Assembly (NCBI GenBank): GCA_001574975.1 | Contig: KQ965734.1 | Location: 608,249 to 672,248, forward strand | Direction: 5' to 3' | DNA: 64,000 nucleotides | Origin: Gonapodya prolifera JEL478 | Lineage: Eukaryota > Monoblepharomycota > Monoblepharidomycetes > Monoblepharidales > Gonapodyaceae | Shown: one piece after another, positions 1-64,000 of the stretch | How the letters are laid out: every line of letters begins with the position of its first letter | Position numbering within the stretch: position 1 is the stretch's first letter | Position numbers and translations under genes: made by a program | Notes under the pieces: model-generated | The model's input: only the letters and a program-made list of their open reading frames with translations | What the model was told of the DNA's origin: nothing | The model's database searches: none

Positions 1-2736
<2,736 letters not shown>

Positions 2737-3056
2737 GTTTAGCGAATTAAAACCGGTTGAGAGAGAGAGTGCAAGAGAGAGATTGTTGGAAACCTGGTGA
2801 CCAACAAGGGTCAAGGGGTGATTCACAAACCGCTCCGCCACCGTGGCGCGGATCCGATTCAACCCGACGGATGGACCGGCAAATCGATTCGTCCAGTAAT
2901 CCTCCCCCCAGATTGGCCCGGTTCAAAGTGATGTCACTTCGAAAACGAATCAAAAATTCTACATTGATTACGGTATGTCTGTGCAAATATATCCACTATT
3001 CATCTCTCCGCCAAGTTTCATCGCCCCACAAAGAAGGTTGACAAAGTCCCCACTTA
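2737..3056. other. Intergenic, 5' flank of MDH
   Basis: Between the MDH start and the stop of the next minus-strand gene. It contains a short GA-rich run near 2757-2785 just upstream of the MDH start. I see no coding frame, RNA gene or repeat of note. Confidence 0.5.
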
Positions 3057-4767
3057 CTAAAAGTCTCCACTATTCCCGATAATTGCATCCAAATCATGCA
3101 ATGCAGACCCTGTTTGAGAAAGTCCCTCCGCTGCATCGCCACGTCCACCTCTTTCTACCGCGATAATCGCCCCACTGGTCTCACCAAGCACGACCAAACC
3201 TGCATCGCCTACCCAAACAGATCCAATTGCACCCCCTTTCCTTGCCTCCTCCGGTAACTTGGACTCATCCCACTCACCAACTCCAGCTCCATTCAAGTCC
3301 ACAAACCACTGCGGCGCGTGTTGCTCTCTAGCCTCTGGTTGGGCGTAGACGTTGACATGGCCAAGCCCGTCGGAGTCCAGAGTCCCACCACTTCCCCCTA
3401 CCACCGCAGCGTATTCCCACCAGGGGTGCCATGTAACAAATCTAGCATCTGGTCGACCAGCTACCAGATAAGCGAGAGCAGGAATCGAGGCAACGTGTGG
3501 CACAGTTAAACTTCCCGACCGATCAGAATGAATCTCCCACACACCACCGTCCACGTCTCCTGCCTGAAGGAGAATCTGCTTTGGCGTCCAGTGAGGGTCT
3601 CCCGCTGACAGAAAAGCACTAAGAAGTGGCTCTGCAACATGTGTGACACTTAAATTCGTTCGCACCGAGAATCTGGCCAAGTGAAGTGGTGGAAGCGGTG
3701 GAAAATCGGGGTCGTTGTCATCATCAAACGGCATAGCCATGCGATCAACTGAAGACTCCGGTTCTCTGTTGGACGACGAGGTTGGGGTCTCGTACAAATT
3801 CACACTGGGTGAACTTGTTTGCCTCGTTCCCCCGAGCTCCAATTCGGAAATTGATCCGTTTGCCAATACAACAAATCCTTGTCCATGAAGGTCAATCACA
3901 CCAGACACAGGGTTATCGTCGCACCTGATGGATGTCATAGGCTTGACGATTTCTGATTCTTGGCCTGCCACCGTAAGGACCGAAAACGATACCACAAAAA
4001 AGCTGTCTCGGAATCGAGAGATCAGGGGTCGATTCGTCTGATTGACAGAAGGTTCAATTCCAAGACCTGGATGTGCACTCAGTTGCCCAGTGTGTGAGCT
4101 GTCTTCTGTAAAATTATATCCCAAAAGCGCAACATTGATCGCCGTCGCGTTGCCGGAAGAGTTTTCTACATTGGGGCCGCCCGCCGTCGCGTTGTCGGAA
4201 GAGGTTCCAACGATTATTGCGTCGAGCAATGTTCGAGGAGCTTTCGGACTCGCCGAAAAGTCCCATGTCGTCAACAACGATCCCACAACTGCAGGCTCAA
4301 GGGGTGACCACTGTACGAGGTAGAACTTTCCGGCTCCATCTGAAAGAAGGAGTAACGAAGGTGAGAGAACTCGGAGGGTGAAACTCTCGTACGTTTCTCG
4401 TGGAAGCGGGACAGTGAAAATGGAATGAAAAGAAGGACGATCGGAAGTCTTGTAAAGGCTGGTGAGTTGAAGGTTTCAAATCGTTTATATCCCCAGTGGT
4501 ACTCACATCGAATAAAATGTAAATCAGTGTGCCCGTCGAAGCGAAATAGAAGACACCATTCCCGAGAGTGGGCTCCGAAAAAAGGTGGTTGAGCTTCGCT
4601 CGCGCATTAAGGAGTTTGAAGGGGGTGGTGGGAGTCGTTCGACTCTGTGATTGTGTTCGCAGTGGTAACCGAAACAGAGTCGTTCGTGGAGGGGTCCCGG
4701 CAAGCTTGTAGCCCTCGAACGCAGCGTTGATCAACGATCTTTCTGCCTTAATTTGAATGGTCGCCAT
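3057..4767 (-). CDS. WD40-like (beta-propeller) protein, unidentified
   Basis: I do not recognise the family. The ATG at 4767 opens MATIQIKAERSLINAAFEGY. One or more introns lie around 4290-4540, and a long last exon runs to the stop at 3057. The sequence is rich in beta-strand/turn units ending in aromatic-x-Asp/hydrophobic patterns, such as GGVWEIHSDRSGSLTVPHVA, WHPWWEYAAVVGGSGG and SVWVGDAGLVVLGETSGAII. These resemble degenerate WD40 blades (roughly six to seven could fit in about 500 residues). There is no signal peptide or membrane helix. A nucleoporin or general scaffold propeller is possible, but nothing visible decides it. It is divergently arranged with the G-beta gene across about 660 bp. 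Confidence 0.6.
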
Positions 4768-5429
4768 TTTGACAGGCTGTCGTCCGTTTTCGACCGGGGG
4801 CGGGTGTTCGCGGTGCCTGTGCTATTTTCCGACATTGAAATTCACCCGCACCACACCTTGCAGTGGTCGAAGATGAGCCGGCCATCCATCAATCAGATCT
4901 TGGAAGTTGAGGATCGGGCATCAGTGCATACCACCGCCATCGCAGCCGTTCAATCGCGCAGGTAATCGGAATCTCCTCCCCTCTGAGCTTGGAGTGAGTG
5001 TCGGGTCGGTCATCGCAGTTGGCGCACTCCCATGTCCAGAGAAGTCAATCAACATCCGGAGGGACGCAAAGGAGCGTGATGCGACACATCACTGCAATCA
5101 TTCTTCATCTTGAAAGTTAACGCATGAGCCCTACAAAGGAACGCGTGTGTGTGTGTGGTGTTATCCGGAGTCATCTACCTCGACGTTACATCACTGACAC
5201 GGTACGGGCGGAAGCAGATGCTGCACCGCGGGCATAATATGATGAGCTATCATTGGAGAGAGCGGATTGATGGGGGTGTGGAGTCGATCATCGCGTTTGC
5301 ATCTCATCGCCAATATCCCATCCACCCCATAGATCAGTCATTAACGAAGGATTCCCATAACACGACATCAAAAGTCGATTATCCACACTCGCAAACCCAT
5401 CGATTACCTTCACCGACTGATCCACACAC
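4768..5429. promoter_or_regulatory. Divergent intergenic region (WD40-like / G-beta)
   Basis: Lies between two divergently transcribed genes, so it should hold both promoters. A short GT run (about 5146-5157) is the only repeat seen. The short open frames inside have no recognisable domain. No TATA box or other site could be assigned with confidence. Confidence 0.45.
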
Positions 5430-6656
5430 ATGGCTGACATCCAGGAACGTATCAACGCTGCGCGGAAGGAGGCAGAGACCTTGAAGGAGAAGATCAAGCA
5501 AAAGAAAGAAGCTTTGGCAGATACGACGCGTGAGCCTTGTCGCTAATTAGTCGAGCAAGTCGAGCAAACCCCTAGTAACTTCAATCACCACCGAAACTAG
5601 TCCGCACCATTTCTACCGAAGTTGAGGCTCTCCCTCGCATTGGAATGAAAGTCAGGCGGACCTTGAAGGGTCATCTGGCCAAGATTTATGCAATGCACTG
5701 GGGCACAGACAAGAGACATTTGGTGTCTGCGTCGCAGGATGGAAAGCTCATCGTCTGGGACGCCGTTTCCACCAACAAGATCCACGCCATTCCCCTCCGC
5801 TCTTCCTGGGTCATGACTGCATCCTACGCCCCGTCCGGAAACTTTGTTGCTTGCGGTGGTCTCGACAACTTGTGCTCCATCTACAACCTCAAGTCGAAAG
5901 ACACGGCGGGCAAGGTCGCGCGGGAGCTTTCAGCACACACCGGTTACCTTTCGTGCTGCAGGTTCCTTTCGGACCGTCAGATTCTCACCTCGTCTGGTGA
6001 CATGTCTTGCATGCTGTGGGACATCGACTCGGGAATGAAGGTCCTCGAGTTCCAAGACCACACCGGGGACGTAATGAGTCTTTCTCTATCGCCAAACATG
6101 CAAACGTTTGTGTCGGCTGCCTGCGATGCTACTGCAAAGCTTTGGGACATAAGAACCGGAAAATGCGTGCAAACCTTCCTTGGCCACGAGTCGGACATCA
6201 ACGCCGTGCAGTGAGTGTTGCTTTAATGAGACTGGGGACTCCTTGAATAACAAATACTCTCTCTACACAGATTCTTCCCCTCCGGTGACGCATTCGGTAC
6301 AGGCTCGGACGACGCTTCCTGCCGCCTCTTCGATCTCCGCGCCGACCGAGAGTTGAACCAGTACACGCACGACAACATTCTCTGCGGTATCACTTCAGTT
6401 GCGTTCAGCATCTCCGGGCGGCTACTCTTCGCAGGGTACGACGACTTTAACTGCAACGTTTGGGACACACTCAAGGGCGAAAGGGTCGGTGTGCTGGCCG
6501 GACACGAGAACCGCGTGTCCTGCCTCGGCGTGAGCTCTGACGGAGTGGCGCTCTGCACAGGTAGTTGGGACGCGACCCTGAAGGTGAGAATCTACTTGAC
6601 GTGTGGTTTGGCGAGCCGCCGCTACATCATTCTTCCACCAAAAGGTGTGGGCCTAA
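5430..6656 (+). CDS. Heterotrimeric G-protein beta subunit
   Basis: Seven-bladed WD40 protein that pairs with G-gamma and couples receptors to effectors at the plasma membrane. Four exons (5430-5529, 5601-6210, 6271-6583, 6645-6656) give 344 residues, the normal G-beta length. An N-terminal coiled-coil helix ([20 protein letters not shown]) is followed by [17 protein letters not shown] and repeats ending in WD-type pairs: [30 protein letters not shown] and the final KVWA. The last exon carries only VWA and the stop, with the typical Gly-Ser-Trp-Asp then Lys-Val-Trp ending. Introns are 60-71 nt. Start choice is secure because the coiled-coil helix begins at this ATG. Identification is strong; which paralogue it is cannot be told. 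Confidence 0.95.
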
Positions 6657-6901
6657 ACACAAGGGATGGTTCTGTAAACACGGCATAGCAACCATAGTAA
6701 TCTTTGAACCCACACAACATTGTACGATACTGGAAGTTTTCTGTTTTTATGGAAGGACGAACCCATACTTCGACCACGTTTGGAGAATGACTGGAGGGTT
6801 GCTCATCTGGGCCCCATTCTATCCTCTAACCGCGGCGTGGAGGGCGAATATCTTTGTACATCATTGGAAATAGAGAAGCGTACTACTGACAGTCCCACGT
6901 T

Positions 6902-8431
6902 CTATTCCACTACGTCACCGTACACATTTACTCTCTGCGTCTCGAACACGCCCGCGTCGGCCTTCCAAAAAGTGGCGAACCGCATGAACATTCGACCTTC
7001 GCCTTCGATCTCGGTGTTCCCCGTCGTTTCTCCGTGCTCGGCCCCATTGGTATTTCTATTTTGCGCAGATTCTGGATGCGAATGCAATTCTGCAGGGTCG
7101 GGCACTTGGTAGTTCGTGGTGGTGGTGGTGTCCTCGACCGTGATGACATTCACGCCGACGCTTCCCGACGTGAAAATGCGGAAATTGTGCGGTATCTTTG
7201 GCGCAGATGCGTCTCCACTCGATTGCTCGCCCCGTGCCGGATCGGAGAGTCGGAGATTGATGGTGACACCATTGCAGTTGTCCAAGATGACGGTCTTCAC
7301 GTCTTTCGGTGAGATAGAGAGGGTGATGTTTTCGGAGTGGATCGCGGTAAAGGTGGCGAGAATCTTTCCTCCTTGAATCGAAACATCTTTGCATCTGTAT
7401 TTTGCGGTTTGAGTACATAACCGTGGATGTCCTCTCACTCTGCAATGTGGTCGACTCACCGCTCTACCGTGACGTCGGGGCTAAGGTATTGCGACATCTA
7501 TAAGGATGTCTTAAATTGATGCAATTCATTCCAGAGGTAATCACAAAACACTCTTTTTCTTACATCGAACGACGATCTTTCGCATTCGGTCAGAAAGAAC
7601 GGCGCGGGTCTGCCCTGGCCCGCGGTCAGGGTAATGGACTCGCCAATCTTCTTCTCGTATATTCTTCTTGGTGCTCTTGTACCCATGAGTGCAAATAAGC
7701 CCGCGACTTGGCCCCGATTGAGTTGCATTCTCGTGTTGAAGATGGAAGACAGACAAAGGGAGGATGTGCGCGTCGGTTGAATAGTCGCCCTGGTCCCGTG
7801 TGGGCTTGTAATGGACGTTGGTGAAGATGTAAGTCGGTAGCTTCGGCCACGGCTCGTTCGGCCGCAGACAATCGAAACCGAAACCAATCCAGTGAAGGTT
7901 TGGACCAACGCAAAGTGTTTGTAACTACATAATATACAATGCTTAAGATGCCCAACGAGTCCGAAAATATAAATAAACACAACTAATACCATCTCTCCCC
8001 AGAACAGATGACTTCGAGTAAACATTCGCCACTCCCAACACCACACTTCACACACCGTCTCCCCCATAGAGTCCCAAAAGGATTATATGATGAGGCCGCC
8101 GTGTTGGGCGACTGAAACAGCGAGAATGTGAACGGGGAAGCATGAGAGCAACACAACAGAGTGACCACCGACCTGTTCCCAAGTCGTGGAAGTACCGATT
8201 GACGCTTCGCTTAACGCTCTTCCACACCGTCTTGCGAGGCTTCGTTGTCGCCTCCTCCTGCAGAGTGCCGGCCGACGATGCAGTGCTCGTACTGCTCTCC
8301 TGTCTTTGTTCAGTGACTTTGACGCGCTCCGGCTCGGGATCGGGAATGAACACGAAGCCGCACATGTCGGCATACATGAAGTAGGTAAGGGGCGACGGGG
8401 AGGCCGCGGCAGCCGGAGAGGAAGAAGCCAT
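6902..8431 (-). CDS. Protein with C-terminal C-CAP-like beta-helix (tentative)
   Basis: The last exon (about 7400-6902) reads YRCKDVSIQGGKILATF, KTVILDNCNGVTINL and NFRIFTSGSVGVNVITVED, followed by a P-D-P-A-E-L segment. This resembles the C-terminal beta-helix of cyclase-associated protein and cofactor C (pattern: hydrophobic-Asp-Asn-Cys, then I-x-T-S-x-S-x-x-x-N-V). Upstream exons are hard to order. The likely start is the ATG at 8431 (MASSSPAAAASPSPLTYFMY), and one internal exon encodes RIYEKKIGESITLTAGQGRP. The helical N-terminal and proline-rich domains of full CAP are not seen, so this is not an ordinary CAP. Exon limits between about 7400 and 8200 are uncertain. Function is unassigned beyond a possible actin- or tubulin-related beta-helix fold. 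Confidence 0.45.
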
Positions 8432-8895
8432 GATGATTGGTGGTTGAGAAATATGTAGGATGGATTCGGCTGCAGGGATTCTGATGTTCACGTCGGTGTT
8501 TGAATGAATTGGAAGTGTTTCCCAGTGTTTTGCGCATTTTTCATACCCCGGGCAAGGGTTTCGAAAAGGGTCCCTGATCAAGCACGTCATGTGAGGCTTG
8601 CAAAAGCTTGCAACTGCAACCAACATTGGCAAGCACAAGGACAGCGGTGTGCATAATTGGTTGCTAGTATACCGATGGTCCATGTGATCTGCTATTATGG
8701 CAAGGTTTACTCTTGAAGCGTGCTCAACTGTTGGTCTTGGCAGTTTAGCATCGACGGAGAGATTGCACGCATCAGTTACACGTCTCCCCACTGATTGAAA
8801 ATGTAATGAAACGAATGACGGGCCGGGGTTTCCCGGAAGATTTATGACCACGAACGTCCTGTGGTCGGCGGCCGCAGCGTCTCGACCTCTGCCCC
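8432..8895. promoter_or_regulatory. Divergent intergenic region
   Basis: Separates the minus-strand C-CAP-like gene from the plus-strand dehydrogenase. The open frames crossing it lack domain similarity. No repeat or RNA gene is visible. It presumably carries both promoters. Confidence 0.4.
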
Positions 8896-10010
8896 ATGTC
8901 GTTGCCAGTTGTCCTGGTGAACGCGCCCGTGTCAAATGTTGTGCTGGAACAAGTGCGGCAACGGCCAGTCACCGTGCTCGGCCCTTTCGACAACCTCGAA
9001 CATGCAATCGACAATGCAACTACAACTGACCTGGTGCAACTTCAGAGTGCACCTTACATGATCACGTTCGGAACGGTGGGCGCAACCGAATCCTTGATCT
9101 CGAAACTGCCCAATCTGAAGGTCATCAGCTGCTACGGATCCGGCTACGAGGGGATCGACCTCCAGGCGTGCCGAAAACGGGGCATCCTGGTCACCAATTC
9201 GCCCGATGCCAACTCCTCGTGCGTTGCGGACATGTGCATGGCTCTTATCCTCGCGGTCACGCGCCGCATTGTGACGGCGGATCGCTTCGTGAGGACTGGT
9301 GTCTGGAACAAATCGGTATCAGCGGCCTTGGGTCTTGTCCCCGGAAACATGTTTGCAAAAGTGGGGCAGCCGCGTGGACTTGGAGAATTGAAGCTCGGTG
9401 TTTTGGGACTTGGGGCCATCGGGAAGAAAGTCGCCATACGCGGCGCCGCTTGTGAAATGGAAGTCGGATACCACAATCGCTCCAAACGGGACGACGTTGA
9501 TCCCTCGTACCGTAAGTGTTAGACGTCATCACTCATCAAGGCACCACCCATTTTATTCGCGATGGCGTTGGCCTTGATTCCGCAGGATACTTTGAAACCC
9601 CGCACGAGCTCGCTTCGTGGTGTGACGTCCTAGCCGTATGTCTGCGCGTCTCCCCCTCCACTCGCCACATCGTCGACGCCAATCTCCTAACGGCACTCGG
9701 CCCGGGCGGTATTGTTGTCAACATATCCCGAGGTCCCGCCGTGGACGAGAAGGCGCTTGTGGCGTTCCTGAAGGAGGGGAAGTTGTACGGTGCGGGACTA
9801 GACGTGTTTGAGCGAGAGCCTGTCGTGGAACCCGAGCTGTTGCAGATGGGAACGGACGAATCCGGCGGCGGACCATATGTCGTACTTGCTCCTCACGTCG
9901 GAGGTGCCACAACGAGGGCGAGGGATGGAATGACGGCCTCGACCTTGCGCAATCTGGACAGCTTCCTCCGTGGGGACGGCGTCGTCACTGCTGTGCCGGA
10001 GATGGCGTAG
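8896..10010 (+). CDS. D-isomer-specific 2-hydroxyacid dehydrogenase (glyoxylate/hydroxypyruvate reductase-like)
   Basis: NAD(P)H-dependent reductase of 2-oxoacids. Two exons (8896-9511, 9586-10010) give 346 residues. Visible family landmarks are the N-terminal substrate-domain segment VISCYGSGYEGIDLQACRKR, the Rossmann motif KLGVLGLGAIGKKVA, the substrate-binding Arg in VVNISRGPAVDE, the catalytic Glu region GAGLDVFEREPVVEPELL, and the catalytic His in VVLAPHVGGAT. The single 74-nt intron rejoins the frame as SYRYFETP. Glyoxylate, hydroxypyruvate or another 2-oxoacid could be the substrate; the motifs do not distinguish them. No targeting signal or peroxisomal C-terminal tripeptide is seen (it ends AVPEMA). 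Confidence 0.92.
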
Positions 10011-10247
10011 TGGGATGCAGCGACAGATATTTAAAATATTTCGAGATGTGTATTAGATTGGCAATTGTAGACTGACAACAACAGCGCGGCGTCAGTTGTA
10101 GGAATTGTGGGCACAAAGGGAAATGCGGATAATCACAGCAAGAACTATGTTTGAGCTTCAGCTTATATACAACAATAATGTATGGGTACACTGCTCTTGA
10201 TTAGTGTTCACTATGTGCAGTCGAAGCGTGTGTGAGAACATCAACAT

Positions 10248-12410
10248 CTAGCTCCACGGTATCCAAAAATGACGAACCCACCACAGATAGATGTTTTGAA
10301 TCTCTGCAAATCCTCCCGGCTCCGTCGAGCTCCGCTCGTCGGAAAGTTCCGCAACATGCTTCTTCGCCTCCTCCTTGCTCATCGGTTTCAACTGCTGCTG
10401 GAGACAACGGAGCACGAGATCAGGGAACTGCGAACCCAGCGCTGACCTCAAGCTATCCAGGAGGATATCCGGCTGTTGGGGCGGAACGTATGTGCTGGAG
10501 GCGATGCGGTTGTCGGGGTGCACAAGGAACATTGCAAGAACGCGGCGGTGTCCAGGCTTGGCAGGGTCCAGCAAGCGGAAAGGTTCAACACGGTGGTGCT
10601 GGAAGTTGGGGAACACAACACAGCGACCCGTCCGTGCTTCCGTCTGGCCCGAGAATTGCACGTTGTCGGATAACTCGGACTCGAAGCCGTACACCTGTTC
10701 CAAGCCTGCGCGGAGCAGCCTGAGCGCTGCTATCATCGGTGATGTGAATGGACGATGGTAGGCTCACCGTTAAAGTCAGATTGAGGGTACTCGAAAGAAT
10801 CCGCGTTGAAGACGTTGCGGAACGTCAGGCGCGAAGGTGTTATGTTCTCGATGTCATAGTAGAAAAGGCCCGTCGCAGCTATCGCTTCATTCTCCATGCC
10901 TGTGTGAAAGAGCACTGTTCGTCAGACATTATGTCCCACCAGTTCCCATGACAATGATGTGGGTTCTTCACCTTCCAGATGCCAATTCCCTCCAGAGAAC
11001 TCTGGGTTCTCAGGTGTGAGACGGATAGTAGCCACTTTAAAAATAACTTGGAGTGTTTTCCCTCGGAAGGAGACGTTTGGAGCCTCATCCAAATACGAGA
11101 AAGCTGCATCAACAGGGTCGGGGAGCTCCGGTTCCGCCGCAGACCTTTGCCTCGCAGCTTCACGGCCGTCGTGGTCCGCCCACGTCTCATATTCGGCCAG
11201 AACTTCGCGGGGCCAACTCCACACTGGTTTGCCAGCAACATCGCTCGGGATCTCTCCGTCGCCATACTTCTTCTGTAGAAATGTCTTTTGTTGCCACTCA
11301 TACTCTGGTTCCAAGAAATCCGAGGAATCCAAGGAGGCCACTGTTTAAATGGGGTGAAATTCTGTTACCCTCGTCAACATGGCCTGTGAGATCACGTCAA
11401 AAGTACATACAAATCCAGCGCTTTGGATGTGACTTGAGGGCATCGACAGCTCTCTCAAATAAAGGTAGCATTGCTTGAAGAACTGCCTTAATAGCGCCGT
11501 ACGCTCGTGGATAAGCAGGGCGGCTGAGGTTGTTGATATAGCTCGAAATAGAAATCCGACCTTCGTCATCCACTTGAATGTCAGTGGGCAGCCACTGATA
11601 CTTTGTGGATATATCTGATGTCGAGGAGCTTTTTGACCCATGCCAGGTGGCAACGGTATCACCGATCAACGTGTTGGGTTGGGTCGAATACATCGTGCGG
11701 CCATACACGAGGCAGTACATTGACGGGTGCACCAAGTTCAGTACCTGGGTGGAACCATTGTGCCAGTCGCCACGAGCAAACGCTTCTTCTTCGATGGGCG
11801 CAAAGACGCGGCAAAATGCTGATAGAGCGCCAGGAGTGACGAGGTCGTCGGAAACAAAGATGCCATGACCCGAGGTGGGAGAAGCGGTCGCTGGCGTGAC
11901 GCTTCCTTTCGAAGTTGCGACAGGTGCGAGAGTGACAAGGCCCTTGGAGGCTACTTCCTGCAGCTCGCGGAACATAAAAGATATGGCCTCCGGCACTTTG
12001 TCCAGGCGAGATTGCTCCCGTTCTTGGTTTGGGTCAGGCATACGTCTCCACCCCTCGGAATGGACAAGGTCATCTGCGGTAACCTCAAGCGGAGCCTTTC
12101 GCGGAACTTGAGTGTCGGAACGCGGTTAGAATAGGTCCACTAGCGGGAAAACATTGTGCGATTCACCAGCAACTGTGTCAAACGCCCAACCGAATCTTCG
12201 TAGTTTCATTAAAGCCTCCGATGATTCGTGCTCCCACTTTCCCCGAATCTCTGCATCCTGAATTTTTGTCCACCAGTTGGGTTTGATGAGAATCTCGTTC
12301 AAAACACTGCGGTACTCTCGCTCCAGTCGGGTGTACGGAAAGAGAGCTCGTGAACGGAAGCGGAGAGAGTTTCCACCAGATTGGGTGCCAGGCTGCCAGA
12401 ATGTCGCCAT
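10248..12410 (-). CDS. DUF4246 family protein (probable Fe(II)/2-oxoglutarate-type oxygenase fold)
   Basis: Matches the largely fungal DUF4246 family along its length. The N-terminal region has LEREYRSVLNEILIKPNWW; the centre has LNLVHPSMYCLVYGRT and SYINNLSRPAYPRAYGAI. The core reads NWHLEGEEP, IAATGLFYYDIENITPSRL and FRNVFNADSFEYPQSDFNG, then GRCVVFPNFQHHRVEPFRLL, KPGHRRVLAMFLVHP and PMSKEEAKKHVAELSDERS. The H-x-E, distal His and following Arg resemble the iron and cosubstrate ligands of dioxygenases, but that function is inference. At least four short introns are present. The start is uncertain: a first exon could reach an ATG at 12604 (MTSAFHLQSLDG) by splicing. The C-terminus (WVRHFWIPWS) is less typical than the rest and may be mis-spliced by me. 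Confidence 0.82.
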
Positions 12411-12718
12411 TGGAGGGGTCTGCTACTGTTGCGTGAGCAGTTCTCTGAATAAATGTGAGCAACCTGGCCAGGAACTGTGGGCTTCGTGGCCACTGGCCGC
12501 CGAAACCCCAATTGCCAAACATGGTAATTCGGAACAACTAGCTTTTGAAGCACTTTTTCACATGTAGCACCATCCAAACTTTGCAAGTGGAAGGCGGACG
12601 TCATGTTTCGTATGTATACTATCCAAAAGCAATTCTGCAAAAATATTCATTCATGATATGCCCCGCAACACAGTCTATCGGCAAAGTTTGACAAATCTCC
12701 AAAACATCCTTCCTTCAC

Positions 12719-13419
12719 TTACACATACGGCGGGGGGGCGTCTTCGGGTACACCAGAACCTGCCTGACCACCAGCCTGGTCCACGGGGGCCGGCCCAGGA
12801 TACGACGGCAATGCTTCATCTGGGGGAGGCTCTAATTCGAGCTGAGCTGTTAGGGTGGTCAGAGTCGTATAGAAGTCGTCTTTGTCCCCAAGTGGTAGCA
12901 GGTGTAAAGACTCAGCGAGAGCGTGGCTTAATCGGTTCCAGGCAGATACCCACATGCGCCGCCATTTTTGAAGGCCATCTTCACATTCGCGGGTGATTCA
13001 AGACCACCGTTCAGCACGGGCGCAACGGAGCATTCGAATCGATTAGCGTCGAACATTGGTTGTACAAACTGCGCAAGCGAATTCGTTCGATTCATCGATC
13101 ACGTCCAGCACGGTGCAAGGTTCGATTTTTAAGTTCACCTTTCCCTCGCTGATGTTACCCAGTGGAATCACGAAGCTCGAATATGAACGGTCCACTTGCA
13201 ACGGCATAAAAACGACCCGTTTCGAAGTCAAGACGATGGATCCGTTGTAAGACCTTCAACAGTGCAAGTTCAAGGGCAATCTCATGCTGCCTGTCTGCAA
13301 ACTTACGTTGCCGTAGGGGTTGCAATGTCGCATCGCACCCCGTCCTGGTGCAGGACCACTCGCTCGCCTGGTACAAGTGAGAGCAGTCCGTTCAGAATCA
13401 TTGCAGAGTTGAAACTCAT
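12719..13419 (-). CDS. WBP2-like GRAM-domain protein with C-terminal PY motif
   Basis: WW-domain-binding protein 2 family: a GRAM/PH-like domain followed by a proline-rich tail with PPxY motifs that bind WW domains, for example of NEDD4-type ubiquitin ligases. The ATG at 13419 opens MSFNSAMILNGLLSLVPGER. Later exons give GSIVLTSKRVVFMPLQVDRS, a core GRAM strand pair, then VAPVLNGGLESPANVKMAFKNGG, here split across positions near 13000. The tail has PPPDEALPSYPGPAP and ends APPPYV with the stop. Introns occur near 13300 and 13040. The order of GRAM core, N-G-G segment and C-terminal PPPYV matches animal WBP2. Function as an adaptor or coactivator is known for animals only. Confidence 0.82.
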
Positions 13420-13557
13420 GGTCTTATATTGATTCAATGGAGACTGAGGAACATGCTCAAACCATGGTCAAGAGTTATAGTATATTATATTATATGTAAA
13501 ATTACAAAAGGTCCAAATTTTCCAAATCAATGTCCAAAACACCCAGTTCCTGAGACT

Positions 13558-16500
13558 TCAATGCCGTGCTTCTCCAAGAACAGCTGATAGATCCATGCTT
13601 AGTCGGGTGTATTCCCAAAGCGGGTGAATCCCTCTCACCTCTAATAATTCATCCTTCCCAATCTCATCGTAGTTCGCGGGTCGATCTGCAATCCTGTTTT
13701 CAAAATAAGCCTGTGCGAGGTCCTTCGCGACATTCGTCCTAAGTTGACAGAACATGTCAACACCATTGTCATCAACACAAGGCGTCAACACGCACCACCC
13801 GGATTGAAGGACCGCTCTCATTAAGTCGTCCATTCGGTCCACTTCCGAAAGTCTCTTGAAAAAGGCATTCCTAACCGTGGGTTTTGTCTTCAGAAGAAAC
13901 TGATAGTGGCGACGTGCATTGAGAGTGTCAAAGAGGTAGTGCAACACATCGGACTGAGGGGAAAACAGAAAAACCAAAATACTCTCAAGCAATGAGCCAA
14001 CAGTGACGGGCCAAAAAACTTGCCTTAATACTGGGATCAATGTGGAGTCCACTCATCGCAAAGGTCAGAGTCTCCACCAACTCCGAATCTGAAACCGATG
14101 CCGTCACCTCCTGTGATGAATTTAGACAGGTCTATCAAAAGATCCGTTGCTATTTGACAAAACTTACTTCAACGCCATCGTCCCATCCAATATCCTTGGG
14201 AAGGGTAAGGCACCCTTCTAGCGACACCAATATGAGGCTCCATCTGTCCTCGCCGGGGGGCACAGACAAAGCAACGTTTACAATATTTGCAAATGCCCGA
14301 ACAAAAGAAGGCCGATCAAGCTGGTGAAGGAAGGGACAACATTGTACCAAGAGGATGGTGCGATGAAGTATGTCTAGATCTATTCTGGTTTCTGGTGGAA
14401 TTCAATGGACAAGATAACATTGGGGCTTCAACTTACCGTCGGTAGAAGAAACCGACTCGAGAACCCCGAGTAAAACGTTGTTCCAGAGTCGGGGAAGAGT
14501 TCGCATGCAAGAAAGACCTGGCACCCCGTTGACAGTATGTAATACTCCCACAAGATACCGGTGCTTTGAATGGGTAAGTCAATTATAGAGCGGCAAATGA
14601 AGTGTGACAGTTACAAGTGGTCTCCTCACCAATTTGTGTTCTGACAACCTCTCAAGTACATTCTCCCATAGAACCACATCATACACTTGGAAGTCCACGC
14701 AAAGATTGCATATCAATTGGACGGCCTATAGGGGTTGAAGTGAGGATGTCAGAACTGAAAAAAGGTGGAGATCGATTTCATTACCTTGATGTTGGACCCA
14801 TGATTTATCCACAGTGACCTGGCAAATGCTTCCTTGTTACAGGCATCAAATTCGTTGAGCGTCATGGCAAGACTCAATTCCTCGAAATCCAGTATGTACA
14901 TGAGCATGCGCGTATAAGAACTAGAAGAGTATCAAGGATAGCATTCACCATTAGATTGAGGGGACACATCGAGATTACGATAACTTACATATATCTTTCT
15001 TGATCTGAACGCTTGCTGTCGTCTCCGGAGATGAGGAGGAGGATCACCCCAAGGGCACGGACGCGACTGGCGTTCAAAATTTTTGAGGATGACTGGCAAA
15101 AGAGATTCACACAATGAAGAATTTCCTCTCAAAATTTTGGGTTTAACTTACGGAGGTCGCGACGCTTTGCAAGATGGAAACAGCAAAGCTCGATTCAAGT
15201 CCTCGCAAGGTGTAGAATATTCGAAGTCGCAGAGAATGCTCCATGGGGTGAGGGAAAATGAGCGAAGGCTACAATATTTGTCGGTTCGACTTTGAATTGA
15301 AGTAACCGTTTGATTGTGACGAAGAACCGACCTGCAATCGAATGGAGGGAAGATAATGCGCTCTGTCTTCTGTGGAAGGGGGAAGCTCTTTAACGATCCA
15401 CTTCTGCGAAGTACGAGATCCAACAGTGGACGATTTAAGATAATCGTTTGTGCACAAAAGCAAAAAGGCAACAAACCAGTGCAAGCTGTTTGAGAAACTT
15501 TTCACGATCGATTCCATTCACAATGCAAATGTCCGTGATTAGGCTGTGAAGATCGAAAGGGTCTAAAGACCACAGGGAGATTATTGAGGCGAGTTTGGGA
15601 ACTGGCGTCGGAGCACGCACCGCCAGTCTTTAACAACCGTTCGCTTTCGCAGTTGATCAACTGTGAGATCAATTCCGACGGTCGATCTATATATTCAACG
15701 TAGTTGTCAAGTTTGAGAGTTCTCAGTTGATACTCGATTTCTGATGTGTTGGATTAATCTCGGAATCATTACTGTAAGGGTACTTAACATAGACTACGCA
15801 CCTGTTGTTGCGCACAGTTTCGCGATATTCTGCTTGGCTGTCGCGGCGTTGTCAAATGCTTTTTCGTCGGGAATCTTCCAAAAGTAAAACAGTAAGATTA
15901 AAAGAAAACGTGGGAAGATATCGCGGGATAACAAACTGTGGAAGTTGAAATATTGTGTTGCCATTTATCCACGAGGAGTGAACCGCATTTGTATGCCTGT
16001 ATGCGGTCAGGCCCACAAGGGAAGAGTCCGCCGACAAAGACACTCTTCCGGATGGATTCCTCGTAGTCTTGAACTTTGTGGAAGTAGCTTCGGACATCTT
16101 GAAACTTCACCCATTGTTGATTTTTTGCTCCTGATGTCGATTTTTCGCAGTTGGTTTGGGATTCAAGCTTGTGCAGAAGCGTGTTTTGTCAGGAAGTCCC
16201 ATGGGTGTCTCTTGGGCGACACCTACCAGAGGACTGAGAAGTTTGTCTATGAGGCACATGTAAAATCTGTCCGGAGATATCCCAAGGGGTACCGAGAGCG
16301 GCAATATAAGGGGCAGCGACTCCTCTGTTATCTCCGGCTCTAAGACCGTCCAATAATGTTCCGTAAGAAGTGCATGGACCGGAAGTCTCTCGAGACTGAA
16401 AGGGTGTTTCTGCCAAGAGAATACATCGTTTAACGTCAAACGATTGAAGGGCGCTCAAATCGCTCACCTCTAAAAACTTTTCAGACGCCGGTGTTTCTTA

Positions 16501-19500
16501 TTCAGTGCGTTGATCGTTCGACCGGAGATAAAGAAAGGAGTAAAAAAATGAAGCCCGTAAAGTTCATCGTCCACGTCGAATTATGAAAACCAACAATACC
16601 TGTCACTCTCTCTACAAGCTGCTTCTCTCGCTCCGACGGTGCAGCTACCCGCTTGTATGTCATGAGTGTATCCACCAACACGGACCGCTGCCGCGCTCTT
16701 TCCAGTTCCGGCTGCCAACGAAGAACTTGCGACAGTAAAAACTGGAGTCCTAAATGCACGGATGGCTCACCGATGAGGATTCACGTGGAACAAGATAGAC
16801 TATATAACTTACTCTCGTAGTCATAAGGAGATATAAAATTGAAGCAATTCTCCATCAAAACTGCCACCAGTGCATCCTTGTTGGTCACGTCGTCGACTGC
16901 TCCAGCAACCTCGTCCTTATAGCCACGCGAGGACAGAAAGACGCCCTTAACGTATTCTAGAAGAATATAGTCATCTGCGAGCCGAAAGGATGAACACGCA
17001 CGGAAAATCAATGCGAACGTGAGAGCATAATTTCTACCTTCCATGAAATAGGTCCTCCCAAACTCAAGTGCTGTTGCCAGATCATAGTTTGTTTTCGCAA
17101 GAAGTTGCGGCACCAATTTCCTTTGATACTCGGCATTCCGGGTTCGGCTTGTCCGGTACAAGTCGGCATCGAAAGGTATCTCTGTGTAAAGTGATATTTA
17201 AAACCAAGGGCGCGATTAAATATGCTCACGGAGACTGACCGAGGAGTCGGAGTTGATAGAGCCACCTCGAAGTTGTTCCTTGACTTTCCATGTCCGCCAC
17301 CAAGCCACGCTGCTTCCAAGCGATGCCTGCAGCTTGTCCAATCGAGGACAATCGCAAGAGACTATCAAAGTTGTTTCCAGTCGTTCGCACGCCATCCTAG
17401 AAACATCATTTGAACTTGCAAAATCGATCAAAGAAGAACACCACCCTCACCTCAAACCCTGCAAGAGCTATTGTTATGAAAATATGTTTGGATCTTTGCG
17501 CATGTCCTTAACTCAATAATTTGATCTTACCGGTTTCCATTGGTGATGACAGCGTGTACGCTAATGCAAGCTGCTTGTCAATCATTCGCGAACACAAGAC
17601 CTATCACGTGAACTCGGAGCTGTAGGAGAGACTGTTGAAGAATTACATTCGCCGAACTCACTCTTCGTAGAAGTTCTTGCAGCAATACGTTGTACTCATC
17701 GCATCTCGCATCTTGCTCCAATTTGCCGTCGAATCCCACCCATTGACAGAGTGAATCCAAAACACAATGCCAGACACGCATACCGAGGATTCGCGAATTG
17801 TTTCCCAAAAGAAAATGCATCAGCTTCAAACCGGAGTACGGGGAGCCCTGCGATGATGCCTCTTTGCCATTGATTTTGGATTTGTCTTCTCTGCTGTCAA
17901 ACGAATCCAGAACAAACTCAAGACAAATCTCCATAGCTGTGGAGGTGTTCAGAACAAAGTTGTTTTCTGCAAAACGATCGTTGAAAAGCGAGGGCATGGA
18001 GATTTTCTGCGACGACCCGGATACTACTGGAGGTGTTGGAATTTTGCGAGACAGCGATTCGGGCTCTCTGACGGGCTCCAGCGGTACGCTTGAACTTGAG
18101 CTTCCGACTTTATTGACGGACACATTAAATGCTGTCATGTGTTTGTCTGGTGTCAGTGCAGACAACGATAATGTTGTTCCACTAGAACTCACTGTGGTTA
18201 TCACCACTACCACGGCGCACGGCCGTTTGATAATCTCCAGCATCGGATTGGCAAAATACTTTGTGTAGTATTTCGAATCGCTTGAAATCATCGAGTAATT
18301 CTGCGGGAACGTAAAAATAGGGAACATATATAGTTTGAACGGGCATGCCCACCGTGAATAATTCCCAGTTTACATGACTGGACACCTCGTCGACCGAATT
18401 CCATGATACGGTGGGTTAAGCTGACGCCCTGTGTTGCAGAAAACAATGGCAAAGGAATGTAAAGACATCGTTAGATCTCAAAAGTACCCAACGTCTCTCT
18501 ACCTTCACTGCCTTCCAATTGCCCTTGTACGCATACCTCACCAACGACTGTGATATTGATCGCAGTATCTGAGTTTGTGCTTCAGTGTCCCCTACGACTT
18601 CTGCGGAGTCGCACATAGCCATCGCCATGGTAATGTGCCCATTCTGTATCGCATATTCAGCGAGCTTTCTATGAAAAACTGCCCGCGAAACTTCAAGAAG
18701 TTCTGCTAGTCTGGAGTTATAGTTGAATCATCAGTTGCGAAAAACAAAATTACAACAGGTGGGAGTTTCGAACCTCAAGAATTGCGTTTCCGAAAACATA
18801 TCAGTTTGTGTTGATAGCGACGCAGTCAACGTTCCTTTGCCTTTCCTTTGCTCCGAGGAATCTGGATCTGCAGAGAACAGTTTGCTTGCATACGCGGCTA
18901 AAGTAGTCATCCTTATACGCTCTGTCGCAAAATTATCTGGTGTGACAAGTATCTGAAACTCGAGAGCCAATCCTTTGAGGGATCGCAACATCGTAGAGCA
19001 AAGTTTGTGATGCAGCTCAGCCACAAGATTGTCTTGCCTCAGGCCTAATCTGTCAAGGTGCTCGAGCAGCTTGACAGCAGCTAGGGCTATGTTTTGATAG
19101 CGCTTTGCTTGGGCAACATCTTGGAGCCCAACAGCACGAATTAATATCTTCTCATTCAAAAGGCGATTGAAGTCTGCACCTTGAGAAGCACCAATCTCCT
19201 GCAATTCACCAACTATCCAAGTGACCGTTTCTTCTGCTAGCCACGAAGAATCTTCCTTGGTGAATTTGGCCACCTCGGGCAGCAAACTTGGCACAACTGT
19301 TCCATCAGGTGACACACTCGACGATTCTACTCCAGTAGCTACCAATTGCACCATCTTATCAATGTAACCCGCGTCGGAAAGGTTGCAAGCGCGAATACCG
19401 TATGCCTCCAGACGGTCCAAATGATTGTACGCAGCCACAACTTGAAGGCCATCCCACATTGCATCATGAACGTCAACGAATGAAAGAATGTGGTGCAAAA

Positions 19501-22500
19501 TGCCTGAAAATCCGTGTTAAAAATGAGTGTCTCAAGTGGAAAAAGCACCATCTCACGTTTCGCAAGCGACAAATTCGAAGCATCAAACGTCTTGACACCA
19601 TACTTTTGCAGCATTTTTTTTAGATACAACAATCGATATTGCTCCAACAGATCACCAGCGCGTTTAAGTCCGGGAATGAGGGACACCTAGTAAACAACGA
19701 AAAAAACGAGTCGAAAAGAGCCACCAACACCAGTTAAGTGTTGCTTACATTTTGAATCATTTCGTCCAGACTCGGGTTCCATGGAACAGGAGATTTTCGC
19801 ATGAATTCGATGAGCAAATCGACTTTCGTATCCAAGTTGACGATCAATTTCATGGCGGCCAAAACTCTTCCTTCCCAAGGCGCTATATGACGAAAAACGT
19901 TCCAACCACCACCCCACCTTCTGACAGATTGACTGCACATACCACCGGATAAAACACCTCGATGCGGTGTATCCTCCATTAGCCCAAGGCAAAAATCTTG
20001 AACAAGCTCATCGCTATCCAGACTCTTTCTGTCTGCGAAAGGTTTCACATGCATTTTGAAAGCCACAGAAAGAAGTTCCGCTGAGGGTTCTCTTTCCAAG
20101 AGCTCAATGGCTGCGATGGAGTAGCGTTTACACAACCATCATACAATTATAAGCGTGATAACACACACCGATAGTTGAAGGGTCCAACGTGCAGTATTCA
20201 GTGAGTGTTTTGCGATAATCGTGCTCGTCCTTTTGAGAGCGCCCAGATGACCATAATGCGTGAAAGAATAGGCGATTATTGTGTAGAACTCACCCAAAGA
20301 TAAACCATTTCTTCCAATTGTGCCTTTAGCACATATGTCTCTGCACTGCTCAATCCACAGGTTACTTTTCAGAAGGTAGTCCAAAAACGGTTTACTATTT
20401 ACCTGTTCAGCATTAGTATTTCATCCTCAGGAGGTGTCATTCCTCCCCATAACGCTGTTTTTGCGATTCGAATGGTCTCATTGATGAACTCCGAAGGTGT
20501 TGCTGGACCGTGCATAGTACTATGCCTTGAGTTGTCGTTCTCAACCAGTAAAATGGTCTGAAGAGCCATATGGGGACTTTCTTCCAGTGCCTCAACAACA
20601 CGCGCTCGATGTGCGAGCCAAATGGTGACACCGGTTCTGTGATCCCACGGAAACTGATTGGTTGTAGAATCGGAAAGGCAGTCCAGGACTGGGACTGCAC
20701 CTTTCATCGGCGTCTTTAATGTATGGAAGGACTTCGTCCTTCAACCACGGGTTCAAAACATCAGAGGACACCGTGTCCGGGATGGAGTTTAGAAGTTCGC
20801 AGATCCCGAAAAAAAGGTCACATTCTGTGTTTGGCAACATGAGCAACACATAAATAGAAAATGAGTGCAAAGCACCAGCTTCTTACCATGGTAATGTCGC
20901 CGCCAGATAATCAAACCTTGTTTAAGTGCACCACTTGCAAAATACTCTTCCATGATCGTGCGCACATCGTTCTCCCTGAAAAGTTTCCAAGTACTTGCAC
21001 TCAAGGGCACTGCGTCTTCACGGATAAGAGATACCGTCCCGAGCAAGTGGATGACGGCTCCGAGTTGCAGCATCTCTTTCTCTCCTACGATCGCGCCATT
21101 GGGCTCCATCTGAGCAGCGTTGACCACATCTCGCGCGTACGTCAGGATCTCAAATATCGCTTGCTCCGTTGGCAACGTTACATTCAGCGCAAACTCGACG
21201 GAGAAACGTGCATCCCCAAGTGCTTGTAAATCAGAAATAAGCGATTTAGCATCAAAGTCAGCCACGCTCTCGCCCGAGGGATCGTCGAGCTCTTCAAGGA
21301 TATCTTCAAGTTTTGATCGTATAACGACTTTCTCATCAAGACCAAACTTCAGAGCAACATCACGAGCTTCTTCAAAGCGGCCATCTTGAATGAGCGATGA
21401 CAATCTCATCGACGGACTGGCTTGGAAGAGACTGCGAAGATAAATTGTGGGAGTCCCTGCCCCATTTTCGACTTCGACAAACGGGATATGTTCCGAGGAG
21501 GATCGGTGATCGGTTTCAGCCAACCAAGCGCCCTGTGAAACGGTGAGATCCGCCTCAAGTTTGTTGCCAGTTATGTGAAATACGAGAAGACGACGTGTAT
21601 TATCAGTCACTGAACGTCGTTTCGTAAGAGCGACAATCCTGTCGTCGGAAGTGAGTCTGAAGTCGACAATTGGATCGTCGAAAGGTAAAAACCGATAAAT
21701 CTCAAGCCTGCAGAAATTTCATCAAAAAATAAGATCCAAAATGTCTGTAACAAATAGCAATGACAGACGAGATGTATGCCTACGTTGTTGGTTCAACAAT
21801 TGCGATAGTTCCATGCTCCGAAAGAACAAACCATCGACCCCATCCATCAGTCGATTGTTGTATGTTCGTTATCTTACAACCAAGAACTTCTTGCTCCAAA
21901 CCTTTGATTGTCAGCGGTGTCCTCGATAACAGGGAGTTCGTCATCGCAAATTGTCCAGCGCCAGCAAGGACAACACGTGATTCCTCGTGAGAAAAAGATA
22001 TAAGCGCAGTGGAGATTGACGAATGGGAGGAGTTGGGGATAATTTCGAGCGAAATAGAGCGCTTTAGCTGTTGGAGTCGGCACATCAGTCTCTCAGAAAG
22101 AGAATAATAAATGATGTCCTCAAGCATACCTCCATCGCTTTCTCCAAATCTCCGTCATCCAAAGCCTTTTCTAAGGCCGAAAAATCTATGTTCGCGAAAC
22201 GGCGGATGACACAGTCAGACGTCACAACAATCAACTCCTCCACGGTGCTTCTGCCGAGAGAAGAATTGGGTTGGTCAAACATATGGAAAGAGTGTAAATG
22301 GGGCATCGAGTCTTTCGTATCATCCGAGTTAGCGCCAACAGATTGTTCCAGCAACGGTTCAAGCGGGATAAATCACGCCCAGAAAGCCTTGTTCCGTTGT
22401 CCGACTGGTTGATCCCCTTATGTCACTCGCAATTCATCTCCGAACCCACCTCCATGAATCCGCAAATCCAAGCCAATCGAAGACTCTGCCACCATGCCCA

Positions 22501-23113
22501 GTCACGAGGCTATGCGTTTCATCCTCCGTTAGTATACGTTGAGAAAAAACAACGTTGCCAGACTCATGGTGGATAAAATGGATTGCGCCAGAGGTGTCCG
22601 CACAAACAAGAAAATGGCCGGTGCGAGAAAAGGCAGCCACATCCGCAAAGGAGTCTGGGGGAAGAGTCTCTCAGCTACTTGTCACCGGTCATTTCAGAGG
22701 AGTTCATTACCAAGAGTGATGGAGGCGATGTGCTTTGTTGCATTCTCAGTCAGGAGGTGAATCTGGTTGTCGAGAAGGACAGAAACTCCACCAGAAGAAG
22801 ATATATGAGTGGTGCAGGATTTAGGAATCTTGAACAGGTCGAGGTTTCATTAGAGGAAGCGGTGTCCAGGTGCTCTTCCGTTCCTCGAAGGTGCAGAACG
22901 CACCTTTGTCCCACCAGATAGATGTGCAGCTTCATGAACCGCGTACAGCAGAGACTTTGGATCCCCGCTCGTGTCATTCCTCTCGGCAAGTACTCTCCGG
23001 CCAAGAGTCAACGTCCAATCATCCGATTCTACCAAAGACAGTCCCGGAACTGACGCGGTCGGGACGATTTTCGAGCTCGATCTTGCCGGCTTCTGGCCCG
23101 TCTGCACCGGCAT
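13558..23113 (-). CDS. KNTC1: KNTC1/Rod-like subunit of the RZZ kinetochore complex
   Basis: Very large multi-exon gene (over 20 introns of about 50-80 nt; protein about 2,000 residues or more, like animal Rod). Rod works with Zwilch and ZW10 at unattached kinetochores to recruit dynein and checkpoint proteins. The N-terminal propeller shows GHFLVCADTSGAIHFIH and VVTSDCVIRRFANIDFSALE with AL..GDLEKA, close to the human order of blades. The Rod hallmark after the propeller reads RLSSLIQDGRFEEARDVALK then FGLDEKVVIRSKLEDILEEL. Far downstream, LPVHALLTEHYWTVLEPEIT with EESLPLILPLSVPLGISPDR matches the Rod C-terminal domain. The stop is at 13558 and the chosen ATG at 23113. Exon joins were checked only at the landmarks, so internal boundaries remain approximate. 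Confidence 0.82.
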
Positions 23114-23306
23114 CAACGAATTTGAACCAGAATCAATTCAGTGACCTGGGGCTCCCTCTCTTACTCTGCCACAAACCCTCATTCCGTACTTACACTTTTT
23201 CCCCCCGCCTGAATGCACGTCGGAAATATAGTGGGTATCAACCACCAGTGGTGTGAGCGTGCTTTATATAACAGTTGTTTCGACGTATCATATTTTTAAA
23301 CCAAAC

Positions 23307-26300
23307 CTATGAAGAAGTACGATGAAATATGAAAGAAAGAGAGTCGTTCATTTGCATTGAGGCCGCACGCAGAACAGTATCAGCGTCCTCGAGCAATGTC
23401 CCTGTCGAATGTCTCCACTCGGATAGCGTTCGTAATGAAGCCTGCTTGGAAACGTCAGTTTTACGCCTCTTTGCGCTCCGCAGAACTTCGACCTCTTTCT
23501 CTGCATCGTTTTCCTGGAGACGGTATCAATTTACGTCAGGCGAACTGATGATGATGTAAACTCACAATCATACAGGCGCATTCGAGAATATCGTGCGTTT
23601 GACAAACTGTGTCGTTGTGCAAAGTGAACAAATCGCGAAGCTCATCTGTCGAGAACTTCGGTGCTGTATCTTCGATTTCATCCTGAGTTTGTACCATCTT
23701 AGTCGAGCCTGGTTAAACGTCAGTTGGAATTCTTACCATCATTACCCCACTAAGTTGATTCTTCATTATTTGACGTTGGTATATTTTCTCTTCGATTGTG
23801 CCTGAAAATATTTGAGCTCAATTTACTGTAAATGCCCAGGCAACGCGCAACGCCTTCTGACATACCAGTACTCAAAAGCCGATAAATGTAAACATGTTTC
23901 TTCTGACCGTCTCGCCATATCCTTGCCATGGCTTGCAGATCTGTTGCGGGATTCCAATCGCAATCAGCCAGAATGAGCCTGGAACCACCGCTATTCAATA
24001 GATCGCAAACCGTGAGTGTTAAAAAAAGTATTAATGTGCACCGACAACCCACATGAGGTTGAGGCCTGTTCCGCCGCTCTTGCTCGATAACAGAAAAACA
24101 ACTGCCCACCCATAGTTAATCGTTCGGGGAAATCACAAAGAGAAACCAAACCAAGCTCTCACAGCTATCATTGTAAGAGGAATTAAATCTCTTTGGACAG
24201 GGTCATGGTTAGAAGCAGACCAAATTGGAGAAAAGGCACGCTGTAACGTACATCAACAAGTGGTTGACGCTTGGAAGCTGGTGTTGCCCTGGCATTACAA
24301 TCCAATTTGATGAGGGTGATAGCAAAGAATGATCTAATAATCTCACCCGTCAAGTCTGAGCGACTTAAAGTTGCGCCATTCACACAGTCTCTCAAACACG
24401 TCCAACATTTTTGTGGAACTCGAAACAAGCACGACCTTTTCTCCGGCGGTCCGAATGGCGTCTAGTAACGGGACGAGAACAAGGAGTTTCCCTGAAACAT
24501 AGCACATAAATGGCACGTGGACAAATGCAAATATCTCAATACGGTGGGCGCTTACCGCTCTGCGATAAGTCCACATCGGTCGGATTCTTGAGGCTCTCCG
24601 GAAAATAGTCAAATAAATCCTGAAAAAGGTCATCATTTTCCGAAAGCTGATAGATTCGATTAAGAACATTGCCGGGCCTCAAAATTAAATGCAGTAGCGT
24701 ACCTCTTCTGTCCGCCTGAGCAATATTTCCGGTGCATTGCAAACTTGCTTCAGTGCCGAAATGCATCGAAGGTGGTTAGCGGCTTGTCCTTCAAGTGTTT
24801 CTCGCAACGCCGGGGACGCCAATAGACGGGAATAAATGTCACGTTGAAGAGGAGTGGGTCGACAAAATAGGACGAGCTCGGTCTTCGGTGGTAGATACTG
24901 TTTGTTTACGTCAGCGGTCCGACGGAGCACAAATTTCGATGTGACGTTTGTAAGCTAGCAACAACCATAGAGTTTGTTCTTATGTGGTTCTCGGAAAAGC
25001 AATTCATCTCACCTCTTCGCTCCGCTTTTCCCCGAGTTCCTTCTCCTCATTTGAAGCTTCTTTTCTCCGCCCGTTGACGATGGGGTCTTCATAGACTCTT
25101 TTGAAAACATTTGGGGTTCCAAGGACGCCCGGGTTCACCCAATCAGCCATAGCATAAACTGGATTCCGTGTCATGACTTGTACCCTCGACAACTGTTAGA
25201 CGAGTTCCTTACATTCTCCGAGATCGTTCTGTCAGAGCAATAAAAGTCAGTACTTTCTTCTGCTCACTTGAACAGCAATTTTCACCTGAATCGGTGTTCC
25301 GGACAGTATGACGCGTTTCTCTACTTTCAGCGCATTAAGGCTTGCGGTTGTCTTGATTTGCTGGTTCTTAAGCCGATGGCCTTCGTCCTAAAATGTCAAA
25401 TGGTTGTGTTTGGTATGTCTGAGGATTGGAGACATCTACTCACACATATTATAAGATCGAACACTCCCTCCCCTATGTCTTCGGTGACCTTCCGTAGCCG
25501 CTCGTATCCGATCACCATCACGTGATACACTTTGACAACCAGAAAATCACGGAGAGAGGATTTTGCGTCAACAGCGAAGACTGCAGGTCAGTGGCGGGGA
25601 AAACCGTGCGTGTGCATAAGACTAGTGTTCAGGAAGTACACGGTGGGCACACGTGCCTCGAATCCGCTCATCTCCGAGCCATTTTTTGAACTCTTTCTGC
25701 CAGTTCTGTGAATCGAGGTTCCACAGACAGGGAATAAATGTTCAGATGACAAAAAGGCTGCAGGGATATCTGTTTACCTGAACCTAAAACAGGGCGAGCC
25801 GGTAGCCGATGCCGTCACTCATGGTCTCACAGTAAACCGCAACGCTCCATTCACTCACCAAACTTGCCGGACATACTACGAGCGCTGAGGAAAGGGTACT
25901 CTAGTTGTGGCAGCATACCCCGCATATCGAGTGCAAAGGATGTCTCACCTCTCCTGCACATCCCGCCATCACCACGGTACGGGGACTGCTTCAAAAGAGT
26001 CCAAACCAGTGCTATTGCCTGCAGCGTCTTGCCTAACCCCATATCGTCCTTCCACATAATATCAATGTCAGTCCGAAAACGTTGAATATGAGGGATCGAC
26101 CAAACACACCGCAAGAAGCGCCCCATGACCGCCAAAGTCCCTCAGTCCCGTGACGCACTCGTAGAGAAACCTCACGCCCTCCCTCTGGTGGGGTCTCAGG
26201 TGTGCCGAGAGTACAGGATCTACGACAACGTCAAGCACTGGAAGTTTCTTGCGGTTGTACACGCTTTCGTGTGCAGGCGAGGGGCTGAGTGACAGGTAAA

Positions 26301-27385
26301 CATGTCTCGATTTGTGGCACAACAAAGAAAGATCTTGGACGAACCGGGGCATAACAAGGGCGCCTTCTGCGATGGGATTATGACGAGGCCGAGCTGCGAC
26401 AATTCGGTTGAAATGCCATTTATCGCTCTAAGCGTCGCGGCAAAAGTACTTACCTTCCTTCTCTCGCGATTTCCTATCCGCCGACCCGACATTGCCCTCC
26501 CCCATGGGATTTTTGAAAGCTCCAGCCACCCCTCTGGTATTTCCAGTCACTTCAGCGCGCTCCGAAAGCTTGCTTGTGTGCAGAAAGGCGGATCCAGAGT
26601 GAAATCGAGACGTGGGGAGGGACGGGCCGATCTGTTGGACAGAAGTTGCCTGTGAGCAAGAAAGATACCCGTAATGCTGTGTTGGGACACACCTCGACCT
26701 CCTTCCCACCGATTGTTATCGTCTCCCCCTCCTTTAAATCGTCGAGATTAGTCGATGACAATTTTCCGATTCTACGTGGCGAATGTAAGTTCCGTGTAAT
26801 GTTCAGGTTGCCGAACAGCAATGTATTCACTCTTTCCCGTCACCGTCTAACAAGCAGCAGTGTGAGCGTCCCTTCACCAGTATGAAACCGTCCCCTTCCC
26901 ACGTTTTGTGCTGTGATAGAAAATGGGAAAGAAATGCCTTTGAGAGGCTTGAAGAGGTCATGGGGATGAAGAACATTCACCTTCTTGTTGGAAATTTTAC
27001 GGAACACGCATGTGAAGAAGCGCTCTTCCATATCCTCTCCTTTCTGTGCGGTAGCAGTGCTATTGCTTCCCGCTGGCGCCAAACTTCTCGAGTTGTCGAT
27101 GGTCCGCTTCGGTGTCAGTGCGACGCGTTTCTGCCCTGATGTCGACGCGACACGTAATCCGGAGATTTGAGCATCCGATTTGTTAGAACCAGCAGATTCT
27201 TCCAGCGAGGAACTATGCGATGGCAACGCTAAGGCGATTGGAGGTATTTCAGGTGCATTGTTTGAAGGATTGGGGATTGTGGGCCGCGCGAGAGGAGGGA
27301 CAAATTTTCGTTTGAGGGACGGTGTGCCCGCTGATGTTGGTTGTTCTTGAGACCGTTGGGCGGAAGGAAGCTTCGATCGAAACAT
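23307..27385 (-). CDS. RAD54B: RAD54B/Rdh54-type SNF2 DNA translocase
   Basis: Swi2/Snf2 translocase of homologous recombination, acting with Rad51/Dmc1 on chromatin. The start [15 protein letters not shown] with [10 protein letters not shown] resembles the RAD54B N-terminus. The RAD54B-specific domain follows, with [13 protein letters not shown] and [19 protein letters not shown]. Helicase landmarks are [34 protein letters not shown] (Walker A, about 26030), [16 protein letters not shown] (Walker B, about 25370), [59 protein letters not shown] and [17 protein letters not shown]. The tail [19 protein letters not shown] is typical of Rad54 proteins. The last codons, [14 protein letters not shown], run into the stop at 23307. 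It has many short introns. The motifs look intact, so activity is expected. Confidence 0.92.
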
Positions 27386-27867
27386 CGGACGCGAAAGAGA
27401 GGGAATGGGAATGGAACGGTCGATGCGAAGACTGGAGTGTGACCACAGTCGACCCGGTTCACCCTCAATGAGGGTTTTGTGCGCCAGGTTTCATTGGCGA
27501 CACTGACTCGCGGCTTGAGTTGCTCCGGGAGTGCTTGCAATGGATGCAGGGCACGATTCGAGCGCTGGTTCTGTGAGATCAGACCTGGCGGGTAAACCAC
27601 TTCAGCACAGCAGCAAGCGTACGCAGGCTAAAAAGATTCTTCGCACTTTCGTTCGCCACGCTCACCACAGGCTCGCAACAAACGTCGTGAGACCAGTGCT
27701 CACACAGTGTCCTCGACAATGGACTTCAGTGGGGCACGGAAACGAGCATAAAGGGTTACAGAGTCACAGGGAGAGTATTGCTCATGGAGAATTGCATGTT
27801 TACTATGGAGACAAGGGTTTTGGGCATCATCACAATATCCAATTATACCGAACGACCTTCATAATAC
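27386..27867. other. Intergenic between RAD54B and the peroxidase fusion
   Basis: About 480 bp upstream of the RAD54B start and downstream of the fusion gene's stop. Both neighbours are on the minus strand, so it should hold the RAD54B promoter and the fusion gene's terminator. The short frames here show no domain, and I see no repeat. Confidence 0.45.
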
Positions 27868-30800
27868 TTATGCAAACAAAACTATGGTGGACTCAGAGTA
27901 GCCAACATCCTCCAGCAGCTCTTTTACGTCGTCAACAAACTTTTTCGACCCACAAACCATTATTCTCATCCCCTCGAAAACTGACTCGGGTGCTTTCGAA
28001 CTCGAAGTCGGTGCACCCCCAAGAGTGCTTGGCGAGCGTCCCGAAATTTGGATTGCAAAGGAATTCGCCCGAGAAAGAGCATTGCCTGAACTGCCGTGCT
28101 TGCGGAGAGCACCACCGGATAGTGACTGGAGCTCTAGTGATGGCATAGTGGCCGCTATAATATCTTGTGAAAGGCGCCCTCGAGGACCCGTCCACTGCAA
28201 GAGTAGTCCGAGCGTTATAGCGCTTTATTAACAAAAAACGAAAGGCCGTTGTTCCACTGACCTCGGGGGATGCAGAAATCGGCAGCGTCGTCACTTTGAG
28301 TGCCCCGCTCATCTCATTTACTAAAACATCTAGATGTGACTGTCCAAAGATGTCGTGGTCTGATTCAACGACCGATAGTAGGTTTATTGAGAAAATAGGA
28401 ACACCAAGCTCTCCAGGTTTCGTTGGAGGTGATCGCAGACCGCATTTGTTGTACCTATTGACGTTCCAGTTGACAAAAAGCTCCAGTAGGCGTCATACCC
28501 TCACTTACCAATCCAGAATCTTGAGCATTGGTACAAGCCCTGATCCTTGGCATATCAAGCCCAGGTGCTTGAAGCACAGCGTTGGATGTTTCAGGTTTTG
28601 GATTTTCCTCAATCGCGACTGTTGGTGAGCTTCCTGCATGTTTGTTGCAAGACAATGGAGGAGCTACTCACTCGACGGGATTCATTGCCATATCTTTCTT
28701 TGCAGTCTTGACGCGGATGTACGAGCCCACTTGGACGTTCGCCAGCAACTTGCCCATTTGCCCGTCGGGCAAAAGCTTTATGATGAGGTCAAGTGAATCT
28801 GTAACGACTGTCTTGAGTGGTGTGTATGCTCTGGTGACAAGCGATCCGTTCTCCGGGTTGACCATCTGCAGCATGACATGTTCACCAGGTTTGAATACAA
28901 CAGGTTGAATCGAAGGATTGATGTTGTTTCCTTTGAGGTCGAACGCAAACAGCATGACCTTTTTCCTTGCGCGTGACTCTGAAATCACGGTCTTCTTTAC
29001 GAGCCGCAGATACTTGAACGAGTATGAGTTTAGAACGCCGTGGGAAGAACCCTCCTCTTCCTCCGTCTGTTCTGCATTGGTGACCACTTCCAGATTATTA
29101 AGCGCTTGGGGTGCCCCTGGTGCTCCATCAGACGTTGCCGTGGACTTGATCACCTGTGGCCTGAGTTCGAATTGCGTCGATCGCATGTGCTTGCCGTCAG
29201 ATTCGGTTTTGATTCGCGCGACGCGCATACTTTTCAGTTGGAACGCGGCCACACGCGAATGGGTGTGCGACACTTGCTTGACCTTGCCGTTTGTAGTGAC
29301 GGGGATCGACGCGTTTCCTTCAAACAAATCTGTGACATCCTGTGATGGAAGGGTTTCGTGTCACGAACTTGTAGCAGCCATTTTGGATAACATTGTGCCC
29401 ACGTACCATCCCGATCACCTGCTTTAGTGGTGCGGAACCTCCGGGGTGACTGTCCATGTACGATCCAACATCATCTAGCAGAAGGAGGTGTTTCTGAATG
29501 TCGTCATTAGATGAGCAATACCTCGTGCAACTCACAAACAACATCTTGCAAAACCTGTAGCGTTCAGTGATATCTAAATCAATGGCAATCGATCAAAAGC
29601 ATTCCAGAACAAGTCTCGCTTACAATTAATTTCGCTCCCCGTGATGCCCTCTCGTTGACTTTTCGAGTGTAGAAAATCAGATCAAGGCAAACGCAACGAC
29701 TCAAATGGACGACCCTCACATTCGTCCCAAGTCAAGGGCATGAGATTAGTGGTGCTCGACATGCCCTCCTCATCCATCGATTTTTGGAGCATCTGCTTCC
29801 CTTTCCGGCTAAAATCTCTCCCTGTTATCATGCTCAGCAATCGCTCCCATTCATGGTAAAGCACAAGGAATGTTATCCAGGATGCAACAGTCACGATGAA
29901 GCCAACTTGAATGCTATACAGCTGGTCGGTACCTCCAAAGTATATTGTGGCTCCACTGTTGTCCAAATTGGGAGAGGGTAAACACGACGTTCCACAGTGC
30001 GATTAGTACTCCTTCTCCTCGAAGCACTCACATGTAACAATTGACCATCATAATGCCCACCAGACCGTATCCAATATATCGGTGAAGACGTCGAATGGGA
30101 ACCAAAACACTTCTCAGGACACGTCCAATCGGTCCCATCTTTGACAGCCAAAGTGGGGCTGTGGGAACGGTTGAATGTTACATGCCGGTCCCAACGACTC
30201 TGTATTGAATACTGGCTCACCGCTGGGAGAGGCGAGGAATCCCAGCACGGTCACGAGTACCAAGCTCGCTAAAATGGTGATTCCGATAATTGTGTGGGTA
30301 GAGAGTCCGTTGCCGCTCTGTCTGATCATCAAAGTGATGGAAATGTCCAAGATCCCTTCGGTGACGATGACGCTCCTGTTTTTAATACATTAGCCTTGTT
30401 ACTTTCAGACGATATGAGCATGTGAAGATACCCACATTATTTCACGGTGCCATAGAAGATAATCCTCGTACCGAGTGTTGTACCGAGCGATCGCAATAGA
30501 GACGGGAGCAACGAAACAAAAACAAATCACTAAAATGACGCCGTGGAATGTGTGTAGTGAAGTTAGGATTGTATAAAGCCTCGTGATAGATGGGTCTTGA
30601 CCGTCTGCGGCTGCAGGCGTGTCTGTCGTCAAGTTGGAGAATGTCACAAAGCCATAACCGCGTGAAGTAGCTCCGCTGCAAAACAAACGCATCGGTTCGG
30701 ACTCGGTCGGAATGGTGAGATAAATGCAAAAGCAGTCCGCTCACTGGTACTTCAAGGTTGAAGAGCTTGACCACGCAACGTTGTAGCGAAAACGTACTCC

Positions 30801-32741
30801 AGGTGTCAGAACAGTGTCGTCCTTATCCCCTGTGTCAATTTTGCGTGACCAACCCACTGCCTTTGTGTATCCAGGGAACTCGAGGGTAACGTCTGTGATA
30901 TTCTCAGCGTTCTGTAGGCTATCATCCAAGGGTGGAGCATATCCAACGCTTTTGAACGATAGGTAGTACGATAGACGAGAATTATCGTGTAAAAATAAAG
31001 TCGTTTAGTGGCTCACCTGTGAAGATCGTGGACTGTGTCATCTGAAGGGAGGTACAGATATATATCCTAGAGGCACGAAATGTTAACCTTCGGTGGCTTC
31101 ACGCAGTGTAGAGACATGCCAACCTGGTCGGCCATGCTCGGACCAAAACCCAAGGCAAAGTATCCCGAGCACTTGCACGCCATCTTGAAGTCATAGTACC
31201 CATCGGCACTTCTCAGTCTCCACCTCCATTGAATGTACGCGTTTGGTTGGACCACGCTCCACGTTGTGGCGTTTCCAAATGACTCGGTGGGGTCTGTGAT
31301 AACTGGTAGCGGGGTGAGATCCGTGGATTGATATCCGAGTTGTGTGAGCTTGATCCACGCTTTCGCAAATGAGGAAGACCATTGGGCAGGGTTGGCTGCG
31401 TATCTGTGCAAATGCTTATCCATTTTTAATCGATCCGACGATTCTGGGTAACTCACTGGTAGACCCAATAGCGATACGTGTTGCTGAAAACGAGAGACAT
31501 GTCGGTGGGTAGCATTATTGTGCTCCCATCGGTGTACTGAAGTTGCCCCGCGCTGGTTGATCCATTGTTGAACCTTCTAATGGTTTTCTTCAGGTTAGTG
31601 ATGGTTGAAGAGAGGCGAAGAACGTGCGAAAAGCAACGAACCTCAGATCGGTCAAAGTGGTGTAGTAACTGTTGGTCCAATCAGTCGGAATAGCGGACCA
31701 AGCTCCGACATAACCACTCCTGTCCAAATGCGCTGGAAGAGGTACAAATGAGATAAACCGATCCCACGTGAATTCATTCGAAAAGAAAACCATACCCCTC
31801 CCCAGAGTATGAGCGCCCATGAGCGCAACCGCCTCCGCATCAGTGAAACCCATACGGGTAGTGAAAACATATCGGACATGGTCCTCTCCCAACGAGGGGT
31901 TTGGCATTCTGTCGGCGGGTGTAACTCCCGCACCATTCGCGAAATCGGTGCGACCACAAGAAAAACCGACTGAAATGTTGTTGGTTGCAATGTGGCACAA
32001 ATGAGGCCGTGATGTTTGGATGATATGGAACGCGCTTGCTTACTCAGTGGCCCTCCTGTTGCGGTTATCGCTACAGATGCGGCAAATGCCCACATATCTG
32101 CGGCTGATTCGAAATTGTAGTCACGTAGAAGCTCTCCAATTGCAATCAACTTACTGCTGACTTTCGGGTAGCTCGATTTAAACTCCCGCAGGAGTTGGCG
32201 AGGAACATCCAGACCCAAATTCGCAGCTGTTATGCAATAAGGAACCAGTTCCTCATCGTAAGCTTGAAATAAAACCTCGAGAAGTCTCCTCACAATAGTT
32301 CGCCATCGGTGGAAACTGAATTGTGGCATGCATGCCACCGGATCCGTCTGGTTGGATGATTGTTAACAATTTCTGCTGAACGAAAGTTGAAAGCACTCAG
32401 ACGAACCGAGCAGCGAGTACGTCCCCGCATCATGCCACGCAAGTCTGATTAGGAGTGGTGCTGCCGTACCGGGGTGTCACATCAAATGCGGTTCACTCCA
32501 GAGAACGGGGACTCACCCGCCCCTCCCTGCACAAGTCCGTAGACCCTCCTCCTTATGTCCACCCAGCCTACGTATTGGGGATTGAAAATGAATTCACCCC
32601 CGCGGAATGTTACGATGGGATCCAACCTGCCACGTTTGCTCCACAGTATGTGACGTTAGACGACGAGGACAGCGCAGCAGCGCCGATCCCAAGTGCGAGC
32701 AGTGCAATGCATGCTGTCAGTGCTGCCAGGAGAGCGCGCAT
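27868..32741 (-). CDS. Secreted class I haem peroxidase - DOMON - cytochrome b561 - cytochrome b5 - b5 reductase fusion
   Basis: One gene of about 17 short introns, roughly 1,250 residues. The signal peptide MRALLAALTACIALLALGIG starts at 32741. Peroxidase: distal PLLIRLAWHDAGTY (about 32400-32440), ANLGLDVPRQLL, MWAFAASVAI, proximal VALMGAHTLGR (about 31810), SGYVGAWSAIPTDWTNSYY and TIMLPTDMSLVF. DOMON (about 31300-30770): GYFALGFGPSMADQ then DIYLYLPSDDTVHDLH, ending TLKYHGATSRG. Cytochrome b561 (about 30640-29820): five helices with His in LHTFHGV, LLWHREIMW, LSTHTIIG and RRLHRYIGYG. Cytochrome b5 (about 29720-29250): LTWDEFNERASRGAKLIVLQ, DSHPGG and HTHSRVA. Reductase: FKPGEHVMLQ, TRAYTPLKT, CQGSGLVPMLKILDW and IMVCGSKKF, stop at 27868. 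With a signal peptide and five helices, the peroxidase/DOMON part faces outside (or lumen) and the flavin part the cytosol. The inferred flow is NAD(P)H to FAD to b5 to b561 to DOMON to peroxidase. Each exon join checked keeps frame. Confidence 0.9.
32104..32154 (-). other. 51-nt stop-free intron in the peroxidase domain
   Basis: The donor GTAAGTTGATTG and acceptor TTTCGAATCAG flank 51 nt that contain no stop in frame. Removal gives KVSTADMWAFAASVAI, the normal class I peroxidase sequence. Retention would insert 17 residues just before that helix. The family match supports removal as the main product. Confidence 0.75.
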
Positions 32742-32952
32742 CGAGTCTTCTTTTGGTTTGAGTGAACTCCTGCCAATCGATCGGCGATCACTCCCCACCG
32801 AAACCTGGTTCATCCAGCCAGGGCAGAAAGGAAAAAGTTGGCGGAATGTTACAAAACAGAGAAACCAACACCAGAAGCTAAGATGAATGAGAATCCGAAA
32901 TAGAATAAATACACATACATGACGAAGCTATAGTAAAGTCAGTGTCATTGTC

Positions 32953-34205
32953 CTACTCCATCCATTCCGAGCTTTGCTGTCGGAGCAGCTCCAAGAGCCA
33001 GCGATCGTCCAGCGACACTGTTCGCTCTGGGTACGCACCCTGTTGTCCCCTCGCTGCGAGCGCTGCCGCCGCTTTCCGAGAGTAGGACGCAGCGGGGAAA
33101 AATCCAAGTTCATTTGTTTCGAGCACACGCCCCATCACCCAGCCGTCCGGATATCGGTAGTAAAGCTGCACTCGCTGCTCAGGCAATACAGAAACCTCGT
33201 CGTCGGCAGACGGCGAGAATTCGGCGATACCCACACCTCTTCCAACAAGCTTTGGTGGTCCAACGCTGTCAATACTTTTGCGATCCATGCTTTTACGAGT
33301 GCTTGAGCGACGGCCAAGACTCCCAAAGCTGGCTTTCTTGCCAATGGTGGCGGCTGCGGCAGCTATTTCTCCGGTAATTGACGAGAATCCCACACGGAGG
33401 AGACTGCGCTGACGGGTAAGTGTGCCTTCCAGGGAACTCGACGCTTGGGGCGGAGGAGAGGGCGAAGAATTTGATTTGAAGGAGGAAGCTCGAGAAGGAG
33501 CTGTGTGCGCTGGTCGGAGGATTGTGGGTGATTCCGCTCGTGGAGTTCTGCGACCCAGCTCCAACGCTCCAGCTCGCCGAGGTGGGATCACTTCGGTGGG
33601 ATATTTCTCCGAGCGTCGGCGCATCCGATAGAGAAACGTGAGCAGAAGAAACCCGAGCCCGACGCTGACAGTGCTGACAATAATGGCGATGATTCCAGCC
33701 GTTCCGATGGTCACCTGTGATTGCAAAGCGCTGGAGGTGAAAGGTAAACGTTTCATTCACGGCTGCGTTCCATATCACTTCTCAACAACTTTGTTACCTG
33801 GATCCGGGACTCGCTTGTGCGCCCATCACCCCTGCAACAGTGGACGTACTTGACGGGTCCATCGAAAATGCTGTAACCAGGTCTGCCCCGCGAAGCGACG
33901 AAGAAGAGGCGGAAGGGGTCACATCAGAAGCGAGAGGGCTGGAAGACGCCACAGTCTCGTCAACTTTTGGAATCGGTGTCCCCAAGGGGGTGGCATTTGC
34001 CGTAGGGACTGGTGAGGTGGTGTCGCTGCTCAGTCGTTCGGTAGATGACGAAGAGGTCATTGAAGGTTTGGGAGGCAAAGCACTGGGGCCCTTTTGCTTT
34101 GGGGTACATGAGGTGCCCTGCTGTTTCGAACACCATCATCGACAAACTCACCGATGGTGGCGCTCCCGCCGCTGTGAGCGGCTGCTCATATGGTAGGTAT
34201 GTCAT
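32953..34205 (-). CDS. Single-pass membrane protein with cytosolic C-terminal SH3 domain
   Basis: Reads, N to C, as a Ser/Thr/Pro-rich, probably O-glycosylated ectodomain (PSMTSSSSTERLSS onward, about 34080-33800), one membrane helix (IIAIIVSTVSVGLGFLLLTF, about 33690-33635), a basic stop-transfer (RMRRR), a long Ser/Pro-rich basic linker, and a C-terminal SH3 domain. Within the SH3, FSPSADDEVSVLPEQRVQLY, DGWVMGRV and GFFPAASY are typical of RT-loop acidic residues, the conserved Trp and the final G-x-F-P. The stop is at 32953. The N-terminus is unsettled: an ATG at 34205 (MTYLPYEQPL) can be spliced in through a very short intron, but no signal peptide is evident there, so a further 5' exon is likely. 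The architecture resembles fungal cell-surface SH3 membrane proteins of polarity or osmosensing pathways; the role is inferred. Confidence 0.72.
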
Positions 34206-34899
34206 TTGTCAACTATGCTAGGTACCGACGGGTGGAAGGCCCTACCCGAGTTTCGGGCACAGAAATGGGTGGTATTAGTTGCAGAAGCTTTGATGGACTC
34301 CGTAATATGAGAGAATACGGAAAACGACAATCAGTTGGCGCGCCATTCCGCATCCCAGGCTGCAACGTAAATCCGATGATGTAGCCGCGCTATTGCCCAT
34401 CGGTCACTCCTGCCATCTGCGTCGGGTTTCAAAAGGAGTCATGACCATCGTTCAACTGTGCTTACCTTCCCTTCGCGATGGCGTTTTTTAAAATAAGATC
34501 TTCAGAAACAACGAACCACCTCCAGAAAGGGCGGATGAGCCCCGCCGCTAATCCTGGTGAATGTTGGCGTAGATTCGGCTCCCGGAGAAAATGGCGCAGC
34601 CTCGAGTAACCTGGTTTCGCTGGAAGGGGGGGGGGGGGGGGGGTTAAGAGAGCGAAAGTTGTGTGTGGCGCTTCAAGTCAAGAAGGTATGTATTTACTGC
34701 ACACTTCGATTTAGTGGTATATCGTATCATTATTGGAAGAAAGTAATATAGTCTACGAAAATGCATGGTAGAGGAGTTCTCTGCGTGCAGCCTGTAGAGT
34801 CATGGGTGACGGTTCGCAATGGAAAGGCTTTGGTCCACTCTACTCACTAAATGCACTTGTCGCTCGGCTTCAAAGCACCAAACCTCGGATGCTATATCG
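34206..34899. other. Intergenic with poly-G tract
   Basis: About 690 bp between VPS25 and the membrane SH3 gene. A missing 5' exon of the SH3 protein (signal peptide) may lie near 34210-34400, where a Cys-containing frame occurs on the minus strand, but splice sites are not convincing. It holds an 18-base G run at 34626-34643. Confidence 0.4.
34626..34643. repeat. Poly-G mononucleotide tract (18 G)
   Basis: Eighteen consecutive G on the plus strand in intergenic DNA. Such runs are prone to sequencing length error. Confidence 0.95.
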
Positions 34900-35782
34900 T
34901 CACGGCATGAATTTCACCGCTGCTTCGCCCCCCCTGACGAAATAGTCAGCACGCCCGAGTCGCTTTGCTGCCTCGTAGCATCGAAGAGCGGCGAACGAAT
35001 CCAAAGGTTGGAATGCTGAGTGATTAATCCAACGACGGAAACGCAGTTAGCGTAACAAGATGACTGACCAAGAGACATGGGTGACCAAACAAAAGAAGGG
35101 TCCTCCAACTCATATTCTGGTCCCAAGGGCTTCCATATACACACCTTCACTTTCCTTGAAATCTCCCAAAGTGCACACCTGCCCGACTTTCGACGTCGCC
35201 CTGCACCACTCATGCATCTTGACGGCCCACTCATCTGGTGTGCGATACCAGATGACAGCACGCGCGCGGTTCGCTGCACCGGCCGGTGATGAGGAAGAAG
35301 GTGTGGAATCGACCCATTCAAGTCGGCCCTGGCGGGCGAGTTCGTCAAAAATGGCGTTGAGGAGTTGTGGGGAGACGGAACCTGTCACAAGAAACGATCA
35401 CCGTCCGCTTCCAAAGGTTTCGCAGCATCTATTTCGATTTTGTGGAAACCGCGTTGGAAAACATTCCGGTCGTGCAATCGTATTGCGGGGCTCCTTGAAA
35501 AGCGATGGGACCATCTTCACCAGCACAACACCAAGACCGCATGTTTCCACAGAATGCCCGATCCCACTCAGCACGCTACTCACGTTTGATCTTTTCGTTG
35601 CTAAAAAGCTCGCCTCGCACCAGCCATTCCTGCGGCTCAATGTAGAGATTCTGCTTGTCTTCGCAGTACCGAGTGATCAGTTCGGACCACAACTGGATCT
35701 GACGCGCTCGGGATTCAGGGTTGGGTTGAAGAGTGAAAAAGGGTGGAAAGTCGTGCATCGGGGGAAATGTAAAGGGGGGCAT
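34900..35782 (-). CDS. VPS25: ESCRT-II subunit VPS25
   Basis: Two winged-helix domains; VPS25 links ESCRT-II to ESCRT-III (VPS20) on endosomes for multivesicular-body sorting. The ATG at 35782 opens MPPFTFPPMHDFPPFFTLQP, containing the family signature F-P-P-F-F-T-L-Q-P-N. It continues IQLWSELITRYCEDKQNLYI, then RGELFSNEKIKRE and, after an intron, LLNAIFDELARQGRLEWVD and VIWYRTPDEWAVKMHEW, which matches the conserved W-R-x-P-E-E-W. The last exon gives CYEAAKRLGRADYFVRGG and EAAVKFMP with the stop at 34900, matching the G-V-K-F ending of VPS25. At least three introns are present. The join into the last exon (between about 35110 and 35010) is approximate. Confidence 0.9.
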
Positions 35783-35902
35783 CTTGTAAGAGTATTATAG
35801 TTTTCCTGCTGCCAGCTCTTGGCTGACCCCCACCGGAATCCAAACATTGGAAACGTGCCTACAATTCGAAGCTAATAAGACAAAATAAATCGTGTAAATA
35901 CA

Positions 35903-37225
35903 CTAAAAAATCTTCCCAAATAATGTGTCGATGTCCGACTTCCCTCCAACCGCCGCTCTGCACACCGTTACTCGTTTCGCCCCTCGAACAAGGGCATCTT
36001 TTAATTGATGAGCGAAGATTTCCGTGAAAGGGTCCCAATCACCACCTTCTTCCACGCGGCAAGTGTGAAAGTTTACGGTATTGACAAGGATATCGCCCCA
36101 TACGAATCCCGCGTCTGGAGACCCTGCAGACAATTCCTCTTGCGACTCGCCCAGGATATTCTCGGAAAGTGACCATGGGAAGGAAGGCCGAGGCCCCCGA
36201 AGATCCCCATTCGGCTTGAATATTTCGACGAATAGTTCCTCGACGTGTGGGAAAGCGCGAGCAACCGTGTGAAGTAAATCCTTGACGCAGTTTCTGGGGG
36301 GTTTGCCAGTTGATATTGCGCACATGCGAAGCCTCCGAACGGACCGATGGACGCGGAATGAGAGGGGCAATCGTAGGGACTGGATGTCCGTGTCACCCCA
36401 CGATAGCGGGATGACACCCAAATCGACGAGTGAAGTATGTACCGAAGGAAGAACCGTCGGAAGGACCGCTCTGGGTGCGCTGTGGCCAAGAGTGTGGAAC
36501 GTGAAACGTTGCACTCTGGAGCCCCAATCTGCCCCTGAACGTGATAACGCTTTGCGGAATATGTCGTCACTCCAATCACAGTAAACGTCAATTGAGGAGA
36601 CCCGTGGAAACATTGCCGATGCGCCTTGTGAGCAGACCGACCATCCATTGTAATTTGGAGATCTGTCCTTGCTGCGCAAGTTTAAAACAGAATTCAAAGG
36701 GCTCAAATTTGACGTCTTCCAACTTTCCAGCAGCAAGTCGCTCCCTCCAGCGACACTCAATGGTTGCAGGTGGCAAGTATAAGTCATCATCCGTTTTGCG
36801 ACCTTCCTTTCCCCGTCTCCTGGCCTGTCGTTATTATAACCTGGAAGTGTAACCGCCACATGAATGATAGAAACGCTTGTGCCCATGGTCTTAGCGACGA
36901 GGACCCGTGTCCTTTCGTTCAGAGCTGTGGGATCGAAAATTTCCCCATAGAAAACATTCTCCATGCATCTTAGCTGGGCGACGCCGGAAACCAGCTTTCC
37001 GCCAACCACATGAAAGCGAGGTAGTAGCTCCACTGAAATCGTTATGTCGAGTTCTCCATGTCGCTTGGATGTGGTGAGGATGGTGGAGACGGCAATCGAT
37101 ATTGATTCTTGCAGTCTAACAACTGCGTTCCACTGCCGACAAACACGTGGGAGGTCTCCAAAGAAACACCTGGGTGAGGTCAAGTGGAAAATCTTCTGCA
37201 GAATCTCAGCGGGGAGACTCTCCAT
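35903..37225 (-). CDS. F-box protein, unassigned substrate
   Basis: Single-exon frame of 440 residues. The F-box is at the very N-terminus: MESLPAEILQKIFHLTS then DLPRVCRQWNAVV, the L-P-x-E-I-L-x-x-I-F and V-C-x-x-W pattern that binds Skp1. The rest resembles a degenerate leucine-rich or beta-rich region, for example FPRVSSIDVYCDWSDDIFRK and VRRLRMCAISTGKPPRNCV, as in many fungal F-box proteins. The ATG at 37225 is preferred because the F-box begins there; upstream in-frame sequence has no ATG nearby. It probably acts as an SCF ubiquitin-ligase receptor; the substrate is unknown. Its start lies only 162 bp from the divergent KRI1 start. Confidence 0.8.
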   Translation of the reverse strand: MESLPAEILQKIFHLTSPRCFFGDLPRVCRQWNAVVRLQESISIAVSTILTTSKRHGELDITISVELLPRFHVVGGKLVSGVAQLRCMENVFYGEIFDPTALNERTRVLVAKTMGTSVSIIHVAVTLPGYNNDRPGDGERKVAKRMMTYTCHLQPLSVAGGSDLLLESWKTSNLSPLNSVLNLRSKDRSPNYNGWSVCSQGASAMFPRVSSIDVYCDWSDDIFRKALSRSGADWGSRVQRFTFHTLGHSAPRAVLPTVLPSVHTSLVDLGVIPLSWGDTDIQSLRLPLSFRVHRSVRRLRMCAISTGKPPRNCVKDLLHTVARAFPHVEELFVEIFKPNGDLRGPRPSFPWSLSENILGESQEELSAGSPDAGFVWGDILVNTVNFHTCRVEEGGDWDPFTEIFAHQLKDALVRGAKRVTVCRAAVGGKSDIDTLFGKIF

Positions 37226-37387
37226 CGCGCGACCCTGATAGGGGAAGATTGGAGAAGGGTTGGTCCTCAGACTGCGCACGAACGCTTTCAACGCTTTCCT
37301 CGTGACAGCGGCAGTTTCTGTGGTCAGCCGAATTCAGCCGCGACCGTGGTCACCAACTTAATTTTTATTATACCATCCATCGGCGAC
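37226..37387. promoter_or_regulatory. Short bidirectional promoter region (F-box / KRI1)
   Basis: Only 162 bp separate the divergent start codons of the F-box gene and KRI1, so the two must share promoter DNA. No specific motif is assigned. Confidence 0.6.
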
Positions 37388-40300
37388 ATGTCTCTTTTCG
37401 ATGACGGCGACGATCCCGTTGGAATCCGCATCAACGCAGCGTTTGCCGAGAAATACGAGGCAAAGAAACGCGCGGAAGAGCTGTCCCAGCTGAGGGACAA
37501 GTATGGGGACATTGAGCTGGACGACGACGAGGAAGGGGCGTCCAGGTCGAGAACGCCTTATGGTGACGACGACGAGGAGTCGGACAGCGAGAGCGAGGCG
37601 GAGGACTCGGAAGGCGAGCTTGCGACACCGGAGGTGGACGCAGGAATCATCAGAACGATCGCCATGTTGAGGGCAAAGAATCCAGCCATCTACGACCCAG
37701 GCACAACGCTGTTCGACAACGATGCCCTGGAGAAAGCTCGGGAAAGGCTCGCCAACAAGGGGCGTGAGAAACCAACCACGCTCAAGGACTACCATAGGCA
37801 AGCGCTGCTCGAAGGTGGTGAAATGTACAACGAAGAGGGAGGGAGTGAATTTCGCGGGAAAGGAGGCGAAGATGACCATGTCAAGGCAGAGGAAGACGAT
37901 GGAACCTTTACGTATGCGGAGGAGGAACGTAAGGTCAAACGCGATTTTCAGGTGGGTTCGGTTTCATAAAATTCGACACCAGACGTATCGGGGTTGGGCA
38001 AAAGATCTGGCGTTGATATGAAGCCACATTTTGCTGGGTTGATGTTGAGGGTTCCGACATCCGTTAAGAGCCCAAGGTTTGGCCTGTGAGGGGGTTGGAG
38101 ATGCTCAAGGCATTTGCAGTGACACCGTGACACCGCACTTCCATCATCTAAATCTGGCTGTCATCGAAAGCGCGAAAGTGGAGCAGATGTGGTAGTACCT
38201 GTGGAACGGTGGTCCCTCCTACCTGGACGTAGAACCTCGATTCGTTTCACACAATATCTTCTCACCTTTCTCTCCCTTCCCCGCCCCCCTGTCTCCCTCC
38301 CTCTAAGCTTGCACTTTCATCCGTGCCGGAAGGGCAATCCAACGAGGACGACTTCTTTACCCTGCGCGAGAAAACTGACGAGGACATCGCGAGAGAGGAA
38401 GAGGAATATAGAAAGTTCCTCATGGTGGAGCTGGAGCAGAATGTGAGTATCGTGTGCCTACCCAACATGCGATGTCAGTGGGGGAAGGCCCGACACCGTT
38501 TGAGATGACTGGACGAGTTCTAGGGATCGGAGAGCTGGACCTGGGCTATTTCCAAACATCTCTGAACACAATCATTTTCAACGTTTGCAGGACTCCTCCA
38601 CTGCCGCTGCCCTCAAAGCTTGGGCTGAGCGGCAACACGGCTCAACCCCATACATCCCGCCCTCATCAGCCGACTCCGACTCTGAAGAGGACGTCAAACC
38701 TTCTCTGAATGAAACGACCGGTCCTCCTCCCTCTTCGTCCCGTATCGTCCAAGCACCTTCCGATTTTTCGAAATTGCGGGACGGAGACGCGGTGCTGCGG
38801 CGTGCCAAGCGGACGGCGGAAGGCGGAGGTGGAGGTGGAGAAGGGATGGACGAGAACGAAGTGTTCTTGTGGGAGTAAGTCGCTGGACTTTGTCCGGCCA
38901 TATGAAGAGGTGTATTCACTGTTGATATGATGGGTACAGCTACCTGCTCAACCGTGGCTGGCTTTCGCACACAATCACGCGGCCACCGGGTGCACCCCAC
39001 CCATCGGCCGCGCTTGGACCCAAGTCCACTTCGTACAAGACAACTATTGACGCTCTCGATTCTGGCTCGGAGTCCGACGAGGTTGCAGACGAATTCGAGC
39101 GACGGTACAATTTCCGCTACGAGGAGCCGGACGCTGCACAGATTGTGACGCATTCGCGCCGGATCGAAGGGAGTGTGAGACGTAAGGATGATAGGAGAAA
39201 AGAGGAGCGCAAGCGGAAGGAAGAGAGAAAGGAGGAGGAGAGAAAGAGGAGGGAAGAGGAAGTTCGAAGATTGAAGAATTTGAAGAGGAGGGAAGAAGAA
39301 GAGAAAGTAAAGAAGATCAAGGAGATGGCTGGTGTTGAAGGTGAGTTCATTAGGAGGTGGAAGTATGTTAAAGGCACACCGAATGAGTAACATTTTCGTT
39401 CGTCCAGACCTTCCACTCATCGACCCTTCTCTTCTTTCCACGGATTTCGACCCGAAGGCGCACGACGCGTTAATGGCCCGCGCGTTTGATGACTCTTACT
39501 ATGCTCGGGGTGCTGAGGACGAGGACACTTTCGAGGGACTGGAGGACGACGATCCGCGTGCAGGATTGGATGAGCTATTGGCAGCGGGGCCTGAGGATGA
39601 GGAGGAGGTCGAGATAGAGATGGATGTAGAGAAGATGGTACATCCGGACCGGGCACGTGCCCTTGCAGAGGCTGTGGGTCGCGAGGGTAGCCATGAGCCT
39701 GGCGCGGAGCAAGGAGAAACGAAGAGAAGAAGGAAAAAGAAGAAGGAAGATGACGACACTGAGATTCCTGAAATCGAGGAGAACTTTGTGATGGATGCGG
39801 ATTACTTGCCTGGCGGTGAGAAGTTCGGGATCGTCGAAGATGGGGATGAAGAAGGGACGGGGAGGAAGGGAAGGAGAGACGATAGAAAGAAGGACAGGAA
39901 GAAGAAGAAAGGCATAAAAGCTGATGTCGATGGAGAGGATGGTATAAAAGCGGAAGGAGACGCTAATGAGGCATCGGATGATGTGGAGCGAGAGTTGGAC
40001 AAGTTGGACTTCGAGGATGTTGTGAGTGTCGTATTCGCGAACCTTGTCTCTTTCTTTTTCTTTGACCAACTCTCTGCTTTGTCACCGCTCTAGGTGGGAG
40101 ATATTGCGACGAGATTTAAGTACACACACGTGCCCGGCGACACGTTTGGCCTCACTCCGGTCGAAATTCTCCTGGCTTCGGACAAAGAGCTGAACGAACT
40201 TATTTCCCTGAAAAAGTTGGCACCATACCGAGCGGCAGAACGCCAGAAGAAGGACTTGGCCAAGTGGAAGCGAGAGAGGGGCAAGAAGCTCGCCGAGTTT

Positions 40301-41002
40301 CGAAACAAGATCAGGGACAGGGAAAAGAAGACACGGAAGGAAGGCTGGGGCGAGCTTGATGCCAAGAAGACCACGAAGAATTCGAGCGGGAAGATTGGCG
40401 ATGAGGCGGATGAAGAGGATGAAGGGGATGAGAACGCAACGTCGACTCTGACAATTCTGAGAGAGGAGGATGTACAGAACGAAGACGGAAACGCAACGGT
40501 GAACATGGAAGATGTTGGGGAATCTGCGTCTGGGAAGAAGAGAAAGCGGTCAAATGGAGGTGCAGATGGACACTCTCAACGACATGCCAACGGGGCCGGG
40601 GAGTCGAAGGAGAATAAGAAGAAACGGAAAGAAGCGCACGCGAACCAGCCGATCAAACGGGAGAGGAATGGATCCTCTCCTCCAACAGACGTAAAAATCG
40701 ATATCCCTCTCCTCCTCGCAACGGCGGATGATTCCAGCGAGCTCAACTTCCCTCGTCCCAAAGAGAACCCTCTGCTTAAAGAAGGACCCGTTGCCCCACC
40801 CAAAGCGCCACTTCCGACGAAAGCGGAGGAACTCCCGCAATCACGGCTCAAGAGTTACGGACTGGATGTGGACGAGGCCCCCAAGAAGTCGAAGCAGGAG
40901 ATTCGTGCTGAGTGGGAGGAAAAGCAGCGACTGAAGAAAAAGCAGAAGAATTTCAAAAAGAAGGAGCGGGTAAAGGAGAAGCGGAAGCAGGCGAATGTGT
41001 GA
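37388..41002 (+). CDS. KRI1: KRI1-like nucleolar ribosome biogenesis factor
   Basis: Kri1 is needed for 40S subunit maturation with Krr1 in the nucleolus. The N-terminus MSLFDDGDDPVGIRINAAFA with KYEAKKRAEELSQLRDKYGD is followed by acidic stretches, then DDFFTLREKTDEDIAREEEE with YRKFLMVE, the classic Kri1 motif. Next come EVFLW.YLLNRGW, a long Lys/Glu/Arg-rich coiled coil (about 39145-39340), FDDSYY, MDADYLPGGE, and the C-terminal Kri1 domain GDIATRFKYTHVPGDTFGLT with PVEILLASDKELNELISLKK. The tail SYGLDVDEAPKKSKQEIRAE is typical. It has about six exons; one intron (about 37950-38310) is unusually long for this window. Highly charged composition makes exon edges in the middle less certain. 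Confidence 0.92.
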
Positions 41003-41092
41003 ACGGCGGACTTCCCCTATATATCTTTTGTGTCCCACACCAGACATTATGTACAAAATCGCATATAAAAAAGACCCAATTGCTAAGTTGAG

Positions 41093-43846
41093 TTAGTTTG
41101 CACTATCTGCCGCTCTCGCAACGGTGACGGAATCGATGGCCGCCACTTTTCCCACAGTGGTAAGGTCTGCAGAACCAGCGGCAGTGTCCTCCTTCTCTGT
41201 TACCTCTCCTCGCCCGTTAGTTTCTGCTCGTGTTTGAGTTGATGGGCCCTCAACCTGGAAATCCGCCTTTGGGGTCAGCACCGACGACCCAGTTTCCTCA
41301 ACCTCTCCTTCCTTCACAGTTGACTCCTGGTTCGGGGTCTGCACCAACGTCACGGCTTCACCAACCTTTGTAGCCGCATCTGTCTTCGGCATCGGCACCA
41401 ACGCCACAGCTTCCCCACCCTTGCCCTCCACCGGCTTCCCCACATTCACCTCGGCGCCCCTGAGCAGATCATCGATCCCATCGACCGCCCCCCTGGGATC
41501 TTTCTTAAACTTCATCAAAAACAGCTGCAGCTCCGCCATGCTGAATTTCCGCTCGGGAATTGACGCCGCGAATGCGTCCGCGAGCTCGTTGAGCGTCGCC
41601 GCAGACGCTGCGCGCAGCGCTTCGACTTTCGCGATCCCGCTCGGCGTCCGCGCCACGGCGGGCGGGGCGGCGGCGGCGGCGGCGGCGGTGGGTTGGGCGA
41701 CGGAGGTGAGAGTGGAGGCCGGGGTCGGGGTGGTGGAGGACTCTGGGGCGTCGGCCCCTTCGTCGGTGTCGTCTGTACCGGCGTTTGCGTAAAAGTTGAG
41801 GAACAGCTCCTTGGCCTGCCACCGCGACGCGCGGTCAAAGAAAAGACGCACGTCGACGCGGCCCGGTCGGATGAGCGCCGGGTCGAGCTGCTCGATGTGG
41901 TTGGTCGTCAGGCACACCACGCGGCCTTCTTGGCCCGCGACGCCGTCCAGGGCGTTCTGAAACGCGACGGATGGGTTAGGGGGCGTGCGGCTCAAACGAG
42001 GAAAGGAAACGGACGGCGCAGAAAAGCAACGTACAAGCAACCCGCTCAGTGTCAGACTCTGCCTGCCAACGCCCAACAATCCCATGGGCCCCATCACGTT
42101 CTGCCCGCGTCCCATCCCAGGCGCCGTTCTCCCACCGCGTCCACCGCGCCCGCCGCCGCCGCCGGCCGGACCCGGCAGGGGCGCACCACCAGTGGCCGCC
42201 GCGGCGTCTTGCGCGTCGGCATCGCCCTGCTCATCGCGGGATGAAAACGCAACGTCGACGTCTTCGAGGAGGAGCACGCACCGCGTGGGGGTGAGCGAGA
42301 GCAGGCGCACGAGGCCGTCGTCGGACAGGTTTGGGTTGGAGAGGGAGATGACGTAGATGTTGAGGCGGAAGTGGCCGGCGAGGGCGTTGATGAAGGAGGT
42401 CTAAGAGGGGGGTAAGGGAGCCGGAGGAGTGAGATGGAGTGTGGGGAGGCGGGAAGGGAAGGGGAGGTAAAGGTGGAGCGGGGCTTACCTTGCCGGAGCC
42501 AGGGCTGCCGTAGAAGAGACTGGCGGGCGCGGGACGGGAGTGTCAGAGATGGGACACCGAGCAAGATCCAAACGGTGCAAAGACTTACTATCCTCTAACG
42601 GCGGGGAGCGGGGAAGGAGCCCGTTTGAGTTCGAGCGCATGTTGTGTGAAAAAGCAAGAGCGACTAAGACTCACCTCCTGTAAGGAATCCCCCTCTCTGC
42701 GTACCACTTTTCGCTGCGCAGAAACTCTGTCACGTCGGACACGATCTTGTGCTTGACGCCTTCGTCCAGGACCACCGTGTGTAGACCGCGGATGGGGCGG
42801 GAGCGCTGTCGCGGTCGGCAGACAACATGAAGGTCGGCAGAACATGAGAGTGATGATCATTTCGCAATCCACGACAAGCGAAAATACGAAATACGAAACC
42901 CACCACACCACGCCACTGCATGCCCCCGTCAGCGACGTAGACGCTCGTCCGGCCCTTTTCGACCTCGACCCAGAGTCTTTGGGCCTCTTTGATGAGGTTT
43001 TCGAGGACCTTGCGGCTGAGGAGTGCCGAGACGGAGATGGACTTGTTTGTGTCTTGAGAGTGGGCAGAGGAGGAGTGGGGTGTGAGATATGAGACCGTGC
43101 CAAGAAAAGACCCGTTGGTATGAGACATGAGACCGTGGATGATCCATGGGTATTCCGTGAGATATGAGACCGTGAGACCGTGAGACCGTGAATGACTCTT
43201 TCCACATCATTGCTTCGAACGAACTGAACTCACACATGGGATACCCCCCGCCGCTGCTCCCCGTAGAGGCAATGGATACTTGGAGGAGGTTGTACCCGAA
43301 CCAAAAAAAGTGCGTTCCGTCGGCCGGTAGGAAAAACGCCTTGGGGAGCCACTGCAGCTCGTTGCCCAGAGTCCAGTTGTCCGTCATGAGCGCGACTGGC
43401 ATGGGCCCCGACCGGCGGGACTCGAGCGGGCGCGAGACCTCGCTGACGACTGCGAATTGGAGCGCGGTGCGCGAAAGTGGGTGGCATGACAGGTAGTTGA
43501 GGATCCATGCGTAGGACTCCTCGCGCGAGTCGAACTGGACGGTGGCGATGATCATCTTCTTGATGTATTCGGAGAGGTAGCTGAAGATGACGCGGGCGAC
43601 GGTGAAGAGGAGGGCGCCGAGGGCTGCGGCGATGATGCCTGGTGGAGGGGGGAGGGGGTGAAGTGGTGAGGAAGAGGGTGCGAGTGGTGCGAGGGAAGGG
43701 AGGGAGAGACGGGACCAACCGGATGCGGTTACGCTATCGCCGACATTGATCCCGATGAGTTGCGAGACGAGACGGGCGAGGGAGAGTGGGGACGCTGCGG
43801 GCTGTTTTCGTGGCGAGTCGACGAGCGTTGACGCTACGGGACTCAT
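41093..43846 (-). CDS. BCS1: BCS1-family mitochondrial AAA ATPase
   Basis: Bcs1 translocates the folded Rieske protein across the inner mitochondrial membrane during complex III assembly; fungi also carry BCS1-like paralogues. A hydrophobic N-terminal segment, GIIAAALGALLFTVARVIFS, precedes the BCS1-N domain (KKMIIATVQFDSREESYAWI, NELQWLPKAFFLPADGTHFF). The AAA module has LFYGSPGSGKTSFINALAGH (Walker A), CVLLLEDVDVAFSSRDEQ (Walker B), NALDGVAGQEGRVVCLTTNH and LDPALIRPGRVDVRLFFDRA. A Gly/Arg-rich insert of about 50 residues lies between Walker B and the S-G-L-L-N-A-L-D-G segment. A long Ala/Thr/Glu-rich C-terminal tail (about 170 residues) follows the AAA domain. Both additions fit a paralogue rather than canonical BCS1. 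At least five introns. Confidence 0.88.
43080..43195. repeat. Imperfect GAGACCGTG repeats inside a BCS1 intron
   Basis: The unit GAGACCGTG, often preceded by GATAT, recurs about five times, including three head-to-tail copies at roughly 43164-43190. It lies within the intron of about 43062-43235. A simple local duplication is the likely origin. Confidence 0.7.
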
Positions 43847-44079
43847 GGGAGAGTGCGTTTGCTATAGCGTGTGCAAGATGTGTCCAGACGCGAGTTCGGG
43901 CTGCTGTGTTGTGCCACGGATCTTGGCTGGGCAAAGTGCTGCGCAAGTGTGAGAGTCGGCTGCTATGGACGCAGCCAGCCGTGGCCTTGGCGGTACCACA
44001 CGGCCCGTGCACCCGTTGTGCTGCGGTCGCCCCTGCCCACTTCCTCCCACCCGCTCACCTCCCTCTCCTCCCGGGCCCG

Positions 44080-45285
44080 ATGTCGCACGCGCTCAAGGTC
44101 TTTGCAGATCCGCCGTCTGCGCACTCCATTTGCACGTCCTCATGCACCGCAGACCCACTCCGCATCAGACAGCCCAAACAGTCGGCAGCGGCGCGGAATC
44201 TCTTCACACAATCCACCTCCACAAGACCCGAGCGCGACTATACTGCATACCGTGGACAGGCCAACGGAACGCAATCGGGCACCAATCGGACGGTGCTGGC
44301 AAAGGGAAAGCCCACAAAAATACCCCGACTCGCCAACCCGCAGAGTGCACGCACACGCGACCCTCGGCCTGAACCCGCGCGCGCAGGCGACCCACTAGCA
44401 CCGCGGTCTGACTGCGGCGCCAGACTCGGCCTGTTTTCCGGGGCCGACCCGCCATCCACCACCGCCACCAACTCACTTCCACCCGCGCTGCCGACGACCA
44501 CGACGACAACGACGACGACGCGCCCCCGCTCCAGCATCCCGCGGTACAGCCCGACGTCGCGACATGTCTGGGATGGAGAGAACAGGGACCCCACTTCGGG
44601 CGCGTACGCCAACGATACCCACGCCGCGACCAAGAGTGCCGCTGCTGCCGCTGCGGCTGGGGCTGGGAAGGAGAAAAAGAGGCCGCTGGCCTTGAGAGTC
44701 ATGTTTGACCTTGCTGAAAAGAGCAGAGACCTGGATGGAGTGCGTGAGCGTGACGAGAACGGGAACGGGAACGGGAACGGGAACGGGAACGGGAACGGGA
44801 ACGTGGGACTCGGGAGTTTGACGGTGTGTGATATCGCGAGGGATAGAGACTGCCGACTGCTGAGACCCGCTCCGTCCTCACAAAACAAAACAACCAAGGC
44901 CTCCAATACCAAGCCTATACCCACCAAACCCCGACTTCAACTTCAGCCAGCATATGCGTCGATGGAAAACAAGGAAAACGCGCCAGCTCCTATCGCACTC
45001 AAGGCATGTCTCACACGTTGGCGCACACAACACCGCGCCCGCCTTGGTTACCCTGACCATCCCGTTCCCTCACATCCCCCGCTCCCCACCTTTTCCTCAT
45101 TTCAGGACAAACCCATTCCCTTCGCCATCCACGCCCCACAAAGTACCCACCCCGCTTTTGCACTTGCACTTGCACCGTCGAGGAAACAGCTCGCGCCCAA
45201 ACCGTTGTCGAAAAACGATATCCCTGCCACCGCCACTACGATAAGCGTTGGCAAGTTCTCCTATGGGCTGCGCAAGATTCGATGA
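44080..45285 (+). CDS. Low-complexity protein with (Asn-Gly)n repeat and KEN box
   Basis: I do not recognise the family. The chosen ATG at 44080 opens MSHALKVFADPPSAHSICTS; an in-frame ATG further upstream exists but overlaps the BCS1 start. The single open frame is disordered and rich in Pro, Thr, Ala and Arg, with a run of Thr (about 44496-44520), an Ala run (about 44638-44660) and an Asn-Gly repeat (44755-44805). Short motifs resembling cell-cycle degrons occur: an ENKENAP KEN box (about 44964-44984) and RPLALRVMFDL, which fits R-x-x-L. The C-terminus KFSYGLRKIR is basic. It may be an APC/C-regulated disordered protein, but that rests only on short motifs. Confidence 0.5.
   Translation: MSHALKVFADPPSAHSICTSSCTADPLRIRQPKQSAAARNLFTQSTSTRPERDYTAYRGQANGTQSGTNRTVLAKGKPTKIPRLANPQSARTRDPRPEPARAGDPLAPRSDCGARLGLFSGADPPSTTATNSLPPALPTTTTTTTTTRPRSSIPRYSPTSRHVWDGENRDPTSGAYANDTHAATKSAAAAAAAGAGKEKKRPLALRVMFDLAEKSRDLDGVRERDENGNGNGNGNGNGNGNVGLGSLTVCDIARDRDCRLLRPAPSSQNKTTKASNTKPIPTKPRLQLQPAYASMENKENAPAPIALKACLTRWRTQHRARLGYPDHPVPSHPPLPTFSSFQDKPIPFAIHAPQSTHPAFALALAPSRKQLAPKPLSKNDIPATATTISVGKFSYGLRKIR
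44761..44802 (+). repeat. GGGAAC hexanucleotide repeat, 7 copies
   Basis: Seven perfect head-to-tail GGGAAC units within a coding frame, giving alternating Gly-Asn residues. Lengths of such repeats vary easily between strains. Confidence 0.95.
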
Positions 45286-45583
45286 GACGCGTGTCGCCGT
45301 GTCGTGGATGGCGAGGGGGAGGGACGCGCGTCTGTATTATTATTATCTATGTCCATCGTCTTACGTAACAAGAGCTCAGACTCCGAAGAAACCTAGCGCA
45401 GAGAGCATTAAAACCGCGGTCGTCAAATAGAGGGTAAAGGTTGCGAGCAGCGTGACGCATAATTTTGAGGCCCCTCGCTTTGGTCTTGCCTCACATCGCC
45501 GGGTCCATCTCCCATACCTCACCTCCCCAACCCAATCACTCCCCCCCTCGCACCGCCCCGCTTGGACAGCCTTGGAACAGTTA

Positions 45584-47466
45584 ATGCAAACCCCGCCCAT
45601 CACGGACTCGGACTCGGACCGCCCACCCCCGCTGCCGTACCCGGCCGTCCGGATCCTGGAGGGCTGTCTTGCGCGGGGGGCTGAAGCAGGGGCGAACGAG
45701 AAGGTGTTGTTGTCGAATGAGGTGGGCGNNNNNNNNNNNNNNNNNNNNNNNNNNNNNNNNNNNNNNNNNNNNNNNNNNNNNNNNNNNNNNNNNNNNNNNN
45801 NNNNNNNNNNNNNNNNNNNNNNNNNNNNNNNNNNNNNNNNNNNNNNNNNNNNNNNNNNNNGACATCAGTACGGCAAACACGCCTCCGTCCTGGACCTGCG
45901 CGCCGCCCTCCTGTCGCGCGGGTACGCCGACGTCGAATCCCGCGAGATCACGCTCGCGGATTGCGGGGACGTGCTTGCGGGCGTGCGCGGCGAGGCGCGT
46001 GATGCGGGAGCGGGGGGGAGGGGGAGGGAGAGGCTTGTGGTGGTGAATTTGTGCGATGGGACCGAGGATGACGGGTGCGTGAGCCTGTTGTCTCTCCCCT
46101 GCAGTTGCAGGGTTTTGACAAGTGCCTGCACGTGCCGCCTGCCACATGCCACCTACCGTCTCGCGTGCGTGCGGCTCGGGCTCAAAAGGTACCCCGGCCT
46201 CTCCGTAGTGACGGAGCTGCACCGACTGAACCTCGCCTACACGGGCGCCGACCCGGACTTCTACCTCGCGACGACGTCCAAACCCGTTTTGAAGCGCATG
46301 CTGCAGGCGCGCGGGGTGCCGACGTCGCCGTTCGTGGAGGTCGCGCCCGGGGTGACGGATGCGGAACTCGAGCAGTTAATGTGAGTTTTGGTGACGTGAT
46401 GTTGTGTGGTTGGGTCCGATGGGGAGGATGGGAAGGGGTGAGAAGGGGTGGCGATGAGCTTGAACGTCGCCGCGAACCGAAATGGGACCGAGGAAGTGAG
46501 CGCGGATAAGGTCTGAACACCATCGCTCACGAACCACCGCCTCTCGGCCTGCCTACCCAACCACCGCATATCTTCCCGATGACGACCATTGTCTGAACAA
46601 CCGTCACCACACGTCTCTCACCACAGCCTTTCTCTCAGCCACCAGATCGGATTCCCCCTCATCGTGAAACCGTCCGTCTCGTACGCCTCGCTCTGCATCA
46701 GCGACCGCTCCGTCGTGCACACCGCCGCCGAATGCGCCGATCAGTGCCGCCGTGTGCACTCTGAGACGGGCCAGGGCGTGTTCGTGGAACGCTTCCTCGC
46801 CGGCCGCGAGTTCACCGCGCTGTGCACGGGCGACGCGCACCAGGGCGTCAAGGTCTACACCGTTGCCGAGCGCGCGTTCGACCCGGCACTCTCGACGTAC
46901 CGCCGCATCCTGGCGTTCGACCGGTACTGGGACGGGTTCGACCTCAACGGCGGCGCGCCCGATCCCGAGGCCTCCTCGGCGGCGCCCATGTACGTGTATC
47001 GCCCCGCACCGGAGGCTTGGCAGACGCACCTCGCGGACGTTGCGAGGAGGGCTTACTTGGCGTGCGGTGGGAGTGGGTACGGGCGCGTGGATATGCGGAC
47101 ACCGCAGGACGACACGTGGGAGGGCGTTCAGGTGCTGGAAGTGAACGCCAATTGTGGGATGAGTTTCGATGTCGTGACGAGTACTTGCGGCGCGGTGGGT
47201 TGGCGCTTTTGGTCTCTTTCGCCATTGGCGACGTTTGCTGAACATGAACATCCTGCCTTGAAAATTATGTGGGCACGCGCTTCGACACTGCCATTTTTCG
47301 CCGTGCCCTTTGTTTGCACTTTCTCCCCGCCCGATCAACAATGTTTCAGATCCTTAATTTGGCGAATGTGAAACCACCCGACTTCGCGCACTCTCTCGTC
47401 CTCTACGCCCTTCGCAGGCAGCAGTATGCCTCGCCGAAACACATCTCTGGAGATGCGGAAGTATGA
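45584..47466 (+). CDS. ATP-grasp ligase of the D-Ala-D-Ala ligase-like class
   Basis: ATP-dependent carboxylate-amine/thiol ligase fold. Visible pieces are HASVLDLRAALLSRGYADVE, LVVVNLCDGTEDDG spliced to YPGLSVVTELHRLNLAYTGA, then LKRMLQARGVPTSPFVEVAP, IGFPLIVKPSVSYASLCISD (ATP-binding Lys), GQGVFVERFLAGREFTALCT, and the metal-binding end QVLEVNANCGMSFD. The last exon gives RRQQYASPKHISGDAEV. The ATG at 45584 (MQTPPITDSDSD) is preferred; a longer frame opens at 45452. An assembly gap of 132 N (45729-45860) removes part of the N-terminal domain. The intron at 46075-46188 is a multiple of three and stop-free. Substrate is unknown; peptidoglycan-type D-Ala ligation should not be assumed in a fungus. 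Confidence 0.78.
45729..45860. other. Assembly gap (132 N)
   Basis: Run of N inside the first coding part of the ATP-grasp gene. The true gap length may differ from 132. Confidence 0.99.
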
Positions 47467-47763
47467 ACCGGCGGAACGTAATTGGAACCACGTACAACCA
47501 CCATGCACGACACGTAAAAATAGTAACTGGATTTCAAAAGGCGGTGATATTTACGTACAGATTATAATGATTTCTTTCTTGATGATGATATTCTGAATGA
47601 TATGATTGACTCATGGAAACAGCAATTGTGCAACTATGAGTGCGCTTCATTCCAGGAAGTGGAATGCATGATGAAGAATCGAAAAAAGTTTCCTCATGTA
47701 ACTGCAGGAGAAACAAATGCTTTGATATTTACAAGAACAAATACTGCAACAGGCTGGTACATC

Positions 47764-48730
47764 TTATTTGCTATCGGGTTCTGGGTCGTAGGGAACCGGG
47801 TTCCCAGTTGCTTCCCCCTCAATGCACTTCTTCAACAGCGGAAGACCTTCAAACAGAGAACACGCGTTCAAACCACCAACCGTCAGTCCAGGTATCAACA
47901 AAGTCTGCTCTAAGCTCAAGAACCAACTCACATTTGTCAAACGCATCCAAGCTCTGGCTTTTCAGCAGCAGTCCGTAAGCCCATGACAAGGGTCCCGTTG
48001 CCGACACACCCATTTGCGCCGTGAAGGTCGTCGCGGTCCGGTTGGCGGGAGGGAACTGCCAGTACCAGATGAGATTGGCTCCGGGGAAGGGTGTGCTATA
48101 GGCCACACGGTCTTTGAGTGTTGAGGGGGAAGGAAAAGAAGAGAAGGGGAGGGCAGGGAAAGGGTTTAGGCTTCATGGAAAAAACAGTAGCCGAGAAAGG
48201 ACAATAAACGTACCTGGAAGGTTCACCTCCACGAACGACATGGGGAACGACTTGTTAAACCTCATGTGCAACGTTCCTGAGACGCCGACAGCAGGTGCAG
48301 TTGCTCCGTTGTCCAAATCACTGCACACAAACCACCCCACACATCGTTACGTCAGTTTCTTTTCGTCATTTAGGCACAGACGAGACTGGCGTCACTCACC
48401 ATCGTTTCAAATCGACGTCCCATCGCGGCCAGGTCTTGACGTCGTTCAACACCGTCGCGGCGAACTTGATGTCGGCGTTGACGCTGATTTCGCGGAATAC
48501 GTTCCTGCAAAGACCAGCGCGGGTGAGCGGTTGGAATTCTGGTAGTTACATCACGCCTGGAACACCACTGACCAGCCCATGTCTGTTACAGAGAGGAGTG
48601 CGGTGATTGAAGCGAGTGCGACGAATCCGTAGAGAAGGAAGATGGAGATGCGCTTTGCGGTGGAGCGAGGCGCGCGTGTGGCAGGGGAATCCGAGGAAAG
48701 GAGAGGCTCTTCTTCTTCAACACGCGACAT
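47764..48730 (-). CDS. Membrane-anchored SRPBCC (polyketide-cyclase/START-like) protein
   Basis: The ATG at 48730 opens MSRVEEEEPLLSSDSPATRA, with an acidic dileucine-like E-E-E-E-P-L-L. One membrane helix follows (ISIFLLYGFVALASITALLS), then a helix-grip domain: NVFREISVNADIKFAATVLN with DVKTWPRWDVDLKR, GVSGTLHMRFNKSFPMSFVE, LIWYWQFPPANRT and FTAQMGVSATGPLSWAYGLL. The last exon, SLFEGLPLLKKCIEGEA, fits the long C-terminal helix of SRPBCC domains and ends PYDPEPDSK. About five exons. This fold binds hydrophobic ligands such as lipids; the ligand here is unknown. Type II topology, with the domain outside or in the lumen, is inferred from one N-terminal helix. Confidence 0.72.
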
Positions 48731-48925
48731 TGCACGAGTGGCCACGGGTCATTTCAGCTATTTGAAATCGGTTAGGCCGGATTTGCCGCGAGATGAGAAG
48801 TCTCATCGAATCGATCATTTTTGGGGGATCTCACTGCAATCTCGATAATGTATTTCTTCCAAGGAGGGTGCAAACGACGTCTTCTTACGTCTTTTTAAGT
48901 TTTTCATAAAACGTTACGAAATATG

Positions 48926-50041
48926 TTATGGAGTTGAAACAACGCACACACCAAACTTTACCACCACGTGCCACATTAATTTAAGCTCCTGAAGCACTTC
49001 CTGCTCGGAGCCCCGATCAGCCCATTTGGCCGGGTCCCGCCGCAAATCACGTACCGCGTCTCCAATCGCCCTCGCGTCTACAACACCGTCGCGTGCGATC
49101 CGCGCAGCGATGGAGGGCATAGTTGGGCCGCGAAAATCGGGAGGTACGGAATCCACAGCGAGGGAATACCCCGAGTGGTACAAAAGACGAAGGGAGTATG
49201 TGGACGCAAGCCGCTCCAGCACGTCTCCGCACGGCGTGGACTGGAACGACGGGTCAGCGACGAGTGCGTAGGCGTCCCGAAGGAGGTCAATGTCGCCGTG
49301 GATTTGTGCCTCGATATAGTGGTCGAGGTTTCGCATGGGTTGGGGGGCACCTGCCGGGTCCCGGTCCTGCGACGTAAACTCGAGCGATGTGATGCGCTCA
49401 AAGAGTTTCGGCGGTCTCATCGAGTGCTCCCCGAGTGCGAAATCGCGCGTGAAACTTTCTTGAAACAGTTTGGCCAGAATGGCTACAAAGCTGTCGCTGG
49501 TGCCAACAGCTTCAAGGTTGTTGGCGTGGCTATCCAGCCACGTGAAAGTGCACCGGCGCGACACGCGAGGCTTCAAGAGAATGTAACACGATCCGAACCG
49601 GGGTGCGGGACCGTCCGGATGGCCCATGAGATGTAGCGCGCCATACTTTGGTCTGTGGTGGGGTGACGAGGGCAATTCGGGGTCATGAAAAGCCCCTCCA
49701 AAAAGGCGTCTTTCCCACTCGTCTCGGGCGCCGCCGGGCCACGCAGAAACGCCGCCGTTGGAGACTCCCGTGACCCACTGGCTGGTGTACCTGCCCTTGG
49801 CGAGAAGCGATTCGGCAACTGTTGCGCCATCAGAGAGAGGTCTGTCCGGGTGGAAGTGCAGAGCAACGCGCGCGTGTTTGCGGATCGACCTGGCGAGTGT
49901 TTCGGCTTCGTCCGATGCAATGTTGGACATGCGAAAAATCTCGTCCAGCATCGTCACCGCGTGTGCGGTTTTTGAGCGAGAGAGCTGTTCGACATGGCGG
50001 ATTGCGCGAATCTGCGTTGGGTGCAGGGGTGGATCGTCCAT
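48926..50041 (-). CDS. DUF3626 family protein
   Basis: Single-exon frame of 371 residues. It matches the DUF3626 pattern, known mostly from bacteria and also found in some fungi: HARVALHFHPDRPLSDGATV, then ESLLAKGRYTSQWVTGVSNG, SAWPGGARDEWERRLFGGAF, RPKYGALHLMGH and the strongly conserved GPAPRFGSCYILL followed by CTFTWLDSHANN. The family's biochemical function is not established. There is no signal peptide, membrane segment or intron. The frame is intact. It lies in tandem with the SRPBCC gene (195 bp apart) and divergent from the SDR gene. Confidence 0.82.
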   Translation of the reverse strand: MDDPPLHPTQIRAIRHVEQLSRSKTAHAVTMLDEIFRMSNIASDEAETLARSIRKHARVALHFHPDRPLSDGATVAESLLAKGRYTSQWVTGVSNGGVSAWPGGARDEWERRLFGGAFHDPELPSSPHHRPKYGALHLMGHPDGPAPRFGSCYILLKPRVSRRCTFTWLDSHANNLEAVGTSDSFVAILAKLFQESFTRDFALGEHSMRPPKLFERITSLEFTSQDRDPAGAPQPMRNLDHYIEAQIHGDIDLLRDAYALVADPSFQSTPCGDVLERLASTYSLRLLYHSGYSLAVDSVPPDFRGPTMPSIAARIARDGVVDARAIGDAVRDLRRDPAKWADRGSEQEVLQELKLMWHVVVKFGVCVVSTP

Positions 50042-50786
50042 ATCAAAGGCTTGGGGTGCACTCCAGCTCCTTGCATCATTGCAAACCCGTGGTTCACAAG
50101 GAGCGAAGCTAAAAGTTTGAGATCACGAAAATTGCTCGGGTGTAATGGTTTTTCTCGCCATTGAGTATCCAAACTCCCCCGCCCCTCCCGTTCAAACCTA
50201 GATGTATTTCGCTTATTTGAGACGGTTGACGGTCGCAATAGATGGACTTTGTCAGTTCGAGGTTCCGTGAGTCATCGCTGTTGCGGTCCCTACCACTCCA
50301 CCACCCTGCGTTTTCACCCGTCGCCACTCGCCACAATTTCCAAGCGTCCTGGACGCTTTTTCTTTCGGTGCAGACTGTTAGACTGTTGTATGAAGACGCC
50401 TTGCGTCAATATTCCGATCTACCATGCTACCCCTGCGCCCTGCTCCAAGTTTCGGCAGCAAACTCATGCCCATAAGGCCTGAATTACTGTATATTAACTC
50501 AACACGGGCGAGCTCGGGCTTTGCCCGGAAATTTTCCAGCTACATAAAAAGGACTGACTTTCTGCCAAACACCGTCTCCCTTCACATTTCGGACTCATCC
50601 ACGTATCACTTCGGATGAAATCAAAGGCGGAAACATAATTCTGCCCAGGCCGAACGGGTGTGGAGAGCTTTGTTTGTTTATCCTGACCTACCTAATTTGG
50701 CCGGACGTTTAGCCATTTCAGCCGGGGGTCCGTAAAGAAGCGATTCAACTGCCAAGTCTCCTGCTACTGACACCCCGCTCTCCCCA
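50042..50786. promoter_or_regulatory. Divergent intergenic region (DUF3626 / SDR)
   Basis: About 745 bp between divergent starts. The small frames here have no domain content. I see no repeat, RNA gene or clear promoter motif. Confidence 0.4.
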
Positions 50787-52285
50787 ATGGATTCCATCAC
50801 CGACGTCGTCAAGTCCGTGTCCTTGAAAACTGGAGTCCCGCCACCGTTCATTTACGGGGCGGGAGCTCTTCTCGCGCTGCTTGCGACACGCACAGCAGTC
50901 CGCGCACTCACCCCACCAAAGAAGTTAAAAAACGGATCATCTTTCAAAGTCATGATTACGGGATGCGATACAGGTACGAGACGCGAGGTCTGGTGTCCGA
51001 AGCACGGAAGACCAAGCTGTCGGACTCACCGAGGCCAAAGCGCCGCTAGGCGCTGACTGACGCTGTCCGCCGGAGGCGAATAACCACGATGACTGAGTCA
51101 CTTATCACATTACATTCCTTTTCATTGTTTCGTTTGAAGGATTCGGCAACGCGCTCGCCATCCAGCTCAGTGAACGGGGATTCACCGTCTTTGCTGCCTG
51201 TCTGACAGACAAGGGCATCGAAGGTTTGCAAAGTCTTGCCACTACACAAACGAAATACAAGGGGTTGAGGCCGTTCAAGGTACTTTTATCTCGTCTTGCG
51301 CCGTATCCAGTCACCAGCTTTAACATGGATCTCTCCAGCTTGACGTGACAAAAGACGCTGATGTCGCAGCCTGCCGCGCCCTCCTCGAAAAAGAGTGCCA
51401 CGAAGGCTTGTACTGTCTCATCAACAACGCGGGAATCCACGCAGCATACAAATGGGAGCTATCTTCAATGGATGCCGTCACCAAGGACGTAAACGTTAAC
51501 GTGAGAATAAACCCGAGTCATTGTTTCTGCGGCTTAACTGATCGACGACGCTCTTGTCTCCGTCTACAACAGTACCTCGGCGTCGTCCGCACAACAATCG
51601 CCCTCCTACCCCTTCTCCGCAAATTTGTCGCCACCCGCAAGGCTAAGCCTTCCCTCCCCAAACCGCGCGTAGTCATCATCACCAGCATCGCAGGGATCAT
51701 CAAGGCGTCCCCCCTGGGGAGCTACATGGCTTCGAAGCACGCCGCACAGGTGTTTGGAGTCACGTTGCGCCAGGAGATCGTGTCACAAGGTATAGAGGTG
51801 GCCTTGATTGAGCCGGTACGTTTCGTTGCACATACGAACTTTCGCCGAGACCGACGTAAATTGACGGGATTGTCACTTTGGCGCCCCCCACCCAGTGGTA
51901 CGCACGCACCCCACTCGTCACCGCCCTTGACGAGCGCAAGATTGCCCAGGCAACGTCGCACCCGCCCGAGATTCTGGATGCCTACGGTGGCAAAACTGCC
52001 ATTGCCAAGCGCATGTCTCGCAACGCATTCCACACGCCCGTGAACAACATCCTGGATCCCCAGACGGTCGTGGATACAGTGATTAATCAGGTTATGCTGG
52101 TACGTTTCGATGTGTCTCATGGATGCGCTCTGCGAGCGGCTCACGATCGCACCTGCCATTAGTTCCGCCCCAACGTGCACAACCTCGTTGGTACCGATGC
52201 AAAAATCGTGGGATTCGTATCCAACGTCCTCTCGCAAGAAGCATGGGATGCTACCGTGGTGAAGAACGATAACGCTGGGATGTGA
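50787..52285 (+). CDS. Membrane-anchored short-chain dehydrogenase/reductase (retinol-dehydrogenase-like)
   Basis: NAD(P)-dependent SDR. The N-terminus has a hydrophobic anchor, PPFIYGAGALLALLATRTAV. The cofactor motif spans the first splice junction: VMITGCDTG joined to FGNALAIQLSERGFTVFAAC. Then come KLDVTKDADVAACRALLEKE, CLINNAGIHAAYKWELSSMD (N-N-A-G), VVIITSIAGIIKASPLGSYM with the catalytic S...Y-x-x-x-K (YMASKHAAQVFGVTLRQE), and VALIEPV. Later exons give WYARTPLVTALDERK and NNILDPQTVVDTVINQV, with the end VVKNDNAGM. Five or six exons; the first intron is 50974-51139. The sequence resembles the 11-cis-retinol/hydroxysteroid dehydrogenase group, but in fungi the substrate is unknown. All catalytic residues are present. 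Confidence 0.88.
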
Positions 52286-52373
52286 ATTGTGTAGAGCGTG
52301 AAGATTTGATTGCAATTTATCCACTTCTAATACATTGGGACATTTGAATTGAATTTTGGGACGACCCTTTCCA

Positions 52374-52766
52374 TCACCACGACGGCATATAGTATATGGC
52401 CTTTCCCTCTTGAATCGTCTTTCTGGCCTTGCTGATGAACTCGAAATCATCCTTGTCCGACTCATCGTTCGGCGGGGAGTTTCCAAAGAAAAACCCAGTC
52501 GTTGGGGGCAGAAACCGCGCCTTGATATCGCGCTCGAGCTGGTCGAGGTCCTCCAGCGTGATCCGAACGAGCGTGCCATTGAAACTCCGCTCCCGCCCGC
52601 CCTTGCGACGGTACATCTGCTCGATCCACCCGTGCAGGTCGTGGTGCTTTCGCCAGTAGTGCAGTTCTTTGCCGAGCTTGGGATCGTTTCGGTCGTTCTC
52701 CCGGACGGTGAAGTCGTCAATGGCGTCTTGGGGCTCCACGACGAAGACGTACATGTCGAGACCCAT
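52374..52766 (-). CDS. Small bacterial/phage-type protein (MGLDMY family)
   Basis: Single exon, 130 residues. It begins MGLDMYVFVVEPQDAIDD, then KELHYWRKHHDLHGWIEQMY, RRKGGRERSFNGTLVRITLE, FLPPTTGFFFGNS and ends KAIYYMPSW. This pattern (M-G-L-D-M-Y start, Y-W-R-K-H.. ..H-x-W, G-F-F-F-G, Y-Y-x-x-x-W end) is that of a small uncharacterised family common in bacteria and their phages. The frame is intact with a clean ATG and stop, and has no intron. Function is unknown. It lies 89 bp from the end of the SDR gene (tail to tail) and divergent from the bacterial-type K+ channel gene, so a shared bacterial origin is possible but unproven. Confidence 0.8.
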   Translation of the reverse strand: MGLDMYVFVVEPQDAIDDFTVRENDRNDPKLGKELHYWRKHHDLHGWIEQMYRRKGGRERSFNGTLVRITLEDLDQLERDIKARFLPPTTGFFFGNSPPNDESDKDDFEFISKARKTIQEGKAIYYMPSW

Positions 52767-52799
52767 GGTGCAGTCTGGAATAGCAGCTGGTGAAGACGA

Positions 52800-52813
52800 G
52801 GGGGGGGGGGGGG
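52800..52813. repeat. Poly-G mononucleotide tract (14 G)
   Basis: Fourteen consecutive G on the plus strand, just upstream of the MGLDMY-family start codon. Confidence 0.95.
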
Positions 52814-52950
52814 TGATGGGCGCGTGTGTGTGGATTTTGAAGAGTTGGTTCGATGACTGGCTGTAGACGGTGTTGATTTCAGGGAGAGCAAAACCTACCG
52901 ATTATGCTTGGACCCAACAGCTCAGAAACACGATTGCGTTTGGACCACAC

Positions 52951-53000
52951 CGCTCAGAAGGTTAACTCAGAAGGCGCACTCAAAAGGCGCTCAGAAGGCG
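52951..53000. repeat. CTCAGAAGGCG short repeats
   Basis: The unit CTCAGAAG, mostly followed by GCG, appears three times within 50 bp, with a further diverged copy (CTCAAAAGGCG). It may be a local duplication or a factor-binding cluster upstream of the channel gene. Confidence 0.6.
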
Positions 53001-53351
53001 TTTATTATGTGAAGGCCACGGGCGTCTTCGCTTCTTGACTTCGGTCACGACAAATCCCCGCCTTTTCCTTGTTCTTTTTGTACTGTTCCCTGTCCGGAAA
53101 TCAATCCTTATTCCTCTTCACTGAAAGAAGAAACTTGCCACATTGAGAGCGATTAAAAATCGCCAGATGTTTCTTATGCTCAAGAACATTGTCGCATACA
53201 TGTATGCATAAGATGAGTTGGTAGAAAGAAAACAACGAAACGGAAAGGATGCTGGGCAGGTGGGGTAACCAAGTAACGAAATATTTCTAACCTCCTTCAG
53301 CCTAAGTTTTGCCTTGAGTACATCACAGGTTTTTTGCCCTCGATCGCGACA

Positions 53352-54631
53352 ATGTCGGACAGAGATGCCTTGTCAATCCCTCTCTCTCGAACGATAACGT
53401 CCAGCTCGTCGCCTGTCCCTCTACGAACGCTGAATAGCCGTATGGTTCCTCGATCGAAACAGTCTCTTCACCGACTGCAGGAAGAAACCAAACCCCTGAA
53501 TGGTACTAATGGTACACCAGCAAGACACGTTCCCACAATGCAAGCTGTGAGGGAGCGTGCAGAAATGTGGCGGCGAAAGGATGGGGCGGACGTTGTGGGC
53601 CTCAGACGGACCATTATCCATGATCTATACCACCACGCTCTCACAGTCTCTTGGCCAAAGTTTATGGTCTTCGTCATTGTCGTTTTGCTTGGACAATGGT
53701 CGACCTTCGCTGGCCTGTACATGATTGAGCCTGGGGGAGTAGCGAATGCTCGTCCAGGCATTTTTCTGGATCACTTCTCTTTCAGTGTGCAGACTTCTGC
53801 AACCATAGGGTACGGTGTAATGTGAGTCAACTCCAACGTTCTCTGAAGAGAAACTGCTCATCTGTTGCAGTAAAGGTATCCCAATACGCCGTTCACCGTA
53901 GTCCTCATGACAATCGAGGTTCTTACTGGCATTTTGAGCACTTCAATCGTCACTGGACTGGCGTTTGCAAGAATTTCTAAACCAACCGCAAGAATCCTTT
54001 TTTCTGACTTTGCTGTTGTCCGATCTGTTCACGGGGTGCCAACTCTCATGTTTAGAGCAGGGAACAAGCGGAGAAACCATGTACGTTGGGGAACCCTCTC
54101 ATCTATGACGATCGCTCAAAGACCTGCCTCACCTTTACACAGATCCTTCATGCCAACGTCGAAGTCTCACTCCTTCGTGATACGAATGATTCTGACTTGG
54201 GCAAAGCACGCCGCTTCCTTCCCCTCGAACTGGTGCGGTCCACGACGCCTGTTTTCTCAATGACCTGGACTATTCTCCATAAAATCACTCCGGACTCGCC
54301 GCTGTACGGACACACACCGGCCTCTCTTGCAGAATGCAACGCGGAGATCATCGTGCTACTGTCGGGCGAGGATATTTCCATCGGGAACTCTATCACGGCG
54401 CGGCATTCGTACCTTGACTCGGAGATACGGTGGAACACAGGCCTTGTAGACATTGTGTCGGAGGTGGAGGGGCAAGGACGACGAAGGGTGAATTACAGAA
54501 AGTTTCACGATCTTTTCGCGATTTTGCCCGGGGAGGAAGGGTTTATTTACATTGAGAGCGAAGGAAACGGCACCTTGGACGATGCAGGATCAGAATCCCA
54601 GATGACTGAGGGAGAGGTCATCGAAATCTAA
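53352..54631 (+). CDS. KirBac-like inward-rectifier potassium channel
   Basis: Three exons (53352-53821, 53876-54080, 54143-54631) give 387 residues. The slide helix and first membrane segment include DLYHHALTVSWPKFMVFVIV; the pore region reads PGGVANARPGIFLDHFSFSV then QTSATIGYG, the K+ filter. The second helix is VVLMTIEVLTGILSTSIVTG with FARISKPTARILFSDFAVV. The cytosolic Ig-like gating domain has GVPTLMFRAGNKRRNH, ANVEVSLLRD, ELVRSTTPVFSMTWTILHKI, SPLYGHTPASL, IIVLLSGEDISIGNSITARH and YRKFHD. The signatures N-A-R-P-G-x-F, G-Y-G-x-M-Y-P, and S-P-L-Y-G-x-T are of the bacterial KirBac type. Introns of 54 and 62 nt show it resides in the eukaryotic genome. An N-terminal extension of about 90 residues precedes the channel. 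Confidence 0.93.
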
Positions 54632-54809
54632 TGAGCTCATAATATTATTTCCACAAGTACTGTTTTGGGATTAATCACGAGAGGGGGGCACGGCAATGGG
54701 TATATCGCGTTTGCAGTTTACGGAGAATATCACGTTTAGAAGAAAAATACTTTTATGGCGAGGTTTTGTACATCATATCATTATAATGTCTTTTACTGGT
54801 GACTCAGGT

Positions 54810-55456
54810 TCAAACGGGCCGGCCACCTCCCATATCGGTCCAAAGGACTTCCATCTGCGCCATCCTGTCGTCCACCTCCTGGTCCGGCAAAGAATGCTCG
54901 CATGTCTCTTCGGACAGGGTCACATTGTCGTCATCACTATTCAACGGATCGAGGAGGGGAAGATCACGTCAACTAGACGAATCAACGACTAGAGTGCGTC
55001 TCTTTAGTTCTAAATTGCTCACTCTCGATATGTTTTGTTCGTTTCTCCGTGCCCTGTAGTGTTTTCGTTTCTGCACTGGACATTCCCGCCGGGGGTACGT
55101 CAGTCAGATGTACACTCGTGTTCCCCTCCCGTGCTTGTGATGCCAGTGGTGAAATCAAGCGATCTTTGTTTCGAGACATTTGATGGGCGACGGTTTCTTT
55201 CAGCTTGGCACTCTCAGACTGTCTGTAGCGCTCGCAAAGGGCAGAGGGGTCAGTGGGATGACTCCTGCGGCGGCTGTGCCAACATCGTGCCACAGCAAGG
55301 TACCGCAGCACCTTCGTGAAGCTGCGATTTGCTTCCGATGGAAGATATCGACATCATACCGTGAACTCGGTTGCTGTGAGAGATCTCACGGTGAAAAGGC
55401 GCTTGTGTGGATTCCATGCTCAGAAGTTCCATCCATTCTCGCAGGGCATCTCCCAA
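54810..55456 (-). CDS. Hypothetical small protein (weak)
   Basis: I do not recognise it. A minus-strand frame ends NSDDDNVTLSEETCEHSLPD then QEVDDRMAQMEVLWTDMGGG at 54810. An upstream frame, CERYRQSESAKLKETVAHQM followed by SRNKDRLISPLASQAREGNT, could be spliced to it near 54990. A possible first exon starts at 55456 (MGDALREWMELLSMES). The acidic and charged composition looks coding, but exon joins are not secure. The last part may pack as a short coiled coil. Confidence 0.3.
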
Positions 55457-55631
55457 GCGCTCTTTGATCGTGTTTAAATTAATTGCGATATGTAATTTCT
55501 AACGGCAATCGTACTATTTTCGCGATCGGACGCGCGCTGCGCAATTATCTCGCCATAATCATGACCACGACAGTAATGAACCGTCATCTGAATACCCCCT
55601 ACACACCTTTGCACGTACTCTCTGCAGGAAA

Positions 55632-57298
55632 ATGACAGTGGGCGCAAGACCGCAAAGGATCGCTGTGATCGGCGCAGGCGCTGCTGGACTTGTTGCGGCG
55701 CGTGAACTCCAAACGATCGGAGGATTCAAGGACATTGTCGTTTTCGAGGCCCAGGCAGACGTTGGTGGGGTATGGTGAGCGATGCTAGCCCATCTCGCAT
55801 TTCGGTCCCGAAGTAACGGGCAAGTACAGGTTCGTTTCGGGTGACCATGGAGATGATATTGATTTCAAGAATCCACAAAAACGACGAGATGATTACGGAT
55901 GGTCTTCGACGTACCCGTGCGTACAACTGCATCTGATGATGAATCATCGGTACTTGAACGATTTACAAACCAGCCAACTTCGCACAAACACACACTTCAA
56001 AACAATCGAGCTGCGAGATTTCACCATTCCAGAAGATGCCGAAGTCTTCCCAAAACACATGTTCTTCAGGAGTACCTAAAGAGCTACGCGATTCAAATAA
56101 TGTCTACAGTCTCGTGAAGTTTGAAACCAAGGTTGAACAAGTCGTGTGGAACACGGAAACCCAGAACTGGACATTGTGTCCTCCGGATATAAAGAGGATC
56201 CTTTACAAAGAGTTGTGGATACCTTTGACGCGGTTGTAGTGGCGAATGTGCATTACATAAAGCCTTACATTCCTGATTTGGAGGGTGTTGAAAAGATCCA
56301 AGGTGCGTCCTCCCATTAATAGATTGGCTTCGCAATAAAGAGGAAGCTTATTCCCCCAATATGCTCAAGGTCGCTTCCTGCACTCCAGAGACTTCAGAAA
56401 CACATCTGAATTTGACGGCAGGACGGTGCTTGTCATCGGCAGCGGTACTTCTGTTTTAGACCTCAGTCGCATTCTCGCCAGTTACGCGAAACAGATCTAC
56501 CTCTCACTCAAGGATCCAAAGTACTGGGATATTGAAAACCTGCCAGAATTAATCTGGAAGAAGAACTACCCGATCCAAAGAATTGCGCCCGTAGCACAGT
56601 TCTCGGAGGAAGTGGTCGAGCTTGAGAACGGATCTGCGCTGTTGTCTGTGGTGAGCATCGCACCGTCAGTATTTCGGCTCAAACGGTTGACAGTCCGGTA
56701 TCGTCAACCTCCGCCAGGACGTCGTTATCTTTGACACTGGCTATCTTTATGACTTTCCATTTCTGAAGCACGGCCCGTTCTCAGATCATGGAGCTCAGCT
56801 TGCGGACAAGATGCAGAAATACCGAGAACTTATTGGCGGGAGTGGCGAAGTTGTTGTGAACCTCTACAAAAAGGCAATTTACGCCCATAACACGAAATTG
56901 GCGTTTGTCGGTCTGCCCCTATACATCAACTCGTTCCCCTTACTTGAATTTCAAAGTGCGTTGATCACCAAGATTTGGAGTGGAGAAGTTGATGCTCCAA
57001 GTGCAGACACTGTGATCAAGTTGGAAGAAGAGGAAGCTCGAAAGTACAACTGGGATGGGAGGTTGGACAAACGTTCAGTGATCTGGACCGGAGTACCACA
57101 GCGGGTGAGCCACTGAATTACAATTGAATTGTTTGTGGAATAAGGAATCTTAATTCCTGACCGTGACGCAAAAAGGACTACCAAGCAGAGCTTACAACAA
57201 TATTGGGCATCTGGGAACAACGCGCAGATCGGGCAAGAGAGTTTGCCGATATATCAGAATTTTTTGCCCTCCGAAACCGGCTCGTGTTCGACGCTTGA
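55632..57298 (+). CDS. FMO-like flavin monooxygenase
   Basis: FAD/NADPH-dependent monooxygenase. The ATG at 55632 opens MTVGARPQRIAVIGAGAAGL, the FAD Rossmann motif, then VVFEAQADVGGVW. A middle exon gives YLKSYAI with FETKVEQVVWNTETQNWTL and FDAVVVANVHYIKPYIPDLE. The segment GRFLHSRDFRN resembles the FMO H-S-x-x-(Y/F) part of the identifying motif. The second dinucleotide motif is TVLVIGSGTSVLDLSRILAS. Later come VVIFDTGYLYDFPFL and LAFVGLPLYINSFPLLEFQS. The last exon (about 57178-57298) adds DYQAELTTILGIWEQRADRA and ends RLVFDA. At least six short introns. Substrate is unknown. The family fit is clear; the exact subfamily is not. Confidence 0.83.
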
Positions 57299-57842
57299 GT
57301 TGCTCTTCAGGTGCTTCTTCAAGCGCACTCTTGTTTCGGAGTACGACAGTGTAGTTTTTCGTTTTCGGTGCTGTATTTTTACGAATTGGTACAGAAGCTT
57401 TTGTATTGCGACGCGAGATGTTTGATGTTTTTGTAGTATCATGTTGCAATTATCCTAACAGCAAATCGGAATTCGAATTGAGCGAGCGACTTAGAATTTT
57501 AGAAAAAACATTTTGTCATCACATGTGCGAGGTGAAAACGGCCAAAGCACCGAAAAATCTCTTCTTTCTCGAACGACCTGTTAGCGACCGGAGTTTTCCT
57601 CCATACACCAAGAGCAGTATAAAGAACACCCCCTTGAGGCCTGGACGGACGACTTTGTCGGTTGCTCCTCGTGCCCATCCCTTTCAGTTTTCGTTTCGTG
57701 GCGACATTGAAACACGGGATCACACCGTGACTTGAACGGAAACGAAGAGCTTGAAGCCGCATCGTGTCCTAAGACTTGAGCGTGGGTGGTTTCGGGGAAG
57801 TTGGGATGGTGACATCACTCACTTCGTTTTCTCTTCTCCTCA
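57299..57842. other. Intergenic, nothing found
   Basis: About 545 bp between the FMO-like stop and the next plus-strand start. It must hold the promoter of the disordered-protein gene. Short frames on the minus strand have no recognisable content. Confidence 0.45.
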
Positions 57843-60800
57843 ATGTCTGCACCGACCTTCCACGAACCTCCTCTCTTTGACAACATAGCCGACTTATTTG
57901 AAGAAGACAGACGATTACCGGTTAGTGTCTGACTCCTGACCTTGGTGGCTGAAAGGGACGAAGGGTGAGAGTCTTGATTTCGCCGCGGAAACACGACTTT
58001 TCTCCAACACAGCACTGCTCATTACGATTAACAGTCAGTCCGCCATGTCGGAGAGCGAAGACCACCAGCTATATCACCTCGACTCGAGGTATGGAGGGAA
58101 CCCGGTGGGAAGGATGGCATATGCCGTATGTGGTAATGATTACATGCCATCCTCTCCAGAGACGTCTCACATTTCCCATTTTTCTATTCATTTAAGCAGT
58201 CTCAGACGTCGCAATCTCTAATTAGCTCAATATCTTCCTTGACAAAGCAACTTTCGACACACAATGAGGGAACGGAAGGGAGAAGGCATTCACCACCTGT
58301 TCGTAAACTTGAGCGATGTTTCTCGCTAGAACTCCATCTCATTGACTTTCTATCACGATAGCGTGCCCAAGAGTCCTCTCAGACCTTAATCGGCTCTGAT
58401 ACTTCACTCAAGCCACAATTCATGTACTCTCCTTCTACCCTTCTCCAACTCCGCCCGGTGGTCGACAGCCCGCCCCCTTCCCTTCGCGAAGTTCTATTGG
58501 CCACTGATGCCAGTCTCATACCCAACGAGCCTATGACTGCACCGGATACCAGTTTAATACCCAACATACCTATGACTGCACCGGCCAGGACTATGAAAAG
58601 AGGTAGCATCGTGAAGGCTGCGGAGAACAGGGCGACGGAAATCCGGAACGCTTTCCGCCTCGAAGGTGGTAGAACAAAAAGAGCAAGTAGCCCCAGAGCA
58701 CGAGATACACCCCTCGTTCGCGACACGGTCCGCGACTTGGAACCACCAACCCCATCTTGGGCGGAATCCTGGCCTACTCTACCTCCCCTCCCGCCGCCCG
58801 GAAAATCATCTTCTGGTCCTGTTTCAGTGACCTCACCCATTCCAACTTCCGAAACTTCCACCTCCGAAACTGCATATTCTCCTACAGGAGCCCCACAAGA
58901 GCTATCTGGCTGGAGCAAGCCGCCGTTTGGTCAGATCTCGCCCAACCTTGGAGACGTTGGAGTAGCAGATGCTTCACGGACATTCCCGCCCGAGCAGGTG
59001 AGCGAAATCAATTTTGCACAATAGCTTATGCCTTTACCAAAAATTTTCGATGAAATTGTTTAGGGCGAAAGCTTTCGCGACATATCCACAACCTCTCGAG
59101 AAACTTCTGCACAACAAACACCGAAAACTGGAGAACCTTCGAAACCCCTTAGCAGTCAATCCCAGCAACAGATCAAACAAGCGAGGCTTCAGGATAGTTT
59201 TGCAAAGGTACATTTTCTCAGTAATCGAGTGGAGTATTGTGTCATCCCTCTTGTTATTGTTATAGCTTGCTCTTTCTCGCTTGGGAGCCATTCAACCATC
59301 GTCGCCACGAGCGAACCCAACCTCTGCGGCTTCTCCAAAACCACTTGTGCCTGACAGCTCTCTTATAGCACCTATGGCTGACAGCCCTCCAAATTTGAAC
59401 CCATTCGCCAACCCTTTTCTTCCGAGTGGTGCAAGTCCGGTTTCATCTGTCAAAGGTGTCACTCCGAATGAGCCCCGCTCTTCTACCGCTTTGACTGATT
59501 CTGGCTCGCAAAAAGAGACACGTGAGCGACCACGACGACGACGTCGAACGCCTTCACCACCTCCTCTGCAAAAGAGGTCACCGACACCCATCGTGATCTC
59601 TTCGGACAGTGAGGGGGAGAGACGGGAGCGAATAGAATATCTTCGCAAGTCTCCACAACGGAATTTGAAACCAGAGGAGAAAAGCGCTCGAACGACAGTG
59701 CAAATCGGAGGAAAACGTCATGTCACCGGGAGAGGATCAACCCTGAGATCTGACGAAGCGAGACCTGAGAGACACGTTGAACCAGGTGTTCGGCGATTCA
59801 CCTCTATTGTTGGGCCGGCTTCGAGGGCAAAGATACAGGACCATCCAGATCAAATACGCCGGCCGATTGTTGACTACAGTGACCTCGAAAGCATTGACGT
59901 GGACGATTGGGACGCATCCGGGCGAGAAAAGCGGAGGGTGGAGCCTGTGACAAAAGCACCTCCAAGCAATTTGATAAATACTGAGCCTGGTCCCTCAGAG
60001 GCCCGCTATATGGGAAGCAGTGTTCCACTTTATGAAGAGGAGAAACGCCACTCTGGGCGATTTGGCTTTGTCAGAGTTAATCCTGAGCCTCCTGCATTGT
60101 CACGCGGCAATTTTCAAGTCCCTCGCTCGTACTTGGAACCCGACTTGGGATTCGAAGTAGAGCTATACGATGACGTTCCGACGGAACAAACGTCGGATGC
60201 ACAAGGTGTAGGATCGAAACCAGGGTCATTATCTGGAGACTTGAGTAGGTTAGTATGTGTCTTGTGCCTTTGCGAAACTTCGCTCATCTGTGCTTTCTCT
60301 GCTTACAAGTGTTGAGCAATACCCAAAAATGCCTGATCTTCCAGCCACCCAAAAACATTTATTGGAACATTTTATGAAGGTGGCGTATTGTCGAACTGTT
60401 GCAAGTGGAGTGTAAGCCAACCCTCGCTTGCTCTTTTCTAAGATGGCCGAAGAGAGGAACAAGCACTCGAACAGATCCTCGCTTGTACCAGCTCCACCGT
60501 CGCAAGTCCAACAGGGATATGAAGAGCCCAATTTTCCAGGGAGTGGATGTGAAAGACAGACAGATATTCTGCCATTTATGCCTCGAGTCGCGCTTGGTTT
60601 TGAACCTCACAAAGCGGGCCCACCGGTTGGACCGAGCGAAAATCCACGACCAATCATAATGGACTCTCAGTACCGCAATCAGGAAAGAGACATGCACCAT
60701 CCCTCAAATGAAGATAAACCGTTGTCTCGATGGATTAGTCTTGGTAACGGTATCCAAATTGAGCTTGAAGAGGCAGATCAAAGCAAGAATACGGCGGTCC

Positions 60801-61617
60801 GTGATTTTGGTCCTGCTCCTGATGACGAATACTCGGCCTTTGGGCTCAAGAAGGTTTCTAATACATATGCTGAGTACGGTGCTGCAGAGTACACTCATTT
60901 TGATCAAGAGAACGACTTCCGGGTGGAGGCAACATCGGAGCCAGAAGCAAGATCCATTCGCCACTACGCAGAGCATATTTTCGCAGCTGAGAGGAGTTTC
61001 GTGCGTCCGTCTCCCACAGAAAGGATGGTATCTTGTTCAAACACTCAGGAGGATAATCGACTTCCACCATTGATCTCGCAACAGCCATCTTTCTCAATCG
61101 TCGCACGAGAAGTACCATCACTCATATCAACTGGAGGGACGCCAATGCAACCGGAAGCAAGTGCACCGGAAATTGCCAAGCAAACACCCACTGAAGCGCC
61201 TAAGCTTTCCATTGCGGAAAAATGGAAGAAGCTCGCGGACAATCCAACACTGGAGCATAATCCTGCACTTCAAGAGGTGAAGAGAAAGTTACGAGAATTA
61301 AATGTCCTGCAACTAAACCCAGAGATGTCCCAGAGAAATCGCATACTGGAGAATCCGAACGCTGGGCGAGTCCATGCAGAGGGTCAAAACTAGTAAGTCT
61401 TTTAGTTGTCATGTGTACGTCATTCACCACTCAATCAGCACGTATCAGCAATCCCCGGACTCTGCGCGATCAGTCCTCTACTGGGCATGGACAGGCAGCG
61501 AATCGTGATGTTGGCGGTCCTCGATCCACCCCGTTTGGTACTAAAAGAGATTGGCGGGGAAGGGGTAGCAGAAGTGCTTACAAGGGAGGCACGAGTCAAG
61601 ATGCACGGAATCTCTGA
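57843..61617 (+). CDS. Long intrinsically disordered Ser/Pro/Arg-rich protein
   Basis: I do not recognise the family. Exon 1 starts at 57843 with MSAPTFHEPPLFDNIADLFE and is followed by short exons (VRHVGERRPPAISPRLE; SQTSQSLISSISSLTKQLST). Larger exons from about 58360 are rich in Ser, Pro, Thr and Arg, with a basic patch RPRRRRRTPSPPPLQKRS followed by the acidic SUMO-interaction-like PIVISSDSEGE (about 59580-59620). A helical stretch near the end reads SIAEKWKKLADNPTLEHN then QEVKRKLRELNVLQLNPEM. The last exon may encode RDWRGRGSRSAYKGG, an RG-rich tail ending at 61617, but the junction near 61392 fits another frame ending earlier (about 61509). The SIM-like and R-S/P features suggest a nuclear protein; this is inference. 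Confidence 0.6.
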
Positions 61618-61731
61618 TATGAAAGAGAAAAATAGATACATTTTAACTTTTTACATCGTTTCTGGGCAGCACGACTCGTATAAACAGGCACGCCAATGTC
61701 CAAGGGAAACACATGCACTTCCACAGAGCTC

Positions 61732-64000
61732 TCAGGCAAAATCATCCTCGTAATCTTCAACTTCAGAGAACTCCTCCGTTTCGTCTTCCATGCTTCCAAC
61801 GGTCGAACCGTGGCCGGGGGGCGACGGTAAAGCTGGCAGAGGAGCCTTCAAAGACACATCCTCCGGCGTCAGGACCCCAGAGCTCTGCAACTCTTCCTCG
61901 ACCGACCGTAACACCTCCTCGTCTGCTTCCGTCATCGGAACTGTCGGTATGAAGGTACTGTTGGTGGTATCCACACCTTTGATTTCTTGAGTATCGGTAT
62001 CATCCATCAAAGATATGAGCTCATGGGTGAGCAGATCGGGAAGATTTCGGGACTTGGTGGGCGCAGATTGGGTGTCAGGTTGCGAAAGTGACGAAGATAG
62101 AGATAAGGATATCAAATTTGAATTAGCGGTGTCAAGGGGAGACGGGAGGTATGTTGCGCTAAGGGCTCGCTGAGCTGCTTGCAGAGCTTTCAGCTTCCGC
62201 CCGGCACCACGTTGTCAATATCGCTTGCCCTGATGTCGATCTGCACGAAGGAAACTCACCTCGGCCATCAGTTCTTCAACCACACTTTGCAGCTTCTCCC
62301 TATCCCGGCGCTCTCTTTCCAATTCCGCTCTCCAATCCTCGCTCTCTCGTTGCCATGCCGCAACCGCGGACCCGAGTGCTTGTCGGAGTGCCTCTCTCTC
62401 GTCCGCCCACGCAGATTCTTTCTCAGCAACCTCCCTCCGCCATTCCGCCTCTACGGCGGCCACAGTTCCTTCAAGTACTGCGCGGACTTGTACACGCTCT
62501 TTCCGCCAAACTTCGTCCTTTGCCTCCAATTGCCGGGCAACTTCTTCCGCTACGCCTTCGGTCCGCGTCTTGACATTCTCCAGCTGTTCGCGTAGTTGGG
62601 CAACCTCATTCTGCCAAGCTTCATCTTTCTGTGCCTGGACACGTTCCCATTCCTTTCCCGCTTCGTCAATAGCCTCACCGACCCTCCTCTCAATTCGTTC
62701 TGAAATTTCGAGGCGAGCATCATCGAGAGCCTTCCTCAGAGACTCGGTGGGAACAATGTCTTCCTCCTTGCCATGCTTTCGGACACTCGCTTCCACCTCG
62801 GCCCACACTTTTGCAGCTGCCCGCTCTGCTGCTTGCCCCCTCACACGCCTCTCCAGGTTCGCTACGGCTTCATCGATTCGCATTTCCAAACGGGGCATTG
62901 CGGCGGCTAACTCTCGGCGCACCAGAGTCGCAGCAGGATGAGGTGGTGAGTGTGGTAGTGGAGTAGGCGAAGGGTCCCGCGAGAGGTGGGCATTGTCTCG
63001 GCTCAGCATGTCCCAAAAGTTTGGTATATGAGGTTGCTGTGCAGCGTTTGTGGCATCGTCCACCAGCGAAGGTTGATGAGTTCCCGAACTGTCAACAGCT
63101 GGAAATGAGTGCCCTTGACGGTACTCGCGCACATAACGTCGGACCAAGTAACCACGCGCAATTGCTTGGATTTGTATTGCGGGGGGGACAAGTGGATCCT
63201 CTACGAGTTCGTGATAATATTGTAGGGAAACAATTATTGTGAATAAAATGGCGTGAGCATCGCGATAGTTCATCGCAGTGAAGTTTGGTGTTTCACACTC
63301 ACCCAAATCAATATCAAATACCTCACCAAACAATCCAACCTTATTGCATGCCTCCCACAACACCAGTTTGAACGGGTGGGGATCTGCTGGGTGCGGAGGG
63401 GGGAGAGGCGGTAGAGCGTTCGCAGCCGACTCGACGGCGAGCGGTTCCGCAAGGGATGGGGGTAATTCATCTTTGGTGTCATCGTAGGCAGAATCAAGCG
63501 GGCTTTCCTCCTCCACGTCCTCCTCCACCTCTCTCAAGACAGCGTCCGCAGGCACAATATCCATTCCGACCTCGCTCTCTACGTCCTCTTCGATCGGGTC
63601 TTCTACAACCAGCTCCGATTCTACAACGTCGTCCACGATCTCTTCTTCAGCCGCCTCTGGTGCCCCGATGACAGATTCCGCCCGATCAGGATCCAGGTCC
63701 GAAATCTTCAAGCTCTCGTCAGCCGGATGAGCAGACTCTGGTCCTTTCTCTCCTAGTGCGGTAGAACTCCACGCAATGGCGGACCCAACACCGCCAACAC
63801 CGCCCATCGCCACACCGACGAACGCCGCTGGATCCCACCGCACTACATCCCCATCCATCCCCATGGTTGGCCCACCACCACTCTGAAGCCGCCTCCCCTG
63901 CGGCGGAGACCGCGGTCCACTTAGCCCCTGCCCATGCTGTCCTCCTCTTTGCGTTGCGATGGCAGGTGGGGGCGTCCTGGATGGTGGCGACTTGAGACCA
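61732..64000 (-). CDS. IQ-motif coiled-coil protein, N-terminus beyond window
   Basis: Two exons are visible; the first is open to the right edge, so the start may be outside (an internal ATG lies at 63864, MGMDGDVVRWDPAAF). An acidic N-terminal region (about 63700-63450) is followed by a helical segment, AILFTIIVSLQYYHELVEDP, and an IQ calmodulin-binding motif, AIQIQAIARGYLVRRYVREY. A long coiled coil of Ala/Glu/Arg heptads (about 62930-62240) follows. The last exon gives ATYLPSPLDTANSNLISLSL and ends FSEVEDYEDDFA. Acidic D-Y-x-D-D-F endings occur in some centrosomal and ciliary coiled-coil proteins, so a microtubule-organising or basal-body role is possible but unproven. The splice from EELMAE at about 62260 into the last exon is likely. 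Confidence 0.7.

Follow-up and report, generated by a model that had tools for sequence, protein, structure and literature searches.

A predicted single-chain peroxidase with its own NAD(P)H-fed transmembrane electron chain in Gonapodya prolifera

Can a single gene encode both a haem peroxidase and the electron chain that might power it from the other side of a membrane? This question is raised by a minus-strand locus of Gonapodya prolifera JEL478, located in a stretch of 64,000 nucleotides of contig KQ965734.1, which is called the window here. A sequence-only reading of this locus had listed, in this order, a signal peptide, a class I peroxidase, DOMON, cytochrome b561 and cytochrome b5 domains, and the FAD and NAD(P)H domains of b5 reductase, all assigned to one gene at 27868-32741. 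The gene was spliced anew, and the resulting 23-exon model, together with Pfam and PDB matches, upheld the list, its order and the single minus-strand gene. The ATG at 32741 and the stop codon ending at 27868 fall exactly on the proposed limits. Moreover, the frame had been said to run over the splice junctions without a stop; GT-AG borders were found at 22 of 22 introns of the spliced model, internal stops are absent, and the frame is kept throughout. A single gene, with one open spliced frame extending across all domains of the predicted transcript, is confirmed. The features are collected in Table 1.

Table 1. Features of the peroxidase gene and its predicted product, in positions of the window (amino acid numbers follow the refined model)
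Feature	Position	Strand	Description
Whole gene	27868..32741	minus	23 exons separated by 22 GT-AG introns; product of the refined model 1163 aa
Exon 1	32627..32741	minus	hydrophobic signal-like segment, aa 4-22 (hydropathy)
Class I haem peroxidase	31298..32565	minus	PF00141, PDB matches, alignment
Exon 10	31124..31403	minus	open; end of the peroxidase (34 PDB-aligned residues) and first 36 residues of the DOMON match
DOMON domain	30609..31282	minus	PF03351; candidate haem ligands M354, H442
Intron 12	30676..30744	minus	69 nt, GTGAGC...TTGCAG; between DOMON and the first helix
b561-like membrane part	29853..30557	minus	five hydrophobic helices; candidate ligands H486, H518, H549, H599
Exon 16	29720..29955	minus	open; membrane helix 5, linker, start of the cytochrome b5 match (4 residues)
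Cytochrome b5	29208..29732	minus	exons 16-20, PF00173; H722 in HPGG, with either H760 or H762 as second ligand
Exon 20	28672..29339	minus	open, 668 nt; last 9 residues of the b5 match, linker, entire 92-residue FAD match
b5-reductase-type FAD and NAD(P)H domains	27871..29024	minus	PF00970, PF00175; RAYTP R905, QGSGLVP 978, MVCGS 1134

The first gene model, with introns of 49-76 nt, encoded 1169 aa and differed from the refined one in exon 4, which now spans 32294-32347. Its edge was set to 32294 because the alternative boundary at 32276, 18 nt longer, required a donor other than GTRAG and inserted six residues that the PDB relatives lack. With the shortened exon and its GTGAGG donor, the best PDB match rose from 173 to 182.5 bits. 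Intron 20 ends, in the model, at a GAG acceptor, and such acceptors are rare. Additionally, an in-frame ATG lies upstream of the exon 1 start, and its use would add 24 aa.

The peroxidase domain matched PF00141 at E 2.2e-35 (123 bits against a curated cut-off of 27) in a whole-protein profile scan of the 1169-aa model. Alignment with class I enzymes from PDB revealed distal R61, W64 and H65, proximal H189, W205 and D249, all of them present. The two top PDB entries, belonging to the group of hybrid type A APx-CcP and plant ascorbate peroxidase (APX), share 43% identity with it over the aligned segments. R198 aligns with the ascorbate-binding arginine (the Arg172 position) of plant APX, and also with the arginine of those CcP entries that carry one there, while the trypanosome-type enzyme has asparagine in the alignment. 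No counterpart of APX Lys30 was found (Gly53 occupies the position), and no acidic pair is evident at the cytochrome c docking site of CcP, where VY is read instead; both positions were located by spacing along the residue numbering of the two enzymes. The domain is not classed as an APX because the Lys30 equivalent is missing, though that of Arg172 is present. The CcP entries with arginine at the R198 position are probably engineered variants, judging by the N184R variant named in PMC9358470. Assignment to the hybrid B peroxidases was considered and rejected: the proximal motif reads ALMGAHT, not the L/M-V-A-C-G-H-T/V described for that family together with a C-terminal WSC domain (PMC8945051), and no WSC match appeared in the Pfam scans. 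Among NCBIfam profiles nothing exceeded its cut-off, and the only matches, to catalase-peroxidase and flavin-reductase, were both below it.

At the other end of the protein, PF00173 (Cyt-b5) was recognized at E 6.5e-12 in the whole-protein scan of the 1169-aa model, with the second b5 histidine lying after an insertion, outside the Pfam match. FAD_binding_6 (PF00970) was found on the whole protein at E 2.1e-10, and the reductase piece gave 43.7 bits against a cut-off of 21.1. NAD_binding_1 (PF00175) stayed under its cut-off of 22 on the whole protein (E 0.0012, 19.9 bits) and passed it on the reductase piece alone (E 4.4e-5, 24.5 bits). Among PDB sequences, the tail is matched best by NADH-cytochrome b5 reductase (E 1.2e-8). 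The reductase is nevertheless divergent, with another stretch between the FAD and NAD motifs and a glycine aligned in place of the serine of b5 reductase 1.

DOMON (PF03351) gave no match in the whole-protein scan, but the DOMON piece scanned alone passed the cut-off of 32.7 bits with a score of 37.6 (E 2.9e-9). In the membrane part, a simple Kyte-Doolittle hydropathy scan predicted five helices, and four histidines each stand just ahead of one of four successive hydrophobic stretches. The cytochrome b561 profile PF03188 never rose above its cut-off: it was sub-threshold in three of five membrane pieces, scoring at most 10.8 bits (E 0.6) where 23 are required, and did not match a longer membrane piece. 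The ferric reductase profile PF01794 reached E 0.029 on one membrane fragment, where its 14.9 bits fall short of the cut-off of 28, and DUF4079 E 0.11 on a single piece, so that both, though sub-threshold, outscore PF03188 on single membrane pieces. No PDB match to the DOMON-b561 piece was found up to E 10.

What points to b561 is the arrangement of the candidate ligands. The intervals along M354-H442-H486-H518-H549-H599 are 88, 44, 32, 31 and 50 residues, while those of HYP1, a single protein compared here in spacing only, are 84, 37, 34, 33 and 36, with M90 and H174 as counterparts of M354 and H442; the last interval is thus 50 residues rather than 36. Transmembrane currents have been measured for HYP1, and modelling of it puts the irons of the outer membrane haem and the DOMON haem about 20-24 A apart (PMC10784544). 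A NOX/ferric-reductase membrane domain was rejected as sub-threshold, although no piece gave b561 so good an E value, and the b561 label was preferred solely because of the histidine spacing. The membrane part is accordingly named b561-like, the weakest of the domain labels. In other words, the earlier domain list passed the Pfam check on the whole protein for peroxidase, b5 and FAD, and only piecewise for DOMON and NAD; within the DOMON-b561 order, DOMON stood, and b561 failed as a profile match and leans on the HYP1-like spacing.

The loops predicted to be cytosolic carry 3, 6 and 6 K+R, versus 1, 1 and 0 on the other loops; D+E number 3, 0 and 6 versus 2, 0 and 1. The odd number of helices and the K+R-rich inner loops therefore suggest that the reductase lies on the cytosolic side. 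With five helices, the b5 and flavin domains would come to lie on the cytosolic side, which fits what a working chain requires. Of the electron feed across the membrane proposed earlier, the topology is supported by the helix count and the loop pattern, and the function is something we infer. The ascorbate-site arginine, a helix count unlike that of ordinary DOMON-b561 proteins and the resemblance to dual oxidases were not part of that earlier reading.

No relative was detected in viral contigs, where the whole protein, two pieces and one alignment produced 3, 1, 2 and 10 pattern matches, respectively, nor in prokaryotic genome contigs among 6 pattern matches of the whole protein; such single-protein scans of contigs use exact peptide patterns and detect only close relatives. 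The alignment yielded 447 peroxidase relatives among 559 pattern matches in prokaryotic genome contigs, with best-segment identity of 25-34% in the best 80 of the 447. At E 1e-3, none of these 80 loci, many of which end at contig edges, matched the DOMON-b561 part or the b5-reductase part. Among phages, 4 records matched, in the peroxidase part only; among plasmids there were 704, none covering 80% of the query, and the 10 of these that were listed span 20-23% of it, again in the peroxidase part. The fusion did not appear among the titles and abstract beginnings listed in a search of mainly open-access journal papers, in agreement with the earlier statement that no described protein with all these parts was known. 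A second example of the fusion was thus not found in the viral, prokaryotic, phage or plasmid collections or the literature listings. A tRNA search returned none.

We consider it rather probable that the locus encodes a transmembrane peroxidase that draws its power from NAD(P)H within one polypeptide chain, with a predicted mRNA of 3.5 kb, putative haem loading and topology, and a flow direction, donor and location that we infer. Cytosolic NAD(P)H would reduce FAD, which would pass electrons singly to the cytochrome b5 haem. From there they could move to two b561-type haems, the inner one held by H518/H599 and the outer by H486/H549, and further to the DOMON haem (M354/H442). On the far side, at the cell surface or in the ER lumen, the DOMON arm may keep the class I peroxidase cycling during H2O2 reduction. 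The final step might be direct transfer to the peroxidase haem, in the way that CcP receives electrons directly from cytochrome c. Alternatively, a small donor might be recycled, for instance the ascorbate or erythroascorbate radical.

The most basic objection to this chain is that the gene model could be an artefact, joining two or more adjacent genes or reflecting a chimeric assembly. GTRAG is absent at 8 of 22 donors, the join of DOMON to the membrane part depends on intron 12, and the b5 join depends on intron 16, because exon 16 enters only 4 residues into b5. Additionally, the domain order has no confirming relative in the collections searched. However, exon 10 is common to peroxidase and DOMON, and exon 20 to b5 and FAD; three of the four inter-domain linkers are free of introns, and the DOMON-to-helix linker holds intron 12, with a consensus donor, as the only intron in any linker from peroxidase to FAD. 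Introns 12 and 16 both have GTGAG donors, and retention of either would bring an in-frame stop. Exons lie at most 76 nt apart, which leaves no evident space for a separate promoter. Of 2000 shuffles, 111 left exon 10 and 173 left exon 13 free of stops, so the openness of these two alone proves little; for exons 16 and 20 the numbers were 21 and 3. The gene contains no N letters, and GC3 is uniform over its five parts (0.53-0.59). An artefact is, on this evidence, very improbable.

Other explanations accept the protein and change its task. It is possible, though doubtful, that it acts as a self-recharging ascorbate peroxidase, a special case overlapping the main reading, in which ascorbate or erythroascorbate is oxidised outside and the radical is re-reduced from NAD(P)H by the b561-DOMON arm. 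The alignment of R198 favours this, as Arg172 is needed for ascorbate binding (PMC9358470), while the missing Lys30 equivalent speaks against it. Moreover, the arginine alone decides little, because an attempt to add it to the T. cruzi enzyme was unsuccessful and, even lacking it, this enzyme makes weak use of ascorbate (PMC9358470). A dual-oxidase analogue, quite unlikely in our estimate, would make superoxide or H2O2 from oxygen outside, with the peroxidase spending this product on radical coupling of wall material. Against this stand the histidine spacing of b561 type and the six-coordinate state of b561 haems, which are not known to act as oxygen reductases. The sub-threshold ferric-reductase match on one membrane piece lends it some support by its E value, though not by its bit score, and the plan is alike, with peroxidase-like, membrane haem, FAD and NADPH domains (PMC3591440). 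Reduction of ferric iron by CYBDOM proteins (PMC10784544, PMC10691727) suggests instead a CYBDOM-type surface ferric reductase with its own NADH input, whose peroxidase clears nearby H2O2, so that Fe(II) drives no Fenton chemistry. This is unlikely: a fused peroxidase would be an odd safeguard where a separate one would suffice, and no iron gene was recognized among 20 neighbouring ORFs scanned, which is weak evidence in a eukaryote.

Secreted or lumenal haem peroxidases rely on whatever reductant surrounds them. If the NAD(P)H-powered transmembrane peroxidase is real, removal of H2O2 on the far side would become a metered, energy-driven process, electron transfer across a membrane over several haems of the same polypeptide would be open to direct measurement, and the dual-oxidase plan would have arisen again from other parts. 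There is about an even chance that the protein is an enzyme of a new kind, whose peroxidase is supplied across the membrane by as many as five b haems and one FAD of the same chain, destroying or using H2O2 outside at the direct cost of cytosolic NAD(P)H. It might even close an ascorbate cycle in one polypeptide, and its plan would be that of a dual oxidase put together out of other families and working so as to consume H2O2.

The individual parts are familiar; their combination, it seems, is not. The best sequence matches, hybrid type A (APx-CcP) enzymes and plant ascorbate peroxidase, have the same distal and proximal residues and the proximal Trp, and the trypanosome-type class I enzyme has Asn instead of Arg at the ascorbate position. 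What sets this protein apart from class I peroxidases is the signal-like start, the fusion to a membrane electron chain and the lack of Lys30. Fungal hybrid B peroxidases, reported from chytrids to ascomycetes, are secreted, as is predicted here, and likewise of the same superfamily and fused to another domain (PMC8945051). Their partner, however, is a sugar-binding WSC domain rather than a membrane chain, and their proximal motif is ACGHT rather than MGAHT. Fusions of cytochrome b5 with its reductase, such as b5 reductase 4 and nitrate reductase, also place b5 before the FAD and NAD(P)H domains, but in the Gonapodya protein b5 and reductase are predicted to form the cytosolic end of an electron path through the membrane.

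Also close in plan are CYBDOM proteins, such as Arabidopsis HYP1 and Drosophila CG8399, with DOMON ahead of the membrane part, four similarly spaced histidines, a candidate DOMON Met/His haem and a proposed outward electron flow, as here. Ordinary CYBDOMs have an even number of helices (PMC10691727), and the present protein is not counted among them because it has five and its b561 match is below the cut-off. Their input is cytosolic ascorbate instead of NAD(P)H, and in the present protein a peroxidase stands in front and b5 with a reductase behind. Dual oxidase (DUOX) similarly has a peroxidase-like domain, membrane haems and domains for FAD and NAD(P)H, all in a single polypeptide. No EF-hand match was obtained here in the whole-protein Pfam scan, which also missed DOMON. 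Compared with DUOX, the Gonapodya protein has a class I peroxidase, a b561-like membrane part, and DOMON and b5 as additions.

The gene lies at 27868-32741 on the minus strand, and the sequence-only reading had proposed a single gene there, with a frame kept across its splice junctions. Both points were upheld: the refined model starts with the ATG at 32741, reads without a break through 23 exons and closes with a stop codon whose last base is 27868, giving 1163 aa, and GT-AG borders are present in 22/22 introns. Introns measured 49-76 nt in the initial splice model, and refinement lengthened intron 4 by 18 nt; residue numbers follow the refined model, initial-model numbers being higher by 6 beyond residue 91. 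The donor is GTRAG in 14 of the 22 introns (refined model), and the acceptor is YAG in 19 of 22 (initial model). Intron 20, within the reductase, has the weakest splice site, a GAG acceptor, and the stretch between the FAD and NAD motifs may therefore be slightly wrong.

The join between peroxidase and DOMON can be read directly from the DNA, since both sides of it lie in exon 10, to which the PDB-aligned peroxidase contributes its final 34 residues (the Pfam match 4) and the DOMON match its initial 36. In exon 20, the b5 match ends with 9 residues and the FAD match is contained in full (92 residues). Helix 5 and the linker after it lie in exon 16, but the b5 match reaches just 4 residues into that exon, and the join to b5 proper depends on splicing of intron 16; intron 12 interrupts the linker that leads from the DOMON match to helix 1. 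Both introns have GTGAG donors and would introduce in-frame stops if retained. In control first-order shuffles, exons 10, 13, 16 and 20 were stop-free in 111, 173, 21 and 3 of 2000 cases, respectively; the openness of exons 10 and 13 is thus, by itself, modest evidence. There is no evident room for separate genes within these limits, because no inter-exon gap exceeds 76 nt. GC3 is 0.53-0.59 across all five parts of the gene, and no N bases occur inside it. The sole gap of the window is a run of 132 N at 45729-45860, outside the gene, which makes the window a scaffold with a gap.

Among the domains claimed earlier behind a signal peptide, peroxidase, DOMON, cytochrome b5, FAD and NAD passed the Pfam check, DOMON and NAD as pieces only, whereas b561 stayed below its cut-off. 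In the whole protein (initial model), matches were obtained for peroxidase (E 2.2e-35), Cyt-b5 (E 6.5e-12) and FAD_binding_6 (E 2.1e-10); NAD_binding_1 (E 0.0012) was below its cut-off, and neither DOMON nor b561 was matched. Scanned separately, DOMON reached 37.6 bits (cut-off 32.7) and the NAD domain 24.5 (cut-off 22). An insertion, about 15 residues long as judged by eye against the usual b5 spacing, precedes the second histidine of the cytochrome b5 at 28672-29339 (minus strand), and a long acidic linker leads from b5 to the FAD domain.

The b561 label rests on anatomy, because no b561 profile or PDB match passes. PF03188 (b561) gave at best 10.8 bits against a cut-off of 23, was matched in 3/5 membrane pieces and was absent from a longer one. 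On one 72-residue piece, the ferric-reductase profile PF01794 gave a better E (0.029) than PF03188, at 14.9 bits against a cut-off of 28, and on another piece DUF4079 had E 0.11, likewise below cut-off; the DOMON-b561 piece matched no PDB sequence up to E 10. A simple hydropathy scan revealed five hydrophobic helices in the membrane part, and a further stretch inside the peroxidase that we take for a buried helix. H486, H518, H549 and H599 directly precede helices 1 to 4, and the DOMON domain carries M354 and H442, an arrangement that suggests a b561-like core. The spacings M-H-H1-H2-H3-H4 are 88, 44, 32, 31 and 50, compared with 84, 37, 34, 33 and 36 in Arabidopsis HYP1, a DOMON-cytochrome b561 protein (CYBDOM), by residue numbers in the available part of PMC10784544; the last loop is longer here (50 vs 36). 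By the rule in the available part of PMC10691727, the first and third histidines would hold the outer haem, and the second and fourth the inner one.

Five helices, together with the K+R pattern of the loops, predict that peroxidase and DOMON are outside or lumenal and b5 and reductase cytosolic, as the electron chain needs. K+R number 3, 6 and 6 on loops predicted cytosolic vs 1, 1 and 0 on the others, and acidic residues 3, 0 and 6 vs 2, 0 and 1; the helix 3-4 loop is the clear case, because acidic residues offset K+R on the other predicted cytosolic loops. Of the seven N-glycosylation sequons, five lie in the outer part. If translation began at an in-frame ATG farther upstream, 24 more residues would precede the hydrophobic start, which could then be an anchor rather than a cleaved signal, with the sides unchanged.

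The peroxidase matched 205 distinct PDB sequences at E 0.001, the best at 182.5 bits (E 1.5e-52, refined exon 4). Top-ranked entries carry the name ascorbate peroxidase and are the trypanosome and Leishmania enzymes; two of them share 43% identity with this peroxidase (initial model). R61, W64, H65, H189, W205 and D249 align with class I catalytic positions. R198 aligns with Arg of a plant APX and of some CcP entries, and with Asn and Phe in the two top entries. According to the available part of PMC9358470, Arg172 of APX is required for ascorbate binding and its insertion confers ascorbate activity on CcP; the same insertion gave none in T. cruzi APx-CcP, which still oxidises ascorbate weakly without it.

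Given the one spliced frame, the domain order and the residues observed in the gene, we regard an outward, NAD(P)H-driven peroxidase as the somewhat favoured general reading. Electrons would pass from NAD(P)H through FAD to the b5 haem, from there to the inner membrane haem (a b5-to-b561 transfer that we infer), then through the outer membrane haem to the DOMON haem, and finally to the peroxidase, either directly or via a small donor. The b561-DOMON route is backed by HYP1 currents in the available part of PMC10784544.

A rival, ascorbate recycling by the peroxidase, would be a special case of this outward peroxidase. The ascorbate-type site appears half present: R198 is there, and no counterpart of Lys30 was found by spacing, Gly53 being at that place. 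The Trp of CcP's cytochrome c route is also kept, with no acidic docking pair for cytochrome c evident in the peroxidase. Two other rivals are an H2O2 maker on the dual-oxidase plan and a ferric reductase guarded by its peroxidase. No H2O2-making or iron-handling gene was recognised among 20 ORFs scanned, of 57 (at least 130 aa, after removal of those mostly overlapped by longer ones).

Among the neighbours of the outward peroxidase candidate, those recognised (KNTC1 repeats, BCS1, Kri1, F-box) are genes ordinary for a eukaryote. The stop codon of the upstream SH3-like gene lies about 210 bases ahead of the start, on the same strand, and a Ser/Thr-rich minus-strand frame follows farther upstream. 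KNTC1 (Rod), matched by minus-strand ORFs in 18734-21718, is a kinetochore checkpoint component. The DUF3626 frame, possibly acquired from bacteria, matched 39 plasmid records, 24 of them Streptomyces, with 32-37% identity in the 8 matches listed.

Other features recognised in the window
Feature	Position	Strand	Details
KNTC1 (Rod) ARM repeats, below cut-off	18734-19516	-	E 0.00057
KNTC1 (Rod) ARM repeats	20792-21718	-	E 4.9e-21
Membrane-anchored SH3 protein by look	32953-33756	-	One hydrophobic stretch; weak SH3 match, 19.2 bits vs 22.9
D-Ala-D-Ala ligase C-terminal type ATP-grasp match	46583-47368	+	E 5.2e-12; window eukaryotic
Uninterrupted 398-codon frame, DUF3626 at residues 85-390	48929-50122	-	E 1.6e-123

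No description of such a fusion was present among the literature matches listed in a full-text search covering larger result sets in part, with most subscription papers outside it. No relative turned up in viral contigs. The peroxidase alignment has 447 relatives in prokaryote genomes, and the best 80 of them carry no other part of the fusion (0/80); plasmid and phage matches, among those listed, concern the peroxidase part. Such absence says little on the gene's real spread, because these collections do not cover fungi or protists as such, and annotated proteins of the same domain order may well lie undescribed in eukaryote databases.

Part by part, the nearest relatives are CYBDOMs, class I hybrid A or ascorbate peroxidases, and b5-b5 reductases. 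The helix number of CYBDOMs is said to be even, hence both ends outside, in the available part of PMC10691727, whereas this protein has five helices. The conduit would work in the same way, but we do not class the protein as a CYBDOM, because its profile score is below cut-off and its helix number is odd. We see it as a variant on a known kind of transmembrane b-haem conduit in which both the terminal enzyme and the input module are new, and in plan its nearest analogue is the dual oxidase.
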